Source: Pochonia chlamydosporia 170
Taxonomy: Eukaryota; Ascomycota; Sordariomycetes; Hypocreales; Clavicipitaceae
Length of the DNA: 64,000 bases
Direction of reading: 5' to 3'
NCBI RefSeq assembly: GCF_001653235.2
Contig: NC_035794.1
Span: 1,736,001-1,800,000 of the forward strand
Below, piece after piece: positions 1-64,000 of this stretch. Positions within the stretch are counted from its first letter, which is position 1. Each line of letters starts with the position of its first letter. The position numbers and the translations under genes are program-made. The notes under the pieces are model-generated. The model searched no databases and was not told the origin of the DNA. It worked only from the letters and a program-made list of their open reading frames with translations.

Positions 1-3000
1 CAGTCCAACTTGTTGGAAATGAGCAACCTGGAAAGATGTAACTTGTTTGAGTACTGGCTAAAGAGTATTCGAGACCCCATTATCTCATCGATTACAGAGC
101 TCAACGTTGAATATTCTGAATACCTTGAGGAGCGAAGAAAGGTACAAGGAGATCTGGACCTCCGTTGCCTCCAGCAGGCAGACATCATTGGTGTAACGAC
201 GACAGGTCTCGCCAAAAATACCAAATTACTCCGTCGCTTAAGAAGCAAAGTAATGGTGTGCGAAGAGGCAGGAGAAGTGCTAGAAGCCCACATCTTGACT
301 GCTCTTCTTCCCTCCCTGGAGCATGCAATATTGATTGGCGATCATTTGCAACTTCGGCCCCAGATCAACAGCTTTGACCTGCAAAGCTCTAATCCAAGCG
401 GCGTCCAGTACTCTTTGGATATGTCACTATTTGAGAGATTGGTGATACCACCACATCCGATAGACCCGCGTCTTCCTTACAGTTCTTTGGAGACACAACG
501 ACGGATGCATCCATCCGTGTCGGCGCTCGTTAGATCGACACTGTATCCAGATCTCAAAGACTCCGAAACAGTGCAACATTATCCTGAAATTTACGGAATG
601 AAAAAGAGGTTATTCTGGTTACATCATGATAAACTTGAGACTGGAGCAAATGTCCATGATCCGCTGAGCACATCTCATTCAAACGACTTTGAAGTTGAGA
701 TGACCACAGCACTTGTATCGCACTTGGTACGACAGGGTGAGTATGAGAAAGGCCAGATCGCGGTGTTGACTCCATATCTTGGCCAACTTCATAAACTCCG
801 CCGCCGTATGGCATCGATCCTCGAAATTTTCCTCAACGAAAGAGACCAAGATGAACTGGCAGCCATGGACGACAACACAACTTTACCAATTCAATCAAAT
901 GCGCCCAATAACAGCAAGAGAACCCTTCTAAAAACCATAAGAATCGCCACAGTTGACAATTTCCAAGGCGAGGAAGCGGAAGTCGTTATAATTTCGCTGG
1001 TTCGAAGCAATACACAGAATAGATGCGGGTTTCTCAGCACAGCAAACAGAGTAAACGTACTTCTATCTCGCGCGAAACATGGGATGTACATTATCGGCAA
1101 CTCAAACACATACAAGCATGTACCAATGTGGCATAATGTGATTGAAATGCTGGATAAGAGAGGCAACATTGGCACGAGCCTTCAGCTTCAATGTCCGCGT
1201 CACCCTGACACATTCATACTGGTGAGCCAACCTGATGATTTCCTCATACACGCACCAGAGAGCGGATGCAATCTTCCTTGCCGAATGAGACTCCGATGTG
1301 GACATGTTTGTGCGGGTCGTTGCCATTCTCCTGCCCTTCACAACGCTGTGAAGTGTCAGGAACCTTGTGGCCGTTCATTGACAGGGTGTGAGCACCCATG
1401 TACTCGTCAATGTGGTGATATCTGCCCTCAAAGATGTTTTGCCAAAGTGAGAGACATTAACATCACGCTGCTCTGTGGCCATGTAGTGAAGGATGCACAG
1501 TGCTGGCAAGTGCAGGAACCGCACTTGATGAAGTGTACAGAGCCAGTCACCAAAATCGTCCCTGGATGCGGCCATCACGTTGTGGTGGCATGTAGCCAAG
1601 AAGTAGACCAACCCGGCTACGTCTGCAATGCTGCATGTGGTGTGCAGCTTGGGTGTGGGCATGAGTGCAAAGAGCAATGCTTCAACTGTAGGCCTCGAAA
1701 GGGTGGCAACGTTGTTCTCACACTTCACAGTCCTTGTGGACAGAAATGTGGCCGAAGCTACTCAACATGTCGACACAGTTGCAATCTCCCCTGCCACGAG
1801 GGTAGCGAATGCCCACCTTGTGATAAGCCCTGTGAGGTTATGTGCAGCCATTCGGAATGCAGCAGACTTTGCCATGAACCATGCGTGCCTTGTGCAGAAG
1901 AGCAGTGTCAGTCCTGCTGCCCACACGCCAAGTGTTCTATGCCATGTGCTGTACCCTGCGATTGGGTTCCTTGCTCAAGGCGCTGTGAGAAGCTGCTCGA
2001 GTGCGGACATCAATGTAAGTTTCACAGCTGTTGCGGCGGTGATGCGGATTTCTCATGTTGCGATATGCCATACTGATGCGTTGTTTGGATCAGGTCCATC
2101 TATTTGTGGCGAAGAATGCCCTGATAGTAGATTTTGTCAATCGTGCGCATCCGAGGATATTAAGTCCGTGTGCGTTGACTTTTTAGAATTGAAGGAGTAC
2201 CGGGAGGTTGACCTCGATCAGCAACCGTGTGTTTTCCCGGATTGTGGGCACTTCCTTACAATAACCTCCATGGATCGTCAACTGGACATGGCCTCGCATT
2301 ACGATATGGACTTGTATGACAAGCCGGCGAATATTAACAAGCAGTCAGAGCCATTCTCAATGGATGGAACTGTCGCCACCGTATGTGCCACATGCAGAGG
2401 ATCGCTTCGAAACATTGCTAGGTACGGGCGTATTGTGCGTCGTGCAATTCTTGACGAGGCAACCAAGAAATTTATCTCTTGGTCAAACATGGAATATAGG
2501 TCGCTTTCCGCAAAGTTCCTCAAAGCCCAGGAAGCCCTCGGCCAGGCGGCTAACCTAGGTCAAGCAACAACAGTCGCCAAGTCTCAACGATCCAAGCACT
2601 CAGCATCGAGATTTCAGTACCTCGATTATGTCGAGAAGGCGGACATAAGTAGGCGATACGGAGACTTGATTACAACATGGCGCGAGATCTTCCGTTTTAC
2701 ATGTGCAGTGAGAGTTGAAGCACAGCCTTTCCAACGAGTTGCGGATCACGTTCGTCACGCCAATCGCCGGCAAGGGACAACCAAGAAGTTCAAGTTTGAT
2801 GAAGCCGTCATCCAAATGAAAGGTTTCCTTTTGGCGCGCACTTTACTCCTGAAGTGTGAGTTGGGGATTTTGTGCGACTTCTTCGTCAAATGTCAAGGCA
2901 GAGCCATATGCTCTCCAGACTTTTGTCTGAACCTTGAGCAGCAATTCAAAGAATGCGAAGAAGTAATACAGCTTGGGCAAAAGTCAGTGCACCCGAAAGA

Positions 3001-3487
3001 AGAAGTACAGGCTCTGATTTTCAAAGCTCAACTTTACGCCATTGCGGGAAGCGTGTCTGCTGGCTCGGTACCGCCGGCTTTAGGAAATGAAAGCTTCTTA
3101 AACAAAGATGCGGTGAAAGAACGCGGAATGACCTTTCTCAGGCAGGCTAAAGAGCTTCTTCAGCTCTACCCATCCACTGTCATATTTGAAGACGAAATTA
3201 ACGCAGCAGAGCTGTCGCTGGATGGGTTGTACCAGGAACTTACGAGCAGTGAGATACGTACTGTGATCGAAGCCATGGTTGGAGTTGTTGGTGGAGCAGG
3301 TAACTGGTATACGTGCAGAAACGGCCATCCGTTCAACATCGGAGGGTGCGGTAGACCGATGGAAGTGGCGCGATGTCCGGAGTGTAACGAAAGCGTGGGC
3401 GGTTGGGACCATGAGATGGTTGATGGTGTGGAAGATGCTCCTGGCTTAGATCGACTCGTCCGCGAAGTTGGCAAGATGGGAGTATAG
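1..3487 (+). CDS. NFX1/ZNFX1-type zinc-finger RNA helicase (5' end outside window)
   Basis: Superfamily-1 (Upf1-like) helicase with cysteine-rich zinc fingers; 1135 residues are visible and the frame is open at base 1, so the N-terminus lies outside. Exon 1 is 1-2014, intron 2015-2093 (GTAAGT...CAG, branch TACTGAT), exon 2 2094-3487; the junction joins two cysteine-rich stretches in frame. Visible motifs are VCEEAGEV (motif II), QRRMHPSV, VDNFQGEEAEVVIISLVRS (motif V) and NRVNVLLSRAKHG (motif VI). Then follow a long run of CGH...C NFX1-type fingers and a C-terminal RZ-type finger (CRNGHPFNIGGCGRPME...CPEC). Relatives include ZNFX1 and fission-yeast Hrr1, which act in RNA silencing; that role here is inference from the family. 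It is not a biosynthetic gene and probably marks the left edge of the metabolite cluster. Confidence 0.93.
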
Positions 3488-3791
3488 ACGTGTATTTGGG
3501 TTTCTGCAATGTTTGACGGCACTTGAGGGGATTGTGAACAAGGTCATTTGCTTGGTATTAGAGGCTGATTTACGAGGACCGAAGACAGATATGTGGTTGG
3601 TTTGGGCGTGAGTTAGGAACTTTGCTGAATTTGATAAGAATTGTCGGATAAATATATGTAATGTACTGTAATGTACTGTAAGCGCCTTCGAGCTGAATCA
3701 CCTCCCGTGGCGATGGGAGTGAAGTGATGACTGGAGAGATACAAAAGTGGGTGTAACTCGTGATCCATTCGTTGTGCCCATCATCAGGTCA
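3488..3791. other. Convergent intergenic spacer
   Basis: 304 bp between the stops of the helicase and the alpha/beta hydrolase. It contains a short tandem duplication (about 3658-3679, unit ATGTACTGTA). No gene seen. Confidence 0.7.
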
Positions 3792-4813
3792 TCATGACAA
3801 CCAAGCATCAATTGCGCCTTTCAGCGCATCTTTTAACCATCCCTCATCATCAAGCCTCAGCTCAGAGTCAAATCCATGCTCACCATCCCTCTCCGTCAGA
3901 CTCACCCCATCACCGAGCACCTCCCTCGCACGTTTCACAAACCGCCGCACCGTCTGCACCGGCACTACACTATCATCCTTCCCGTGCAAGATGACAATGC
4001 CGCCCTTTGGAATGCTCACATTATCTGCCTCCAAAGCCTCCATCGGGAAATACACCCTCCTCTCCGAAGGCGTAGCATCCCCCGTCTCCTGCCCATATAA
4101 CCTCCCCAGTTGGCCGTACTGAATCGCTGCCAACATGAACTGCAGTCTCGCCTCAGACGTCAACGAAGTTTCTGCGGACTTGCCCTTTGTCGCGGCAAGG
4201 GTCTCATCATAAAATGATTGGGGGATACTCTCTCCAAAGGGCGCTCTATCTCGTGGTGTTACGAATTCAGGACCAACGGTATCGACCCAGGGGTACGTGG
4301 CGATGGCGGCGCTCACATCTTGAGGGCGGTTCAGCGCCGTGCTTACGCTGAGGAGCCCGCCTGCCGAGTCGCCTGCCAGGAGGATACGGGCGAGATCGAT
4401 TTCCACGGGCGGTGATTGTGACGAGAGGAGGTCTGTGAGTGTGGGGGAGTGCAAGTATTCCCAGAAAGAGGAGATGTCGCTGAAGATTTCGGGTGTGGTA
4501 GCTTCAGGGAGGAGGCGGTAGTTGGGGGAGATGGTGATGGCGGAGGTTGTGAGGGCGAGGTCAGACAGCCAGTGGGGGAAAAAGGGCATGTAGAGTGAGT
4601 CGCCCATGATCTGGAATGGTTAGTATTTGGAAGATGTGTGTTCATTGATGGGCTGTTTCTTACCAGGCCGCCGCCGTGGAAGCGGACAATGATGGGTCGT
4701 TTGCCGGGTTGGAGGGTTTGTGGGATGAGGATGTCGGTGCGGATGGGGTGGTTGTTGATGGTTTTGTAGGGGGTTTGGAGGACTTCGAAGCCTTTGAGTT
4801 TGGGGGACGTCAT
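3792..4813 (-). CDS. Alpha/beta hydrolase, HSL-type (alpha/beta hydrolase fold 3)
   Basis: Carboxylic-ester hydrolase of 322 residues. Exon 1 is 4813-4664, intron 4663-4611 (53 bp, GTAAG...CAG), exon 2 4610-3792; the total closes in frame. Oxyanion-hole motif HGGGL lies at residues 46-50, the nucleophile elbow GDSAGG at about 130-135 (Ser132), the acid in HGKDDSVVP and the histidine in DGEHGFDSE, so the catalytic triad is complete. No signal peptide, so probably cytosolic. It lies just downstream of the polyketide synthase on the same strand, with 0.8 kb between. It could act on the polyketide (release or de-esterification) or be an unrelated esterase; the sequence does not decide. Confidence 0.9.
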
Positions 4814-5627
4814 TTTGATGGAGGTGTTGTGAGTGGTGATGCTGTGATGTTTTGGGATGGTGTTGTGAGATGGTTCTGAGGTTGAGCAGATGCCTGTGAT
4901 GACTTTTGCAAAGCTTGCTCTGTCATGAGGTTAGCGGACGGGAATGACGGCACTTATTAGGGAATAAGGCTGTTATTTATAATGTTCTCATTTCGCGATA
5001 GTTTCAGGCTACTGCTACCAAGGTATTGCGGTGTTGGTGTAAGCAGCTTATTAAGATTCTTATTAATGATGATGCAGGAACGGAAATGGTCAGATCTTCA
5101 AAGGTTGATTGATGGTGTATGCATGTGTGGAGGTGGGGGAATGGAAATGGCGGGGTTAAGATACAACATGGAGCAGGTATTTCCGAGAGTCGCGGATAAA
5201 GTATACGGAATGATTGTATTTATGATAAGTAGAAGAAAATATGTAGTATAGAAGCCGAATCATACCTTTATATATCGCTGTGTGAATCAAATTGAGCTTG
5301 AAACGAAAAGCGTCTCTCGAGTACATGACTATGTGACACAGACCTGCGTGTGGGAACCATTTGTAAGTCAACCAACATTGAGCGTATCATCTATTAGTTA
5401 AATCAAATCGAATTAATCGCATACTCCCAAATTGACATGCCTGACGCCTGACTCCTGGAAGACGCGCCCAATGTTTCCTCAGCCCAGACAGTAGAAATTC
5501 CTACGAATGCCATTCAATGTTGGAACTGCCGACTCGTCAAGGATGGACTTTGTGGTTCCACAAGTATCGGGTTTCACAACTTTCATCATCCGAACAGAAT
5601 CTATCATCATAATGAAATGCCAAATTC
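4814..5627. other. Intergenic spacer upstream of the hydrolase, downstream of the PKS
   Basis: 814 bp that must hold the hydrolase promoter and the PKS 3' end. A few short open frames have no family signal. Nothing else recognised. Confidence 0.6.
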
Positions 5628-8600
5628 TTACTTCTCAGTCGCACCATTCCTCTGCTCGAGAATATCCGTCGCCAGCGCCCTCAAACTCGCTGCCTGTGTA
5701 ATCGCACTCAACAGAAGCTCAACTCCCGTCTCCCTGCGAATCCAGTTTCGCAGCTCAACCGACACAAGCGAGTCCAAATTATACGACGCCACAGGCGCAT
5801 CTGGATCAACCTCCTCGCGCTCCATGATAGCCATTGCAGCGACCTTGGCAATAAGCGCATCCGTCAAACCCTGCAGTGGGTTCTCGGCGGCTGTCCACGA
5901 AGTCGAGTACACATCACCACCCCCACCAGCCGCGTCTCTCTTGTTCTTGTCTGCCTTGAGTCGCTCAATAGCATGAACAGGGTGGATGTATTCCCAAGGG
6001 CCATCTTGTACCGTGTTACCGTCGAGATACAACTTGAAAACTGCCGTCTTGCCGTTGTTGTAGAACAGGGATGACTTGCTGATGATGCCTTTGAAGATGG
6101 TTCGGATGTTGGCCATTGTCAGTGTAGCACCCAGAGTCTCTTGGAGGGTGTCGCTGAGACTCCTGTCAGCAACGTAACCGACGTCCAGAACCACGGGGAG
6201 GGCAATGGACACAGTGTGTTTGCCGCGAGCATTGCGATATTGCGCGAAAGCGTCGTAAAATGCCTGACAACCTTGTTAGCTTTTGCTGTTGAAACTCGCA
6301 TTGGTGAAGGTGAGCCAGCAGCCTGGGTGAACTTACTGCTGTGCCAGCGTAAATGGCCTGTCCACCATTTCCAGTGTCACCGAGGAACGATCCAAGTGCA
6401 ATGAAAAAGTCAAGGTCGTCTGGCATCAACTCATCGAGGTTCCATGCTCCTTGAACTCTAGGACCCATGACAGTCTCCCAGTCCGTGTAGCTGGCATTCT
6501 CAAATAATGTGTCCTATAAAGTAAAATGTAAGAATATGAATCGGGCGCTCTTTAAAGGGGGAAACTTACGCTCAGGAGAAGGGCACTATGAACAACTCCA
6601 CGAATTGGGGGAAGGTCTTGGATTGAGTCGACAACATTGACAACTTGCTCCCGAGATCCAACATCACAGGCTAGAGCCCGGACAGTAACATCGGTACCTT
6701 CGTATTTCTCCAACAACTTCTTGACTTCCGGGTTGGAGCCTCCGCTGCGGCCTAGCAAGACGATGTTTCGTGCTCCGTTCTCGATCATCCAATAGGCCAG
6801 GTTGAGACCGATACCACGAGTTCCACCAGTGATGAGATAGCTCGCGTCTGCCTTGAGTGCAAATGGTGTCGGCCGCAAGGCACTCTCGGCAATGGCATGT
6901 TCCTCCTTCCCCAGGGTGACGACAATCTTACCAATGCTGTCACCGGATCTGATCTTGCGTAGAGCAGATGAAAACTGGGACAGCGGCAGAACAGTCACTG
7001 GCTTGATAGGGGCAATGATTTGTTGTCGCAGCAGTTGCACAACCTGGCTGAACAATTCTTTCACCTCTTCCGGCTTGTACTGGAACATTCCACGAAGGTC
7101 GATGCTGGTGAAAGAAACGTTCTTATCAAACGTTCTCATGGGTAAGTTGTTGTTATGGAAGGCAGCTTTCTTATCAATTTCCACGAATCGACCGAATCGT
7201 GCTGCCAATGCCCAGGTGTCTGCCAGGAGCTCGCCGCCGATGGAATTGACAATAACATCAACGCCTTTGCCTTCAGTTGCACAGAGAATTTGGTCTCGAA
7301 AGTGTGCCGTGCGGCTCGAAAAAATGAGCTCCGAGGGCACTCCCAGTTCTTTATGTAAGAACTCTCTCTTCTCGCTCGTACCAGCCGTGACGAGAACTCG
7401 AGCTCCGAGATGTTGTGCAACTACAACACAAGCTTGGCCAACCGCGCCAGCCGCAGAGTGAATGAGCACGGTTTCATTCTTGCGTAGACGGGCGGTGCTG
7501 ATGAGGGCCAGAACTGCGAGAGAGTATGCGAGCGGCATGCTTGCGGCGTCTGTGATGCTCAGGTAGCCCGGAACTCTGGCAGCATGCGACGCCGGCATCT
7601 TCTTGTACGTCGAGAAGGCACTTCCTTCCAATGCCAAAAACATGACCTTATCGCCTTCCTGTAAATCTGCCACGCCGGGACCAACCTTGACGACTCTGCC
7701 AGCTCCATCATAGCCTGGCGGAGCCCAGGAGATGGCACCCAGGACGAGATCAAGATCGCGGTGGCTCACACCAACAGCTTCAACTTCAACGACGATCTCG
7801 TTCTCAGCAAGAGGGTTTTGTAGATCGTTGGTTCTGCGGAAATAAATCGAATCGGGGCTGCCTGCAACCTCAATGGTCATCTCCAAGGAGCGATCACCCT
7901 CCCATATATTCTGTTCCTTGCGGAAAGAAACGCCCTCCTCTACAGCAAACGTTTCCTTGGCATCTTTGAGCATTCGCATTCTCGGCACGTGAATAGACTC
8001 GTCGTGCCACACGAAATCTTGGTCCTGCGCGCGTGTCATCTCCGGGTCCAGCAACGGCCTGACGAGCTTGAGGATAGCAGAAACTCCTTGCTGTGTATAT
8101 GGCACATCGTCAAACGAGAGCAGGCTCTTGCTGTCTGACTCAATTCGCAGCGTTCGCAGCATGCCCTTGATGAATTTGTACTCTGGGACATCAGCCTGGG
8201 GGATAACCCACAAGAGTCCAGCATTGTGTGTAAGTAGTCCCTTGAGTACTTCAAATTTTTCGGCGGAAACATCTCGTAGGAATGAATCACTGGGCGAATC
8301 AATAACAATGTAGTAGGAGTTGCTTGACGGTTCGATCTCAGCAATAGGCTTCAAGTCGACTGGAACCCCAAGACGTTCTGAAATGGCATCAACCACCGTC
8401 TGGGCAAAAGTGACTTCGTCATCGTCCATCAATGGACCGCAAACCGTGATAGAGCCGGTGTCTTCCCGATGTGCCACTTTGCTAGAACACATGATGCTCA
8501 TGGTCTCGTCGCCGGAACCAATGCTACCTTGAATGCAGACATCGATCCCAGAGAACCCAGTGTCCTGTAAGAGGCGATTCCAAACCTTTGTAGGCATCAT

Positions 8601-11600
8601 AGGCCCTTCTTGCAGATCGCGATATTCGTCTTCCGCATACCACCAGCCGGGAAGGAGGACAAACGGCGTGGCCAGAGCGGGGTGATGGTTTCCTTCCAAT
8701 ACGACGACTTTGCCTTTAGGCTTCAGCAAAAGTCGCAAGTTGTTCATCGTGGTCTTCATGTTTTGAGTCGCGTGCAAAACGTTGGCAGCAACGACAATGT
8801 CATATTCTCCAGCGGTGAAACCCTGCGGCAGGGGATCCTGGCTGATGTCGAGCTTTTTGTACGTGATGTGTTTAGACCACTTGGACAATTTGTTCCGAGC
8901 ATTCTCAAAAAAGCCAGAGGAAATATCGGTAAAGGTGTATTCAAGGAACGCGCCCTGTGGAACGTTCTTCGACAAGGCTTCGAGAACTGGGAGCGTGGTA
9001 CCAGCTGTTCCGGCACCGATTTCCAGAATGCGAAGATTGGGCTCCAAGTTGGAAAAGTTGAGTACAACATCACCGAGGACTTTGCTGAGACGCTCGTTTA
9101 CTACGTCTGCCTCGTAGTGGCGAGTAAGCAGGCCATCCGCGAGCATAATTTCGAGCGGCTCTATTTCTCCCCGTAGGATCTGTACAAGCCCCTCACCAAC
9201 TGCGCAGAGCATCTCGCCTTGGGCATCGTGCGATCGTACCTTTTGCAAGAGAGCCGTTGGTTCAGTGTCAAACTTGACGTTGTGTTTGGCGACATATCTC
9301 TCTGCCCAAGCCGCAAAACGAGATAGATGGAATGGACGCTCTGTAGTGTCATCCCCAGCAGTCTCTCGCAGCGCGTGGTAAAGATAGTATGCGGCCGCAA
9401 TTTCCAAATCACGCATGTGTGAGATTTGGATCTCATCGAAGCTGCCGACATCAAACTTCTTAGACACCTTATCAGGATCCATGAGATCGATTCTGGGCAG
9501 CATTTCCCAAACCCAGTTGTCGGGAATGCTGGCAGCTGGGTCAGGGTCTTCATCGGCTGATCCGATGGAGCGGAATGCCACCGACTCCCATTCAGCCACG
9601 GGGATGAGTGAACCATCTGCCTGTCTCGAAAAGGCAGACACGCTGATTGACATTCGACCTCCTTTTACATCGTAATCCAGTAAGCGCGTGACGATGTCGA
9701 ACCGCTGCTTCAAAGTCGACGGGATAGTATTAGAGATACGGAATCGGCTAATATAATTGGGCATTTGTGCAGGCCTTTTCCCGTCTTCTGTCTGCTGGAG
9801 CGGACCGCCTCCCTGAAGGAAGCCATCCAATGTTGGCGGATCAACAGTAACATGGGAGCCGTAAGGGCCGATATTGCCCTGCAAGTTGCCGAGGTCACGA
9901 AGCTTGTGCTCCAGAACCGTATAGCCGTCTCCTTCGAAGAATCTAACAGAATTCCGGAACGTTGGGCCGTATTGTGTTGCTCTCACACCAGCATACTCAT
10001 ATGCGTGGGCGATATCGTGTTCAATCAGCGTCGAAGTAGAGTTGACCAGAGGCAAGGCCGTTTTCAATGTCGGGGTTTCAGTCTTCATGTCCTCATCGGG
10101 TTCAATTCGGCCGTACGCATGGATAGTCCAACCACCGGCCTTTGTCCATGTTGAAATCTCGAAAGACCAAGACGTTGACGAGAAGGAACCGGTTCCAATT
10201 GTAGCTGGGGTCAAGCGTGTAACCATATCAACTTGTTCTTCCTCCTGAATCTCTAGTCGCGCAACAACATGAAAGTCGCGAATAAGAAAGGAACCCGCCG
10301 GCGTGGCCACAGCCCGTCTCGCGGCTTCAATGGCGCATGACATGTATCCGGTCATGGGGAAGATGACAGCACCAGCTACCACATGGTCCCGAATCCAGGG
10401 CATTTCATCGAGAGTGAAGACCTGTCTATAAACACGGGTTTTCCCTCCATCGGTGTCAATCCTCCTTCCGAGGAGGGGGTGAAAGGTCTCTCCTGGGAAA
10501 AGTTTCTGGTGGGTGGCACGGGGTCTGACTTCGTAGCTCACAGACTTGTCCCATGCATATGCTGGAAGGCCAGTGACCACATCGGCATTTTGCATGTTTG
10601 TTTGGTTGACTTGGCCTAGTTGTATCGGAGCCCCTAGGTTGAATAGAGAGCCAGCAAGTTCCAACACAGCATCAACACTGCTCGAGCCACGCAGCAGCGA
10701 GGCAAGATATGTGAAGGCACCTGTTTGACCTTGCTCCGCACGAGTCAGCTCTACCGTCTGCATAATTGGAGTTTTCAGAGCAGCATGCGGCCCAATTTCC
10801 AAGATGGCAGTGGGGACGGTGTAGCTAATAGCATTTGCCTTGGCACTCTTCTGCGGCGTAACCATAGCCTGGATGGCGTTTGCAAACTTGACCGGCCGGA
10901 CCAGATTTTTGACCCAGTAGCTTGCATCAACATCCTCTGCTTCCAGAAAGTTCGTCGTAACAGACGAAACGAATCTGGGGCGAGTACCATTCTCATCAAT
11001 TCCGGGTGTGCTCTCAACTCCACAGTACGGCTTGATGGCATCAAGATAGAAGTCTGCTACGGCTTCCATGTGACGTGAGTGGTAGGCCATCTGAACTTTG
11101 AGCTTCCGGGCAAAAACACCCTTTGCTTCCGCCTCCTTGTGGATATGCTCAATGGCGAGTTGGTCTCCCGAAATTGTCACACTCTTCGGGCTGTTGATCG
11201 CGGCAACGGTTGCGTAATGACCGTTGGCATGTTCCTCAATGAGCTGTGATGCCTCTTCGGCGCCGATACCCAGAGCCAACATGGCGCCTCGCTGTTTCTG
11301 CTCACGAGACAAGATAGCAGCTGCCTGTCCACGGAAGTATGCAATAGCAATGGCAGACTTGAATGTAATGAATCGTGCTGTGAAAGCGGCAGCTATCTCA
11401 CCACTCGAGTGACCTGTCACGGTTTCCGGCTTGATGCCCCAGCTTTCCAACAATAATACGAGAGCGAGTTGAACTGCAGTACATGCCGGCTGGCTGATCT
11501 CAGCTTCGTCCACGCGAGACTCAGACTGCGACTTGTTGAGCTCCTCAGTCAAACTCCACGATGCTCCCATGGCCTGCAGATGCTCCTCCGCTTTGTCGAT

Positions 11601-13930
11601 GGCGTCTGCAAATACCTTGTATTTGCGCAACCCGGTGGCCATTTGAGCATATCTATATTGGTATTTGTGTTAGCGTATATCGTAGAGACGGGGGAGAGCA
11701 TATCACTTACTGTGCTCCTTGTCCAGTGAAAGCAAATGCGATGGTCTGATCCTTGGCGCGAATTGGTTTGGCACTTGACAGTTTCTCTTGGAGAGCTTCT
11801 GCAGACTCCGCGACAGCAGAGACACGGTATGGAAATTGAGTGCGGCGCTGTCCAAGCGTGTAGCTGAGGTTGTTGGTGAATTCCTCGGATTCTGGAGCCT
11901 CTTCGAGGTATTCGTCGAAGTCGGACAGGTAGGAAGTGAGACTCTTCTCAGTTCGAGCAGAGAAGACGAATAGTCGCGGATCATGAGAAGTCTCATCTTT
12001 GCCGTTAGTCTCAGTTCCATGATGTACACCATTGGTACCATTAGTACCATTAGTACCATTGCTACCGTTGGCGCCGTTGGTACCATTGACACCATCAACA
12101 CCATTGGTACCGTTAGCACCGTTAATGCCATTGGTATGGTGAGCACCATTTGCACCATTTGCTGCTCCGTTGGTGCCATTGGTGCCATTGGTAACATGAA
12201 CGCCGTTAGTACCATTGGAACCATCGACCCCGTTAGTACCGTTGGCAGAAGAATTACCGTTGGCACCATGAATTCCATTAGTCCCGTTTGTACCGTTGGT
12301 TCTGCCGGCATCACTTGTGCCATTGGACTCTCCTTTCAAGAAAGCCGTCGCCTCTTCCAGAATGATCGCTGAATTGCTCCCTCCAAAGCCTAACCTTCCA
12401 GGTCAGTATATGCATCTAGCAGAGCTTCACTGCATGAATGAAGTGGCAAGAAGTGTACATACCAAAATTAGTCACCAGGACTCGTCTTGGCTCTCCCGCT
12501 GGCCATGGCACTGGAGTCGCGGGCACCACCAGCTTATCCTTTCCTTGTATTCTAGGATTCATGCTTTCGAATCCTGCTGTGGGCAAGATCACGCCGTTCT
12601 TTATCATCAGGATGGCTTTGACCATGCCGAGAACACCACTGGCTCCCTCAAGATGACTATACACACAAGTCAGAAGTGCAACCAGAACAATGATAGACAT
12701 AGAGCTTACCCAAAATTGGATTTCACAGATCCAATGTAAATAGGATTCGAGGAAGTTCTATCCTTGCCTAGCACAGCTGCAAATGCGCCAGCCTCGATGG
12801 GATCACTGGTTCGTTAGTTGTTTGCAATTTTGTACCTAGACAAGAAACACATACCCAGCAGCAGTGCCAGTTCCGTGACCCTGGTCAAAAGATTAGTTCG
12901 TCTACCAAAAACACGAGCTGTATGGGATGCGAGATGGCAATTCGTACTTCCACGACAGGCGTCTGAGAGGGATCCAACCCTGCCATCTCATGTACCGTTT
13001 TCAGCAGCTTCCGATGGGCCAAGCCGTTCGGCATTGTAATTCCTTCACTGCGTCCGCCATGGTTGCAGGCAGAACTTCTAATGACGGCCTGAATAGGATC
13101 GCCGTCTCTCATAGCATCCTCCATGCGCTTGATGAGCAGACATGCCGCGCCTTCACCACGGCCAAAACCCGCGGCTTTCTCGTCATACGAGTAACTTCTT
13201 CCATGTGCTGACAAAGCCCTATTTATATGTTACTACAGTCAGTCACAGAAGGAGTTAGCAATAGAAAGCCAACGTACCCGGTCTTTTCAAGCGCGAGCCA
13301 TCCACCAGGGCCAAGAGACAAAGCCGCTGCCCCAACAAACGCAGCGCTACATTCATTATTTCGCAAAGCCGAGACTGCCTGGTGCGCTGCATACACACTG
13401 CTTGCACACGCAGCGTCCAAAGCGACACTCGGGCCGTCAATGTCAAAAAAGTAAGAGATGCGGTTTGAAACCATGCATGGTGCAACGCCCGTAGCGGAGA
13501 ATGTGTTGGCAGCGTGGTGATCGTCACCCAGGCGTTGTGAGTACTCATGCTGTCCAGATCCGATGAACACACCAATCTTCTTTCCAGCAAGATCAAGTAG
13601 ACTCTTGCCGGCATCCTCGGCAGCTTCCAAAGCGCACTCCAGCATTAACCGATGTTGTGGATCTGAAGTTCGAGCCTCTTCGGCTCTCATGTGGAAGAAG
13701 CCAGCATCGAAGGCGTAAATGTCTTCGGGGAGGAAATGCGCTCCCTCGGCCCGAAAAACTCCGGATCTATCACCGCCGGGTTTATAATATGCAGGTTGGT
13801 CAAACCTGTCTGCTGGAAACTTAGTCCACGCGGATCTAGCCTGCTCTAGGTATTCCCAAAGACCCTTCCTCCCAATACCGGGTGCACGGTACGAGAGGCC
13901 AATAACTGCGATAGGGGTATCGTGGTCCAT
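5628..13930 (-). CDS. Highly reducing type I polyketide synthase (KS-AT-DH-cMT-ER-KR-ACP)
   Basis: Iterative HR-PKS, 2604 residues in nine exons. Introns: 13277-13219, 12947-12881, 12854-12806, 12709-12657, 12462-12390, 11710-11653, 6569-6514, 6336-6264; the total closes in frame. KS: DAACASS (Cys175), EGHGTGT, NFGHLEG. A Thr-Asn-Gly repeat linker spans about 435-543. AT: GHSSGE near 720. DH: HPLLGRR near 1030 and DHVVAGAVIFP. C-methyltransferase: EIGAGTAGTT near 1515. ER: about 1900-2220, with HSAAGAVGQA. KR: LITGGTRGIG near 2245 and GGQAIYAG. ACP: NLDSLVSVELRN near 2556. All catalytic motifs look intact, so a methylated, reduced chain is expected. There is no thioesterase, reductase or carnitine-acyltransferase domain, so release needs a partner; the C-A protein at 25048-27960 is a candidate. 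The product is not predictable from sequence. Confidence 0.97.
12001..12326 (-). repeat. Coding Thr-Asn-Gly minisatellite in the KS-AT linker
   Basis: About 108 codons dominated by TNG/ANG/VDG/VNG triplets, DNA unit close to 9 bp (type ACCAACGGT and variants). It sits inside PKS exon 6 between KS and AT. Because the unit length is a multiple of three, the other frames also stay open here. Similar NGTNG tracts are known from other fungal PKSs (from memory), so it is probably a flexible linker that varies in length between strains. Confidence 0.9.
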
Positions 13931-15066
13931 TGTATCTTTTGTTGTATGTACTCTAACTGGTTGAACAGAAATTAAAGTTGATCAATGATGTGGAATATAC
14001 AAGAATCCTTAGTATGGTTCACTCATAGGATGGCTCTTACGTCTATATAAGCTGCTAATGTTTTAGAAACAATGCGAACGACCCGAGTAAGATATGAGCC
14101 TCAGCATGGAAGGGAATCTTACCAGCCACTTTGGACAATATCCATCACCAAGCCGCTGCTAAGTCTATTTTCGGTTAACGGACATACATTGCAATTCTAA
14201 GAGCCTGCTCAAGATGGCTCATCTTTCGTTTCAGCCCCATGCAATCTCACGCTATTTGCTTACAACAGAATATCGAAAGTAATCTTTGATAAGGCCCGAA
14301 AAGTCTTGAAGCAGGGTTCTGGAATTCAATATTGTTAGTATCATCCAGCCTCGTCACTAACTCAGAAAGAACTGGGTGATAGATGGGGACTGCACACACT
14401 AGTTTGCCTACGTCTCAGCACCAACTGTCAGCATTTGCTTAACCGGGTAATATCCTTGGGATGAGTAAGTTGTTCCTATATTGATGTAGAAGATTGTTTA
14501 GTCAATGGTTACACCGAGTATTATACTGAGAGTGTACGACGGACCAATCGGGATGTGCATCACACGCATGCAACTGCCTACTCGATATGTAAATGCTCTT
14601 GGCAAGGATTTTGGAAGTTTCATCGAAGATTGCCAAGTTTCAAATCATGTATGTCACGTTGTCAGCATGCAGAAGGTAGCATGCAGCGTACACAAGGTCT
14701 ATGTCAGCGTCAGCGGTTTGGTTGCAGTCAGCGTCATCTTGCAGCTCCCCATTCTTCGCAGATGTCAGAAATAAACCCCACCAATTTCGGGCTTGCTTGC
14801 TAAACGACTTTCCGTGTACCAGTAAGGTCCGCTGTTTCGGAGATCCGAATTGATCTGGCCGATGAAATCTATACGAACCATGTGTAACAGCCGCCGCGGG
14901 AAAACAACTGAGACAAAGGGACGATGGGATATGATGCCACATTTCTCAGTAGATACATGAATGTCAGGAGATCTTACATTGTTTAGGCTTATGAAAATAC
15001 ACAGAAACGAGAAAGATATATGTTTTTTCATGGTACTGTCATCAAATATCAACTTTTACAACCTAA
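13931..15066. other. PKS upstream region / 3' flank of the MDR gene
   Basis: 1.1 kb noncoding. A TATATA-containing stretch lies at about 14044-14050, some 115 bp before the PKS start. The distal half carries five GTCAGC motifs (listed separately). No coding signal. Confidence 0.6.
14427..14733. promoter_or_regulatory. Cluster of five GTCAGC motifs upstream of the PKS
   Basis: GTCAGCA occurs at about 14427 and 14661, and GTCAGCG at about 14703, 14709 and 14727, all in one orientation. That is five copies in about 310 bp, where a given 6-mer would be expected about 0.15 times on two strands of equal base composition. It is a candidate binding array for the bZIP-type protein at 22280-23278; this is inference. 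Confidence 0.4.
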
Positions 15067-16131
15067 CTACACCTCAATGACCAGCTTGCCAAACTGTTTC
15101 CCTGCTTTCATCTCTTCAAACAACCCTTCAATAGCATCTACACAATCCAGACCTTTGACACTTCGACTGACAATGGGGCGTATTTTCTTCTCCCCAATGA
15201 ACTTGACCATATCTGTGAATTCCGTTCTGGAACCCAGTGTACTGCCGCGTAGCTCAATGTTCTTCAGAACGGCTTGCATGGGCCAGTCCATCAGTGGACC
15301 TAGTGTCATCCCGTAGCTAGAAATAATTCCTCCCGGCTTCAGGATAGGCGTCACCTTTACCACAATATCCCCACCAGCGCCATCAATCACCGCATCTAGG
15401 TAGGGCCGTTCTTCAGGGAGTATCTGGCTTAGCTTCTTGGGCCAATCGTCTTTGGTGTATAGAACACCGCCTTTAGCTCCCAGCTGTGTGGCCTTGGTAA
15501 TCTTTTCCGTCGAGCCAGATGTCACGTAGACGTTGCACCCCAGCTCCAGAGCAATCTGGAGAGCTTGAAGAGCAACACCTCCGCCAATTCCGGTGATGAG
15601 AATATTGGCCCCCTGCTTGGCATTTTGTGACTTGACAACGAGAGCTCGCCAGGCAGTCAATCCACAGGATGGAATTGCAGCTCCTTCTAGAGCAGTTAGG
15701 TGCTCCGGGCACTCCTCAACCTCAGACTCTTCAACAACGACGTAGTTCTGCGCAGCTCCCAAATGAATATGCGGCTCCGTGCCACCCATCGTGCTGAACT
15801 TGGTCCAGTCTTCTGGTCCGTCTGGACTTGCGGCCCATCCTCGGCATGGTGTCAGCAACACAGGTTTATGCAAGAGGCCGGCCGTGCATCCAGGACCCTC
15901 TTCAACAACTTTCCCATAGCCGTCAGACAGAAGAGGTGCCTTGAACGATATATTTGGATAAAGGTTCTGACGGATGAATACGTCGCGGTGATTCAAGCCA
16001 GCTGCCTCAATCTTGACAAGAACTTCATTTGGTCCGGGCGTGGGTTTCGGTACAGCTTTCAACTGTAGAGGATAGTAGGGAGCACTACCGGCCTTGGGCT
16101 TCTTCTCTCGAATCAGCAACGCATGAGGCAT
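15067..16131 (-). CDS. Medium-chain dehydrogenase/reductase (zinc-type ADH/quinone oxidoreductase-like)
   Basis: Single-exon NAD(P)H-dependent oxidoreductase of 354 residues, starting at the ATG at 16131 (MPHALLIREKK). An upstream in-frame ATG at 16314 would add 61 residues that do not resemble the family start. It has the GroES-like N-domain (AAGLNHRDVFIRQ) and a Rossmann core with TGIGGGVALQALQIA near mid-protein, followed by the usual SGSTEKI and GAGGD segments. Family members reduce enoyl or carbonyl groups. The PKS already has an intact ER domain, so this is less likely a trans-enoylreductase of LovC type and more likely tailors the released product. It shares an 805-bp divergent promoter with the P450. 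Confidence 0.9.
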   Translation of the reverse strand: MPHALLIREKKPKAGSAPYYPLQLKAVPKPTPGPNEVLVKIEAAGLNHRDVFIRQNLYPNISFKAPLLSDGYGKVVEEGPGCTAGLLHKPVLLTPCRGWAASPDGPEDWTKFSTMGGTEPHIHLGAAQNYVVVEESEVEECPEHLTALEGAAIPSCGLTAWRALVVKSQNAKQGANILITGIGGGVALQALQIALELGCNVYVTSGSTEKITKATQLGAKGGVLYTKDDWPKKLSQILPEERPYLDAVIDGAGGDIVVKVTPILKPGGIISSYGMTLGPLMDWPMQAVLKNIELRGSTLGSRTEFTDMVKFIGEKKIRPIVSRSVKGLDCVDAIEGLFEEMKAGKQFGKLVIEV

Positions 16132-16936
16132 TTTTGCTTTGTTTGAAGACCTGTAATATGTCTGCGAAAAATTAAGGAAGTAGGAGTTGTGATTGCGGAA
16201 AACAGTCGTAGTCGTTGCGTTAGCCTGGTCCTTAGAATGCCGAGCGAGGTCAATTACTGCATAGTTTGATACTACAGCTATATAGACACATACTAAGGCA
16301 GTACAGGGACACACACTCTTCTTCTTGGACAGCTTTCTCGCCTTGTTAGTGGTACAGCCGCTCCTAGAGCTGTACGATCAATTACACTTATGGTAAAGTG
16401 CTTTATTTACGGTATCTGACAGGTAAATGAGTTCGTTTCTTACATTGGTTATTACCCTCCTCCAATATTGACCCACCTGGTCATCCAGGCTTGCAATGTC
16501 TGTAGAGAATTGATTGCCATTGTCATTGTCACTGTCAGCACACATACAAGGCAGGACGTCAGACGCGGCTGTGGCGTGTCATCGCATTAGTCGCATTTAG
16601 TCATCCTGCGACGATGCATATAAGTGAACAATTTAGGGTCGTATGATGCTGCCGACTTCCTTCGTTCGAGTGATATCGGAAAAACTAGGTATCCCAGGTA
16701 GCGCAGCAGACATATCAACGACCAGTTGCATCCTAGGGTGGCTGGGCAAGTTTTATTCAGCGTAGTTTACCGTTATCTCATAGAATTCTAGAACAGTATC
16801 TACGTGAATCTTTGGTCCAATTTGTTTTCTCTCGTTCTCCATTACGTATCTTGATCTGCGGCTCCGACGAGCCGAGTACCAAAGTATCCTAGCCGACACA
16901 CACTTTGCCCCAAATTATTTACCTAAACATCTCGGC
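16132..16936. promoter_or_regulatory. Divergent promoter region of the MDR and P450 genes
   Basis: 805 bp between two divergently transcribed cluster genes, suggesting co-regulation. It contains one GTCAGCA at about 16534-16540, the motif repeated elsewhere in the cluster. No coding signal. Confidence 0.5.
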
Positions 16937-18715
16937 ATGGCCTATGCTACAATAGCCATTGCTGCTGTGGTGTTGATCTACTTGTCGCAGTTCCTCAACA
17001 ACCTCGTGCGGAACATGATAAATGGCTGGACGATTGGGCTGCCCATGATTATTGTCCCTGTTGATCATACTCAGCTGCTTTGGTTGATCTTAGCTCCGCT
17101 CGGAAGACGCCGACTTCAACAGATCCTCCCACGACGACTATGGAGTCGATTAGCGATCACAATTTTTGGCTGGGAATTTCACGAGAAATTGCGACCGTTT
17201 GAACAGTTCGCAACGAGTCGTGGAAAAGAGAAGGGAATGTCATTTCTACTCGCCGGATTTGGCCACCTCGAGCTCTGGACAGCGGATCCTGTAGCAGTTC
17301 AAGATATTCTGCTCCGTCATCGAGATTTTGAAGTTCCACACTCGCTAGAGTTTGCTCTTGGGCAATACGGTCCGAATGTGTTGACGACAAACGGGGACCA
17401 ATGGACGAGACATCGAAGAATTGTGTCCAGTGTCATCGACGAACGCATATCCAAAACTGTTTTTGAGGAATCCATTGAACAGGCTGACGGATTACTGGGC
17501 GAGATAGAAGCATCTACAGATGGCACGGCGCCTACTGAAACACGTCACTTATTCGATATGCTAAAGAAGATTACCATTCACGTTCTTCTTACTGCTGGAA
17601 TGGGTAGAACAGTAGCCTGGCAAGATGATAAAGAACAAAAGCCAGAACCAGGCTACAGAATGTCGCATATTAAATCCCTTACCACCGTCGTAACGAGTAT
17701 AGCAGGATTCGGTTTACTACCGACTTGGCTTCTCGTACAATGGCCCGAGTGGTTATCAGGACACCAGAAAATGACGTCTATTGGGCATGCAAAGATGGAA
17801 GTGGAAAAGCGCAGCAAGTCAATATTGGATCAGGAGCGAACTTCTCGAGCTAGGGGAGAAGAGTCGACCTCAATGAACAACATCATGGTCAAGTTACTAG
17901 ATGCCTCGGAAGAAGGCAAGGACTCGGGTCAACCTTTAACAGAGGCAGAGATGATTAGCAACCTGTTCATTTTTACGGCCGCAGGCTTCGAGACAACCGC
18001 AACATTGTTGACCTACGCCACAGTCCTCTTGGCACGATACCCCGCGTGGCAAGACTGGCTACTCGAAGAGGTGGATGAAATCACACCAGCAAATGATCAG
18101 CCAAGTTACATGGAGTATTCGGCCATCTTCCCTCGAGCCACACGCACGATGGCATTTATGTTTGAAACTTTACGACTATACAGCCCAGTGTGCCATGTAC
18201 ATCGGGAAACTGCATCGCCACAAGTCGTCCGCACGGAAACTGGCAGTGTCCAATTGCCAGCTAACACACGGATTTACGTCAACTCGGTGGCGGTTCACCT
18301 TCTCCCGATATGGAGAGATATTAATAGGGCATCTGATCCGCCCTTCTACAAGCCAGATCCGGACAATATTGCTGACGAGTACGCGTTCCGCCCTTCAAGG
18401 TGGATCAATCAGCCCAACGAGGCTCAGCGGATCTACCACCCACCCAAAGGAACATGGATCCCATGGGCCATGGGACCCCGAGTTTGTCCAGGACAGAAAA
18501 TGGCCCAAGTGGAGTTCACGGCTGTCATGTTGACATTGCTGCGGAGGCATCGAATAGACGTGGTTCCCCTGGTTGGAGAAGGACGCAAAGAAACGGAAGA
18601 CCGGCTGGACGCGGCGCTGTGTGACAGCAGTTGGGTTACAGTTCTACAAATGAACAACGTGTTTGACCCCAAGCCCAATGAGGGGCTTCCAATGAAATTC
18701 TCCAAGCGGAGGTAG
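16937..18715 (+). CDS. Cytochrome P450 monooxygenase (polyketide cluster)
   Basis: Intronless microsomal P450 of 592 residues. An N-terminal membrane anchor (IAIAAVVLIYLSQFL) lies at about residues 6-20, followed by another hydrophobic stretch. The I-helix oxygen-binding motif FTAAGFETTA, the K-helix ETLRLYSP and the haem loop PWAMGPRVCPG (Cys517) are all present. The usual Phe at the start of the haem loop is Trp/Ala here, within known variation. It likely oxidises the polyketide at the ER membrane. The subfamily is not assigned. Confidence 0.95.
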   Translation: MAYATIAIAAVVLIYLSQFLNNLVRNMINGWTIGLPMIIVPVDHTQLLWLILAPLGRRRLQQILPRRLWSRLAITIFGWEFHEKLRPFEQFATSRGKEKGMSFLLAGFGHLELWTADPVAVQDILLRHRDFEVPHSLEFALGQYGPNVLTTNGDQWTRHRRIVSSVIDERISKTVFEESIEQADGLLGEIEASTDGTAPTETRHLFDMLKKITIHVLLTAGMGRTVAWQDDKEQKPEPGYRMSHIKSLTTVVTSIAGFGLLPTWLLVQWPEWLSGHQKMTSIGHAKMEVEKRSKSILDQERTSRARGEESTSMNNIMVKLLDASEEGKDSGQPLTEAEMISNLFIFTAAGFETTATLLTYATVLLARYPAWQDWLLEEVDEITPANDQPSYMEYSAIFPRATRTMAFMFETLRLYSPVCHVHRETASPQVVRTETGSVQLPANTRIYVNSVAVHLLPIWRDINRASDPPFYKPDPDNIADEYAFRPSRWINQPNEAQRIYHPPKGTWIPWAMGPRVCPGQKMAQVEFTAVMLTLLRRHRIDVVPLVGEGRKETEDRLDAALCDSSWVTVLQMNNVFDPKPNEGLPMKFSKRR

Positions 18716-19285
18716 TAAAGTAGTCTGTATCATTTAACAGCAGAGTTGATGGGCAACCACTTGTCGGAGGCATTGATGACGCGCAAGACAGGCGAGACAG
18801 ATCTAGCAGACGGAAAGATCTTTATTGAATAGGGGGTGGGGGAGAATCGGGGTATATGAGAAGCCATAGGTGGTCATTTTTTGAGTAGACGACTCATAGA
18901 ATTGTTTCCAAAATGATAAGCTGACTGCTCATTTATCTGATTCAATTCGAGCGTCTGGCCCCACTTTAAACGCCATCAAGCAGGGATTCGGAAGGATTTA
19001 AAGTCAAACGCTCGGCAACCAAAGCCTTAGCGTCTTGGCAATTTCATTATCTTCTTTGGGACTAGCGCGGTAGCACCCAACGTCATCGCCCAGCCAATCA
19101 TGAGGAAGCTGCCGTCACGGAGAACGTAAGCTTGGTCAGGTCGTGTCAAGATAAACTCCCCTCAACAGAGGCATAGATGATTCCGTAAAAACATGGATTC
19201 TTCGTCGAAAAATGCATTCAGCTGGTCCTGCGCGAAGAATCTAGATTCCTAGGCTAAATCGAGAGCCTAGCGGTTCATATCCAAA
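18716..19285. other. Spacer between P450 and RTA1-type gene
   Basis: 570 bp, presumed promoter of the RTA1-type gene. One GCTGAC (reverse complement of GTCAGC) lies at about 18920. No gene seen. Confidence 0.5.
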
Positions 19286-20505
19286 ATGTCGAGCGGCGAA
19301 CCTGGTAAGCAACCTTCTTGAATCCAACGTCTCAGTCAGCAGGTGCATTTTGCGTTCGGTCAGCGATGCTAATACATTCAAGTTCTCGGAAGTCTCTTTG
19401 TCTATACGCCTAATCAGGCAGCACCTATTTTCTTCACTATTGCCTTTGGTCTCTCTGCCATCGCGCACATTTGGCAATGCGCGTACGTTTCCTGTTGGCG
19501 TTGTGGGGTGCCTCACGAAAATACATGACTTTGGCTGACCTACGAGAGTAGTAAATACCACAGCATCAAGCTTGTCGGACTGCATCCGCTGTGCGCCGTG
19601 TTATTCACTGCCGGGTACGCTCTGCGAGAATACGCATCAACGAACGAGAACTACATCTACAGCGACCGAAACCTCATCATCTATATTCTGAGCCAAGTTT
19701 TCATATTTGTCTGCCCGTGAGTACTACGTCCCAATGTCGAGATGCAGTTGAGCTCGTAACTGATACCAGACCTCGGTTTCTTAGTCCCCTTCTTGAGCTT
19801 GCCAACTATCATGTCCTCGGCCGAGTGCTATACTATGTTCCCTATTACGCACCCATGCCCCCCGGGAGGGTGTTGGCTACCTTTGGCGGCTTGATGGCAT
19901 TGGTTGAAGTTCTGAACGCCGTTGGTGTAGCCCTGAACTCTAATCCGTCGTCGGATGAATCACAGCAAAAGATGGGAGGCCATTTGATAATCGCTGCGAT
20001 CGTGATCCAGATTGTCGTCATTCTCATTTTCGTCGCCCTTGCTGGGACTTTCCACTTTCGCTGTAGCAAAGCCAAGTTGCACGCTAAGAATGTCACTACC
20101 ATGCTCGCGGTGCTATACACAAGCATGGCACTCATTTTTATCCGTTGCCTCTACCGCCTCGTTGAGCACGTAGGAAACACGGCAATTGATATTACTGACC
20201 TGGATAAGTTGAGGGCTCTGAGTCCTCTTTTACGCTACGAAGTATACTTTTACATATTCGAGGCTAGCGCTATGCTAATAAATTCCGTTATTTGGAATGT
20301 TTGGCATCCGGGTCGAGCGTTGCCCAGGAGCTCCCGCGTCCACTTGGCGGCAGATGGTGTGACCGAGATCACAGCTAGCAAACAATCTGATGACCGGCCG
20401 TTATGGGCCAAAGTGTTGCATATAGCGACTTTTGGTCTTTTGTTCCGCCGGAAGAAGAAGAGTGCTTCGTTTCACGAACTTGAGAACTATCGAGGTGGCT
20501 CCTAA
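19286..20505 (+). CDS. RTA1-like 7-TM membrane protein
   Basis: RTA1 family (lipid-translocating exporter/stress-resistance type) of 330 residues in four exons. Exons: 19286-19304, 19383-19482, 19564-19716, 19785-20505; introns 78, 81 and 68 bp, all with CTRAY-type branch sequences. Joins give YTPNQAAPIFFTIAF, WQCAIKLVGLHPL and VCPPLLELANYHVLGR in frame, typical of the family. The start MSSGEPVLGS is in the context AAAATG. Seven hydrophobic segments and a basic C-tail (FRRKKKS) suggest a plasma-membrane protein. In a cluster it may give self-protection or transport; inference. Intron 1 contains two GTCAGC motifs (about 19335 and 19359). Confidence 0.9.
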
Positions 20506-21004
20506 TAGCCCATTCCCTCTGATATCTGCACCATATCTCGTTTAGGGGTTTGTCAAGGGTTAGGCGTTATATTTGGCTGTGTGCGGGAGTAAAGTGTTGT
20601 GCAATGGCTACTGGTGAAGCTTCACTGTTTTGTTTGGAGATACGCACAATATCGAACGCTACAAATGTCGGCTACAATGCCTGACTGTGTAATATATTTT
20701 AGAATGGAAACTTCGACTAGGTCAATCAGCTTTCGTTTGTACTGTTTAGGGTTTAGGGTTTCCTGCACGTTTGTAGTACTTGAATACTCCCATTTTCCGT
20801 AATTGGTGTCGTCTCTGTATTGCTAATTTTCGCTGCCGGATGCCTGCTTGGGAGCTACGTGGGACGAGCACCAAAGCTAGATTCTCGCATTAGTTCCCAC
20901 TTCCCTCGTATTTGCATTTCTTCTATTTATTGGGCCAGTCTCTGTGCAAAATAACCGCAGATCCGGCGCGGCGGCATAAAACATTCCGGGTCGGTGCTAC
21001 TATT

Positions 21005-21602
21005 GTCAGCTTCAAGTATAGGCGCAACCCACCACCTATCCAATCGTAAATATGTACATTCCATGGGGAAGAGAACTCAAAACCCTGCTATTGCATACGT
21101 CAGCTAACTGCATGGGGCTTAGAGCCGCGCAGTAGCCGTTCAAACTGAGATGCCTGGCTGTCAGGTGCCGATCTCACCAAATTGTTCCGACTCTTGATAT
21201 CGCTCCTCAATTACGAATAAGGCTATCCGCACAAGCAAGGGTTTCGAGTTGCCGGCTTCGATACAAAACCTTGGAGGAATCCTCTACTGCATTCGATCCC
21301 AGATGTGCTGACCGGAACCAGACCGAATGTCACAACCTGAAGAGCCCTGCACCTTGAAACCCCGCAAGCGGTGTAACGCTGACATGCGTTTCAACCGCAG
21401 TTTTTATGAGCTATAGTGAGATTGCTTTCCGGTCAGCATGCATCAATAGTGTACGTAAACGATAATTCTGAGCGGTATTGTCAGCGACTATGAATTGAAG
21501 GGTTAGGCGTGTAGAGCTGCTTTCTGCCCAACCCTGGGGTCAGAGTGATTCAATTATCCGCAAATCATGAACTATAGACTCAAGGACCTTGTACTGTCAG
21601 CG
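21005..21602. promoter_or_regulatory. Seven GTCAGC/GCTGAC motifs in a convergent spacer
   Basis: GTCAGC starts at about 21005, 21099, 21432, 21480 and 21596; GCTGAC at about 21307 and 21378. That is seven copies in about 600 bp, where about 0.3 would be expected by chance. No promoter is expected here, because both flanking genes end towards this region. It may mark an enhancer or an unseen transcript. Confidence 0.35.
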
Positions 21603-22106
21603 GAAAATTTCGTGCTTTTGAAACCGTCCCGTCTCATGCGTGCTGCGGCGCCTATGCTGTGGCCAATACATAGGCACGCCAAGTTACCTTCACGCTGAAG
21701 ATTCTTCCGATTGGAGGATGGCTGGTTACCCAACATTGAATGCAATAAGCGTCACCTGGTGGATCAATGTAACTCTACTGTTCGGAGGTAACGCTATTAC
21801 TCGGGCTCAAGTCAAAGGAACATGGAGGTTGCACCATACGCAGCCGGCAGAGGAGGTGTTTTAGTTTGAGATGATCTGCAAACACAGGGCACACAGCACC
21901 TCCCGGTAACTGGAATACGACATTGTGACAGGAAAACGAGGGAGACTCTGCGGGCAGAAATCATCGTGATACCGGCATTATGCGCTGGAAATTGCTTCCT
22001 ATTAATTGTGCATGTTGACAGTCTGAAGCACAAACTCATCAACAAACGTGTCTCACAACGTGGCATGCACATGCTGGTGAAGCAGAGAACCTGCTCTTTT
22101 TGACGT

Positions 22107-22132
22107 TACATACATACATACATACATACATA
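22107..22132. repeat. (TACA)n microsatellite
   Basis: Six perfect TACA units followed by TA. Confidence 0.9.
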
Positions 22133-22279
22133 AAAGTCCGCTAGTTTCTAATATATCTACCATGAGTCTAACGTTCAGGACGTTCCTGTAGTTTCTACTC
22201 AACTTCATGCCGTGGACTGGATTACCTGGGGGTTTCCATCTTCAATGGTGGGACCATCCAAACCTATATTTCAAACCGT

Positions 22280-23278
22280 TTAATACCCGGAGTCTCCATC
22301 ACACGAACTGTCGCTGTAACTTGAACTGTCATAAGTCTCGTCCCGCAAATAGGGCATCTTGTGATATGTCCGCCTCATCGTTGAGAGGTAGTTTCGTACT
22401 CGGTCATTTCGTTTTAGGAATCCTGCTTTTACGCCCAACTTGTATAGCACCTGGACCTCCTTGATTGCCTTTTCCGCTGGTGAAGTTGCTTCACCATCCT
22501 GGCCAACTGTTGAACTCCCTCCAGGGCAGGCAGATGGCCGATTCATATCGAAGTCCTAGTAGTCGAAATTAGCCTACCGACAAGACATATACCGAAGTCA
22601 CGGCAATGCTGTTGGCAATGGGACTTGTGTGAGTAGAGAGTAGAAACATACCCTCTGATTTAACTCAGCTGCTGACTGGTCTCGGTTTACTTGCGAGGAA
22701 GCTCGGTTGGGTTGGTTGCTGCTGCTCATCCTCTGATTGCTTACACTCGAGCCTGATGCAGGGCTTTGGTATGGGAATGCTGGTGGTGACACTATACTAT
22801 CGACTCTGGGGCGCAGCCCGTTGGTATTGAACATGCCATCGTGGCCGTCTTCCTTCAAGTGTCTGTCTTGATCGCTCGGGGTAATTGTGAAGTCGAGGTC
22901 CATTAGTGGCCAAGAAGAATCTCCATGGTCCTTGGGCTGTTGCTGCTGTGGCCAATATTGGGGATCTTGAACAACGTACTCTACTTGGGGTTGTGATTTC
23001 TGTAAATACTCGGGATAAGGAGGTGATGGAGGAAGGCCAATCAGTGGCGTACTGAGTGCCCCGTCTTCAGCGGTGAGCGCCCGTCCAGTCAATGCGTCCA
23101 AACCGTTACTGACACTAGCACTGGATGGTTGTTTTTGACGTTCCCCTGTGTGAATCAAGAGCTGTTAGCTGCGGGAATTCATACCCGTTCGGACTGGGGT
23201 ATGAATCATACTTCGGCGTTGCTGTGATTCGCGATTCTGGCGTCGACGTCGCTCGCGAGATTCCTGACTAGGCGGCAT
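22280..23278 (-). CDS. bZIP-type transcription factor (putative cluster regulator)
   Basis: 278 residues in three exons: 23278-23212, 23145-22652, 22555-22280. Introns are 66 bp (GTATGA...CACAG) and 96 bp (GTATGT...CTAG). Splicing intron 1 after the Arg codons joins a basic region, RRRQNRESQQRRRERQK (about residues 10-27), resembling the DNA-binding half of fungal bZIP proteins. No clear leucine heptads follow; the middle is Pro/Gln/Ser-rich (PPSPPYPEY, QQQQ), as in activation domains. The C-terminus has a helical block (LYKLGVKAGFLKRND...) of a type seen in other fungal cluster bZIPs. It is the only regulator in the polyketide region and a candidate binder of the GTCAGC motifs. Confidence is lower for the first splice site than for the coding nature. 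Confidence 0.75.
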
Positions 23279-25047
23279 TGGAATGATAACTTCCTTTGAC
23301 GCAGCTGAAAAGCAGGTATAGTGTGGAATAAGCCTCGCTATATAAATCGTGGTACAGATAATCACTAAGACTGGTGATAAACAGTGATAGGCTGTCAAGG
23401 ATTTAGGAGCATTTACTATACGTCTCACGTCGATAGCAAGTGAGGGCTAAATAAATCGGCAGGAAAGTCCCGGTAGACACCATTCTGGTTGAATTATCTG
23501 GCCTACCACGTTGAATGTCTGGCCCCCATCGTGAATTTCCTGGTCAGCCGTATCTCGAACCAGCAGGTGGGTAAGATTATTCCTGCAATCCTTCTCGACG
23601 CAAAGAAATAGTAATCTTAGTAAGGCTCGGCGGACGGCTAATATAAGGTGGGGTTATCGAATTAACCCCGGTTCTCTTGACAAGTGAAATAACAAATGCC
23701 TCCTCCATCTTGCTCGGATTCGGCCGAGGGCTTGCTTGTTGCGTCGAAGATAAGGGTATACGGCACGTGCAGATACGTTTTGTACGGCAATTGGTAGGCT
23801 ACAAATAGTATTGATTTAATCATTCGATGTGGAATGCCTGAGCCTTACAAAGTGTTTTGCCTCGAGGGTGTGGTGTAACTTGATGAGTACGCAACATTCT
23901 GCACGGTATCCTGCAGGAATGCCTGTCCCGATGGTTCACAACACGAGGCTCCCTCCCCGGCGGGTGCTGCCTGTTCCAGATACAGTCATATATGGCTAAT
24001 CTTTGCCGGAGGAAGAAACGGAAGTGTTCCGTAATTCCAGGGGTGTATGGCAATGAGTGCTGGCAATCATCGGTTCTGGGGGCCAAGCCTTCTTTCTAAT
24101 CCTTCGATACTAATTTGGTCGAAACATACGTGCCAAGACAATTGACGTTTCCCACCTGAGTCAAGCATTCAAAACCAATCTAACAACAGCTCGAAAATAT
24201 CGGGGTTCAGTCATATGTCCCGAGAGCTCACGAGTCACGACCGAGAAACCATCTTAGCTACGAAGTGGCTCCCCCGTTAGTTTTCACAGTGGCGCAGTGT
24301 TTTCTATTTCCCGGTTTGTTTCCCCTCATGCTATGGTATGAAGGGCAGGGATTATTAGTAGTTTGCCCGATATGCAGCCACTTGGACTCAAAACAAGCCA
24401 CCCTGCTGACCCTTGCCAGAGACCTCCGATGGTGGCACATTTCGATGGTGGTCGTCAGAGACAAGAAAAGAATGGTATCGGTTACACATATCGCCGTTGA
24501 TGGAAAATTTACCACACCTGTCAAAACTTTGGGTCAGACGCCTCAATCTCAGCCGCGTCCAAAGGTAGCGTATGAAGGGTCCAGTGCGGAGGTCGAACGC
24601 GTTGCCTTCTGAAGCAGATGGTCAGTAAGCATGACACAATGCGGCAGGGACGGCACATGGTTCAGTAGTAGAATAGCTGGGATTACCTTTGGTGGCGGGT
24701 GACATTTTGAATTGCCCGGTGCTCACCGGGTCGGTGTTCCTCCGCCGAGTGATCCGATTGCGAAGTCCCAATCAAGAGCATGGTGTAAGCAAGGGTTTTT
24801 GTTCTACTCCTTGCAGCCGCTTCCTTGGATGATACCTTCACACGTTGACGTTGACGCAAGTTGTGGCTGCATGCGTAAATATTGCCTCTGTTCCTTTGAT
24901 TTGCTACGAGGTTGAATCATAGGTTTTGTTACATTCTATAGTTGGCATGGGGCTTTACAGGGTTGCCAATGTTGATAACTGAGCTATTGGAGTTTTATTG
25001 GTGGAGCTGTATGCAGATTAATTAAGCTTTGTGAGAAGCACGAACCT
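23279..25047. other. Intergenic region between regulator and C-A gene
   Basis: 1.77 kb: promoter of the bZIP gene (one GTCAGC at about 23543) and 3' flank of the C-A gene (one GCTGAC at about 24405). A 115-codon frame at 24265-24612 has no family signal. No gene called. Confidence 0.55.
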
Positions 25048-27960
25048 CTATACTAGATGTTTGAGCCCTGTTGACTTTACCCAATCTCGAATACTACCCC
25101 GATCAAGAGCCTGAGAGTCTGTTCTAGGTAGACTTTCTACCGCAATCCATACAGTAGGAACTATATCAGAGGGTAACTTGGATTTCGCGTAATTTTTGAC
25201 AGTACTGATATCCCGCGTGACAACACTTTTGCAAGTTTCAGATATCGGGCCTAATATTGACTTAGATGGTAAGACAGAGTCAGCCAGGCAAACGACAGCC
25301 ACAATTTGAGTCCGGCCAGCTGAGATCTGCGTCAAGATAGCGATGTCACTCAATCTATCACAGTTGAGAAGTACTCTCTCGATATCTTCGAGTTGTGTGC
25401 CGCGACCTTTGATCTGGACACGATTGCTTCGACGTCCTACCAAACAGATATTGCCGTCAGTATCGTATCGGCCGAGAAGCCCCGTACGATACATTCTTGC
25501 GTCTTCAAGTGAGAACGAAGCCGCCCAAGCTGGTGCTGCGACAAATGAGGCCGCCGTTTTCGCCTCGTCTGCCAAATATCCTTTGGCTACACCAGGGCCG
25601 GCAACTAGAAGCTCACCAATGCTGCCGATTGGAGCGAGGTCATGGATGTTCTGAGAATTTACTATCCAAACAGAGCAGCCGGCGGGTAACCCAACGCATG
25701 TTGTATCTGGCGAACTGGGTGGAACATCTAGAACGGTACTTATGAAAGATGTTTCACTTGTTCCCCAACCGCGGAAGAGCCGTACGGCCTTAGTCCACAT
25801 TGTTGATACTTTGGTCGGAATAGGCCTTTCGCCAATACACAATACGTTTTCTAGAGAAGGCGTGCTGCTCGGTGCTACGGTACAGAGCTCACTTGACGAG
25901 AGTATCGTCCAATTTGACTCAGAACCCTCAATGGCTCTCGATAGATTCATTTCGTCACCTGGCTTAGAGTGAACGCAGACACAGCCCCCGGATAGTAGCA
26001 TTCCGAGGACCTCAAAAATGCTCCAGCTGGACGCATAAGATGTACGATGTAGCATACGGCAACCTTGCTGCCAGCCAAGTCTTTGGGCTTGGCTTACCAA
26101 GGAAACTGTCAAGTTTCCGTGTTGAAGCATCACCGCTCGTAATTCTGTCCCAGCATCCGCGGTAAGCAGAGTAAAGGCGTTATCATCCTGACAACTCGTA
26201 TCATTTGGAACGGGGTTGCTCGTTTTCGTCGACCCAATGGTGTCGTGATTGACAATGAAGATGTCTGACCCAACACCAACGGACTTGGGATGTTGTGTGG
26301 ATGATACCAAAACAAGTTTCGCATTTACTCGGGAGCATACCGCTGTCCTGTCGCTAAGATCGTCTTTCTCATCAATTGGCACGCATACACCACCAGCTTT
26401 CAGGATTCCGAGCATCGCGACCGTGGCCCACAGAGACTTTTCAAATATCATGGCCACTGCAACATTTCGCGAGACACCTCTTGCTCGCAGGTCATGAGCA
26501 AGCCGATCGGACATTCGATCCAGCATGCCGTATTCCATTCTCATGTCGCCGTCCTCTACTGCGGGAGCGTCAGGATGTTCTCGAACTTGGACACGAAATG
26601 CTTGCTGGATGGACGCTGCCGATTGTTGAGGAGTACCTCTATTCCATGATGATATACGTTGATGATCGTGAGGGTTCAATAACTTTAAGCTACTCAACTT
26701 CGTCTTTGTCGGCGATTCTATCAGTAGTTGCAGGACATGCTCAAACTGATTCAGGGCATGATTCAACTGAGTCTCAGATATAGCTTGAGGGTCGAATCTA
26801 GGATCAATCGTGAAGCCGTCGCCGTTTATGTTGAAAATTAAATGTAAGGGAAACGGTGCTTCAATCGACGTCATGCATTCCAACTTGATATCCTCGCTTT
26901 CACCCGCAGCCGGTAGCTCAGGCAGGATATTCAGTAACGTTCGGTATGCTGCAGCATGTTTTGACGCTGTGCTGGCCGCGATAATCTTGTGTATACCGCA
27001 TTGTACGGCAGGGTTTGCTTGAAGTTGCCGAAGCGACAGAGCTCGCTCTTTGATCAATTGCTCCACGCTCATGTTGCGTTTCAGGTCAACTTGGATCGGA
27101 ACTTCTATGACTGTAGGCCCCAGAGTATTCCGAAGCCCGTTTGAGGAGGACGAGCGTCCCGAAAGTAGATAACCGTAAGCAACGCTGTCATTGCCCGTGT
27201 AAATGCTCGACGTAATGGCCCACGACGCCTCGATAAAGTACGGCATCTGAGCAAGAACTGCTCCACTCACAGTTCGTCCAAGGGATACTTTTCGTGTTGC
27301 AGCCTTTCGAACCTCCCCTGAACCTCCTGATCCAAAGTCTGGGAAACATGCCGGATGACCTCTGAATCTAGCTGCCCAGAAGACCTTGGCTTCAGAGTCG
27401 TCTATACTCTTACAATGAGCAACGAAATCTTTGAATGGTACGCGGGTCGGTGGTTCGAGTTGGTAATACGCAGCTGCCAAGTCGACATTGAACAAAGTGA
27501 ACCATGACCAGTAATCCATGATTGCGTGATGTATTGTGGCGACAAACTTCGTGCCGATAAACCTCGCGCGAAATAGCGGTACTCCAATCCAAAGGCCCTC
27601 AGTTCTGCTATCCTGTAGATACTGTTCCATATCACCCGAATGGTGTATTGGAATTTCATCTGCCCCTAGAACGACTTGAAGCGTTCCTAGACGACATATT
27701 GCAAACCTCGTGCGCAGGATTGCATTCAGATCGACTACGCGTCGAAGCGCTTCGGAGAATCGTTCAACGCTCGCGGAAGGACCAAATGAGAGGACAAACT
27801 GGTATACTTCCGGTCTGATCTCCTGTATCATACGAATTTGTGAAGGAGTACACTCATATACATCCTCAATGTCTTTGATTGATGTGTTGCAAGCTCTGGC
27901 GATATCGGTTAGGATCGCTTCGTCGACATCATCTTTCGACATAATGCCAGGGGACGCCAT
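25048..27960 (-). CDS. NRPS-like protein: intact condensation domain + degenerate adenylation domain, no carrier domain
   Basis: Intronless, 970 residues. The condensation domain (about 35-440) has the active-site motif HHAIMDYWS (His144, His145, Asp149). The adenylation-like domain (about 460-955) keeps A2 (LKAGGVCVPID), A6 (GELLVAGPGVAKGYL) and A9 (LPSDIVP). The A3 glycine/lysine loop is replaced by TADAGTELRA, A7 YRTGD has become YRTGL, and the A10 lysine motif (GK) reads SQALDR. Those are the ATP-binding and catalytic positions, so adenylation is probably lost. The protein ends shortly after A10, with no carrier domain. It may work as a stand-alone acyltransferase joining the PKS chain to an alcohol or amine, as the C domain of Fum14 does in fumonisin biosynthesis; role inferred. 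Divergent from the ABC exporter. Confidence 0.9.
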   Translation of the reverse strand: MASPGIMSKDDVDEAILTDIARACNTSIKDIEDVYECTPSQIRMIQEIRPEVYQFVLSFGPSASVERFSEALRRVVDLNAILRTRFAICRLGTLQVVLGADEIPIHHSGDMEQYLQDSRTEGLWIGVPLFRARFIGTKFVATIHHAIMDYWSWFTLFNVDLAAAYYQLEPPTRVPFKDFVAHCKSIDDSEAKVFWAARFRGHPACFPDFGSGGSGEVRKAATRKVSLGRTVSGAVLAQMPYFIEASWAITSSIYTGNDSVAYGYLLSGRSSSSNGLRNTLGPTVIEVPIQVDLKRNMSVEQLIKERALSLRQLQANPAVQCGIHKIIAASTASKHAAAYRTLLNILPELPAAGESEDIKLECMTSIEAPFPLHLIFNINGDGFTIDPRFDPQAISETQLNHALNQFEHVLQLLIESPTKTKLSSLKLLNPHDHQRISSWNRGTPQQSAASIQQAFRVQVREHPDAPAVEDGDMRMEYGMLDRMSDRLAHDLRARGVSRNVAVAMIFEKSLWATVAMLGILKAGGVCVPIDEKDDLSDRTAVCSRVNAKLVLVSSTQHPKSVGVGSDIFIVNHDTIGSTKTSNPVPNDTSCQDDNAFTLLTADAGTELRAVMLQHGNLTVSLVSQAQRLGWQQGCRMLHRTSYASSWSIFEVLGMLLSGGCVCVHSKPGDEMNLSRAIEGSESNWTILSSSELCTVAPSSTPSLENVLCIGERPIPTKVSTMWTKAVRLFRGWGTSETSFISTVLDVPPSSPDTTCVGLPAGCSVWIVNSQNIHDLAPIGSIGELLVAGPGVAKGYLADEAKTAASFVAAPAWAASFSLEDARMYRTGLLGRYDTDGNICLVGRRSNRVQIKGRGTQLEDIERVLLNCDRLSDIAILTQISAGRTQIVAVVCLADSVLPSKSILGPISETCKSVVTRDISTVKNYAKSKLPSDIVPTVWIAVESLPRTDSQALDRGSIRDWVKSTGLKHLV

Positions 27961-29075
27961 CTCGGAATGTTGATTTGGATGCAGGGCCAGCTCTTGGCAA
28001 GTGAATAGACTTTTAGAGGGAAATCATTAAAAAAGATAAATAGAAAACACACAACATCTGTGTCCTGATTGCCTGGCTGTAAGTCTGCAAACCCACTTGA
28101 GGTGTTTCTAGGTCTGCTTCACTCTAAAGCCGCCGCTTAAGAACAACGATTTTACCAGCTCGTAGCTGGGCAGGTTCCCCAAAGCTTACTACCTGTTGGA
28201 TTCGGTGTGCTTAGGCATTTGGTGCCGATCTATCGCTGTATCTCTCATTCTCAAGCAGCTTCTGTAGGGTCACCGAGAGCAAGGTGACAGTTACAGCCAG
28301 CGAAGGGATGGCTGCGTTCGTACCTGCATCTATCTCAAACAGCAGAATGAATAAGGCAGCTTCAGAAAATAGAGAACTGAAAGCTGCTGACAAGAGGCGG
28401 TAACAAAAAAGTTGCTGACTGCAGGACGACATCTGCAGTCAGCAAGTCCCTGTCATCAGGTCAGATGGTGCAGATAGACCTGGAGAACATTGAAAGTGCC
28501 GCGTATACAGCAACATGAAACACCATGCGCCTAGAGATCTCAGCCGTGTCTTCCTATTGGACCTATGAAGAGACTCTCTTCGGAAAAATTAAGTCTGTCG
28601 TGCGCCGGTGGGTTCGCTGGACTGGAGTAATCGGCACAAGTCGCCGTCTGAGTGGCTTTGTCTTTGCAGAATATCGCCGAATACCTCTGACACGCAACTG
28701 TCTTGTACTTTGTGTACGAAACTCAAACATACGACTGCAGTGAGCGTATGAGAAATCGCTTTGCTAGAGCAGTACCCTGGGTTCGGCGCTGTCGGAAGTT
28801 GCGTACCCCAATGCCCCAAGTGAACTGATTTCCAAGATACCAACAACATCAAGGCGTTCCAGCAAGCACATGGAACCCCAATGGAATTTGAACATACACT
28901 GTCTAGCCTGAAATCATCCACGCACGTGTGCTAGCTAGATGGTACCCTCGACGTGTGTTGGAGCCTAGGAAATTTTTCACACACCCACGCCTTGGCAAAT
29001 TTGCATCTGTTAGCTGTAGCACCACAGACTTTCGCGCCCGAGAACTTAACATCGTGTAGAGCGCAAGTCCATGAC
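27961..29075. promoter_or_regulatory. Divergent promoter of the C-A and ABC transporter genes
   Basis: 1.1 kb shared upstream region. It contains a perfect 13-bp inverted repeat and an extra TGCTGAC half-site at about 28385-28391. Short open frames inside have no family signal. Confidence 0.55.
28412..28445. promoter_or_regulatory. Inverted repeat TTGCTGACTGCAG-N8-CTGCAGTCAGCAA
   Basis: Two perfect 13-bp arms (28412-28424 and 28433-28445) separated by 8 bp, near the middle of a divergent promoter. Each arm contains TGCTGACT/AGTCAGCA, which resembles bZIP (Maf/AP-1-like) recognition sequences. It is a strong candidate operator for the cluster regulator. Confidence 0.6.
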
Positions 29076-32000
29076 ATGTCTGAAGTGTCAAGAGATGTTT
29101 TGTCGTCCCCTGGGGACTCTGATGAAACTCTCACTGCTGCCGCAACAGTGCAGGATGAGGTTGAGAGCACAAAGATGAATGAAACGATTGAAGGCTCAAG
29201 CTTCAAATCCTTTATCGTGAGATACAGCCGTTTCCAACTCCTAAAGATTTCTGAAGCTAATGGTATATGCGTCCAGCGCGTGTTCCGATACAACGACGCG
29301 TCAGGATGGGTTCTGAATTCAGTTGCCTTTGTGTCCATGATTGGCGCTGGCACAGCACTTCCACTCATGGACGTCGTTTTTGGGGGGTTTGTTAACGTTT
29401 TCAATGACTTTGTTACCGGAAAAATAACCCCAGATAAGTACATGGATGAAGTCGGCCGATATACGTGAGTCCCTGACAACGTGCAAATGGCACTGATGGC
29501 GGAAATACTGACTGCCTCGAAAGTTTATACTTTGTCTATATTTTTATCGGAAGATTCTCGCTAATATACATATGGACGGTTTGTGTCGCACATCTTCCCA
29601 TTCATACCTACGTACTTACGCATCCATCTAGATGCTCGTAAACATTACGGCGATCCGCACGACTAAGAACCTCCGAGTCGATTTCGTCCGCCAAGTCCTA
29701 CGACAGGAAATCTCCTTCTTTGATACTCCATCTATATCCGTTTCAGGTCAGATAACTACAAATGGCAACTTAATATACTACGGGATATCGGAGAAGCTCG
29801 GCCTTGTTATACAGGCGTTATCGATGCTCATCTCTGCGTTTGTGGTCGCCTTTATCGTGCAGTGGAAATTGACACTAATCACCTTGGCCATCGTGCCGGT
29901 GAATACCATCATTATGCTTATTTGCATTTACTTTGATACGATTTACGAGTACCAAATGTTCGACATTTACGCTGAGTCTGGATCCATGGCCGAGGAAGCA
30001 TTCTCGACAATTCGCACCGCGCATGCCTTTTGGGTCTTTCCGAAGCTGGCTGGTCGTTTCAATGAAGTTCTTAACAGAGCAAGAAAAGTTGGCAACAAGA
30101 AATCCATCTTATACGCAATTTTATTCCCGGTGGAATTCTTTAGCATTACCGCAGGATATGGCCTGGCCTTCTGGCAGGGCATGCAAATGTACTCGAGAGG
30201 GGAAATCCAATCTCCTGGGACGGTGGTAACGTAAATGCCTAACTGCCAAGCTATACCAACTACAGTGACTTACTTGTATTCTTCTGCAGTGTTATATTTG
30301 CGGTGTTAGTAGCCGCCCAGGCTTTGACCCAAATAGCGCCCCAAGTGATCGCAATATCGAAAGCCATGGCCGCAGCACAAGACCTATTCTCTACAATCGA
30401 CAGAGAGTCTGCCATCGATTCGCTCTCGGAAGGTGGTGAGAGGATTCAAAACTTCCAGGGTAATATAAAATTGCGCGAAGTTTGCTTTTCGTATCCATCG
30501 CGGCCGACTGTGCCCGTTGTGCAAGACCTCGACCTTGACTTCCCTGCTGGCAAGATCACGGCTATAGTTGGTGCTAGTGGTTCCGGCAAAAGTACTATAT
30601 TCGGCCTTCTGGAGCGTTGGTACTCGTATGCTAAAGGCGAAATTACACTCGATGGACATAAACTGGAAAACATCAACCTACGGTGGCTACGAACGAATGT
30701 CCGCCTGATCCAACAGGAGCCCACCCTCTTCAGTGGCACTATTTACCAAAATGTCGTGGACGGCCTTTCCGGTACTGAAGATGAGACTATATTCGATGAA
30801 GAAAAGAAGAAGAGTCTTGTGGTTACGGCCTGCAAGGCAGCGTATATACACGACTTCATCATGCGTCTTCCAAGCGGATACGACACTTGGGTAGGAGAAC
30901 GAGGTGCATTATTATCTGGCGGTCAGAAGCAACGCATTGTTATCGCTCGAACCATCATATCGGACCCGAAAGTACTATTGTTAGATGAGGCAACTAGCGC
31001 CCTAGATCCCAGTGCCGAGAAGATTGTGCAAGCTGCACTAAATAACATAGCAAAGGGCCGCACTGTGGTTATCATTGCTCACCGGCTTTCAACTATCAGG
31101 GAAAGTGACAACATTATTCTCTTGGCTAGAGGAAAGGTTGCGGAAACCGGGACGCACTCCGAGTTAATTGCACTTGGGGAGAGTTATGCTAGACTCGTCA
31201 AGGCGCAAGACCTTGGGAAGAACTCAGGCCCAATCCATGACATATCTGCTGATAGCAAAGAAAAATCCGTTGCTGGTAAGGAGATAACACAAGCCTCGAA
31301 GACAAAAGACGATATCACAACTTCTGGTGGTCCTATTCGCAAGTATGGACTACTTCATGGTCTGTTTCTCATCATACAAGAGCAAAGGGTGTTATGGATA
31401 CCGGCGTTTGTGATCTTTGCAAGCTGCACGGCTGCTGGTAAGACACCTGGTGTTCGTCTTGGCTACACATCTTCTAAGACTCAATTCTCACAGGAATTAC
31501 ATACCCAGCAATGGCGGTTCTGGTATCTAAGTCTTTAGAACAGTATGAGACTACTGATGTGACCAAGGCCAACTTTTTCGCCTTGATGTTTTTTGTCGTC
31601 GCACTCGGCAACCTATGTATATTTGCCGCAGTTGGCTGGCTGTCAAATGTAGTTGCGCAGGTATGTCCTCAGCTTTCCTCTGTGCATGATCCATTTATAC
31701 TGATTCTACTTGCCATATGGATAGACCGTTATGGAGTTCTATCGGGGTGACGTCTTCGACAATACACTTCGTCAGGACATGACATTCTTCAACGAGCCCG
31801 ACAACAGCACAGGCGCCTTGGTCTCGAGGCTGGCAGCAGAACCGACAAGTCTACAAGAGCTTCTATCTATCAACATGGCTTTGATAATAATCTGCGTAAC
31901 TAATCTTTTCGCCAGTTGCATCCTAGCCATAGCGTACGGATGGAAGCTAGGACTTGTCTTAACTTGTGGAGCGTTGCCTTTTATCGTCGGCTCAGGCTAT

Positions 32001-33254
32001 TTACGCATTCGGCTTGAATCCAAGTTTGACGAGGACACTGTTCAACGGTTCTCCAGTAGTAGTGCCATAGCGACGGAGGCAGTTATAGGCATTCGCACGA
32101 TATCGTCACTTGCTCTTGAGCAAACGTTTCTGGATCGGTACGCCAAAAGTCTTGAAGGTATCGCGCGGTATGCTATTAGTAGCCTTGGCTTTAAAATGCT
32201 CTTCTACTCTTTGAGTCAGTCGGTATCTATGCTGGCTATGGGTCTTGGATTCTGGTATGGCGGGAAGCTCGTATCAACTGGCGAGTACACATCAAGTCAA
32301 TTTTACATTGTGTACTTGGCAGTCATTTTCTCCAGCGAGGCAGCTGCGATACTATTTCAGCATACAACCAGTATCTCTAAGGCGGGCACCGCCATTAACT
32401 ACATTTTTGGCCTCCGACAAACTCGTATTTTGCTCGACGATGAGCCAGGTACCGAACCTCAACCTGATGGCGATGATGAGAAGCTGTCTCTTTCCAATGA
32501 AAAGGCTCTGGAAGTGTCTTTTGATCGTGTTCACTTCTCTTACCCCTTACGGCCGGATCAAAGAGTGCTTAAAGGAATCGATATCAACATTGGGTCCGGG
32601 AAAAAGGTGGCCTTTGTTGGTGCCTCCGGCTGTGGAAAGTCTACGCTGGTCGCATTACTTGAGCGATTCTATGACCCTGTAACTGGTACAATTCGGGCAT
32701 ATGGCCGAGATATCAAGTCCCTCAATCGACGCAGATATCGCCGCAACATCGCATTGGTGCAACAAGAACCAGTACTATACCAAGGCTCAATAGAGGACAA
32801 CGTTTCACTTGGAATAGAAGAAGGCAGTCCCTCTGAAGCACAAATTATTCAAGCATGCCAGAGTGCCAACATATGGAACTTTATCATCTCTCTCCCAGAA
32901 GGACTGCAAACGAAATGTGGCACTCAGGGATTCTCCTTGTCAGGCGGTCAGAGGCAACGCATAGCGATTGCCAGGGCACTCATTCGCAATCCTAAGCTAC
33001 TACTGCTGGATGAAGCTACGAGTGCGCTAGATACCGAATCCGAAAACGTAGTAAAGGCAGCTCTGGACGTTGCAGCGGCGGGAAGAACCACGATTACAGT
33101 CGCACATCGGCTCAGTACGATCAGTGATGCTGATAAAATTATCGTGTTTTCTAACGGAAGTATCGTCGAGTCGGGCACCCACGATGAGTTGCTCGACCGG
33201 AGGGGTGTATATTACGAGATGGTGTTGGCACAGTCACTAGATAGAGAAGCATAG
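29076..33254 (+). CDS. Full-size ABC transporter, ABCB/MDR type
   Basis: 1295 residues, TMD-NBD-TMD-NBD, six exons. Introns: 29465-29523, 29579-29631, 30231-30289, 31438-31493, 31661-31724; the total closes in frame. NBD1: Walker A GASGSGKST, signature LLSGGQKQR, Walker B VLLLDEATSALD. NBD2: GASGCGKST, SLSGGQRQR, LLLLDEATSALD. Both nucleotide sites look complete. Start chosen at MSEVSRDV; another ATG 5 bp upstream is out of frame (overlapping upstream ORF). Being divergent from the C-A gene, it probably exports the cluster product or protects the producer; inference. Confidence 0.95.
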
Positions 33255-33596
33255 GACGGCGCGGCCTGTCACATTGGACGGAGTTTTTGGAGTTTTTGCT
33301 AATTTTCAATACAACAACTCCTATTCAATTAAAGAAAACCGTAATATTTCCATATCTTATCGCAAAATTCTTGCATCACAGATCTCTAATCTTGCAGCTC
33401 TTATCAGACGCATGGGCTGGTATCCAACGTGGTTAGCATCGTGGTCACCAATTCTTTAGAGGAAAGTATGTTGGCGTCGATGGGAATATAAACAATGAAA
33501 CTGGAAACGCCACCCGCAGACAATGCTGAATCAACTGTTGTTGAGCAACAACCAAGATCTGATTACCTAGGGAAGATTGTTGCTCTGAAACTGTAC
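33255..33596. other. Convergent spacer
   Basis: 342 bp between ABC and tannase stops; no gene seen. Likely the right end of the polyketide cluster. Confidence 0.6.
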
Positions 33597-35354
33597 CTAA
33601 TATACAGGCAACTTAAAAGCAGGAAATGTATACGTCCAACTATTAACTGACTGTTGGTCATTCACACAACCAAACTCTGACCCATTCCCCCGCCAGAGAG
33701 GTCGAGTCGGCCACTTGCACAGCATCTGGTTCTCACCCTGATAAGAGCCAGTAGACACCGTCGCATTAAGCCTGCTGGGTTTCTCTCCCTTTTCCACCCA
33801 ACCTATCATGATTTCCATGTTGCTCTGAGGATACGGGCCAGGCTGTAGCTTATTACTCCCACAATGTGCCGCCCCTGGCACAAGATACAATTGGTACCAG
33901 TCGTCGAGAGCTGTGAGGCTCTCCTCGGACGGCATATTGGGGTACATGACGGAACGGACAGACTGCCAGTAATGCACTGAAGACGCTGCAGGGATACTGG
34001 GATCAGATTCGCCATGGTAGTGAAGCAGTTTGCCACCATTGGATTGAAATGCCCGAAGATCGGGAAGCGTTGTTTGCAGACTGTCCCAGTATCGTATCAT
34101 TCCAATATTCATCCAGTCGACTAGGGTGTCGTAGGTGACATTATTAAGATTAGACAGGTTGTCTAAATCCAACAGCTGGATGAACTTGGCGACGTATTCA
34201 CCACCTGTGGATGGGATATCGAGCTTCCACGAATTCGTCGCTGTATCATATTTTGTCGTGGCGTCATCGAGCTCAGATGCAATTTGCCAGGACAAGTAGG
34301 CTCGCTGCCCGTCGGTAGTGTGAAGTCCATTATAAATTGCTTCCGCAACAGCGACACCTCGTGCCGTTACTGTCCCGTTCTGAGCAGGCTGGTAGCTCGT
34401 TGCACTGCCCGGAGCTTGACGCTTGCTGAATCCGAAACCAAGAGACGTGCTATTTTTCTCGGCGCAATAATATGTTTCTCCTATGATGGAAGACAGATTA
34501 AAGTGTAGCTCACAGAGATCTGTTCTCGAAACAACTCCATCGGTTCGGCCGTCGAGGGGGTCACAGGCGGCGATAGTTGCATTGACAATCTTAGCCAACT
34601 CACATGGAGGTGGGTAATAATCGAGCGTTTGTTCTACGGCCGACGAAAAGACATGGTGAACTTGTTGCTGGGCGAAGCGGAATGCAGGTGCTCCGGCGAT
34701 GACACCGTCATATAGTTCCCCCCATCGTTGAACTTGGCTCATGCCCTCTCTGCCGCCGTCTGAGCAGCCCTCGAAATATGTATAGATCTTGCCCTCAGCC
34801 GTCCCGTAAAGAGTCTTTGTTAGTGTTTTGCCAATAAGGGTCATTTCTCCGAGGGCTTGGTAAGAGAACATGTACGTCGCATCCCAATTGATAGATCCAT
34901 TGCCATATAGGACAACCTCATCGTAGCTTCGGTTGAAGGCGTCATAACCCGCGTCGGTAGCACCACCAGCTGCTCCATAGAAAAGACCCCCAGTTGGGTC
35001 TTGTGAGAGGGAGAAGCCACCTCCTCCAGCAACGTAGAAGCGGTTTTTATAGTCGGAAAGGTTTGGAAAGGCGTACTTGAGGAGAACTTTGTCTCCCTTG
35101 TCCGTATGAGTATAGGCCACCGTCACATTGCAATAAGAGTAGGTTGAAGAACTGATTTGGGACATGCCATGCCCGACAGTTGCATTGTAGACGGCGTTTG
35201 CAGTGACAGTCGAGGGCAGTACATCGACTCCTATCAACGTCCCGTTGGAAGGTATGGCAGACTGTATGTTGTGCACTGTACATAACTCAGCAATAGACGC
35301 TGCCTTTGCAGTGATCGCAAAAGCAGTCGCTGGTATAACCGATACTCGACGCAT
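33597..35354 (-). CDS. Secreted tannase/feruloyl esterase family protein
   Basis: Intronless, 585 residues, with an N-terminal signal peptide (MRRVSVIPATAFAITAKAAS). The nucleophile motif GCSDGGREG (Ser198) has the Cys that, in this family, pairs with a Cys near the catalytic His. The acid is in HYHGESDPSIPAAS and the His in PGAAHCG. Several NxS/T sequons fit a secreted glycoprotein. The family cleaves gallate or hydroxycinnamate esters in plant material. It is probably not part of the polyketide pathway. Confidence 0.93.
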   Translation of the reverse strand: MRRVSVIPATAFAITAKAASIAELCTVHNIQSAIPSNGTLIGVDVLPSTVTANAVYNATVGHGMSQISSSTYSYCNVTVAYTHTDKGDKVLLKYAFPNLSDYKNRFYVAGGGGFSLSQDPTGGLFYGAAGGATDAGYDAFNRSYDEVVLYGNGSINWDATYMFSYQALGEMTLIGKTLTKTLYGTAEGKIYTYFEGCSDGGREGMSQVQRWGELYDGVIAGAPAFRFAQQQVHHVFSSAVEQTLDYYPPPCELAKIVNATIAACDPLDGRTDGVVSRTDLCELHFNLSSIIGETYYCAEKNSTSLGFGFSKRQAPGSATSYQPAQNGTVTARGVAVAEAIYNGLHTTDGQRAYLSWQIASELDDATTKYDTATNSWKLDIPSTGGEYVAKFIQLLDLDNLSNLNNVTYDTLVDWMNIGMIRYWDSLQTTLPDLRAFQSNGGKLLHYHGESDPSIPAASSVHYWQSVRSVMYPNMPSEESLTALDDWYQLYLVPGAAHCGSNKLQPGPYPQSNMEIMIGWVEKGEKPSRLNATVSTGSYQGENQMLCKWPTRPLWRGNGSEFGCVNDQQSVNSWTYTFPAFKLPVY

Positions 35355-36197
35355 GATGGTACCAAGCTTCCAACGGAAAGCGAACGTAAAGCCTAAGGGT
35401 AGGTTTTGGAGATCAATGGATTGTCTGTTCTTTGTAAAGTTGCAACAAAGCCACCAATATTTATGTCAACGAGAGCCAAAGCGAAGTAATACATGGCAAG
35501 AAAGGATTCGTAATTCGCCTCTGTGATTGAAATCAGACTCAACACCAACTCCACGAGGCAATGCTTGATTCCACCTTGCCTACACGCGTCACTGCTACAT
35601 GTTCTCAGAAGGAATCTGGATCAAGAGCCATTACGCGTCCGTAGTGTATCTTCCCAAACAAGTAGTCTCCGCCGGTATAGAACAGAAACTCAGGCCAGGA
35701 CAAAGTGTTATATCCGAATCTAGGTTCCATTGACCAATTACAGGTTAGTTTGCCTATGGCAACGCAATGCCGACCAGTTGTCTCACGGTCAACCAATATC
35801 CGGTTGGCTTATCTGGATCCACAACTTGCTCAAGTGTCGGATAAGTTATGATTAGAGCCAACTCCTCTGACTCGCATACAACGACAAAGTAAATGCTGTC
35901 AATCCGAGAAATATCCTGATTGAGAGCCAAAATACACCTGGCATTCTTGTCGCTAGTAGTATATTTGGCAATTACGTGATCTGGTACCTGTGGACAGCTT
36001 TGCACTAGTAATCGTTTGCTCATTCTACATCTTTACTAACACCCAATGATGCTATGTCAATAATCAATATAGTTTAATCTTCCTTTCCAAGATGCTAACA
36101 GGCACACATCAAATGATCTGTGGCTAATGACTGCTGCTGGTCATGAACTTTGCCAATAAATGTAGACTGTCCCGCATGAATGCTACGCATTCTATGC
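35355..36197. other. Intergenic spacer with two unassigned open frames
   Basis: 843 bp. On the minus strand, an ATG-started frame at 36023-35754 (89 codons) and an overlapping one at 35796-35605 have protein-like composition. I found no splice pair joining them in frame and no family match. They could be remnants of a lost gene. Confidence 0.4.
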
Positions 36198-37174
36198 TTA
36201 CTCGAGGGACGAATACAGCGCAAAAACATCTTCGGCAGCTTGTCTCACCATGGAACTAGGGCCCAAACCATACAAAAAGTGTTGAGGTGTCAGCATCCAC
36301 CGACGAATGTGGCCAGCCAAAATGTCTTTTCCCAACTTCCCAATCTCGCCCGCAGCCTGCTTCGTCAAGTCCTTCACCAAATTGTTAACCGCCGCCTTTT
36401 GCACTTGATTGAGATTAGATCGACTAAAGTTATTCCAAATAGCCTTTAGCTTCTCAATAAATTTGATCGGATCGTGTGGGAACTGGTCTATCAGGTTTGT
36501 GCAAAGTGGATCGGGTGTCGTGGTTTCGCAATATGAGAGCATCTTTGTATTGCCAGGCAGAGCAGGGAAGTTGATGGTATCTTGCCAAATGGACACGGGA
36601 TCTCCGAACGTGACGAGGGCAATTATCCGGGCTCGCACAGGTACATCTCTTAAGTTGACGCTTTTGTGTGCACATAGCGCCCCTTGGCTGTACGGCCATG
36701 AGCATGTTAGATTCAAGGTAAAAAGAGTAATGTACTAACCTCCATCCCGAGATGACGATTTTGGAAGAACGACAACGAGAAGAATACTCTTCGACAGCAT
36801 GGCGTAGACTGATAGCGCACGATTCCGGTCCTCCATCTTCAATGTAACCTTTGAGGTTGGCTAGATAATCGTGCGGATTGACCCCTTGAAAGGCAACCTT
36901 ACCGTCACCGAATTTCTCAATCAGCGCCTCGTGAAATGGTTGACCGACCCATGGGCCAATGTTCCTGTGACGTTTGGTTAGACGAGAAATCTAGTTTAGA
37001 TCTTTCAGTGTCTTACCCAGAGTCGAAAGTGCCTCTGGCAAATATTACTGCCAGGTCGGCACAGTTATGACTGTTCCAATCGTCTGCAGTGTCGTTCAAT
37101 GCTGTGGTTGTCACGGGTGAGCAACCCGAAAGGCTGGCGAGGCAAAGAAAACAAGTGAATATTGTGGAATACAT
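36198..37174 (-). CDS. Cutinase-family (CE5) secreted esterase
   Basis: 290 residues in three exons (37174-37017, 36964-36740, 36687-36198) with two 52-bp introns; joins give FDSGNIGPWVGQ and SGWSQGALCAH in frame. Signal peptide MYSTIFTCFLCLASLSGC, then NCADLAVIFARGTFDSG, the cutinase start. The nucleophile motif is GWSQG (Ser128; usually GYSQG), followed by VTFGDP and the acid in CETTTPDPLC. It is longer than typical cutinases (about 200-230), with roughly 60 extra C-terminal residues. It hydrolyses cutin-like or other short-chain esters outside the cell. Confidence 0.92.
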
Positions 37175-37899
37175 GGCGATTAGATTGTTCGTTCGGTATG
37201 GGACATAGCCACACAGTTTCATCGCCGGCACAGACTTGGAGCAATCATTGAGAGCAAGCTGTTTCGTATTGTACTCGAATACCGTTTTCCATACAAAGAT
37301 ATTCTCTCCGGTGCCGCCGATGATTCGCAGCTTCAGTGTAACATTAACGCTAAATACAAGGCAAGCCACATCAATTGATCCATTTTGAGCCCGAAATCTG
37401 CCAGGGCAGCTTCACGATTGGTTGATGTACGACAGGAAGGATCAAGCTAGATCTCAACAGGCACCGGTTTCCGTTGGCCAAAGCGTCTTGCATCCCGACA
37501 TTCATTGATGCAGACCGGCTCGTATTACACCAAATCAAGCGTTGATAATACTGTCTGGTATGTTGCTTTGAGGTTTTGACTGCATATTCCTCGATAGCAG
37601 GCTTATGCCAATGTTCAATACAGTTACAAGACGTAATATTTCGACAGGCAATCACAAAATCTTAGCAGAGTCACTTATGAAAAAAACAAGATTGTATTGC
37701 TAACATATGACATATTGTACAGTGAAAGTGCCGCCTCTGCCCCCAACAGCCATGTTGCCCAACTGATTACCGGCATGTAGGACCAGAGTATAATAGCCGC
37801 TTTGGCTATGGGCAATTGAGTCTGAAAGGACAACATGGATCAAACGTTTGAGATCTGGCTTGTGCCCAGCCTAGCTACCCATTTCGAAGCTTTTGCTCC
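37175..37899. other. Intergenic spacer
   Basis: 725 bp between the cutinase start and the ankyrin gene stop; no convincing gene. Confidence 0.6.
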
Positions 37900-38640
37900 C
37901 TAAGTGCTCCTGGGCTGCCATCCCATCGCACGCAGATTTTTGAGGACCTCTGCATCACCATCAGCCATGGAATCTGGATCTAAAATAGGTTCAGTCCTGT
38001 GATGAATGTTATTCCCGTAATCCCCGTAGACGGTGGCCCGATAAATTTGTGTCAATATGCGATCGGAGCAGTCGTGGTTGGGGTGCTTTTGATGGCGGCG
38101 GTACGACTCATATGCGAACTGCAATGGCGTTTCTCCAGACGAGCTTGGAGACAGATCCACCCCGTTCCCAAAGAGCCGTAGAACAGACATTTCGCGAATT
38201 TCGCGGGTCGCGATGATAATAGGCGTATACCCCTTCTTATCTCGGGCATTCGCGTCAGCACCCCAAGATAAAAGCCGTCCAACGTTGTGGCCGTTTCTCG
38301 CCATAGTAGCCTGATGTAAAGGTGTTGATCCGGCGTTATTCTGGGCGTCTATATCAGCCCCCGCCTGCAGAAGAAAGTCAATGGAGGGCGATGCATTTGT
38401 CTCGCAGTCAGTGGCGTGATGCAGAGGAGTGTTCCCAAACTCGTCCGGAATGTTTTTGTCAGCACCAAGTTCAAGAAGACGTTGCAGAAATGTCAAATAT
38501 ACGTCTGTGAAGGAATGCGAAGACGGGTCAGACTCCAGTTTTCGGCAGCTTCATTGGTGCGTGCATCCGAAGAACTTGATCCCGGGCTATTTGTTGTCGT
38601 TTGCTTTAAGACCCGTGCGACCCTGCCGTAACACCGACAT
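37900..38640 (-). CDS. Small ankyrin-repeat protein (5' end uncertain)
   Basis: About four ankyrin repeats, marked by GNTPLHHAT, GSTPLHQAT, GYTPIIIAT and GETPLQFAY. The frame containing them has no ATG before its upstream stop. A model with exon 1 38640-38613 (MSVLRQGRT), intron 38612-38505 and exon 2 38504-37900 gives 210 residues. Its acceptor looks good (CTGAC...CTTCACAG) but the donor GTCTTA is poor. It may therefore be a gene fragment or decaying gene, which fits its position next to the A+T-rich island. Function would be protein binding; no partner known. Confidence 0.55.
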
Positions 38641-39616
38641 TGTAGTGTTGCAGCCTCGATGTATGTCAAGTCATGGGCCTCTCGTGGACATTTTGACGAC
38701 GAAGCGCCTGCCAGTATCCTTACTGGGAGGTTTACTATTCTCTAATTGAGTTTCTTCTTGACTTCCACAGAACTCATAATATCATGGGATTCTAGAAACT
38801 GACTATGGACAGAGCCCGACAATGGCGGTAGTCTTCCTTGGTTTTCCGGTGTCCAGCTAAAGTACTAAAGCGAGTTCAACAGCCGTTTTCTATGCACTTC
38901 ACGATGTACACGTACACCTTATATTCTCTCAAGGTTATGTCACACAAGTCGCCTCCAAGATCTCTTTATAAGCTGTTCCTCCTCAGTCCAGCAATGTCAC
39001 CCGCAGTCACGAGCTGGAAACCTGATCTTTGTTTGCCCGATTGGACTCTACGAGAGAAGCTAGCCGACGATGAATTCCCGCGTTAATATTTGTCTTGCAA
39101 TTGCTAGCATAGTAATTATCGCACGCAAGCGCGACTAAGCAAGAGAGCTATAAGGCTAAGCTTGGATTATTAATATAGTAGTCTCTAGCTTAAGAGAAAA
39201 ACGCTAAGCATAAAAAAGATAATTTTTACTATTAGTTTTATTTATAAGACATTAAAAATTTTTATAATAATCTTTAATTATTCTAAGTAATATAAATCTG
39301 TGAACATAAACCTCGCCTGGTTTACCCGTTAGAAACCCCAGTTATTACAGGTAGACGCTAGCGTATTTCCCAAGATTCTTAGGTATTTTATTATTCTGCC
39401 TACTTATATAATTAGTGAGAAGGCTACAGATTCTATTTATATAAATTATTAACAAGAATATATTTGGTAACTACTATTACCTTTTGTTGCTCTCTATTTA
39501 GTGTCGAGTATAATTACCCTTTTACTTATTGCGGCAGCGGCGGTGGATACCACCTGAATAAAGTTGATTTAACAGTTAACATTGAGCGTTAGATTCTGTT
39601 AAGTCGGGAAAACACG
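38641..39616. other. Gene-free region ending in the A+T-rich island
   Basis: 976 bp without a gene; its second half is the island described next. Confidence 0.6.
39090..39600. other. A+T-rich, RIP-like island
   Basis: Base composition drops sharply: the line at 39181-39240 has 15 G/C of 60 and 39241-39300 has 7 of 60. It is TA-rich with no open frames. This is the usual look of a transposon relic mutated by repeat-induced point mutation. The last exon of the MFS gene begins directly beside it. Confidence 0.6.
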
Positions 39617-41469
39617 TTATCTCCGGGGGCTTTGCGACTTTTGTCGCCAATTTTGGCCGTAAAACCGTAGCACTTTTACTGGCGTTAGCGTCTGGTACTA
39701 CTCACACGATTGTAAACGCAACTCAACTCACCTATGACCGAGCTCCCAACAACCACCAGGTCCAGGAGAGCAAACCCTGTAAAAAACCATGCAATGCCTA
39801 TCCGTGTCACCAACGGGGGGTATAAAACTGCAGCTATAGCCGCGCCAGGGTTGCGTAGCATATTTCCAAGCGCAAAGGCTCCCGCGGCCTGAAGCGGAAC
39901 ACATTCGCCCAAAAAAGCAGTTGTAGCAACAAAAACCCAGCTCATACCAAAGCCAGCTAAGGTCGCAGTCAGCCCCAGGAGTCAAATGCGGGATGATCTC
40001 GTGAATCATAGTGATACTTACTCAGGAAAGTTGCAACTAGGATCGAGGCGACATGCAGTGAACTGTGAACAAACCAACCAAACATAACGGTCCCAGCCGC
40101 ACAAAGGAGCACACCCCATATTTGGTCAACCAACCTGCTTTCAGGCTCAATTTTGCCATCAGGTATTGCAGCTACCATTCTTGCCCGGCGCCAATCACTT
40201 ACCCTACCGCCAACAAGAGACCCAATCATAAGGGCAATACCAACTGCAACATAACCAGCGCCGATCTCTGTTGTTGACCAACTATATATATCTTCTAAGG
40301 CATGTGGCAGCGCTACCATCATAGCAAAGTAGGTTGAGTATAGGATAGCGGTATTAACTGTTACAATACCAATCGGCGGGTATGAAAATAACTTCCAATA
40401 GCCGAGGAGTGTGGGCTTTGGTGGTTTTGGTCCACGCTGGGGTTCTGATACAAGATCTGACGTGATTTTGGGCGGAAAGAGTATCCAGCTCTTTCCCTGG
40501 AATACTTGACCATTACCAACTCTGTATCGAAGAGTCTCGGGCAGCATGAACAAGATCGTGAGCCATACCACAAACGACAAAGCAGCTGAGAAAAGCAGTC
40601 AGTATTGCATGGCTAGCCCAAACATATCGTGTTAGCACAAACCCAGAAACCCCGGAATCCATCTCCAATTTCGTTGTCCAGCTAAAGCAGATCCCAACAC
40701 GGGTCCAAGAACTGGACCACATTGCGGCCCAAGAAGAAATATGGACATTGCAGTGGCCCGCTTCTTTGGCTCAGTTGTCTAATGTGATATATTGTTAGCA
40801 AGATTACACGCAATCGCGGGAATGTGTATTATAGGCTCACATCCGCGACTGTACCAGCACCCATCGACATTACCGCAGCCGACCCGAAGGCGTGGACTAT
40901 TCGCAGAAACATTAAGCTGCCGAAATTCTTCGGCAGTGCAGCAAGAAGAACATTGGATAAGATGAATATCGCCAATGATATTATGTAGAGTGGCCGCCTT
41001 CCACTGACATCCGCAAAGCTAGACCAAAATAATGGCTATTCGAACAAGTTAACAGACTACAATTTTGCTTCCACACCCCTCTTCCTAGAAACAGTAAACT
41101 CACTGCAATTGCAAATGTAATCATGAACACTGAAACAGTTGCGTTAATGCTCGTACTTCCGACATTGAACTCCCTCTCTAACAGTGGCAGAACAGGCAAG
41201 TAGATTCCACCCGACAAAGGGCCTAATGCTCCAGCTACCGTGACGATGCTAAGAATTAGCCTCCGTCGGCCTGGCAACAAAGCACAGTATACCGGCGGCG
41301 TCAAACTCTGTGTGTCATTCTGGCTAGGTCCCAAATTTTCCACAGTAGTTGACGAGACAGGTGGCTTGTTGGCTGGGTCGATGCTATGGGTGGTCTGGGT
41401 AGTTGTGTTGTACGACCTACTTCTAGGCGTATCAGAGAGCGTCTGCTGCGGTGCTGTATCGTCTGCCAT
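39617..41469 (-). CDS. MFS exporter, DHA1 family, Qdr3/Dtr1-like
   Basis: 515 residues in six exons. Introns: 41103-41036, 40840-40779, 40642-40586, 40021-39957, 39731-39679; the total closes in frame. Splicing restores FAIAPLFWSSFADVSGRRP (MFS signature loop), GPQCGPVLGPVLGS, LPETLRYRVGNG and a short last exon giving LRFYGQNWRQKS, a normal cytosolic tail. The N-terminus is long and Ser/Thr-rich. PETLRxxVGNG is characteristic of the yeast Qdr3/Dtr1 branch of drug:H+ antiporters. Dtr1 exports bisformyl-dityrosine during spore-wall formation. Given the DIT1-type synthase and P450 downstream, it may export their product; inference. Confidence 0.93.
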
Positions 41470-42346
41470 GTTATATGTCCCGCTATAAAAGTATCGCAAT
41501 GTTCACTCCCAGTGTTCTTTTGGACGAGCTGCAGGAATGGATGTTGCGAGCTGCTTTTGAGGGTGACTATAGAAGACTTGCAAGTCGATGTTTACAGATT
41601 GGCCCAACTCTGCAAGATCGAGAAAACAGAAATCCATTCATCGTGTATCCACCTCTATAGAATTACTACTCATTAGCGGGCGGGATGAAAGCCGAGTTGC
41701 CAATAAGAGCCCGTGACTGACATCGCTCCTGTCGCGCCTCGGTGTGAATACGAAACAATTTAGGTCAGTTTGCCTGACTAGGACCTGAGATGCTCGTTTC
41801 GATATTGTAAATTTTAAATTTCATAGGTCTAAAGTTTGGACAGCATCCAAGCGCGTGGATTTGTAATGTGTGGCCTGAGATTACGCTGCAGTGTCATCCT
41901 GCGCGAAAATGAGCAAGTTTATCTTGGGACAAATGGAGGTCGTAAATTGCGCGTGCGGACAAATATTGATTAGATGATATATGTGGTGGAACCAACACCC
42001 TTGACAGTGGATTAGTGTGTCCGAAACTCACATCAGTATGGGCAGTTGTGCACTACGTTTTATGCTTGATAATGGGGAGTTAGTTTTGATGTTTATTATT
42101 CGCTCGTTGTGCTGAGGTGCTGGGAGTAAAACGCTGGAAGTTGGTGAGTTGCGGAAACTTGCGCAACCACACTTGGCGTTCATTTATTAGGGAATCTCAC
42201 TTCCTATTCTTTCATGTTAGCACCAAGTTCTTCTATATTGTTGGACTTGGCCCATCCAACTTTCAGCATCCATGTCTTTCGCTGAGGCATTGTCATCAAA
42301 AGGATACGGCACTCTGGATCGGCAGACTCATCACAGAGCTGACACA
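41470..42346. promoter_or_regulatory. Divergent promoter of two MFS genes
   Basis: 877 bp between divergent starts. No GTCAGC array of the polyketide-cluster type; a single GCTGAC lies just before the right-hand start. Nothing else recognised. Confidence 0.5.
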
Positions 42347-44307
42347 ATGAACGACAACCACGGCAAACAGTCTTCTTCGGAAAATGACGGCCAAGATAGA
42401 AAAGTGCCTCTCGTCACTGATCGTGATCCTGAAGATGGTGACTCGTCATCTGTACCACCCGATAACGCAGCAGCCCCAATGAGCTCAAAGAAGGCGTTAT
42501 GGGCATGGCTAATATTATGCTTCTCTGTGAGCTACTTCGACGCCGCCACACAGTTAAAGCAATGAATCACTGACTATCTACTGCACAGACTGGACCAACA
42601 ACCGGCATGGTAAACAGCTATGTCACGGCTAGCATCCAATCCGCGGCCAATGCCGTAGGGCATATTCCAGGCACGAACAAGCCATGCGCTCGGCAAGGCG
42701 CAATTAAGTGCGTTGTTAAGCTGGGAGGCCGAGATGTTGACTACCTCAGCTACCTGTAAGTCCAAGTGAATCAGATTGCTTAACAAGCGTTTAAACAAGA
42801 ACATAGGATTTGGCGAAAAATGCTGACAGAATCGCAGACTTTACTTGCGCTCCATCAGCAGAGCAACAGAGGGGGTTGTATCTATTCTTGCATCGGGGCT
42901 TGCCGATTTCTCGAACTACCGCAAGATGATGATGATGTGTTCAATTTACCTCTATGGAGCGTTGGCACTGCCTTTCGTGGGGTTGACAGGTAAAACCTAC
43001 AGTCATCTAAACGCTCTGTCCGCACTATATGTCATTGTTTCCACGGTTTCGGGCATGTACACTGTTATAGAAGCATCATATATTCCTATTTTCATGCGGT
43101 CCGTCGGCTGGTTTCGACCAAAGGCAAGACTTCAGGATGTGGATGAAGCCCAAACAACTAAATCCGATAACGCTACGTGGACACAGGGCAGTCTTGTCAG
43201 TGTCCTCGGTCTGGTCTCGGGGAACCTGGGAGCTATCTTAGCATTACTCATTGGCGTAATTATCACTTACAGCAAAGGAAGTTATGTTACGGAAGGATAC
43301 TTCAAGTGAGTGCTTTAGAACTGTGGCACATCCGATGCAAATGCTAACCATGTTTTTCTTCCGCAGTTTCCTATTGGCTATTACCATCGGTGGCTGTCTT
43401 ACAAGTAAGTGTCCATTTGCACTTTGTTTTGTCTTCTTCTTTTTCCTTGGGGGGCGCACTAACTGTGTTATTTTACAGTCATTTGCGCTATTGTTGGACA
43501 CATTCTTTTGCCCAATGTGCCGGGTGCAGCACGACCCAAAGGGAAGAGTATCTTTTTGCTCCCCTTGCGCACTTGTAAGCAAACCCAGTCACATTAAAAA
43601 GGTCAGCTGGCAGGAAATAAACTTACACTATTCCAATAGGGTTCAAGATTCTAGGCTCTATCCGACGATACCCAAATGCATTTAAGCTCTGTATTGGGTG
43701 GGTCTTGTGGAATACTGGATATAGCAACTTCCTACAACTTCTCGGCGCCTTATTCCTTGAGACCACAGGTCTTCAAAGAGGTAGTAGCGTATACACAGTT
43801 TATAGTTTCATGATGATTATCTTTGCTTGTATAGGCTCGCTAAGTTGGCTATTTAGCTTCCGTCGCGCAAAGCTGCATATTAAGAGTTGGGCTTATATCT
43901 TTCTGTCTACTAATATTCTGTGTGTATTTTGGGGCTGCTTGGGTATTAGCTCTAATATTTCTATCGGATATAAGCACCAAGCAGAATTCTGGGTGGCTGA
44001 CTTTCTCTTTATGAGCACAAGTAGCGCTCTACGGTCACTCAACCGAGTGTTATACTCCTCGATTATACCAAAAGGATCTGAGGCAGCCTTCTTTGGCCTG
44101 GAAATTACGCTTGACCTTGCAACAGGGTGGATTAACCCTCTTGTTCAAGGTGTCATACAGAATAGGACGCACAATCTCAGATTTCCTATGATTCCGAACT
44201 TACTACTTATGGTTGCTGCCCTGTTGCTATACATTTGGACAGATGTTGATCAAGGCATGCGGGACGCGGAAACACCGTTAGCGTCGGAAGCTATTGCTAC
44301 AGAGTAA
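42347..44307 (+). CDS. Atg22-like MFS membrane protein
   Basis: 538 residues in six exons: 42347-42526, 42589-42755, 42838-43305, 43367-43404, 43479-43574, 43640-44307; the total closes in frame. Joins give CFSTGPTTGMVNSYVTA, YLSYLLYLRSISRATEG and GYFNFLLAITIGG. The layout and the NYRKMMMMCSIYLYG segment fit Atg22-like transporters, whose yeast founder releases amino acids from the vacuole. About 12 hydrophobic segments; Ser/Asp-rich N-tail. The ATG at 42347 is preferred; an in-frame one at 42272 would add 25 residues. Paired with the Qdr3/Dtr1-like gene, it may move a precursor amino acid or a product across an internal membrane; inference. Confidence 0.85.
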
Positions 44308-45496
44308 TCCTTAGACGGGTTGATATTCGAACAAACAAGACGCCTTTTGTATCTTTACATAGCAGACAAAATTGGAACAATCATACCACTTATTGAGCTC
44401 ACGGTAGATAGCGACATGTATTAGATACACCACGATTAGGTGATGGCTAACACGACATGTGGTTCAGCTAAAGTGTATGAGATCCTCCTCCCTCTTATGG
44501 CAGTCACTGCTCACTCCACGGTCAACCTAGGTATAATATTACCCTGGCAAGACATACAAACATCACCCGTAAATTTTGAATTATATTTACACCTTTAGAA
44601 GGATTCAATTACCACTAACAAGTTTACTTAGAATTTTCAGGAGCTGAAATCTGTTTGTCGTACACAATTAGATGTCAAAGACGCAGGTTCACAGCCCATT
44701 TGTTCTGGCAATATTGTTGGAAACCATCGATTACGAGGGGTATGCCGTCAAATGGCAAAGGTGAATCACGACGCTTTCACGACCATACTATATAGCACGA
44801 AATTAAGAAGATACTTTTAGTGTAGCTTGGTTAGAGTATAAGTGTGAAAGTATAGAGGAGACAAAGCATGAGTGACATCAAGTAAAGATAAGAATTCTCG
44901 TTAATGAACTTTGTATTTCGGAAAATATACACACCAAATGCGGCTATCTATAAAGAAATCTCAATCCGCCCTCACACGGCTCAACCATCGTCGTAGTCCA
45001 CCGTCGATTTAGCTGGTAGCCTATTAATAGCCGCTGAGAATGGGTGTGAATCTAAATGGAAAGCTGTGCGAAATATCTTTATTTTGATGTCCAATGATCT
45101 CTGTGATTTGGATCTTTATGTTTGTTCACTAGTGCGCGGTAGTCATGTTCATATCGAAAAGCCAGCCTAGGTCTAGCTCCGTAAGCGTTGAGTGATGCGC
45201 AGGGGCAGGAAACTATAGACAGTAGTTCGTGTTGCGAGAAGATCAGAGGACAACAAAAGACAGCTCATAGTATGTACTGTAAGATATTTGTTCTACCATG
45301 TAATTGGACCACTATCAGTTAAATGAGCGTAAACGTCATATCAAGCAAAATACGACGTGGATACAACGACCGCGAATATCGTGGCTAGTAGAGGATATGT
45401 CCAGTTCTAAACCTAACACTGAGAAAAAGCCAACAGAGAATTGAAAAGAGAAGACTAAAAAAGGCTGCACAGTCGTGAATAATATGTCCCTGATGT
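44308..45496. other. Convergent intergenic spacer
   Basis: 1.2 kb between the Atg22-like and isocyanide synthase stops. A+T-leaning, no coding signal. Confidence 0.6.
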
Positions 45497-47213
45497 CTAC
45501 CTCGTAAGGCAGACGTACCCCCCTTGTTCTCCAGCCTCAACCAATTCAGCTTCATAGTTGCTAGACTCCAACGCTTTCCATACGGCGCTCGCCTTTGTTA
45601 CGAACAAATTGGAAAACCCGTTAACCTCAACGATACAATTATGCCAGGGAGTCGGTACATGCAGCTGATCGCAACAATCGAGGGCAGCGCCACTTGGTGG
45701 CAGCACGTCAGTGGGCACAACATGCTTCCCTAGCATTTGAATACCAAATTTTGGACCGGAGTTATCGTGACTAATTTATGGTAAGCGCCACAATCGTTCG
45801 GTAGGAATAAACAAGCCGAGTAACCTACGCATGTATGGAAAGGCGGACATGATGTGGAAACATCATTTGTACCAAATTTGAGTAAGCCTGGTTTCGCTGC
45901 ACGTGATTAATGTTAGCAGTGTATAGATCCTTTTAAATGATAAGAACGGTATTACTTGAATCATCTCAAAAGCGATTTTCGATGATGTCTTTCTAAGCTG
46001 ACTTTTGCTTAGATGGCGGGTGTATGCATTGGTGGCGAGATCCTCTAGCATAAACCTGGAGAAACCTCGATAAAGCGCAAGCATTGTCGCATCTTTTGTA
46101 TCGAGAATCTCTCTAAGCTTGGAGCTATCTAGCTGGAACCCCATAGTTAAAATCTTTCGGCACGTCTCGGCTTCATTGGTCAACTTGGTTGCGATAAAGT
46201 GCTGTAGTTCTGGGAGCTGGTCTTGGATGAAATCAAACTGTTGCAATTCCTCTCGACAACTATAACCAAATAAGTCCAGAAGAGACTTAAACCCGATCCT
46301 GTCCTCGCCGCCGTGGCGAGCCACAATAGCCTCATTCATTGCTTGGAGTTGTGCTCCATACGTGTCAACGACGTCATCGTCAACACCGACTGCATGTGTT
46401 AGTCCTCAAGTGTAGATTAAAAACTATCATAGACGGCATGCGCTTACTGCAGTCGCTAAAAACGTGTCCGTCGCTGATTATCCAAAGTTTAGCTCCTGGC
46501 TGGTAAATAGCTTCTATTTCTTGTATAAACGCATGTAAATTTGCCAAGGCTATGTGCTCCCCGCGATCTGGGGCTGTAGACAATACTTTATTTGTGCTGG
46601 ATGACTTGCAGGGAAACGCTGGAAGACAAAATTCAACTTTTGCGCCTCTAGATGTGAATGAACTGATTTGTTGTCGGAAGACGTCCCGGCCCCCTTGTGA
46701 CCATTTGTCGTGTCTGGCAGCATATCGAAGGGTTGAGTCGAATATATCCACTATAGACTCTGTGACTCGTTCCAGGTTAATTTCTTGGAAAATTTCTGTA
46801 TGTTTTGCTGTTCCCACTTGCAATCCAGAAAGAATCAGGCTCGCAAAGAAGAAGTCGAGCCTGGTAGACACCGGCGCGGATGTGTGGGCATCAATGCTCA
46901 ACACGATACCAACAACTTGTTGATCCATCGGCCGTGGCATCTCTAATATCGCATATTCGTTTCCGGCAATCTGTATTCGACAGCTACAAATGCCTGCTAC
47001 CCCACGTTTGATCTGCAGACCTGCATTTGGCAGGTGGCTTCGCCATGCGTTAAGGTTACAATGGCGCAAGACATGGTCCTCAATCCCAGACCAAGTTGCG
47101 GAGAGTAGACTTGACGATGGCCCGAAAGAATGAATAAGCTTGCCAGATGACTGACGCACAAACCCTGCAATGAATCTGTCGTGTATCGAGGATTTTGACC
47201 AAGAGAATGTCAT
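45497..47213 (-). CDS. Isocyanide synthase family protein (DIT1/PvcA)
   Basis: 513 residues in four exons. Introns: 46447-46390, 45955-45897, 45828-45771; the total closes in frame. Start MTFSWSKS at 47213 (GCGAAATG). The conserved domain runs from about residue 180: LWIISDGHVFSDC + IGVDDDVVDTYG across intron 1, RNQAYSNLVQMMFP across intron 2, HAHDNSGPKFGIQ across intron 3, then PTPWHN. This family converts the amino group of Tyr/Trp or other amino acids to isonitrile (PvcA, XanB), or makes N-formyl-tyrosine in yeast spore walls (Dit1). The first 180 residues are unlike bacterial PvcA and are not recognised; yeast Dit1 is also about 500 long. No TauD or other fused domain. Divergent from a P450, as DIT1 is from DIT2. 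Confidence 0.93.
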
Positions 47214-47976
47214 TTCGCCGGTAGGAGAAGGCACACTAGGACAGAGGCAAGACAAAGCCAAACAAGCCGTCGACAAAGTTTTAAGGACTAACCTAGGTAC
47301 CGAGTAGGTAGTGCTGGGTCACAAGTACTGCATAAATGAACCTTGAGTTGATGAACAATTTTTTTTTGCGTTGTGTCTAGGTAAGTGTTTATTCATGATT
47401 TCTAAGTGCGAGCTGATGTTGGTCCCCTGCTGGCCATTACGAGGCGCCTCATTTGATAAGAAGCCCATTCACCGTTCTGTATATTAATTATACACGTAAT
47501 GATTATTGAATTACAAGGCGCAAATTGTCCTCACGGTTCGGAGCTGAGTCGGAAATATACCACTGCGGTCTAGTGCGCGACATTTGAGCAAGTAATTTCG
47601 AGTCACTATAATATGACATCTGCAATCTTCTCACACGGGAGAAACCCCGTTCTCTCGTCCTTCGGAATGACACCTGGAGTTGCGGATGATCACCCATTGC
47701 GACGGTGGGGGTTATTTTTGCCTCGCTAATGCATTAGACTGTTCCCACCACGGCGGATAAGCCAAAGTATGAGGTCTGGTGAGCTGTCACTTTTTGCTTT
47801 ACCTACTTGGGCCACGAAGCATCAAATAGTTTGTGATTAACTCTGGCGGCCATCCGATAGCCCCAACCCAGAGTGAATATAGCGTCGGTCCAAGGGGACC
47901 GATGATTTTGGCGAAAGAGTACTCCATATTTGGCTGCTCAGTTGTGTTTTGTTCTACAATCCACCAAACATTCATC
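47214..47976. promoter_or_regulatory. Divergent promoter of isocyanide synthase and P450
   Basis: 763 bp separating the two starts, arguing for joint control. It carries AACCTAGGTA at about 47290, also seen at 44524 beyond the synthase's 3' end. No recognised operator. Confidence 0.5.
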
Positions 47977-49677
47977 ATGGCAGCAACGATCTTTGTGGCC
48001 GCTTTGTTTCTTTCCATGTTTATTCCCTTGACTTTACTTGTCAAGTATTTTCTACTACCTCTGCAACAGATTCGCAATATACCGACAATTCCATTCTGGG
48101 TGGCATTACTCCCGCTTATCAAAGATGTCGACCAGCAAGAGATATTCAAGAAACACATTGATAAGCCTCTCCAAAAGCATGGTGCAGTAAAGATTTTCTT
48201 TGCCGCACAATGGAATGTGCTAATTCATCGACCTAAGTATATGGCCGAGGTATTTAGGCGAGAAGAGGCATACCAAAAGAGCGGAAACCAAAAGAAGATC
48301 CCCCATAGTGTTCTGGCATCCTTACTGGGAGATAACATAATATCCAGCCATGGAGAAGTCTGGAAGTCATATAGACAAATCATCAGGCCTGGGTTGCAAA
48401 TCTACCCTGACCTAGAGGTCTTGCTTAACAACGCTGAGAGACTACGCAAGATCCTAGTTAGCACGCAGGCGCTAGCTATGCGTCGTGGCGTGGGTATCCA
48501 GGAGAGCATTCAGCGGTATACAATTGCAAATTTTGCTCAGAATAACTTTAATATCGATTTTGGGGTAAGTTTATCTGAACAGTATTGCAAAGTAGACGGA
48601 GTACATGAGAGTTATTGGCTAACCTAAGTATTTGATATTGTAGACCCTGCACTCAAAAGATGCATATTTACACCGGATTCAATACAAGATCAAAAAAGAA
48701 ATATTCAAGCCCATCTTTATGAACTTTCCATTTCTCGATCGCCTGGGATTTCGCAGCCGGCAGCAAGCTAGGCAGCTGGCATCCCATTTCACTGACCAAT
48801 TAGTCCTGGCACTGGAGACCGGGGCCCAAGACAAAGAGACGTCTGAATACCAGAAGAGTAAACTACCGAACTTACTTCTTGCCGCCAGGTCCTCTGGGGC
48901 ATTGACAGAAAAGCAATTTCGGGACAACGTCACCGTCTTGTTTGTCGCCGGGCAAGAGAATCCGCAGTTGGCCATCATGTCAACACTGTATTTGCTTGCC
49001 AAGCACTCCGTATGTACACGTTTCCCTGTATGGTTTGATCACGGTGGTGATACTAATCTCGTAAAAGGACATGCAGGACCAACTCTTTGACGAACTAACA
49101 GCTCAATACGATGGGGAAGTTAATCAAGAGTACCTACAAAGCTTGCCCTTATTAACATCAATCATTTACGAGAGCCTACGGCTATACCCGCCAATTGGGC
49201 AGTTGATCAACAGGCGGGTCTCTCAATCAATCACTCTAGGAGGCGATATTTTTATACCAGAAGGAACATACATAGGCTACAATTGCTACTCCACAAACAG
49301 AGATCCGGAAGCATGGGGAGATGGCGCAAATGACTTCCAGCCAAGAAGATGGGGGCACACATGTCAGGATATCCAGAAAGAGTATCGGAGGCGGAGGGTA
49401 CGTGCGGAGTTTATTTCCTTCCATGGTGGGCAAAGAGCATGTCTGGGTGAGCGATTCGCCATACTACAACTAAAAGCAACGTTATACGTGCTCGTGAGAA
49501 GTCTTCGGTGGCGACTTGACCCCAAATGGTCGGACAAGATGACGCCTGTAAGTGCCCATTTGTACCGTGGAATGAGGTCGGTTCCAGCGCATCGTGGATT
49601 TTGCTAACAGGTGGCATATATAGGCCGGTCCGCTTTGTCCAAAAAACTTGCATCTAATTTTTGAGGAGAGAACATGA
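47977..49677 (+). CDS. Cytochrome P450, CYP56 (Dit2)-like
   Basis: 495 residues in four exons: 47977-48564, 48644-49009, 49068-49547, 49624-49677; the total closes in frame. A membrane anchor (TIFVAALFLSMFIPLTLLV) is followed by IRNIPTIPFW. The I-helix reads FVAGQENPQ, the K-helix ESLRLYPP and the haem loop FHGGQRACLG (Cys443). The AGxEN I-helix, with Asn instead of Thr, and the NIPTIPF/KSGNQKKIP stretches resemble yeast CYP56 (Dit2), which couples N-formyl-tyrosines; this is from memory of the family. The short last exon (AGPLCPKNLHLIFEERT) replaces a read-through end at 49607. Likely modifies the isocyanide synthase product. Confidence 0.92.
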
Positions 49678-50060
49678 GAAAGTAAACAGGTTGCATCGGT
49701 GTTTATCTGCTAGTTGCGCGTGTTGAGCGCTCCAACACAAACCACCATGTTTCCAATAGCGTGTAAGAGGTAATATATAGCAAACTGTGCCGCTCAGTTA
49801 GATGAGGGAGCTTAGGCAATGTTTGCTTCCGCAGCATTTCGCAAGGATTTCCTACCACGGGAGCTCTCCACCACGGTGCTGCAGCTTGAGTTTGGCAGCT
49901 TCTCTGTACATGATTGAAGGTTTCCATGCGAATAACGATATTATGACAGGAAAGAATAACTGTTCTCTCCAGATATTATAGAGTCGAATGTGGAAAAATA
50001 CCGATAAATGGCCCGCTTCCTAGTAGGCATTTATACTTGGAATCGTCTACAAAGGACATT
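49678..50060. other. Convergent spacer
   Basis: 383 bp; nothing recognised. Probable right end of the DIT-like module. Confidence 0.6.
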
Positions 50061-51761
50061 CTACCAACCATCTTCTGCTTTATCGAACAAAGCAACAATA
50101 GTCTCACATCTCTTACCCCGAACAGACTCGTACCCTCCAACAATCACCTCAAACCCATTCCCCGTAATATTCACCCAACTAGGTGACTCGAGCCCTTTCG
50201 CGCTGTATTCCGGCCAACCCTGCATATCTTCCCCGAGAATAAATCGCCGTAAGTAGTTCTGAAACTTCTTTGCAACTTCCGGAACTACAGCTTTGTCCAC
50301 AGCGGCAACAGCCTTGTCATAAAAGTAATAGTTCATATCGTCGCCATGAATCGCGGGCGGAACTGATTCATCGTAGCGATAAGATTCGAAGCCGGTCGCA
50401 GACGTCGGCGGCACCGTAGTTGCAGAATCGTTTTTCCCTTTTGACCAGTATTTGGCTGCAAAATACGAATGACACTCGTATATAATGTCACCATAGAACT
50501 TGTCAAAGGTCGTCCGTGCAAGAATACCGCTCGAAGAAACAGGGGACAGGTCGGTGTCGTTGCTGTACAGGCTTTGTATAGTGCTGATAGTGCTGCTACT
50601 CGGAGTCCGGGCAAAAATCTTTAGGAAGTCTGCCCACGTCTCATTTGAAGGGTTACCAATGCCGTCGTTTCGCATTCCACCAGCTATAACCCTTTTGACA
50701 TTTCCGAGACCGCGACGAGGACTCGTTATGTTGTTCAGCACACGGTCAGGCACATCACGCACTAAATTTCCGTCGATTACCGGCCCGAAACCAATGCTGG
50801 GACCGCCAAATTCCCCCGTTCCTTGTTCCAGCATCATGTAGGAGTTTGCCTTCTTCAGTTCTTCTGAGGGCAGCTTCCTCAAACAGTCAACATTGGTGCA
50901 ATTGGTGGCGTTGAGGAAGATATTATAGATTCCGGTCACTTCTTCTGATCTGTTCACATGAGGACGATATCCAGGAGATGAAAGCACGGCCTGACTGAAC
51001 GGTGCGGAGCCAGTTTGAGCGTCAACAGCGAGAAAGTGTTGAATGATTCCACCGCCTGCAGATTGGCCCATTACTGTGACCTTTTCTGGATTCCCTCCAA
51101 ACATGTAAATGTACTGTTTTGTCCATTTTAGACCGGCCCAGGCATCGTACAAGCCAACATTACGATCCATGGTCGGCTCCGTGTCGGAACTCAGCCAACC
51201 AAGTGGTCCCAGACGGTAGTTTGAAGCGACGATAATGAACTTCTTATCCGGTGCCATTGCATCAAACAAAGCTGCAGGATTCCCACCATTGTCCTTTGCG
51301 CCGAAAAAGAAGCCCCCACCGTATAGCCAATGCAGGACTGGGACGCCGGTCCCTGCTGGTGCCGGAGACAGTCCCTCTGGAATGACGACATCAACAAAGA
51401 GACAATCTTCATTTCCCCAGGTAGTCCCGTTTATACCAGGTGGACTGGTTAGCCAATGTGGCACGGTTTGTATGCAATTGGTGCTGTTCAACGGAACGTT
51501 TCCATCCTGAATGCCGTCTGCAGCGGGAGGTGGCGTAACTGGAAGTTTGAATCTGAGATCTCCAGTTGGTGGTTGAGCGAATCGAATATTTCGATATGTT
51601 GCGTAGGATATATTGTACTGAGATGTTGTGTTTATAAACGTCGGTACGTGTCGTGCGTATCCCAAGTCAATCGTTGGGAAGCCCGATGGGCCGCTTCCCA
51701 ATACTCGTATGGGAATGGCCACAATGACGAGATAGAGAGTGTCGAGCTGTATTAGGCGCAT
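50061..51761 (-). CDS. Secreted type-B carboxylesterase/lipase
   Basis: Intronless, 566 residues. Signal peptide MRLIQLDTLYLVIVAIPIRVLG. Family features in order: FAQPPTGDLRF, NEDCLFVDVVIP, GGGFFFGA (oxyanion hole), VTVMGQSAGGG (nucleophile Ser234) and PAIHGDDMNYYF (His region). Many N-glycosylation sequons. Hydrolyses carboxylic esters outside the cell. No clear link to the isocyanide genes. Confidence 0.93.
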   Translation of the reverse strand: MRLIQLDTLYLVIVAIPIRVLGSGPSGFPTIDLGYARHVPTFINTTSQYNISYATYRNIRFAQPPTGDLRFKLPVTPPPAADGIQDGNVPLNSTNCIQTVPHWLTSPPGINGTTWGNEDCLFVDVVIPEGLSPAPAGTGVPVLHWLYGGGFFFGAKDNGGNPAALFDAMAPDKKFIIVASNYRLGPLGWLSSDTEPTMDRNVGLYDAWAGLKWTKQYIYMFGGNPEKVTVMGQSAGGGIIQHFLAVDAQTGSAPFSQAVLSSPGYRPHVNRSEEVTGIYNIFLNATNCTNVDCLRKLPSEELKKANSYMMLEQGTGEFGGPSIGFGPVIDGNLVRDVPDRVLNNITSPRRGLGNVKRVIAGGMRNDGIGNPSNETWADFLKIFARTPSSSTISTIQSLYSNDTDLSPVSSSGILARTTFDKFYGDIIYECHSYFAAKYWSKGKNDSATTVPPTSATGFESYRYDESVPPAIHGDDMNYYFYDKAVAAVDKAVVPEVAKKFQNYLRRFILGEDMQGWPEYSAKGLESPSWVNITGNGFEVIVGGYESVRGKRCETIVALFDKAEDGW

Positions 51762-52838
51762 GGTAGGCTGCTTTGTGAAAGGTACTCATTGACGGAGTTC
51801 AGTATGCCTTCTCTAAGCTGAGATTCTCGCGATGGGTGCAGCAAGTATACTGGACATGAGATTGGGAGTCGGCTCATTTATCACATTAGGTTCATCGGCT
51901 TTAATTACGATGAATACTCTCATTTATTTCCAGCTGTTGACACTGTAAGAGCTACGAACACAGCTAAGACACCGATAGCCAGTGCCTCATACATCATTCA
52001 TTAGGACAGTGCCTCAATGGGCTAGACGAATTGACTATTTGGGCCAACCGCAAAGTCCAGTGGCTATTTTGGGCTATCCCATAGATGTGGCTGTGGATAG
52101 ATCACCATCTTGAAGTCCTTTTTCATGAATGCTGGCATATTGATCCTAAGAACTTAATCTGTTAGCCAACCATGAGGTAGGGGAAGCCACCAGAGATTTT
52201 GCAGTTCATTGGGGCAATAACATCCATATAGTTGCGATGGTAGACGTCATAATTTCGATGAGGTTTAGTGTCATGGTGACTGACAGGACACCAAAACCGA
52301 AACAACGTCTCGCATTCGTCGTATTCCCAGCATTCGTCCTGCACGAGATCCGTCCCGCCGTGCGCCACAAGAAGATCATCCCAAGAGACTGGTAAGCTGC
52401 CGATCACTGTAAGTACGACCAATATTAAAGTTGCAACGCCCGAGGGTGGCTCAAACTGATGCACCGGGCTGAAGACTACCAAACGAATACATTTTGGAAA
52501 TGCGCGGACCACCACGGCTACTTACAGAAAAAGCTCAATCTTGTAAGCCAGTTATACAGAGCTGGGATGAATGCGTCGACTGACCACGTCAGGACCCGGG
52601 TAGATCATAGGGACCGTGGTAAGGTGTAGTTGATGCTTCACGCATCCACTTGTTGCTCGTTGTGTTTTCCCAAGTGTAAATCGTTGTTGAGCATTTGTTT
52701 CATGGCCACTGGAACACTTCACTAAGCTCATCAAGTGCGGATCATGATATTTGGCATTTAAAGACCGCTCCTCGCTAGTCATCTCGTCAAAAGGTGAACA
52801 ACTTAACATCTCTCAGCCTCACCCTCATAAAGCAGGTG
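51762..52838. other. Intergenic spacer with one unassigned frame
   Basis: 1.08 kb. A 117-codon minus-strand frame (52515-52162) has a hydrophobic stretch and several Cys, but begins with GTG, and I found no ATG exon for it. Not called as a gene. Confidence 0.5.
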
Positions 52839-54460
52839 TTAGTCCTTCCACGTCACAGTTTTCGTTACGAGGAACTCTTCCAATCCCATACTGCCGTTAA
52901 ATCTGCCCCATCCGCTATTCTTGACACCTCCATGAGGGAGCACAGGTTCATCATGGACAGTCATACTGTTAATGTGCACAGCTCTGCGCTGCTGTTAGCC
53001 ATCGTTCTATCCAGGAATCCGATGCCACTTCAGCATCGCCCAGTTGGAAACTCACCCGGATTCAATCTTCTTTGCGAGCGCAAAGCCTTTTCGCAAGTCT
53101 TCGGTAAAAATCGCAGCAGACAGTCCATATCCGCCCTGGTTCGCAATCTTGACGGCCTCCTCGTCTTTGTTGACAATCATGCATGCTGCCACCGGGGCAA
53201 ATGCCTCCTCCTGCCACAATGTCATGCCTTCCTTCGCTCCACCAAGTATGATTGGAGCCATACGGACGCTGGAATCTCCATCTTTGTTCTGAGCGAGTGA
53301 TCCATGGATCAGGTGAGCCCCAGACGAGATAGCACTCTCGATGACAGCTTCAACTCGTGCTTTAGAGGCAGCAGTCACCAGAGTTGGAAGAGAATTAGAC
53401 TCATTAGCGGTAGATTCAAGAGCCTTCTTGAGCGCGGCTATGAACTCCGAAGCAATTGATGAGTGCAACACGATCCGGTCTGTGGCCATGCAGATTTGGC
53501 CAGACTGATATGCTCGTCAGCAAAGAATCCGAAACAAAATACTTTGTAAGAAGATCTTACGTTCAATAGTGCGCCGGCGAGGACTTCCTTCACAGCGACC
53601 TCGAGATTCGCGTCGGCGCAAACAATGGAGCTGTTCTTCCCGCCGAGTTCCATCAAACATGGTTTCAAATTCTGACCACAAGTTCTGGCAATCTTTCGAC
53701 CAACGGCTGAACTACCTGTAAAGTTAACTTTTCGAACCGCAGGATGCTCAATCATGGCATTAACGACATCTGGTGCATCTTGCGGTCTGCATGATACGAC
53801 ATTCAAGCAGCCCGCAGGAAGCCCAGCTTCTTGGAATGCTCGACCAATTGCCCAGTAGCAACCTGGCGATAGTTCAGACGACTTTATGATTGTTGTGTTT
53901 CCCGCCGCGAGAGCACATGCCGCAGACCGGATGCCAAACACAAATGGAGCATTCCTTGTCATAGTCAGTATTGCTCGATGATAAGTACACGGCGCAGCGA
54001 CTCACCAAGGTACGATCCCCAGAATTACACCCATCGGTTCTTTATACACAATTGCACTCTGGCCCTCCTGCTCAACTACAGGCACACTGCCACAGATAGA
54101 AGTTATGCGACTAGCGATATCTCGAAGCATACGAATGCTCATTGGCACGATGAAGAATTGTGAAGTTCCCACATCTGCGCCCATTTCGGTTCTCACCATT
54201 TCCGCGTTTTCCTCCATTCTGCTTTCGAGAATGTCGGCCGCTTTGAGCAGGATATCCCGTCTCACGGTAGGTTTTGTTTGCGACCAGGCTGGGAAGGCCG
54301 CTTGCGAGGCTTCAACGGCCTTGACAGCATCTTGTGGAGTTGCAGACGTGGCTGTCCAGCAAGTTTTGCCTGTGTATGGACTGACGACATCGAAGGTTTC
54401 TGACCCTGTCTCTTCCTTGCCGTTTATGATAAGTGGGATATTGGTTGGTTTTCCGGACAT
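52839..54460 (-). CDS. NAD(P)-dependent aldehyde dehydrogenase (aromatic aldehyde/SSADH-like)
   Basis: 480 residues in four exons: 54460-54006, 53954-53561, 53504-53056, 52983-52839; the total closes in frame. Start MSGKPTNIPLIINGKE in good context (TTCAACATG). Features: GVILGIVPWNAPFVFG, KSSELSP, NFTGSSAVGRKIA (cofactor loop), MELGGKNSSIV (general-base Glu) and SGQICMATDR (nucleophile Cys288 across intron 2), ending HGGVKNSGWGRFNG. The HDEPVLPHGGVK ending resembles vanillin/salicylaldehyde-type dehydrogenases. Cytosolic; oxidises aldehydes to acids. It could process aromatic aldehydes freed by the neighbouring esterases; inference. Confidence 0.93.
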
Positions 54461-55284
54461 GTTGAAGTTTACGAGTCTATCAGCTGAGGGATCCTCAATG
54501 CGTGTGTTCTCCCGAATGGGTTGAAAGAATGAATCCAAAGACCTGAAGAAAAGTGTGTCCAAACAGCTTGCATATAAACCATGAGGAGTTGTGGGTCGTA
54601 ATCATAGCGCTTATGCTGGAGTTTGCATATGAATCTTCCAAAACAGGTTTACGGGCGGGGAATGCCATGTTGAGAAGGTTGCAGACCGTGATGCCTTGGA
54701 GTTGTCAACTGTAGTTCTGACTTTGACGACTGAAAGTTCCACACACTCGGTACTATATTTACATGTTGCCAACATGCTTAACCCCGACGATTTCCAGGAC
54801 TCATCTTGCGTTCTCCTCTCTTCTTGAAAAACGGAGCAGTGATTACAATTGGGTGGCTTCGAAGTTATGCATGCACGCATGTTAACTTAGTTGGGATAAC
54901 ACAAGTTAATTGGTTCCCGTCGATCAACCTCCTCACTCGTACCATGGGCCAAGTTCCTTGAGCAATCATCTCGGTCAGGTTCCATCCCTGGTTTTCGGTG
55001 ACGGGTAAAACACAGTCTTGTCTTGGGTTCCTTATTGTGACCTTGCGAGCATACATACGCGATTCTACGGAACATAAGGCAAAACTTGAATACCGCCCTT
55101 TGAAAGTGCTCATTCAAGTCGAAGTTGGGTTGCAGAGATGCAGAATATACAGCCCCGCCGATCTGCACTGCTTACCCAGTCGTGGATGGTGACCTTGTGT
55201 CAGCGATTCTATCTAGAAAACTCTCCAGATTGACGTTTAGCATACAACCTATGGCGATGTTTAAATTAGGAATATTCGTTTGGG

Positions 55285-55317
55285 TTGGTTTAACCAATGA
55301 CCACCTTTAAAGGTGGT
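55285..55317. repeat. Two adjacent palindromes
   Basis: TTGGTT-T-AACCAA at 55285-55297, then the perfect 18-bp palindrome ACCACCTTTAAAGGTGGT at 55300-55317, 2 bp apart. Function unknown. Confidence 0.8.
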
Positions 55318-57298
55318 GTTGCACGGCCGCATGGCTTAAGTGTGCTTGTTGCTCGGAAGTTTGGGCCATGTTTAGGGCCAGGGAACTAAAAGCCGATATC
55401 ACATAACCTCATAAAGTTATCAGGTTAAGTACTCAGCAGCTGATAGACCTAGAAAAGCTTTTGTTCTTTGAGAGAGGTATTTGCCTTGTGACCAGGAGGC
55501 CGTAAGTGTGGGTTATTGCCTCCTCCGACATGGCAACCCCAAACCATCGGCGTCGGCGTGGTATACGGGACCGAATTTCCAACACGAAATTGGTTCAACC
55601 GACTCTACTGTGTGAGTTAGTTGTATATGGCTATTGGTCGGTTCGTTTCGTGGAGTGGACTTGGGCCCGATAGCACTTGTTTGAGTCGCCCAAGCTGGCA
55701 AATGGGTCATGCGAACGAAGGTCTCGATACCAGTGAGTTAACAGAAATACATCCCAGATTAATAAATGCTTAGCTACGTAGATGGCTAGACACCCTTTTC
55801 TGGACCATAGAAGTAGGTCTGTCTAGGGATATGATGTGGCTCGGCGAACTGCGGCGAGCTTTTTACCGCGACACGAGAATGCAGTGAGTGGTCATCAATG
55901 TAAAGCGGGAGGAGTTCAAATTGTTTGCTACCAGCTTAATGGCATACCCAGAATCCACACTTTCGACCGTAGCGATTTGCAACTGTTTTGATCTTTCCCG
56001 AACCAACGTCGAAGCCAACGGCCAAGTCACAATTCCAGTGAGCTGAAACCAAGGCGCAATGTCTTTCACCGTCATCGTTACCTTAATGCAACATGCGTTG
56101 CCAATATTGCAACTTACAAACCTTCTCGCGCATGAGAGTGGCGCCGGCTTCGCAAATCCGGACCTGAAGTTGTAGCAAAACCTCGAGTCTAAATTACCTC
56201 CGATACCTTACTTTCCGTCCAACTCGGTCTTCAAGATATCTTGGCAGACACTTGGTAATCGACCCAGCACATCATATGGCCTACGCTGTGGGACGTACAA
56301 GCAGCAAGACTGTTCCGTGTGTCGATGGTGCCCTTTTGTCATCGCCGGCTTCTGTGAAGACGAGATCGGGTTAAGACCTAACACCGGCGCGGCCCAAGAC
56401 ATCCGGCATCCATTTCCCCGAGTTTGCGGACTTTTCATGTTCGACAGACATGCATATGCCTGCCTCTTTGTCATGGCTTGCCGTAATTGCCATCTTTTTG
56501 TAACCGACGTCACATATCCTTATTGGGAATGTCACCTGAGGAATAATGCCGAAGTGAAAGATCTTTTAGCCAGGGGCATTGAGTTAATGCTAGGCCACTT
56601 TCGGGATGTATTTCCGCCTAAAGCTACGTTGGTGTTCAGCCCTGCATTAATGTGCGCCACGCCCCTTTGGCGGCCGATCACTGAAGGAAGATGCCTAAAA
56701 TGAGTTTTTGACAGCTCTAGCATGTGAATGTGATGAAAGCCCAAAATAAAGGGTGTTCATGGCAAAGCTACAAAAAGGGAACGACGCTGAAGTACATGGA
56801 AATGCATCACGAAGATCTTTATCCATAAGCAAGCTCAAGCCCATCAACATCGCACACCGACAACCAAATCCTGGAGTCATCGGCCCAAAGATCATATTGG
56901 GAAGATATGGCCATGCTCCTCGTACGAGACTTCGGCACTAACCGCCAGCCCCTGGTCAGGCCTCAAGCCGCCGGAGAAATTACTGAAGCAACGATCAATG
57001 CAAACTGACAAAATACGCACAACACATGTCAACATATTCACGGAATGATGGCCATTTGAGGAATAGGGCGCTTTACCCCACCCCCGCAAATATTTGGTCC
57101 TTTCTTATGAGGCTGTGTTATAGGCTTCACATCCCCGGATTTTCTTCCCCTTATAACAAGCCCAGCATATCACTGAACACTCAATGCAACTTCACTTGCG
57201 CAATATTATGAGAAACTATACCAATAATGCCCCGTAATAACCGAGGAGACCTTCCCAGCCTCTGGGTTGGGCATGTGATGGGTTTTGCGGGTTGTGAA

Positions 57299-57305
57299 TA
57301 TAAAA
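57299..57305 (+). promoter_or_regulatory. TATA box of the lipase gene
   Basis: TATAAAA 75 bp before the lipase ATG, a suitable place for a core promoter element. Confidence 0.45.
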
Positions 57306-57379
57306 CCTCTCCCATTTTATGATACCGAACCCAATGACTTTTGGTTCAGACGCTGCAATCTCGAGCGACAAGACACACC

Positions 57380-58729
57380 ATGTCTCCGGTGGCACAGCTT
57401 CTCACGTTTTTAACGCTCAGCCTATCGGCATTGGCTGCGCCGTTGGAGGAGCGACTATCACCAATTCCTCCAAGTCAGGATCCGTTCTACGCCGTGCCTG
57501 ACAACCTGGAGCATGTACCACCGGGGACTATTCTCCAACACAGAAAACCTCCAGCTCCAATCGCGGCATTGGGGTTATTAAAGTCCAATATAAAAGACAG
57601 CCACCAGATTCTATACAGAACGACTGATAGCCACGATAATGCAACAGCCACCGTGTTGACTGTCCTGGTGCCTCACAATGCGGATTACACCAAAGTCCTG
57701 TCATACCAAGTTGCGGAGGACGCACCAACACTAAATTGCGCACCATCATATGCCTTCCAATTTGCTTCTGCCAGCGGCGGACTACTGGGGACCATTATCA
57801 CGCAAGCCGAATTAATCCTGATACAATCGGCCCTGGAACAAGGATGGGTGGTGATAGCCCCAGACTTCCAAGGACCCAAGGCGTCTCAGCTAGCCAACAA
57901 GCTTGCCGGCCAGGCAATCCTGGATGGAATAAGAGCAGCTATTCAGTCAACCAACATCACAGGAATCGACAAACGTCCAACTATCTCCATGTGGGGATAC
58001 TCTGGCGGAGGCATCACCAGCGGCTGGGCGGCAGAGCTCCAGCCCACGTACGCACCAGAACTAGAAATAGCTGGAGCGGCAATTGGCGGCCTTGAGCCTA
58101 CAATTCCAACAGTCGTCGGCGAGATTAATCGTACTCCATTCGCAGGACTCATTGCGTCCGGTATGGTAGGCCTCGCGAATGAGTACCCCGTCATGGCGGA
58201 CATATTATACTCAAAGCTAAAGCCCGAGTATCGCAAGCTATTCGAGAAGACAAAGCAGCAGTGCTTCGTGGCCAACACTCTTTCATTCTTTAACAAAGAT
58301 GTGGTATCGATGTTCAATGGCCCTGATGTGACGAAGCTTCCCAAGACGTTGGAAATCATGGCCCAGAATGCCATGGGGAAAGCTGCCCCCAAAATGCCTC
58401 TTTTCATTTACAAGTCTGTATTTGATGAAGTTAGTCCTATTCGGGAGACCGACGCCCTGTACGACTTTTATTGTTCGCATGGCACACCGGTGCAATATGA
58501 GCGGGATCTCTTGTCGGAACATGGCATAGCAGCTGTGACTCCTGCACCACGAGCCTTGGCCTTTCTCATTGACGTGATGAATGGTCGGAAGCCTGCAAAG
58601 GGATGCTCTAAGAAGACAGTTGTATCTTCATTGTTGGATCCGCAGGCGATTAAGGTCCTGCCACGGTTTCTGTTGGATGCGTTGCTAGACTTGGTGGGCA
58701 AGCCGATTGGGCCTGCATTCTTTGGGTAG
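57380..58729 (+). CDS. Secretory lipase (LIP/CAL-A type)
   Basis: Intronless, 449 residues. Signal peptide MSPVAQLLTFLTLSLSALAAP, then the usual QDPFYAVPDNLEHVPPGTIL start of the family. The nucleophile elbow is WGYSGGG (Ser208), the acid in YKSVFDEVSP and the His in SEHGIAA, so the triad is complete. Conserved Cys residues fit secretion. The family includes the Candida LIP lipases and CAL-A. Releases fatty acids from lipids outside the cell. Confidence 0.95.
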   Translation: MSPVAQLLTFLTLSLSALAAPLEERLSPIPPSQDPFYAVPDNLEHVPPGTILQHRKPPAPIAALGLLKSNIKDSHQILYRTTDSHDNATATVLTVLVPHNADYTKVLSYQVAEDAPTLNCAPSYAFQFASASGGLLGTIITQAELILIQSALEQGWVVIAPDFQGPKASQLANKLAGQAILDGIRAAIQSTNITGIDKRPTISMWGYSGGGITSGWAAELQPTYAPELEIAGAAIGGLEPTIPTVVGEINRTPFAGLIASGMVGLANEYPVMADILYSKLKPEYRKLFEKTKQQCFVANTLSFFNKDVVSMFNGPDVTKLPKTLEIMAQNAMGKAAPKMPLFIYKSVFDEVSPIRETDALYDFYCSHGTPVQYERDLLSEHGIAAVTPAPRALAFLIDVMNGRKPAKGCSKKTVVSSLLDPQAIKVLPRFLLDALLDLVGKPIGPAFFG

Positions 58730-59279
58730 GAAATCATGTCCTTGTCAGTGTAGGAAGATAAAAGTGGCGTTTTTATATAGTTGCAGCATATGATCATTGC
58801 ATTCATGGCACGCCTGCGAGCCTCCAACCCTGTGTTCTCGTGTTGGCACCATCCGGTGCTTGCCACTGGTTGGTTTATCTTCAGCACCAATTCTCAATTG
58901 ACAGCATAGTACATGTTGTCGATGAAACCTTGCACCTATGCCTCATGTTTATTATATTTAGTGAAGTTATCTACAATTCCTGTTCTGTAATTGATGTGGC
59001 GCTAACTGTCAGATTTTAACGCCCCTCGACCCCAGCCCAGTCGCAGCATTTGACCATGTTCGTCTAGAGTGCCTTCGGAAGGATAATTTGCAGGTAATTT
59101 ACCTTAACCTAATTGGTGTGACCTCCATTCGACTCTCTTTCTGTCCTGTGAGTTGGGGGACAAAAGTCAGGACCTTGCAACTCTCACCCGCTCATCACGT
59201 TCTGCCAAATGACTGAAACGACCAACCCCGAAACAGCCTACATTGCAAACTAGACTCTGGACTCTGTGAAACTCGGCAA
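58730..59279. other. Spacer upstream of the Erg28-like gene
   Basis: 550 bp between the lipase stop and the Erg28-like start; no gene seen. Confidence 0.6.
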
Positions 59280-59744
59280 ATGGCTGCAATCTTTTCATCC
59301 GCGGAGAGCGGCTATCTGCCATATTTCTTGCTCTATGTGCGCCTCCAACGACCGCTTTTGAGCGGACAAAATACTGACATGAGATGAGCCTAGGCTTCTA
59401 TTTCCGCCATCATACATTCAGCAGTCTGCTATTTATCACCACCGGAAGTCTCACTGACACAGTTTCGAGGCCCATCTGCACCTTCGCCTAGTTCCCTACT
59501 CGCACACGTCTATGCTGTCAAGAACATATACACTGGCGCGATTCGCCTGTATGCAGCCTACGATATCGCGAATGAAGCACTCTACAACTTGGCCATCATT
59601 ACATTTGCCGGTGTCCTTGGACTGTATGGGTTAGAAAGATTTGTGTACGGAACTGTAAGGAATAAGGAGGGCATATTTCCCTTGGTGACTGCTAGTTTGG
59701 GCCTTGCGTGGATGGTTTCCCAGAAGGGATCGTATGTGCCATGA
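59280..59744 (+). CDS. erg28: Erg28-like membrane protein
   Basis: 135 residues in two exons, 59280-59336 and 59394-59744. The intron is 57 bp (donor GTGCGC is weak, but branch ATACTGAC and acceptor CCTAG are good). Exon 1 gives ESGYLPYFLLY; exon 2 gives ASISAIIHSAVCYL, GAIRLYAAYDI and FVYGTVRNKEG, ending in LAWMVSQKGSYVP. Length and four hydrophobic segments match Erg28, the ER scaffold that tethers C-4 demethylation enzymes in ergosterol synthesis. RLYAAY and the closing W-M-x-S-Q are family hallmarks. It may be the single erg28 or a divergent paralogue. It converges with the hemerythrin-like gene, with 112 bp between stops. Confidence 0.8.
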
Positions 59745-59856
59745 TTCATGAAGATCAGTGTCCGTTGATCACTCAATTTGCGCAACAGCATGCAAGCATT
59801 TGTGGTATTATACTAGGCTATTCTTCTAATGAAACGTTGGACCGCAAGCTGAGATA

Positions 59857-60665
59857 TTAAGCAAATGGTAACTCTTTCGGGTGCGAAGTATAATCGCACC
59901 CAGCAAACCTCCACCAATTCTTGTGCTTGTTCATATACAACCATCGGAGAGCCAGCGCAAACAACCAGGGTATCGGAGGAAAGTTTGCCCAAACTCCATC
60001 ATAATATGTCTTATCGTGGAAGATGATTGCAATTGGAAAGATGTTTGTCTAGGTCATTCACCAGTTAGCCACAACGCACACTGATCCTCGCGACTCGGGA
60101 GGACACTCACTCTATACTCCGCATTCTTCATCATTGCCCCAATCTTCTCGCCAACTTGCTTGTCGAACCACTCCATCCAGTCAACCTTGTCTTCATACTC
60201 CGTCAGAAGAAGCAGCGTGTCAATCTCATTCGCCAAATGGGTGCGAAGCGTTGGCATAAATCCGTCAATAATGGACTTCAGCTTCTCCCCGTCAAAGGTC
60301 TCTTCATTCTTCTTCACCTTCTCCAGATACTCGACGTATTGCTCCAGTCCGTCGTGGAAGGCCTTGTGCTCATCGACATTGCCATCCATGAGCCCTGGCA
60401 CGCTGGTTATTTCGCCAATGCCAGGGAATATTGACGTTTCCTCGATCGTGTGATGCTCATTCACAAATTCGGCCCATTGAGACGCAAAGTTGGCGAAATC
60501 GAGCTTGTCCTCTGCAGTTCCACGCTTTGACACATTGACGCACTGCAAGTAGACGGCATTGATGCCGCGAATGATACAATTGTGCACTAGTGTCATCTCC
60601 GCGGCAAGTCTTCGTGCTCCAGTCGCTCGTTTTTCTTTCTGTGCGTTGTCAGTAGAAGGCCCCAT
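59857..60665 (-). CDS. Hemerythrin-like (HHE) protein
   Basis: 248 residues in two exons, 60665-60111 and 60048-59857. The intron is 62 bp (GTGAGT...GCTAAC...CTAG). Iron-ligand-type motifs are EEHHTIEETSIFP in reversed form (NEHHTIEETSIFP), DEHKAFHDGLEQY and LRTHLANEIDTLL. Exon 2 adds FPIAIIFHDKTYYDG and ends WWRFAGCDYTSHPKEL, the C-terminal block usual in fungal members; without splicing the frame ends in an unrelated tail. It probably binds a di-iron centre for oxygen, NO or iron handling; cytosolic by lack of a signal. Confidence 0.9.
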
Positions 60666-61808
60666 GGCTTTCTGTAAGTTTGAGAGTCAATTTGTATGCA
60701 CCTTGTCGCCAGTCTTCTCTGGGCTTACGAGTTCAAAGGGGCCATCGACCCAAGCCTTCGAGTAACTTCCCATATTGTAGAATCAGATATTCTTGGATGC
60801 TGTTTTGGGGGAATTGTTCTCACAGGCACATTTGAGAATATCTCGAACTCCACTGAAACATCGAATCTCCAGACAATCACGCCGTCCGTAGACAAGAGGA
60901 GCGTTCGCCCGACATTTTATGCATGCTCGGGCACTGGGAGACCCTTCATATTAATTCCCAGCGCCACAATTCGGGTGCAACTTCGGTGACATTGTGATTA
61001 TCTTACGAATCATTCAGCCGTGATGACAATCCAATTTGGCAGCGTCCCGATTCGTCGCCTTGTCCAGGCTGAGCCAACTGATCTATTGGAGAACCACGTG
61101 TAAACACAAAGACTAGCACCATAGGGCTGCTGAGTAAGATTTTGGAGATGTGGTCTTCTTCTTGGCCTTCGTTTCCTTGCTTTTCTGGTATGATGAAACC
61201 GCGCCAGGGGAATGTTGGTGACAGAGCTGCAACAGGAACACTGGTGCTGTGAGTCGTGAGTGTTGTCTCACATACATCAACCAAAGGCGGTCATCAGAGT
61301 TTCATCAAAGATTTTCACAAACGCATCTTTTCGTCCCCCAAATTTGAAGAATTCCGGCTTTCGTCCCACATTGACTAAATCGTGTAAGATATCGGGCGTG
61401 CCCAAGATTTCCGTGGCGTCGCTGACGTGATAAATTAGCATCACCAATTTAGGCGCCTTCTCCAAGACATATTTCACGAAACAAGATCACACAATCACTA
61501 CCGTGTATTTTCAACAAACAAGTCATTCAAACAACGGGATAGTACTCAAAATGTCAAACTCTTTCATGTCTTAGCTCTGTGGAGTCTATGCTTTGGTCTT
61601 CTACCTTGTCCCATTGCCATGGGCCTCTCCAGCCAAGAACCATGAGCAACGGAATTTTGCCAGAAGCCTTGTCGCGGAATGAAATGTCTGGTATGAACGT
61701 GGTCCACAGACCATGATAAACGCAAATTCAGCCTGAGAGATCTCGACTGCTCAGTGCGACCTCATCCACCATGTCCCCGTCGCCATGGGGTATTCCCAGA
61801 GAGAAACC
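60666..61808. other. Gene-poor spacer
   Basis: 1.1 kb. A minus-strand 66-codon frame (61477-61277) has protein-like composition but begins with GTG, and no flanking exon was found. Possible gene remnant. Confidence 0.45.
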
Positions 61809-62078
61809 CTATGTCCCGATCCTCTCACGATGTGGGCAACCTGGCCAGCAGCATGGCCGACGCATGCCGTCATTGAGCTCTTCCACCGTCCGTCGAATCC
61901 TGCGCTCGCGGGTTGCTTGTTGCTTTGCGCTATCAACCCAACAGATGAACTCATTTCGTGCCAGGACAGTAATATCTAACCACGCTGTTTTGGCCGTGTC
62001 ATCTTCGGCGAGGGCCGCAGCGAGGTCATCAGGCAATTCGTGGACCTTGCCGCCAGGGAGCTCCTCCTTGGTCGTCAT
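61809..62078 (-). CDS. Small OmdA/YdeI-domain protein
   Basis: 90 residues, single exon, start MTTKEELPGG. The sequence from DDLAAALAEDDTAKTAW through VDSAKQQATRERRIRR matches the OmdA (bacteriocin-protection, YdeI/OmpD-associated) pattern of small bacterial and fungal proteins. It ends shortly after with RRPCCWPGCPH. The biochemical role is unknown. An additional downstream exon is possible. Confidence 0.6.
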   Translation of the reverse strand: MTTKEELPGGKVHELPDDLAAALAEDDTAKTAWLDITVLARNEFICWVDSAKQQATRERRIRRTVEELNDGMRRPCCWPGCPHRERIGT

Positions 62079-63662
62079 GGTGAATCTTGACACAATCACA
62101 CTGCCTCGTTGTTGCGGTGTACCTGGTTATGATGGGACAATTGGTCTGAGGACAAACGTAACAAGGCTTCGAGTACTTGAAAATGATGGGCGCAATATTT
62201 GAAGTTCATGAGAGATGGGAGTCGTCCCAACTCACCATCGTGAATTGCCTCGTGTCAATGTCGCTACGAAACGCACAGCGTTATGTTGAATCAGCCTTCA
62301 GCCGCAAGCATCTCAATCAGGACAACGCCACTTCCCCGCATGGCAAACATGTTCAACAGCTTTTTGATGCTTCAGAAAACATGCTTCATCATCTGTATCA
62401 TTCGCGCGGTGTGCTGTGACAGTAATGATAACTTGCTGATTGACAAAAGCTACCCATCGAGTTGCTTTTTACAAGAAAGACCGAGGATAATGAGAGAAAG
62501 ACCTAAGAACAACAAGGGACAGTCTCAAGAAGAAAATTAGGTTGGCATGACTTACAAAAATAGTGACTGGGAGGCCAAAAAAAAGGCCCTCGTGTACGAA
62601 GAAGCTTTTCAGACACCGCAATCACGACGGTTCCACAACACTCCTCCAGGCACTTGAGGACAAGATGCAGTGAACGTTTGTCTGCGGGGAATCTTAATGC
62701 ATTGAGTAAAATGACAACAAGTAAACTTGTACATTGAGCTAACACCAAAGGCGACTGCTTCTTGATGTCATAGACTAATACTTTCATCACCGCTCTCCCA
62801 AAATGAAAATCCGATTCTAAGAGTACCGAGTGCGGTTCGTTACCGAAGCCGAGACTTATACGTCCTTTAAAGGCAATTGACCAGCCCCAACTCACACAGA
62901 GCTCAAAGACAATGGCATGTGCAAGACATAACCAGGAAGCCATGTCTCCGCTTTCCCTAATGACGCACACAGAATTGCCGAGTTGGACGGTGTGCTGGAC
63001 AGTGGCAATGACTTTCAGGAACTAGATCAATCTTCCAGCTTACTAAGTAAGCGGACACAGCTCCCGTTTGTATCGCCCTAGCTCACAAGCTTGGTGCCAG
63101 GGAAATAGCCATGCCTGGTATGGGAGGAATGTATTGGAGTTGAGTCTCGTCCTTGAAGCTTAATGTGGCCTAACTTCTATATCTACACCGTGAACAGACT
63201 ACAGGAGCTACGCTAGCGTTCATGTGCCAATGCTGCATCATGAAGTGCCGAACAACGATAACATTATGCATTTAAGAGCTCCTATGACAATGCTTTCCTA
63301 GCAATCAAGGGATTTTTTAAAGGAACTCTCAATTTTCTAAACTTTCTTCAACATATCCTCCACAAATGAACAATGACCGTCGGTCTTCTTTGGCGCTCAA
63401 TGTGAGGTTTAGACTTGGTTGTGCCTGACCCCGTTTCTCCGTCTCAAGTTGTTTTCACGCAGTGATCTCACAAATAAGTTTATCCAGCAATTTAAGCGAT
63501 GCTGTGTGGCAACGCCTCACAAATCTTCACAATTCTTGTTCATTTTTGCAGTACTATGAAACCATTCTGTGGGGTATAGGAAAAGACGGTCGATCTGGAA
63601 CTGGGATGTGAATCTCTAATGCAATGCCTCTTCAACGAACGAAGCCTGTCATAGCTTCCTCC
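62079..63662. other. Gene-poor spacer
   Basis: 1.6 kb. The longest ATG frame is on the minus strand (62943-62503, 146 codons); no family signal, not called. Otherwise nothing recognised. Confidence 0.5.
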
Positions 63663-64000
63663 TCAAATATAGCGCTTGCTGTCCACATTTGGGTCCAACT
63701 TATTCATGAAATCCGATCGATGTGGACCTGCAGTGTTTGGCGCAGGCCCAGGCTGCGTGCCGCCGACGTGAACCGCCCTCGGGGTTCGTCCGTCAGCAGT
63801 TGCAGCACCTCTGATATTCGGATCCAGATCTACCCTCGGATCAAGCGTGTTCGCAGGTCGCGTTTGTTGTGTTCCGTACATTTCTCCTCGCGTATGGCTT
63901 ACAGGAGCACCGCCCTGGACCATGGCTGGCTGTCGGCCATGTGTGTAGGCCGCGCCGGTGCTGTCCAGGTCCGAATCGACGCGGGGATCAAGAGTATTGG
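63663..64000 (-). CDS. Hypothetical protein with NTLDPRVD repeats (5' end outside window)
   Basis: 3' end of a minus-strand frame that stays open to base 64000. It repeats NTLDPRVDSDLD / NTLDPRVDLDPN about every 35 residues and ends PNTAGPHRSDFMNKLDPNVDSKRYI. Rich in Gly, Pro and Thr, with no hydrophobic segment. Similar short repeat proteins of unknown function occur in many ascomycetes (from memory). Confidence 0.7.
   Translation of the reverse strand, partial: NTLDPRVDSDLDSTGAAYTHGRQPAMVQGGAPVSHTRGEMYGTQQTRPANTLDPRVDLDPNIRGAATADGRTPRAVHVGGTQPGPAPNTAGPHRSDFMNKLDPNVDSKRYI

Follow-up and report, generated by a model that had tools for sequence, protein, structure and literature searches.

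A duplicated, probably dit-type isocyanide synthase cassette with a possible link to copper shortage in a filamentous fungus

A cassette of four genes, coding for an isocyanide synthase (ICS), a P450, an MFS exporter and an ATG22-like transporter, was found twice in the genome of a filamentous fungus. The cassette is proposed to be of the dit type, to lead to an exported tyrosine isocyanide or N-formyl product and to be induced, probably, by copper shortage; the probability of this reading as a whole is put at about 0.5. One copy lies in the window, the stretch of 64,000 nucleotides analysed here. Together the two copies have four divergent promoters; the 9-mer TGAGCAAGT was present in three of these, including both promoters of the window copy, and the same word occurs upstream of copper-transporter (Ctr) genes.

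The window cassette was confirmed to consist of four real, intact genes (Table 1). Its limits, 39617-49677, are the outer stop codons of the gene models, which contain no internal stops and only GT-AG introns. The start codons of the divergent ICS and P450 genes are separated by 763 bp, and the MFS and ATG22-like genes are also divergent, with 802 bp between their start codons. The original prediction had placed a divergent isocyanide synthase/P450 pair beside an MFS exporter and an ATG22-like gene, and both the gene models and the Pfam matches agree with this.

Table 1. Genes and composite promoter elements of the window cassette (window positions)
Feature	Position	Strand	Description	Basis
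MFS exporter gene	39617..41469	(-)	513 aa, 6 exons, DHA1/QDR-like	hand-made model
Composite element TGCGCGA-AAA-TGAGCAAG	41900..41917	(+)	in the divergent promoter of the MFS and ATG22-like genes, whose start codons are 441 and 354 bp away	
ATG22-like transporter gene	42272..44307	(+)	554 aa, 6 exons	hand-made model
ICS (DIT1/PvcA) gene	45497..47213	(-)	513 aa, 4 exons	hand-made model
Composite element TGCGCGA-CATT-TGAGCAAG	47574..47592	(+)	in the divergent promoter of the ICS and P450 genes, whose start codons are 372 and 384 bp away	
P450 gene	47977..49677	(+)	495 aa, 4 exons, Dit2-like by position and partner	hand-made model

DIT1_PvcA (2.8e-91) was the sole Pfam domain of the spliced ICS, at residues 183-488 of 513 and preceded by a long N-terminal part. 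The protein thus has neither a dioxygenase nor an NRPS part, as is typical of the dit superfamily, and the divergent P450/ICS pair, a second feature of that superfamily, was present in both copies. Its PDB matches were PvcA and proteins of the tyrosine/tryptophan isonitrile synthase family (3e-32 to 9e-32). Against the NCBIfam model of the L-tyrosine isonitrile synthase PvcA (NF045653) it scored 138 bits, with a curated cut-off of 600 bits, and it appears to be a relative and not a member of this family. The spliced P450 (Pfam p450, 4e-53) has the I-helix AGQENP and no close relative among the best 60 of its 245 PDB matches. The spliced MFS protein (Pfam MFS_1, 3.4e-44) had Quinidine resistance protein 2 (Qdr2) as its best PDB sequence match (3.7e-33), as expected of a DHA1/QDR-type transporter, which the original prediction had called Qdr3/Dtr1-type; Bcr/CflA and related drug-efflux models scored below their cut-offs among the best 25 of 43 matches. 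The ATG22-like protein matched Pfam ATG22 (PF11700) over its full length (1.1e-133; residues 72-543, model positions 2-482 of 482). As it was only 22-24% identical to the other Atg22-type matches in the genome (C4:4554874 and C6:1252583), it was not filed as Atg22 proper and seems to represent a divergent subfamily.

Matches to the same four genes (copy B) were found at C5:1093360-1103064 on the same contig, about 670 kb away, with the ICS/P450 half inverted relative to the window cassette. The MFS, ICS and P450 genes were modelled in each copy. Their proteins were 74.0%, 61.7% and 72.6% identical, respectively, intron positions and phases were identical, and differences at third codon positions were 2 to 5 times more frequent than those at first or second positions. 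The ATG22-like gene of copy B was 75% identical in the two longest matches and 51-84% in shorter ones. When 390 window frames of at least 60 aa were searched against the 28 kb around copy B (tblastn, E 1e-4), they matched only inside the four genes, and no other window content was shared. The scanned ORFs that flank the cassette in the window are mixed, including a PKS/NRPS cluster, a tannase, a cutinase and an esterase. The cutinase-domain ORF, which is some 2-3 kb from the MFS gene on its outer side, was considered as a fifth member and rejected because there was no cutinase match around copy B.

The word TGAGCAAGT was first spotted by eye in the dit promoters, and its counts there are therefore post hoc. 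Two 9-mers occurred in at least three of the four dit intergenic regions, one of them TGAGCAAGT (mean 0.29 in 100 shuffles). Confined to the dit promoters, this is a weak test: the shuffle maximum was also two, and two of the four promoters are homologous to each other. The composite element was found at three places in 44.2 Mb, all within dit cassettes, and its reversed control at none. Outside the cassette, one further exact copy of the 9-mer is present at window position 35824.

A de novo search of the 1-kb regions upstream of five Ctr genes returned TGAGCAAGTT as the only 10-mer in at least three of them (174 genome copies; 0.02 expected, P 1e-6). TGAGCAAGT itself was upstream of three of the five Ctr genes and absent from the other two, and none of the 21 loci used as controls (9 sugar transporter and 12 P450) had it (Fisher 0.004). 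Eight of the P450 controls matched in mid-gene, so that their upstream stretch is partly coding. These sets were left after removal of 2 of 7 Ctr rows (later exons), 3 of 12 sugar transporter rows (later exons of the same genes) and 8 of 20 P450 loci (six pieces of the dit copies and two later exons of a gene on C7). In one Ctr promoter TGAGCAAGT adjoins TGAGCACA, which is the reverse complement of the published MacA site TGTGCTCA (PMC6514546). Neither the literal Mac1 word TTTGCTC nor TGTGCTCA was present in the four dit promoters. A looser copper word, TGAGCA[AC][AG], was rejected as unspecific, being upstream of 4 of the 8 mid-gene P450 controls and 1 of the 9 sugar loci; TGAGCACA was upstream of 2 of these 8 P450 controls. 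The genome has two copper-fist matches and a crm-type cluster, in which three TGAGCAAGT copies lie near the starts of two MFS ORFs and no exact copy lies close upstream of the ICS gene. The earlier suggestion of a role for copper limitation thus gains from a promoter word common to the dit and Ctr genes of one genome, but in copy B the promoter between ICS and P450 contains it only with one mismatch.

This resemblance to copper-uptake promoters hints that the product may concern copper hunger rather than, or besides, spore walls. In the proposed pathway, the ICS would act on L-tyrosine to give tyrosine isocyanide, or the N-formyl form that results from its hydration; the P450 would couple or otherwise oxidise this product, and the MFS protein would export it. 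The ATG22-like carrier might move the amino acid or an intermediate across an inner membrane, or take the product up again. Under copper shortage, a Mac1/MacA-type factor could act on TGAGCAAGT(T) to switch the cassette on, a step held with moderate confidence; given such a switch, the product would serve to handle copper or to compete, and part of it might or might not go to the spore wall. The xan and crm clusters of Aspergillus fumigatus are up-regulated by copper starvation (PMC10153163), and tyrosine isonitrile is reported as a stable product of a fungus picked for its Dit1-like protein (PMC13005658). Against this pathway, it has been argued that yeast Dit1 does not mediate isocyanidation (PMC7345447). 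A bolder form, in which the mould dit cassette would be a copper-starvation system whose isocyanide or dimer binds copper outside the cell, with export by the MFS protein and uptake or vacuolar handling by the ATG22-like carrier, is considered unlikely. If it were true, an old copper-responsive isocyanide pathway would have been put to use later as the dityrosine pathway of the yeast spore wall.

Rather more credible than this bolder form, and still on the doubtful side, is a plain spore-wall module, in which the ICS and P450 would make N,N'-bisformyl dityrosine for export by the MFS protein to the wall of conidia or ascospores; the promoter word would be incidental or the target of another factor. 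The DIT1/DIT2/DTR1 gene content matches, yeast Dtr1 is a dityrosine exporter (PMC3744438), and deletion of DIT1/DIT2/DTR1 in Coccidioides gave thinner arthroconidium walls (PMC12077801), which also counts against a copper-centred explanation. The presence of the dit promoter word in Ctr promoters counts against a spore-wall module. Promoter words of developmental regulators (BrlA, AbaA, StuA, Ndt80 and Wor1/Ryp1) were scored by their consensus; they were either not in all four dit promoters or too common to inform. AbaA words were in all four and BrlA words in three, but there are 98 and 44 of these in the window, and the Wor1/Ryp1 word was in none of the four. The yeast pathway is not known to include an ATG22-like gene, and a literature search found no paper joining Atg22 and dityrosine. 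The wall-bound product put forward in the original prediction draws its support from relatives and none from this sequence itself.

Control by pH through PacC, as proposed for the take-all fungus, is much less probable still. In Gaeumannomyces tritici the dityrosine enzymes and transporter are expressed more highly at neutral pH and each of the three has PacC words upstream (PMC7392285), and GCCARG was found twice in the MFS/ATG22-like intergenic region of the window copy and three times in that of copy B. It was absent from both ICS/P450 intergenic regions, and is frequent in the window (101 occurrences).

It is even less likely that the cassette is a xanthocillin-like (xan) or crm cluster, although XanG has been called a homologue of Dit2 (PMC5974471), so that the pairing of an ICS with a Dit2-like P450 is not confined to dit. 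Among the neighbouring ORFs scanned (short ORFs excluded), neither a hydratase nor a separate methyltransferase gene was seen, and the window ICS has no dioxygenase or NRPS part. The genome also holds ICS-dioxygenase (ICS-DOX) and ICS-NRPS enzymes, and in the ICS tree the dit enzymes formed a pair (100/99) separate from these (100/100), with very long branches between and the genome's own four enzymes as its fungal rows. The window ICS appears to be of neither type. A 93/91 branch, to which a long-branch warning applies, had all four fungal enzymes on the same side. No ICS relatives were found in IMG/VR or in a first GTDB scan; a GTDB scan with the query and plasmid-borne bacterial ICS (6 of 13 records fetched, 4 in the query alignment) gave 333 relatives, the best 80 of which were kept. 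The bacterial rows were picked by likeness to the window ICS; 1 of 86 loci had no usable frame, and filtering at 60% identity removed 60 of the 85 rows. Bacterial ICS in the 13 plasmid records matched the genome's ICS-DOX with scores equal to or slightly above those for the window ICS (best 144 versus 129 bits), and the published placement of dit ICS nearer to bacteria was therefore not reproduced. Finally, a chance grouping of unrelated genes, for which the mixed neighbouring ORFs might speak and under which the four would not be conserved together, is refuted, since the whole cassette is duplicated on the same contig and no other window frame matched there at E 1e-4.

That moulds can carry a DIT1/DIT2/DTR1 module is not new, having been published for the dit superfamily, Coccidioides and Gaeumannomyces (PMC10153163, PMC12077801, PMC7392285). 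The predicted module thus stands as regards its dit-type look, genes that travel together and a word shared by three of four promoters, but not as regards novelty. An ATG22-like fourth gene and a rearranged second copy were not found in the available portions of published dit accounts. The survey of these clusters calls for the study of mould dit products (PMC10153163). Here, two dit cassettes, a crm-type cluster and Ctr genes have a common promoter word in one genome, and the copper question is therefore directly testable. If copper control is true, it would join the spore-wall pathway with the copper isocyanides and give the ATG22-like carrier a testable role.

The dit superfamily (Nickles et al. 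2023, PMC10153163) resembles the window cassette in having the ICS divergent from a P450 in filamentous fungi, with an MFS gene nearby in some clusters and several copies in some species. The window cassette differs in its ATG22-like gene, in its inverted second copy and in a promoter word of copper-transporter genes; ATG22 is not mentioned in the main text of that survey, its available portions state no known metal association for dit, and a complete, internally inverted second four-gene copy was not found in them. The six-gene DIT cluster of Coccidioides likewise combines DIT1, DIT2 and a DTR1-like MFS gene and includes a cutinase-domain gene, recalling the ORF near the MFS gene in the window, but its main text names no ATG22 (PMC12077801). 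It is Ryp1-dependent (PMC12077801), whereas the Ryp1/Wor1 word is absent from the window cassette's promoters. The take-all fungus has dityrosine enzymes and a dityrosine transporter (PMC7392285). The DIT1/DIT2 genes of S. cerevisiae, with DTR1/QDR3, are alike in the divergent ICS-like enzyme and P450 and in the QDR-type exporter. Yeast DTR1 is not known to be linked to DIT1/DIT2, and no ATG22-like partner is known there. The crm and xan clusters of A. fumigatus share ICS chemistry, but their ICS is fused to NRPS-like or dioxygenase parts and the window ICS is unfused; copper-starvation control is reported there (PMC5974471) and predicted here, in a genome whose crm-type cluster carries the same promoter word as the dit cassettes.

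Four gene models with GT-AG introns were made by hand for the cassette in the window (cassette A), and the whole genome (44.2 Mb in 49 contigs, with the window at C5:1736001-1800000) was searched with each protein. The limits of the original prediction, 39617..49677, are the outer stop codons of these models. All four genes were matched again on the same contig (cassette B). The predicted genes are real and conserved. The DNA just beyond the MFS exporter gene (window 39200-39540) is AT-rich and, by eye, looks RIP-degraded.

Genes of the two cassettes and other isocyanide synthase (ICS) loci
Feature	Location	Strand	Evidence
MFS	window 39617-41469	-	hand model, intact; Pfam-confirmed
ATG22-like	window 42272-44307	+	hand model, intact; Pfam-confirmed
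ICS	window 45497-47213	-	hand model, intact; Pfam-confirmed
P450	window 47977-49677	+	hand model, intact; Pfam-confirmed
MFS_B	within C5:1093360-1103064	-	74.0% identity to copy A
P450_B	within C5:1093360-1103064	-	72.6% identity to copy A
ICS_B	within C5:1093360-1103064	+	61.7% identity to copy A
ATG22-like B	within C5:1093360-1103064	+	75% in two longest matches, 51-84% in shorter
ICS with TauD dioxygenase part in next ORFs	C1:6771254		profile matches
ICS with AMP-binding, PP-binding and transferase parts (crm-type enzyme)	C2:4044331		profile matches

Intron places and phases were identical between the copies in the three genes modelled twice (MFS, P450 and ICS). The copies of these genes differed by 0.57-0.61 per site at third codon positions, compared with 0.12-0.21 at second positions, an excess which indicates that both copies have been under past selection for protein sequence. 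The gene order is MFS-ATG22L-ICS-P450 in cassette A and MFS-ATG22L-P450-ICS in cassette B, the divergent ICS/P450 pair being flipped as one block. In the 28 kb around cassette B, no match from the window frames (390 frames of at least 60 aa, E 1e-4) was detected outside the four genes, and the conserved unit is therefore MFS, ATG22L, ICS and P450. The first exon of ATG22-like B carries one in-frame TAG (stretch L009 ~4050-4240, C5:1096050-1096240) and the later pieces are in open frames; this gene may be misread or no longer functional. The copy in the window is intact. A small ORF of 129 codons, without a Pfam match, lies between ATG22-like B and P450_B (L009 6424-6813, C5:1098423-1098812), and no counterpart was found among window frames of at least 60 aa at E 1e-4.

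The ICS profile PF05141 was matched at four places in the genome. A tree built from 29 rows, of which 4 were own and 25 bacterial (the latter from 85, thinned at 60% identity), paired the window ICS with ICS_B (100/99) and the C1 enzyme with the C2 enzyme (100/100). Very long branches separate the two pairs, with a software warning of long-branch joining at this place. The window ICS thus belongs to neither the dioxygenase kind of C1 nor the crm kind of C2, the latter being flanked by two MFS ORFs (Pfam), an alpha/beta hydrolase and an acetyltransferase-like ORF. Architecture and partner gene, and not a tree that includes yeast Dit1, are the grounds for regarding the window ICS as a putative dit member. 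In an alignment of ICS, ICS_B and four bacterial enzymes, 45 columns were invariant, including LPAFP, DG, RLSIH and TPWH, and the predicted enzyme thus bears no sign of being dead. Its neighbour in NCBIfam was the tyrosine isonitrile synthase PvcA, with a score far under the model's cut-off.

Besides copy B, the closest P450 in the genome was at C7:2528971-2530493 (44-54% per piece), followed by C5:2757774 (30%); contig C7 had no PF05141 match. Both cassette P450s have AGQENPQ in the I-helix, compared with AGHENV at C5:2757774; of the 14 own loci scanned, four others gave a motif, which was AGxDTT or AGxETT. This threonine loss would be in keeping with a P450 that acts by coupling and not by oxygen insertion. 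The C7 locus (C7:2528890-2530583, L035 7891-9584) is an orphan Dit2-like P450 adjoining a beta-lactamase-family ORF, without an ICS. At C5:2757645-2763465 (L037 2646-8466), the AGHENV P450 and an MFS (30% and 28%, respectively, to their counterparts in the window) lie in 6 kb and are possibly a distant cousin pair. The best match of the cassette MFS among solved structures was Qdr2, and no PDB relative of the ATG22-like protein was found by sequence.

The divergent intergenic regions of the cassettes measure 802, 763, 883 and 732 bp. Two 9-mers, TGAGCAAGT and CAGCTCGCA, were common to at least three of the four on either strand, compared with a mean of 0.29 and a maximum of 2 in 100 dinucleotide shuffles; TGAGCAAGT had been noticed by eye before the count. 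TGCGCGA stands 3-4 bases ahead of TGAGCAAGT at three places genome-wide (reversed pattern, 0), namely both cassette-A promoters and the MFS/ATG22L promoter of B, a confinement which is partly circular as the pattern was derived from these places. The non-circular part is its presence in both cassette-A promoters, which are unrelated. In cassette B, the ICS/P450 promoter shows no more than TAAGCAAGT.

TTGCTCA recurs in the yeast Mac1 word TTTGCTCA. It also resembles the MacA word TGTGCTCA, as given in passages of PMC6514546. Because of this likeness to words of copper-starvation regulators, the upstream regions of the five Ctr copper-transporter genes in the genome were examined. TGAGCAAGT was present 497, 630 and 544 bp ahead of the matched domain in three of them, compared with 0/9 sugar-transporter and 0/12 P450 loci (Fisher 0.004), and in a de novo search TGAGCAAGTT was the sole 10-mer in at least three of the five 1-kb upstreams. 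Genome counts were 174 for TGAGCAAGTT (122 for the reversed word) and 550 for TGAGCAAGT (319 reversed), so that the 9-mer is somewhat rich throughout the genome. In the Ctr promoter on C2, TGAGCACA, which is the MacA word read from the opposite strand, adjoins TGAGCAAGT. Three copies of TGAGCAAGT in the crm-type cluster lie no more than ~0.4 kb ahead of the two MFS ORFs, and none is close before its ICS gene. Copper-fist matches in the genome numbered two. A further TGAGCAAGT at window 35824-35832, ~360 bp ahead of an ORF for a tannase/feruloyl esterase, counts against specificity, as does a looser form of the copper word that is common in some control loci.

Window 6555-33251 holds a PKS (KS, AT, DH, MT, ER, KR) with a zinc-dehydrogenase ORF, a P450, an RTA1-like ORF, a C-A NRPS piece and an ABC transporter, probably a polyketide-peptide cluster adjoining the dit cassette. 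A cutinase-domain ORF (window 36457-36990, Pfam; likely upstream exon 37013-37411, by eye) lies ~2-3 kb beyond the MFS gene, and had no match in the 28 kb around copy B (E 1e-4). The dit cluster of Coccidioides has a cutinase-domain gene too.

The novelty claimed in the original prediction, a DIT module in a mould, was largely pre-empted. The dit clusters of filamentous Ascomycetes fall into three clans, of which clan 3 shares an MFS gene with Onygenales (PMC10153163); Coccidioides has DIT1, DIT2 and DTR1 in a six-gene cluster, where deletions thin the arthroconidium wall (PMC12077801); and G. tritici has dityrosine enzymes and a transporter that are pH-dependent (PMC7392285). In open-licence PMC literature, Atg22 was not found together with dityrosine. 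In passages of a fungal paper that names dityrosine, copper and Mac1, no link between them was seen, nor any copper control of dit in passages of papers on DIT1, DIT2, copper and isocyanide. Two leads are put forward as new: the link of the promoters to copper uptake, and the duplication of a four-gene unit that includes an ATG22-like carrier. The pairings in the cassettes resemble those on bacterial plasmids (records L042/L044), where an ICS lies directly behind a P450 in Streptomyces and is followed by a Bcr/CflA MFS exporter in Burkholderia. The cassette itself is a real, conserved variant of the published kind.
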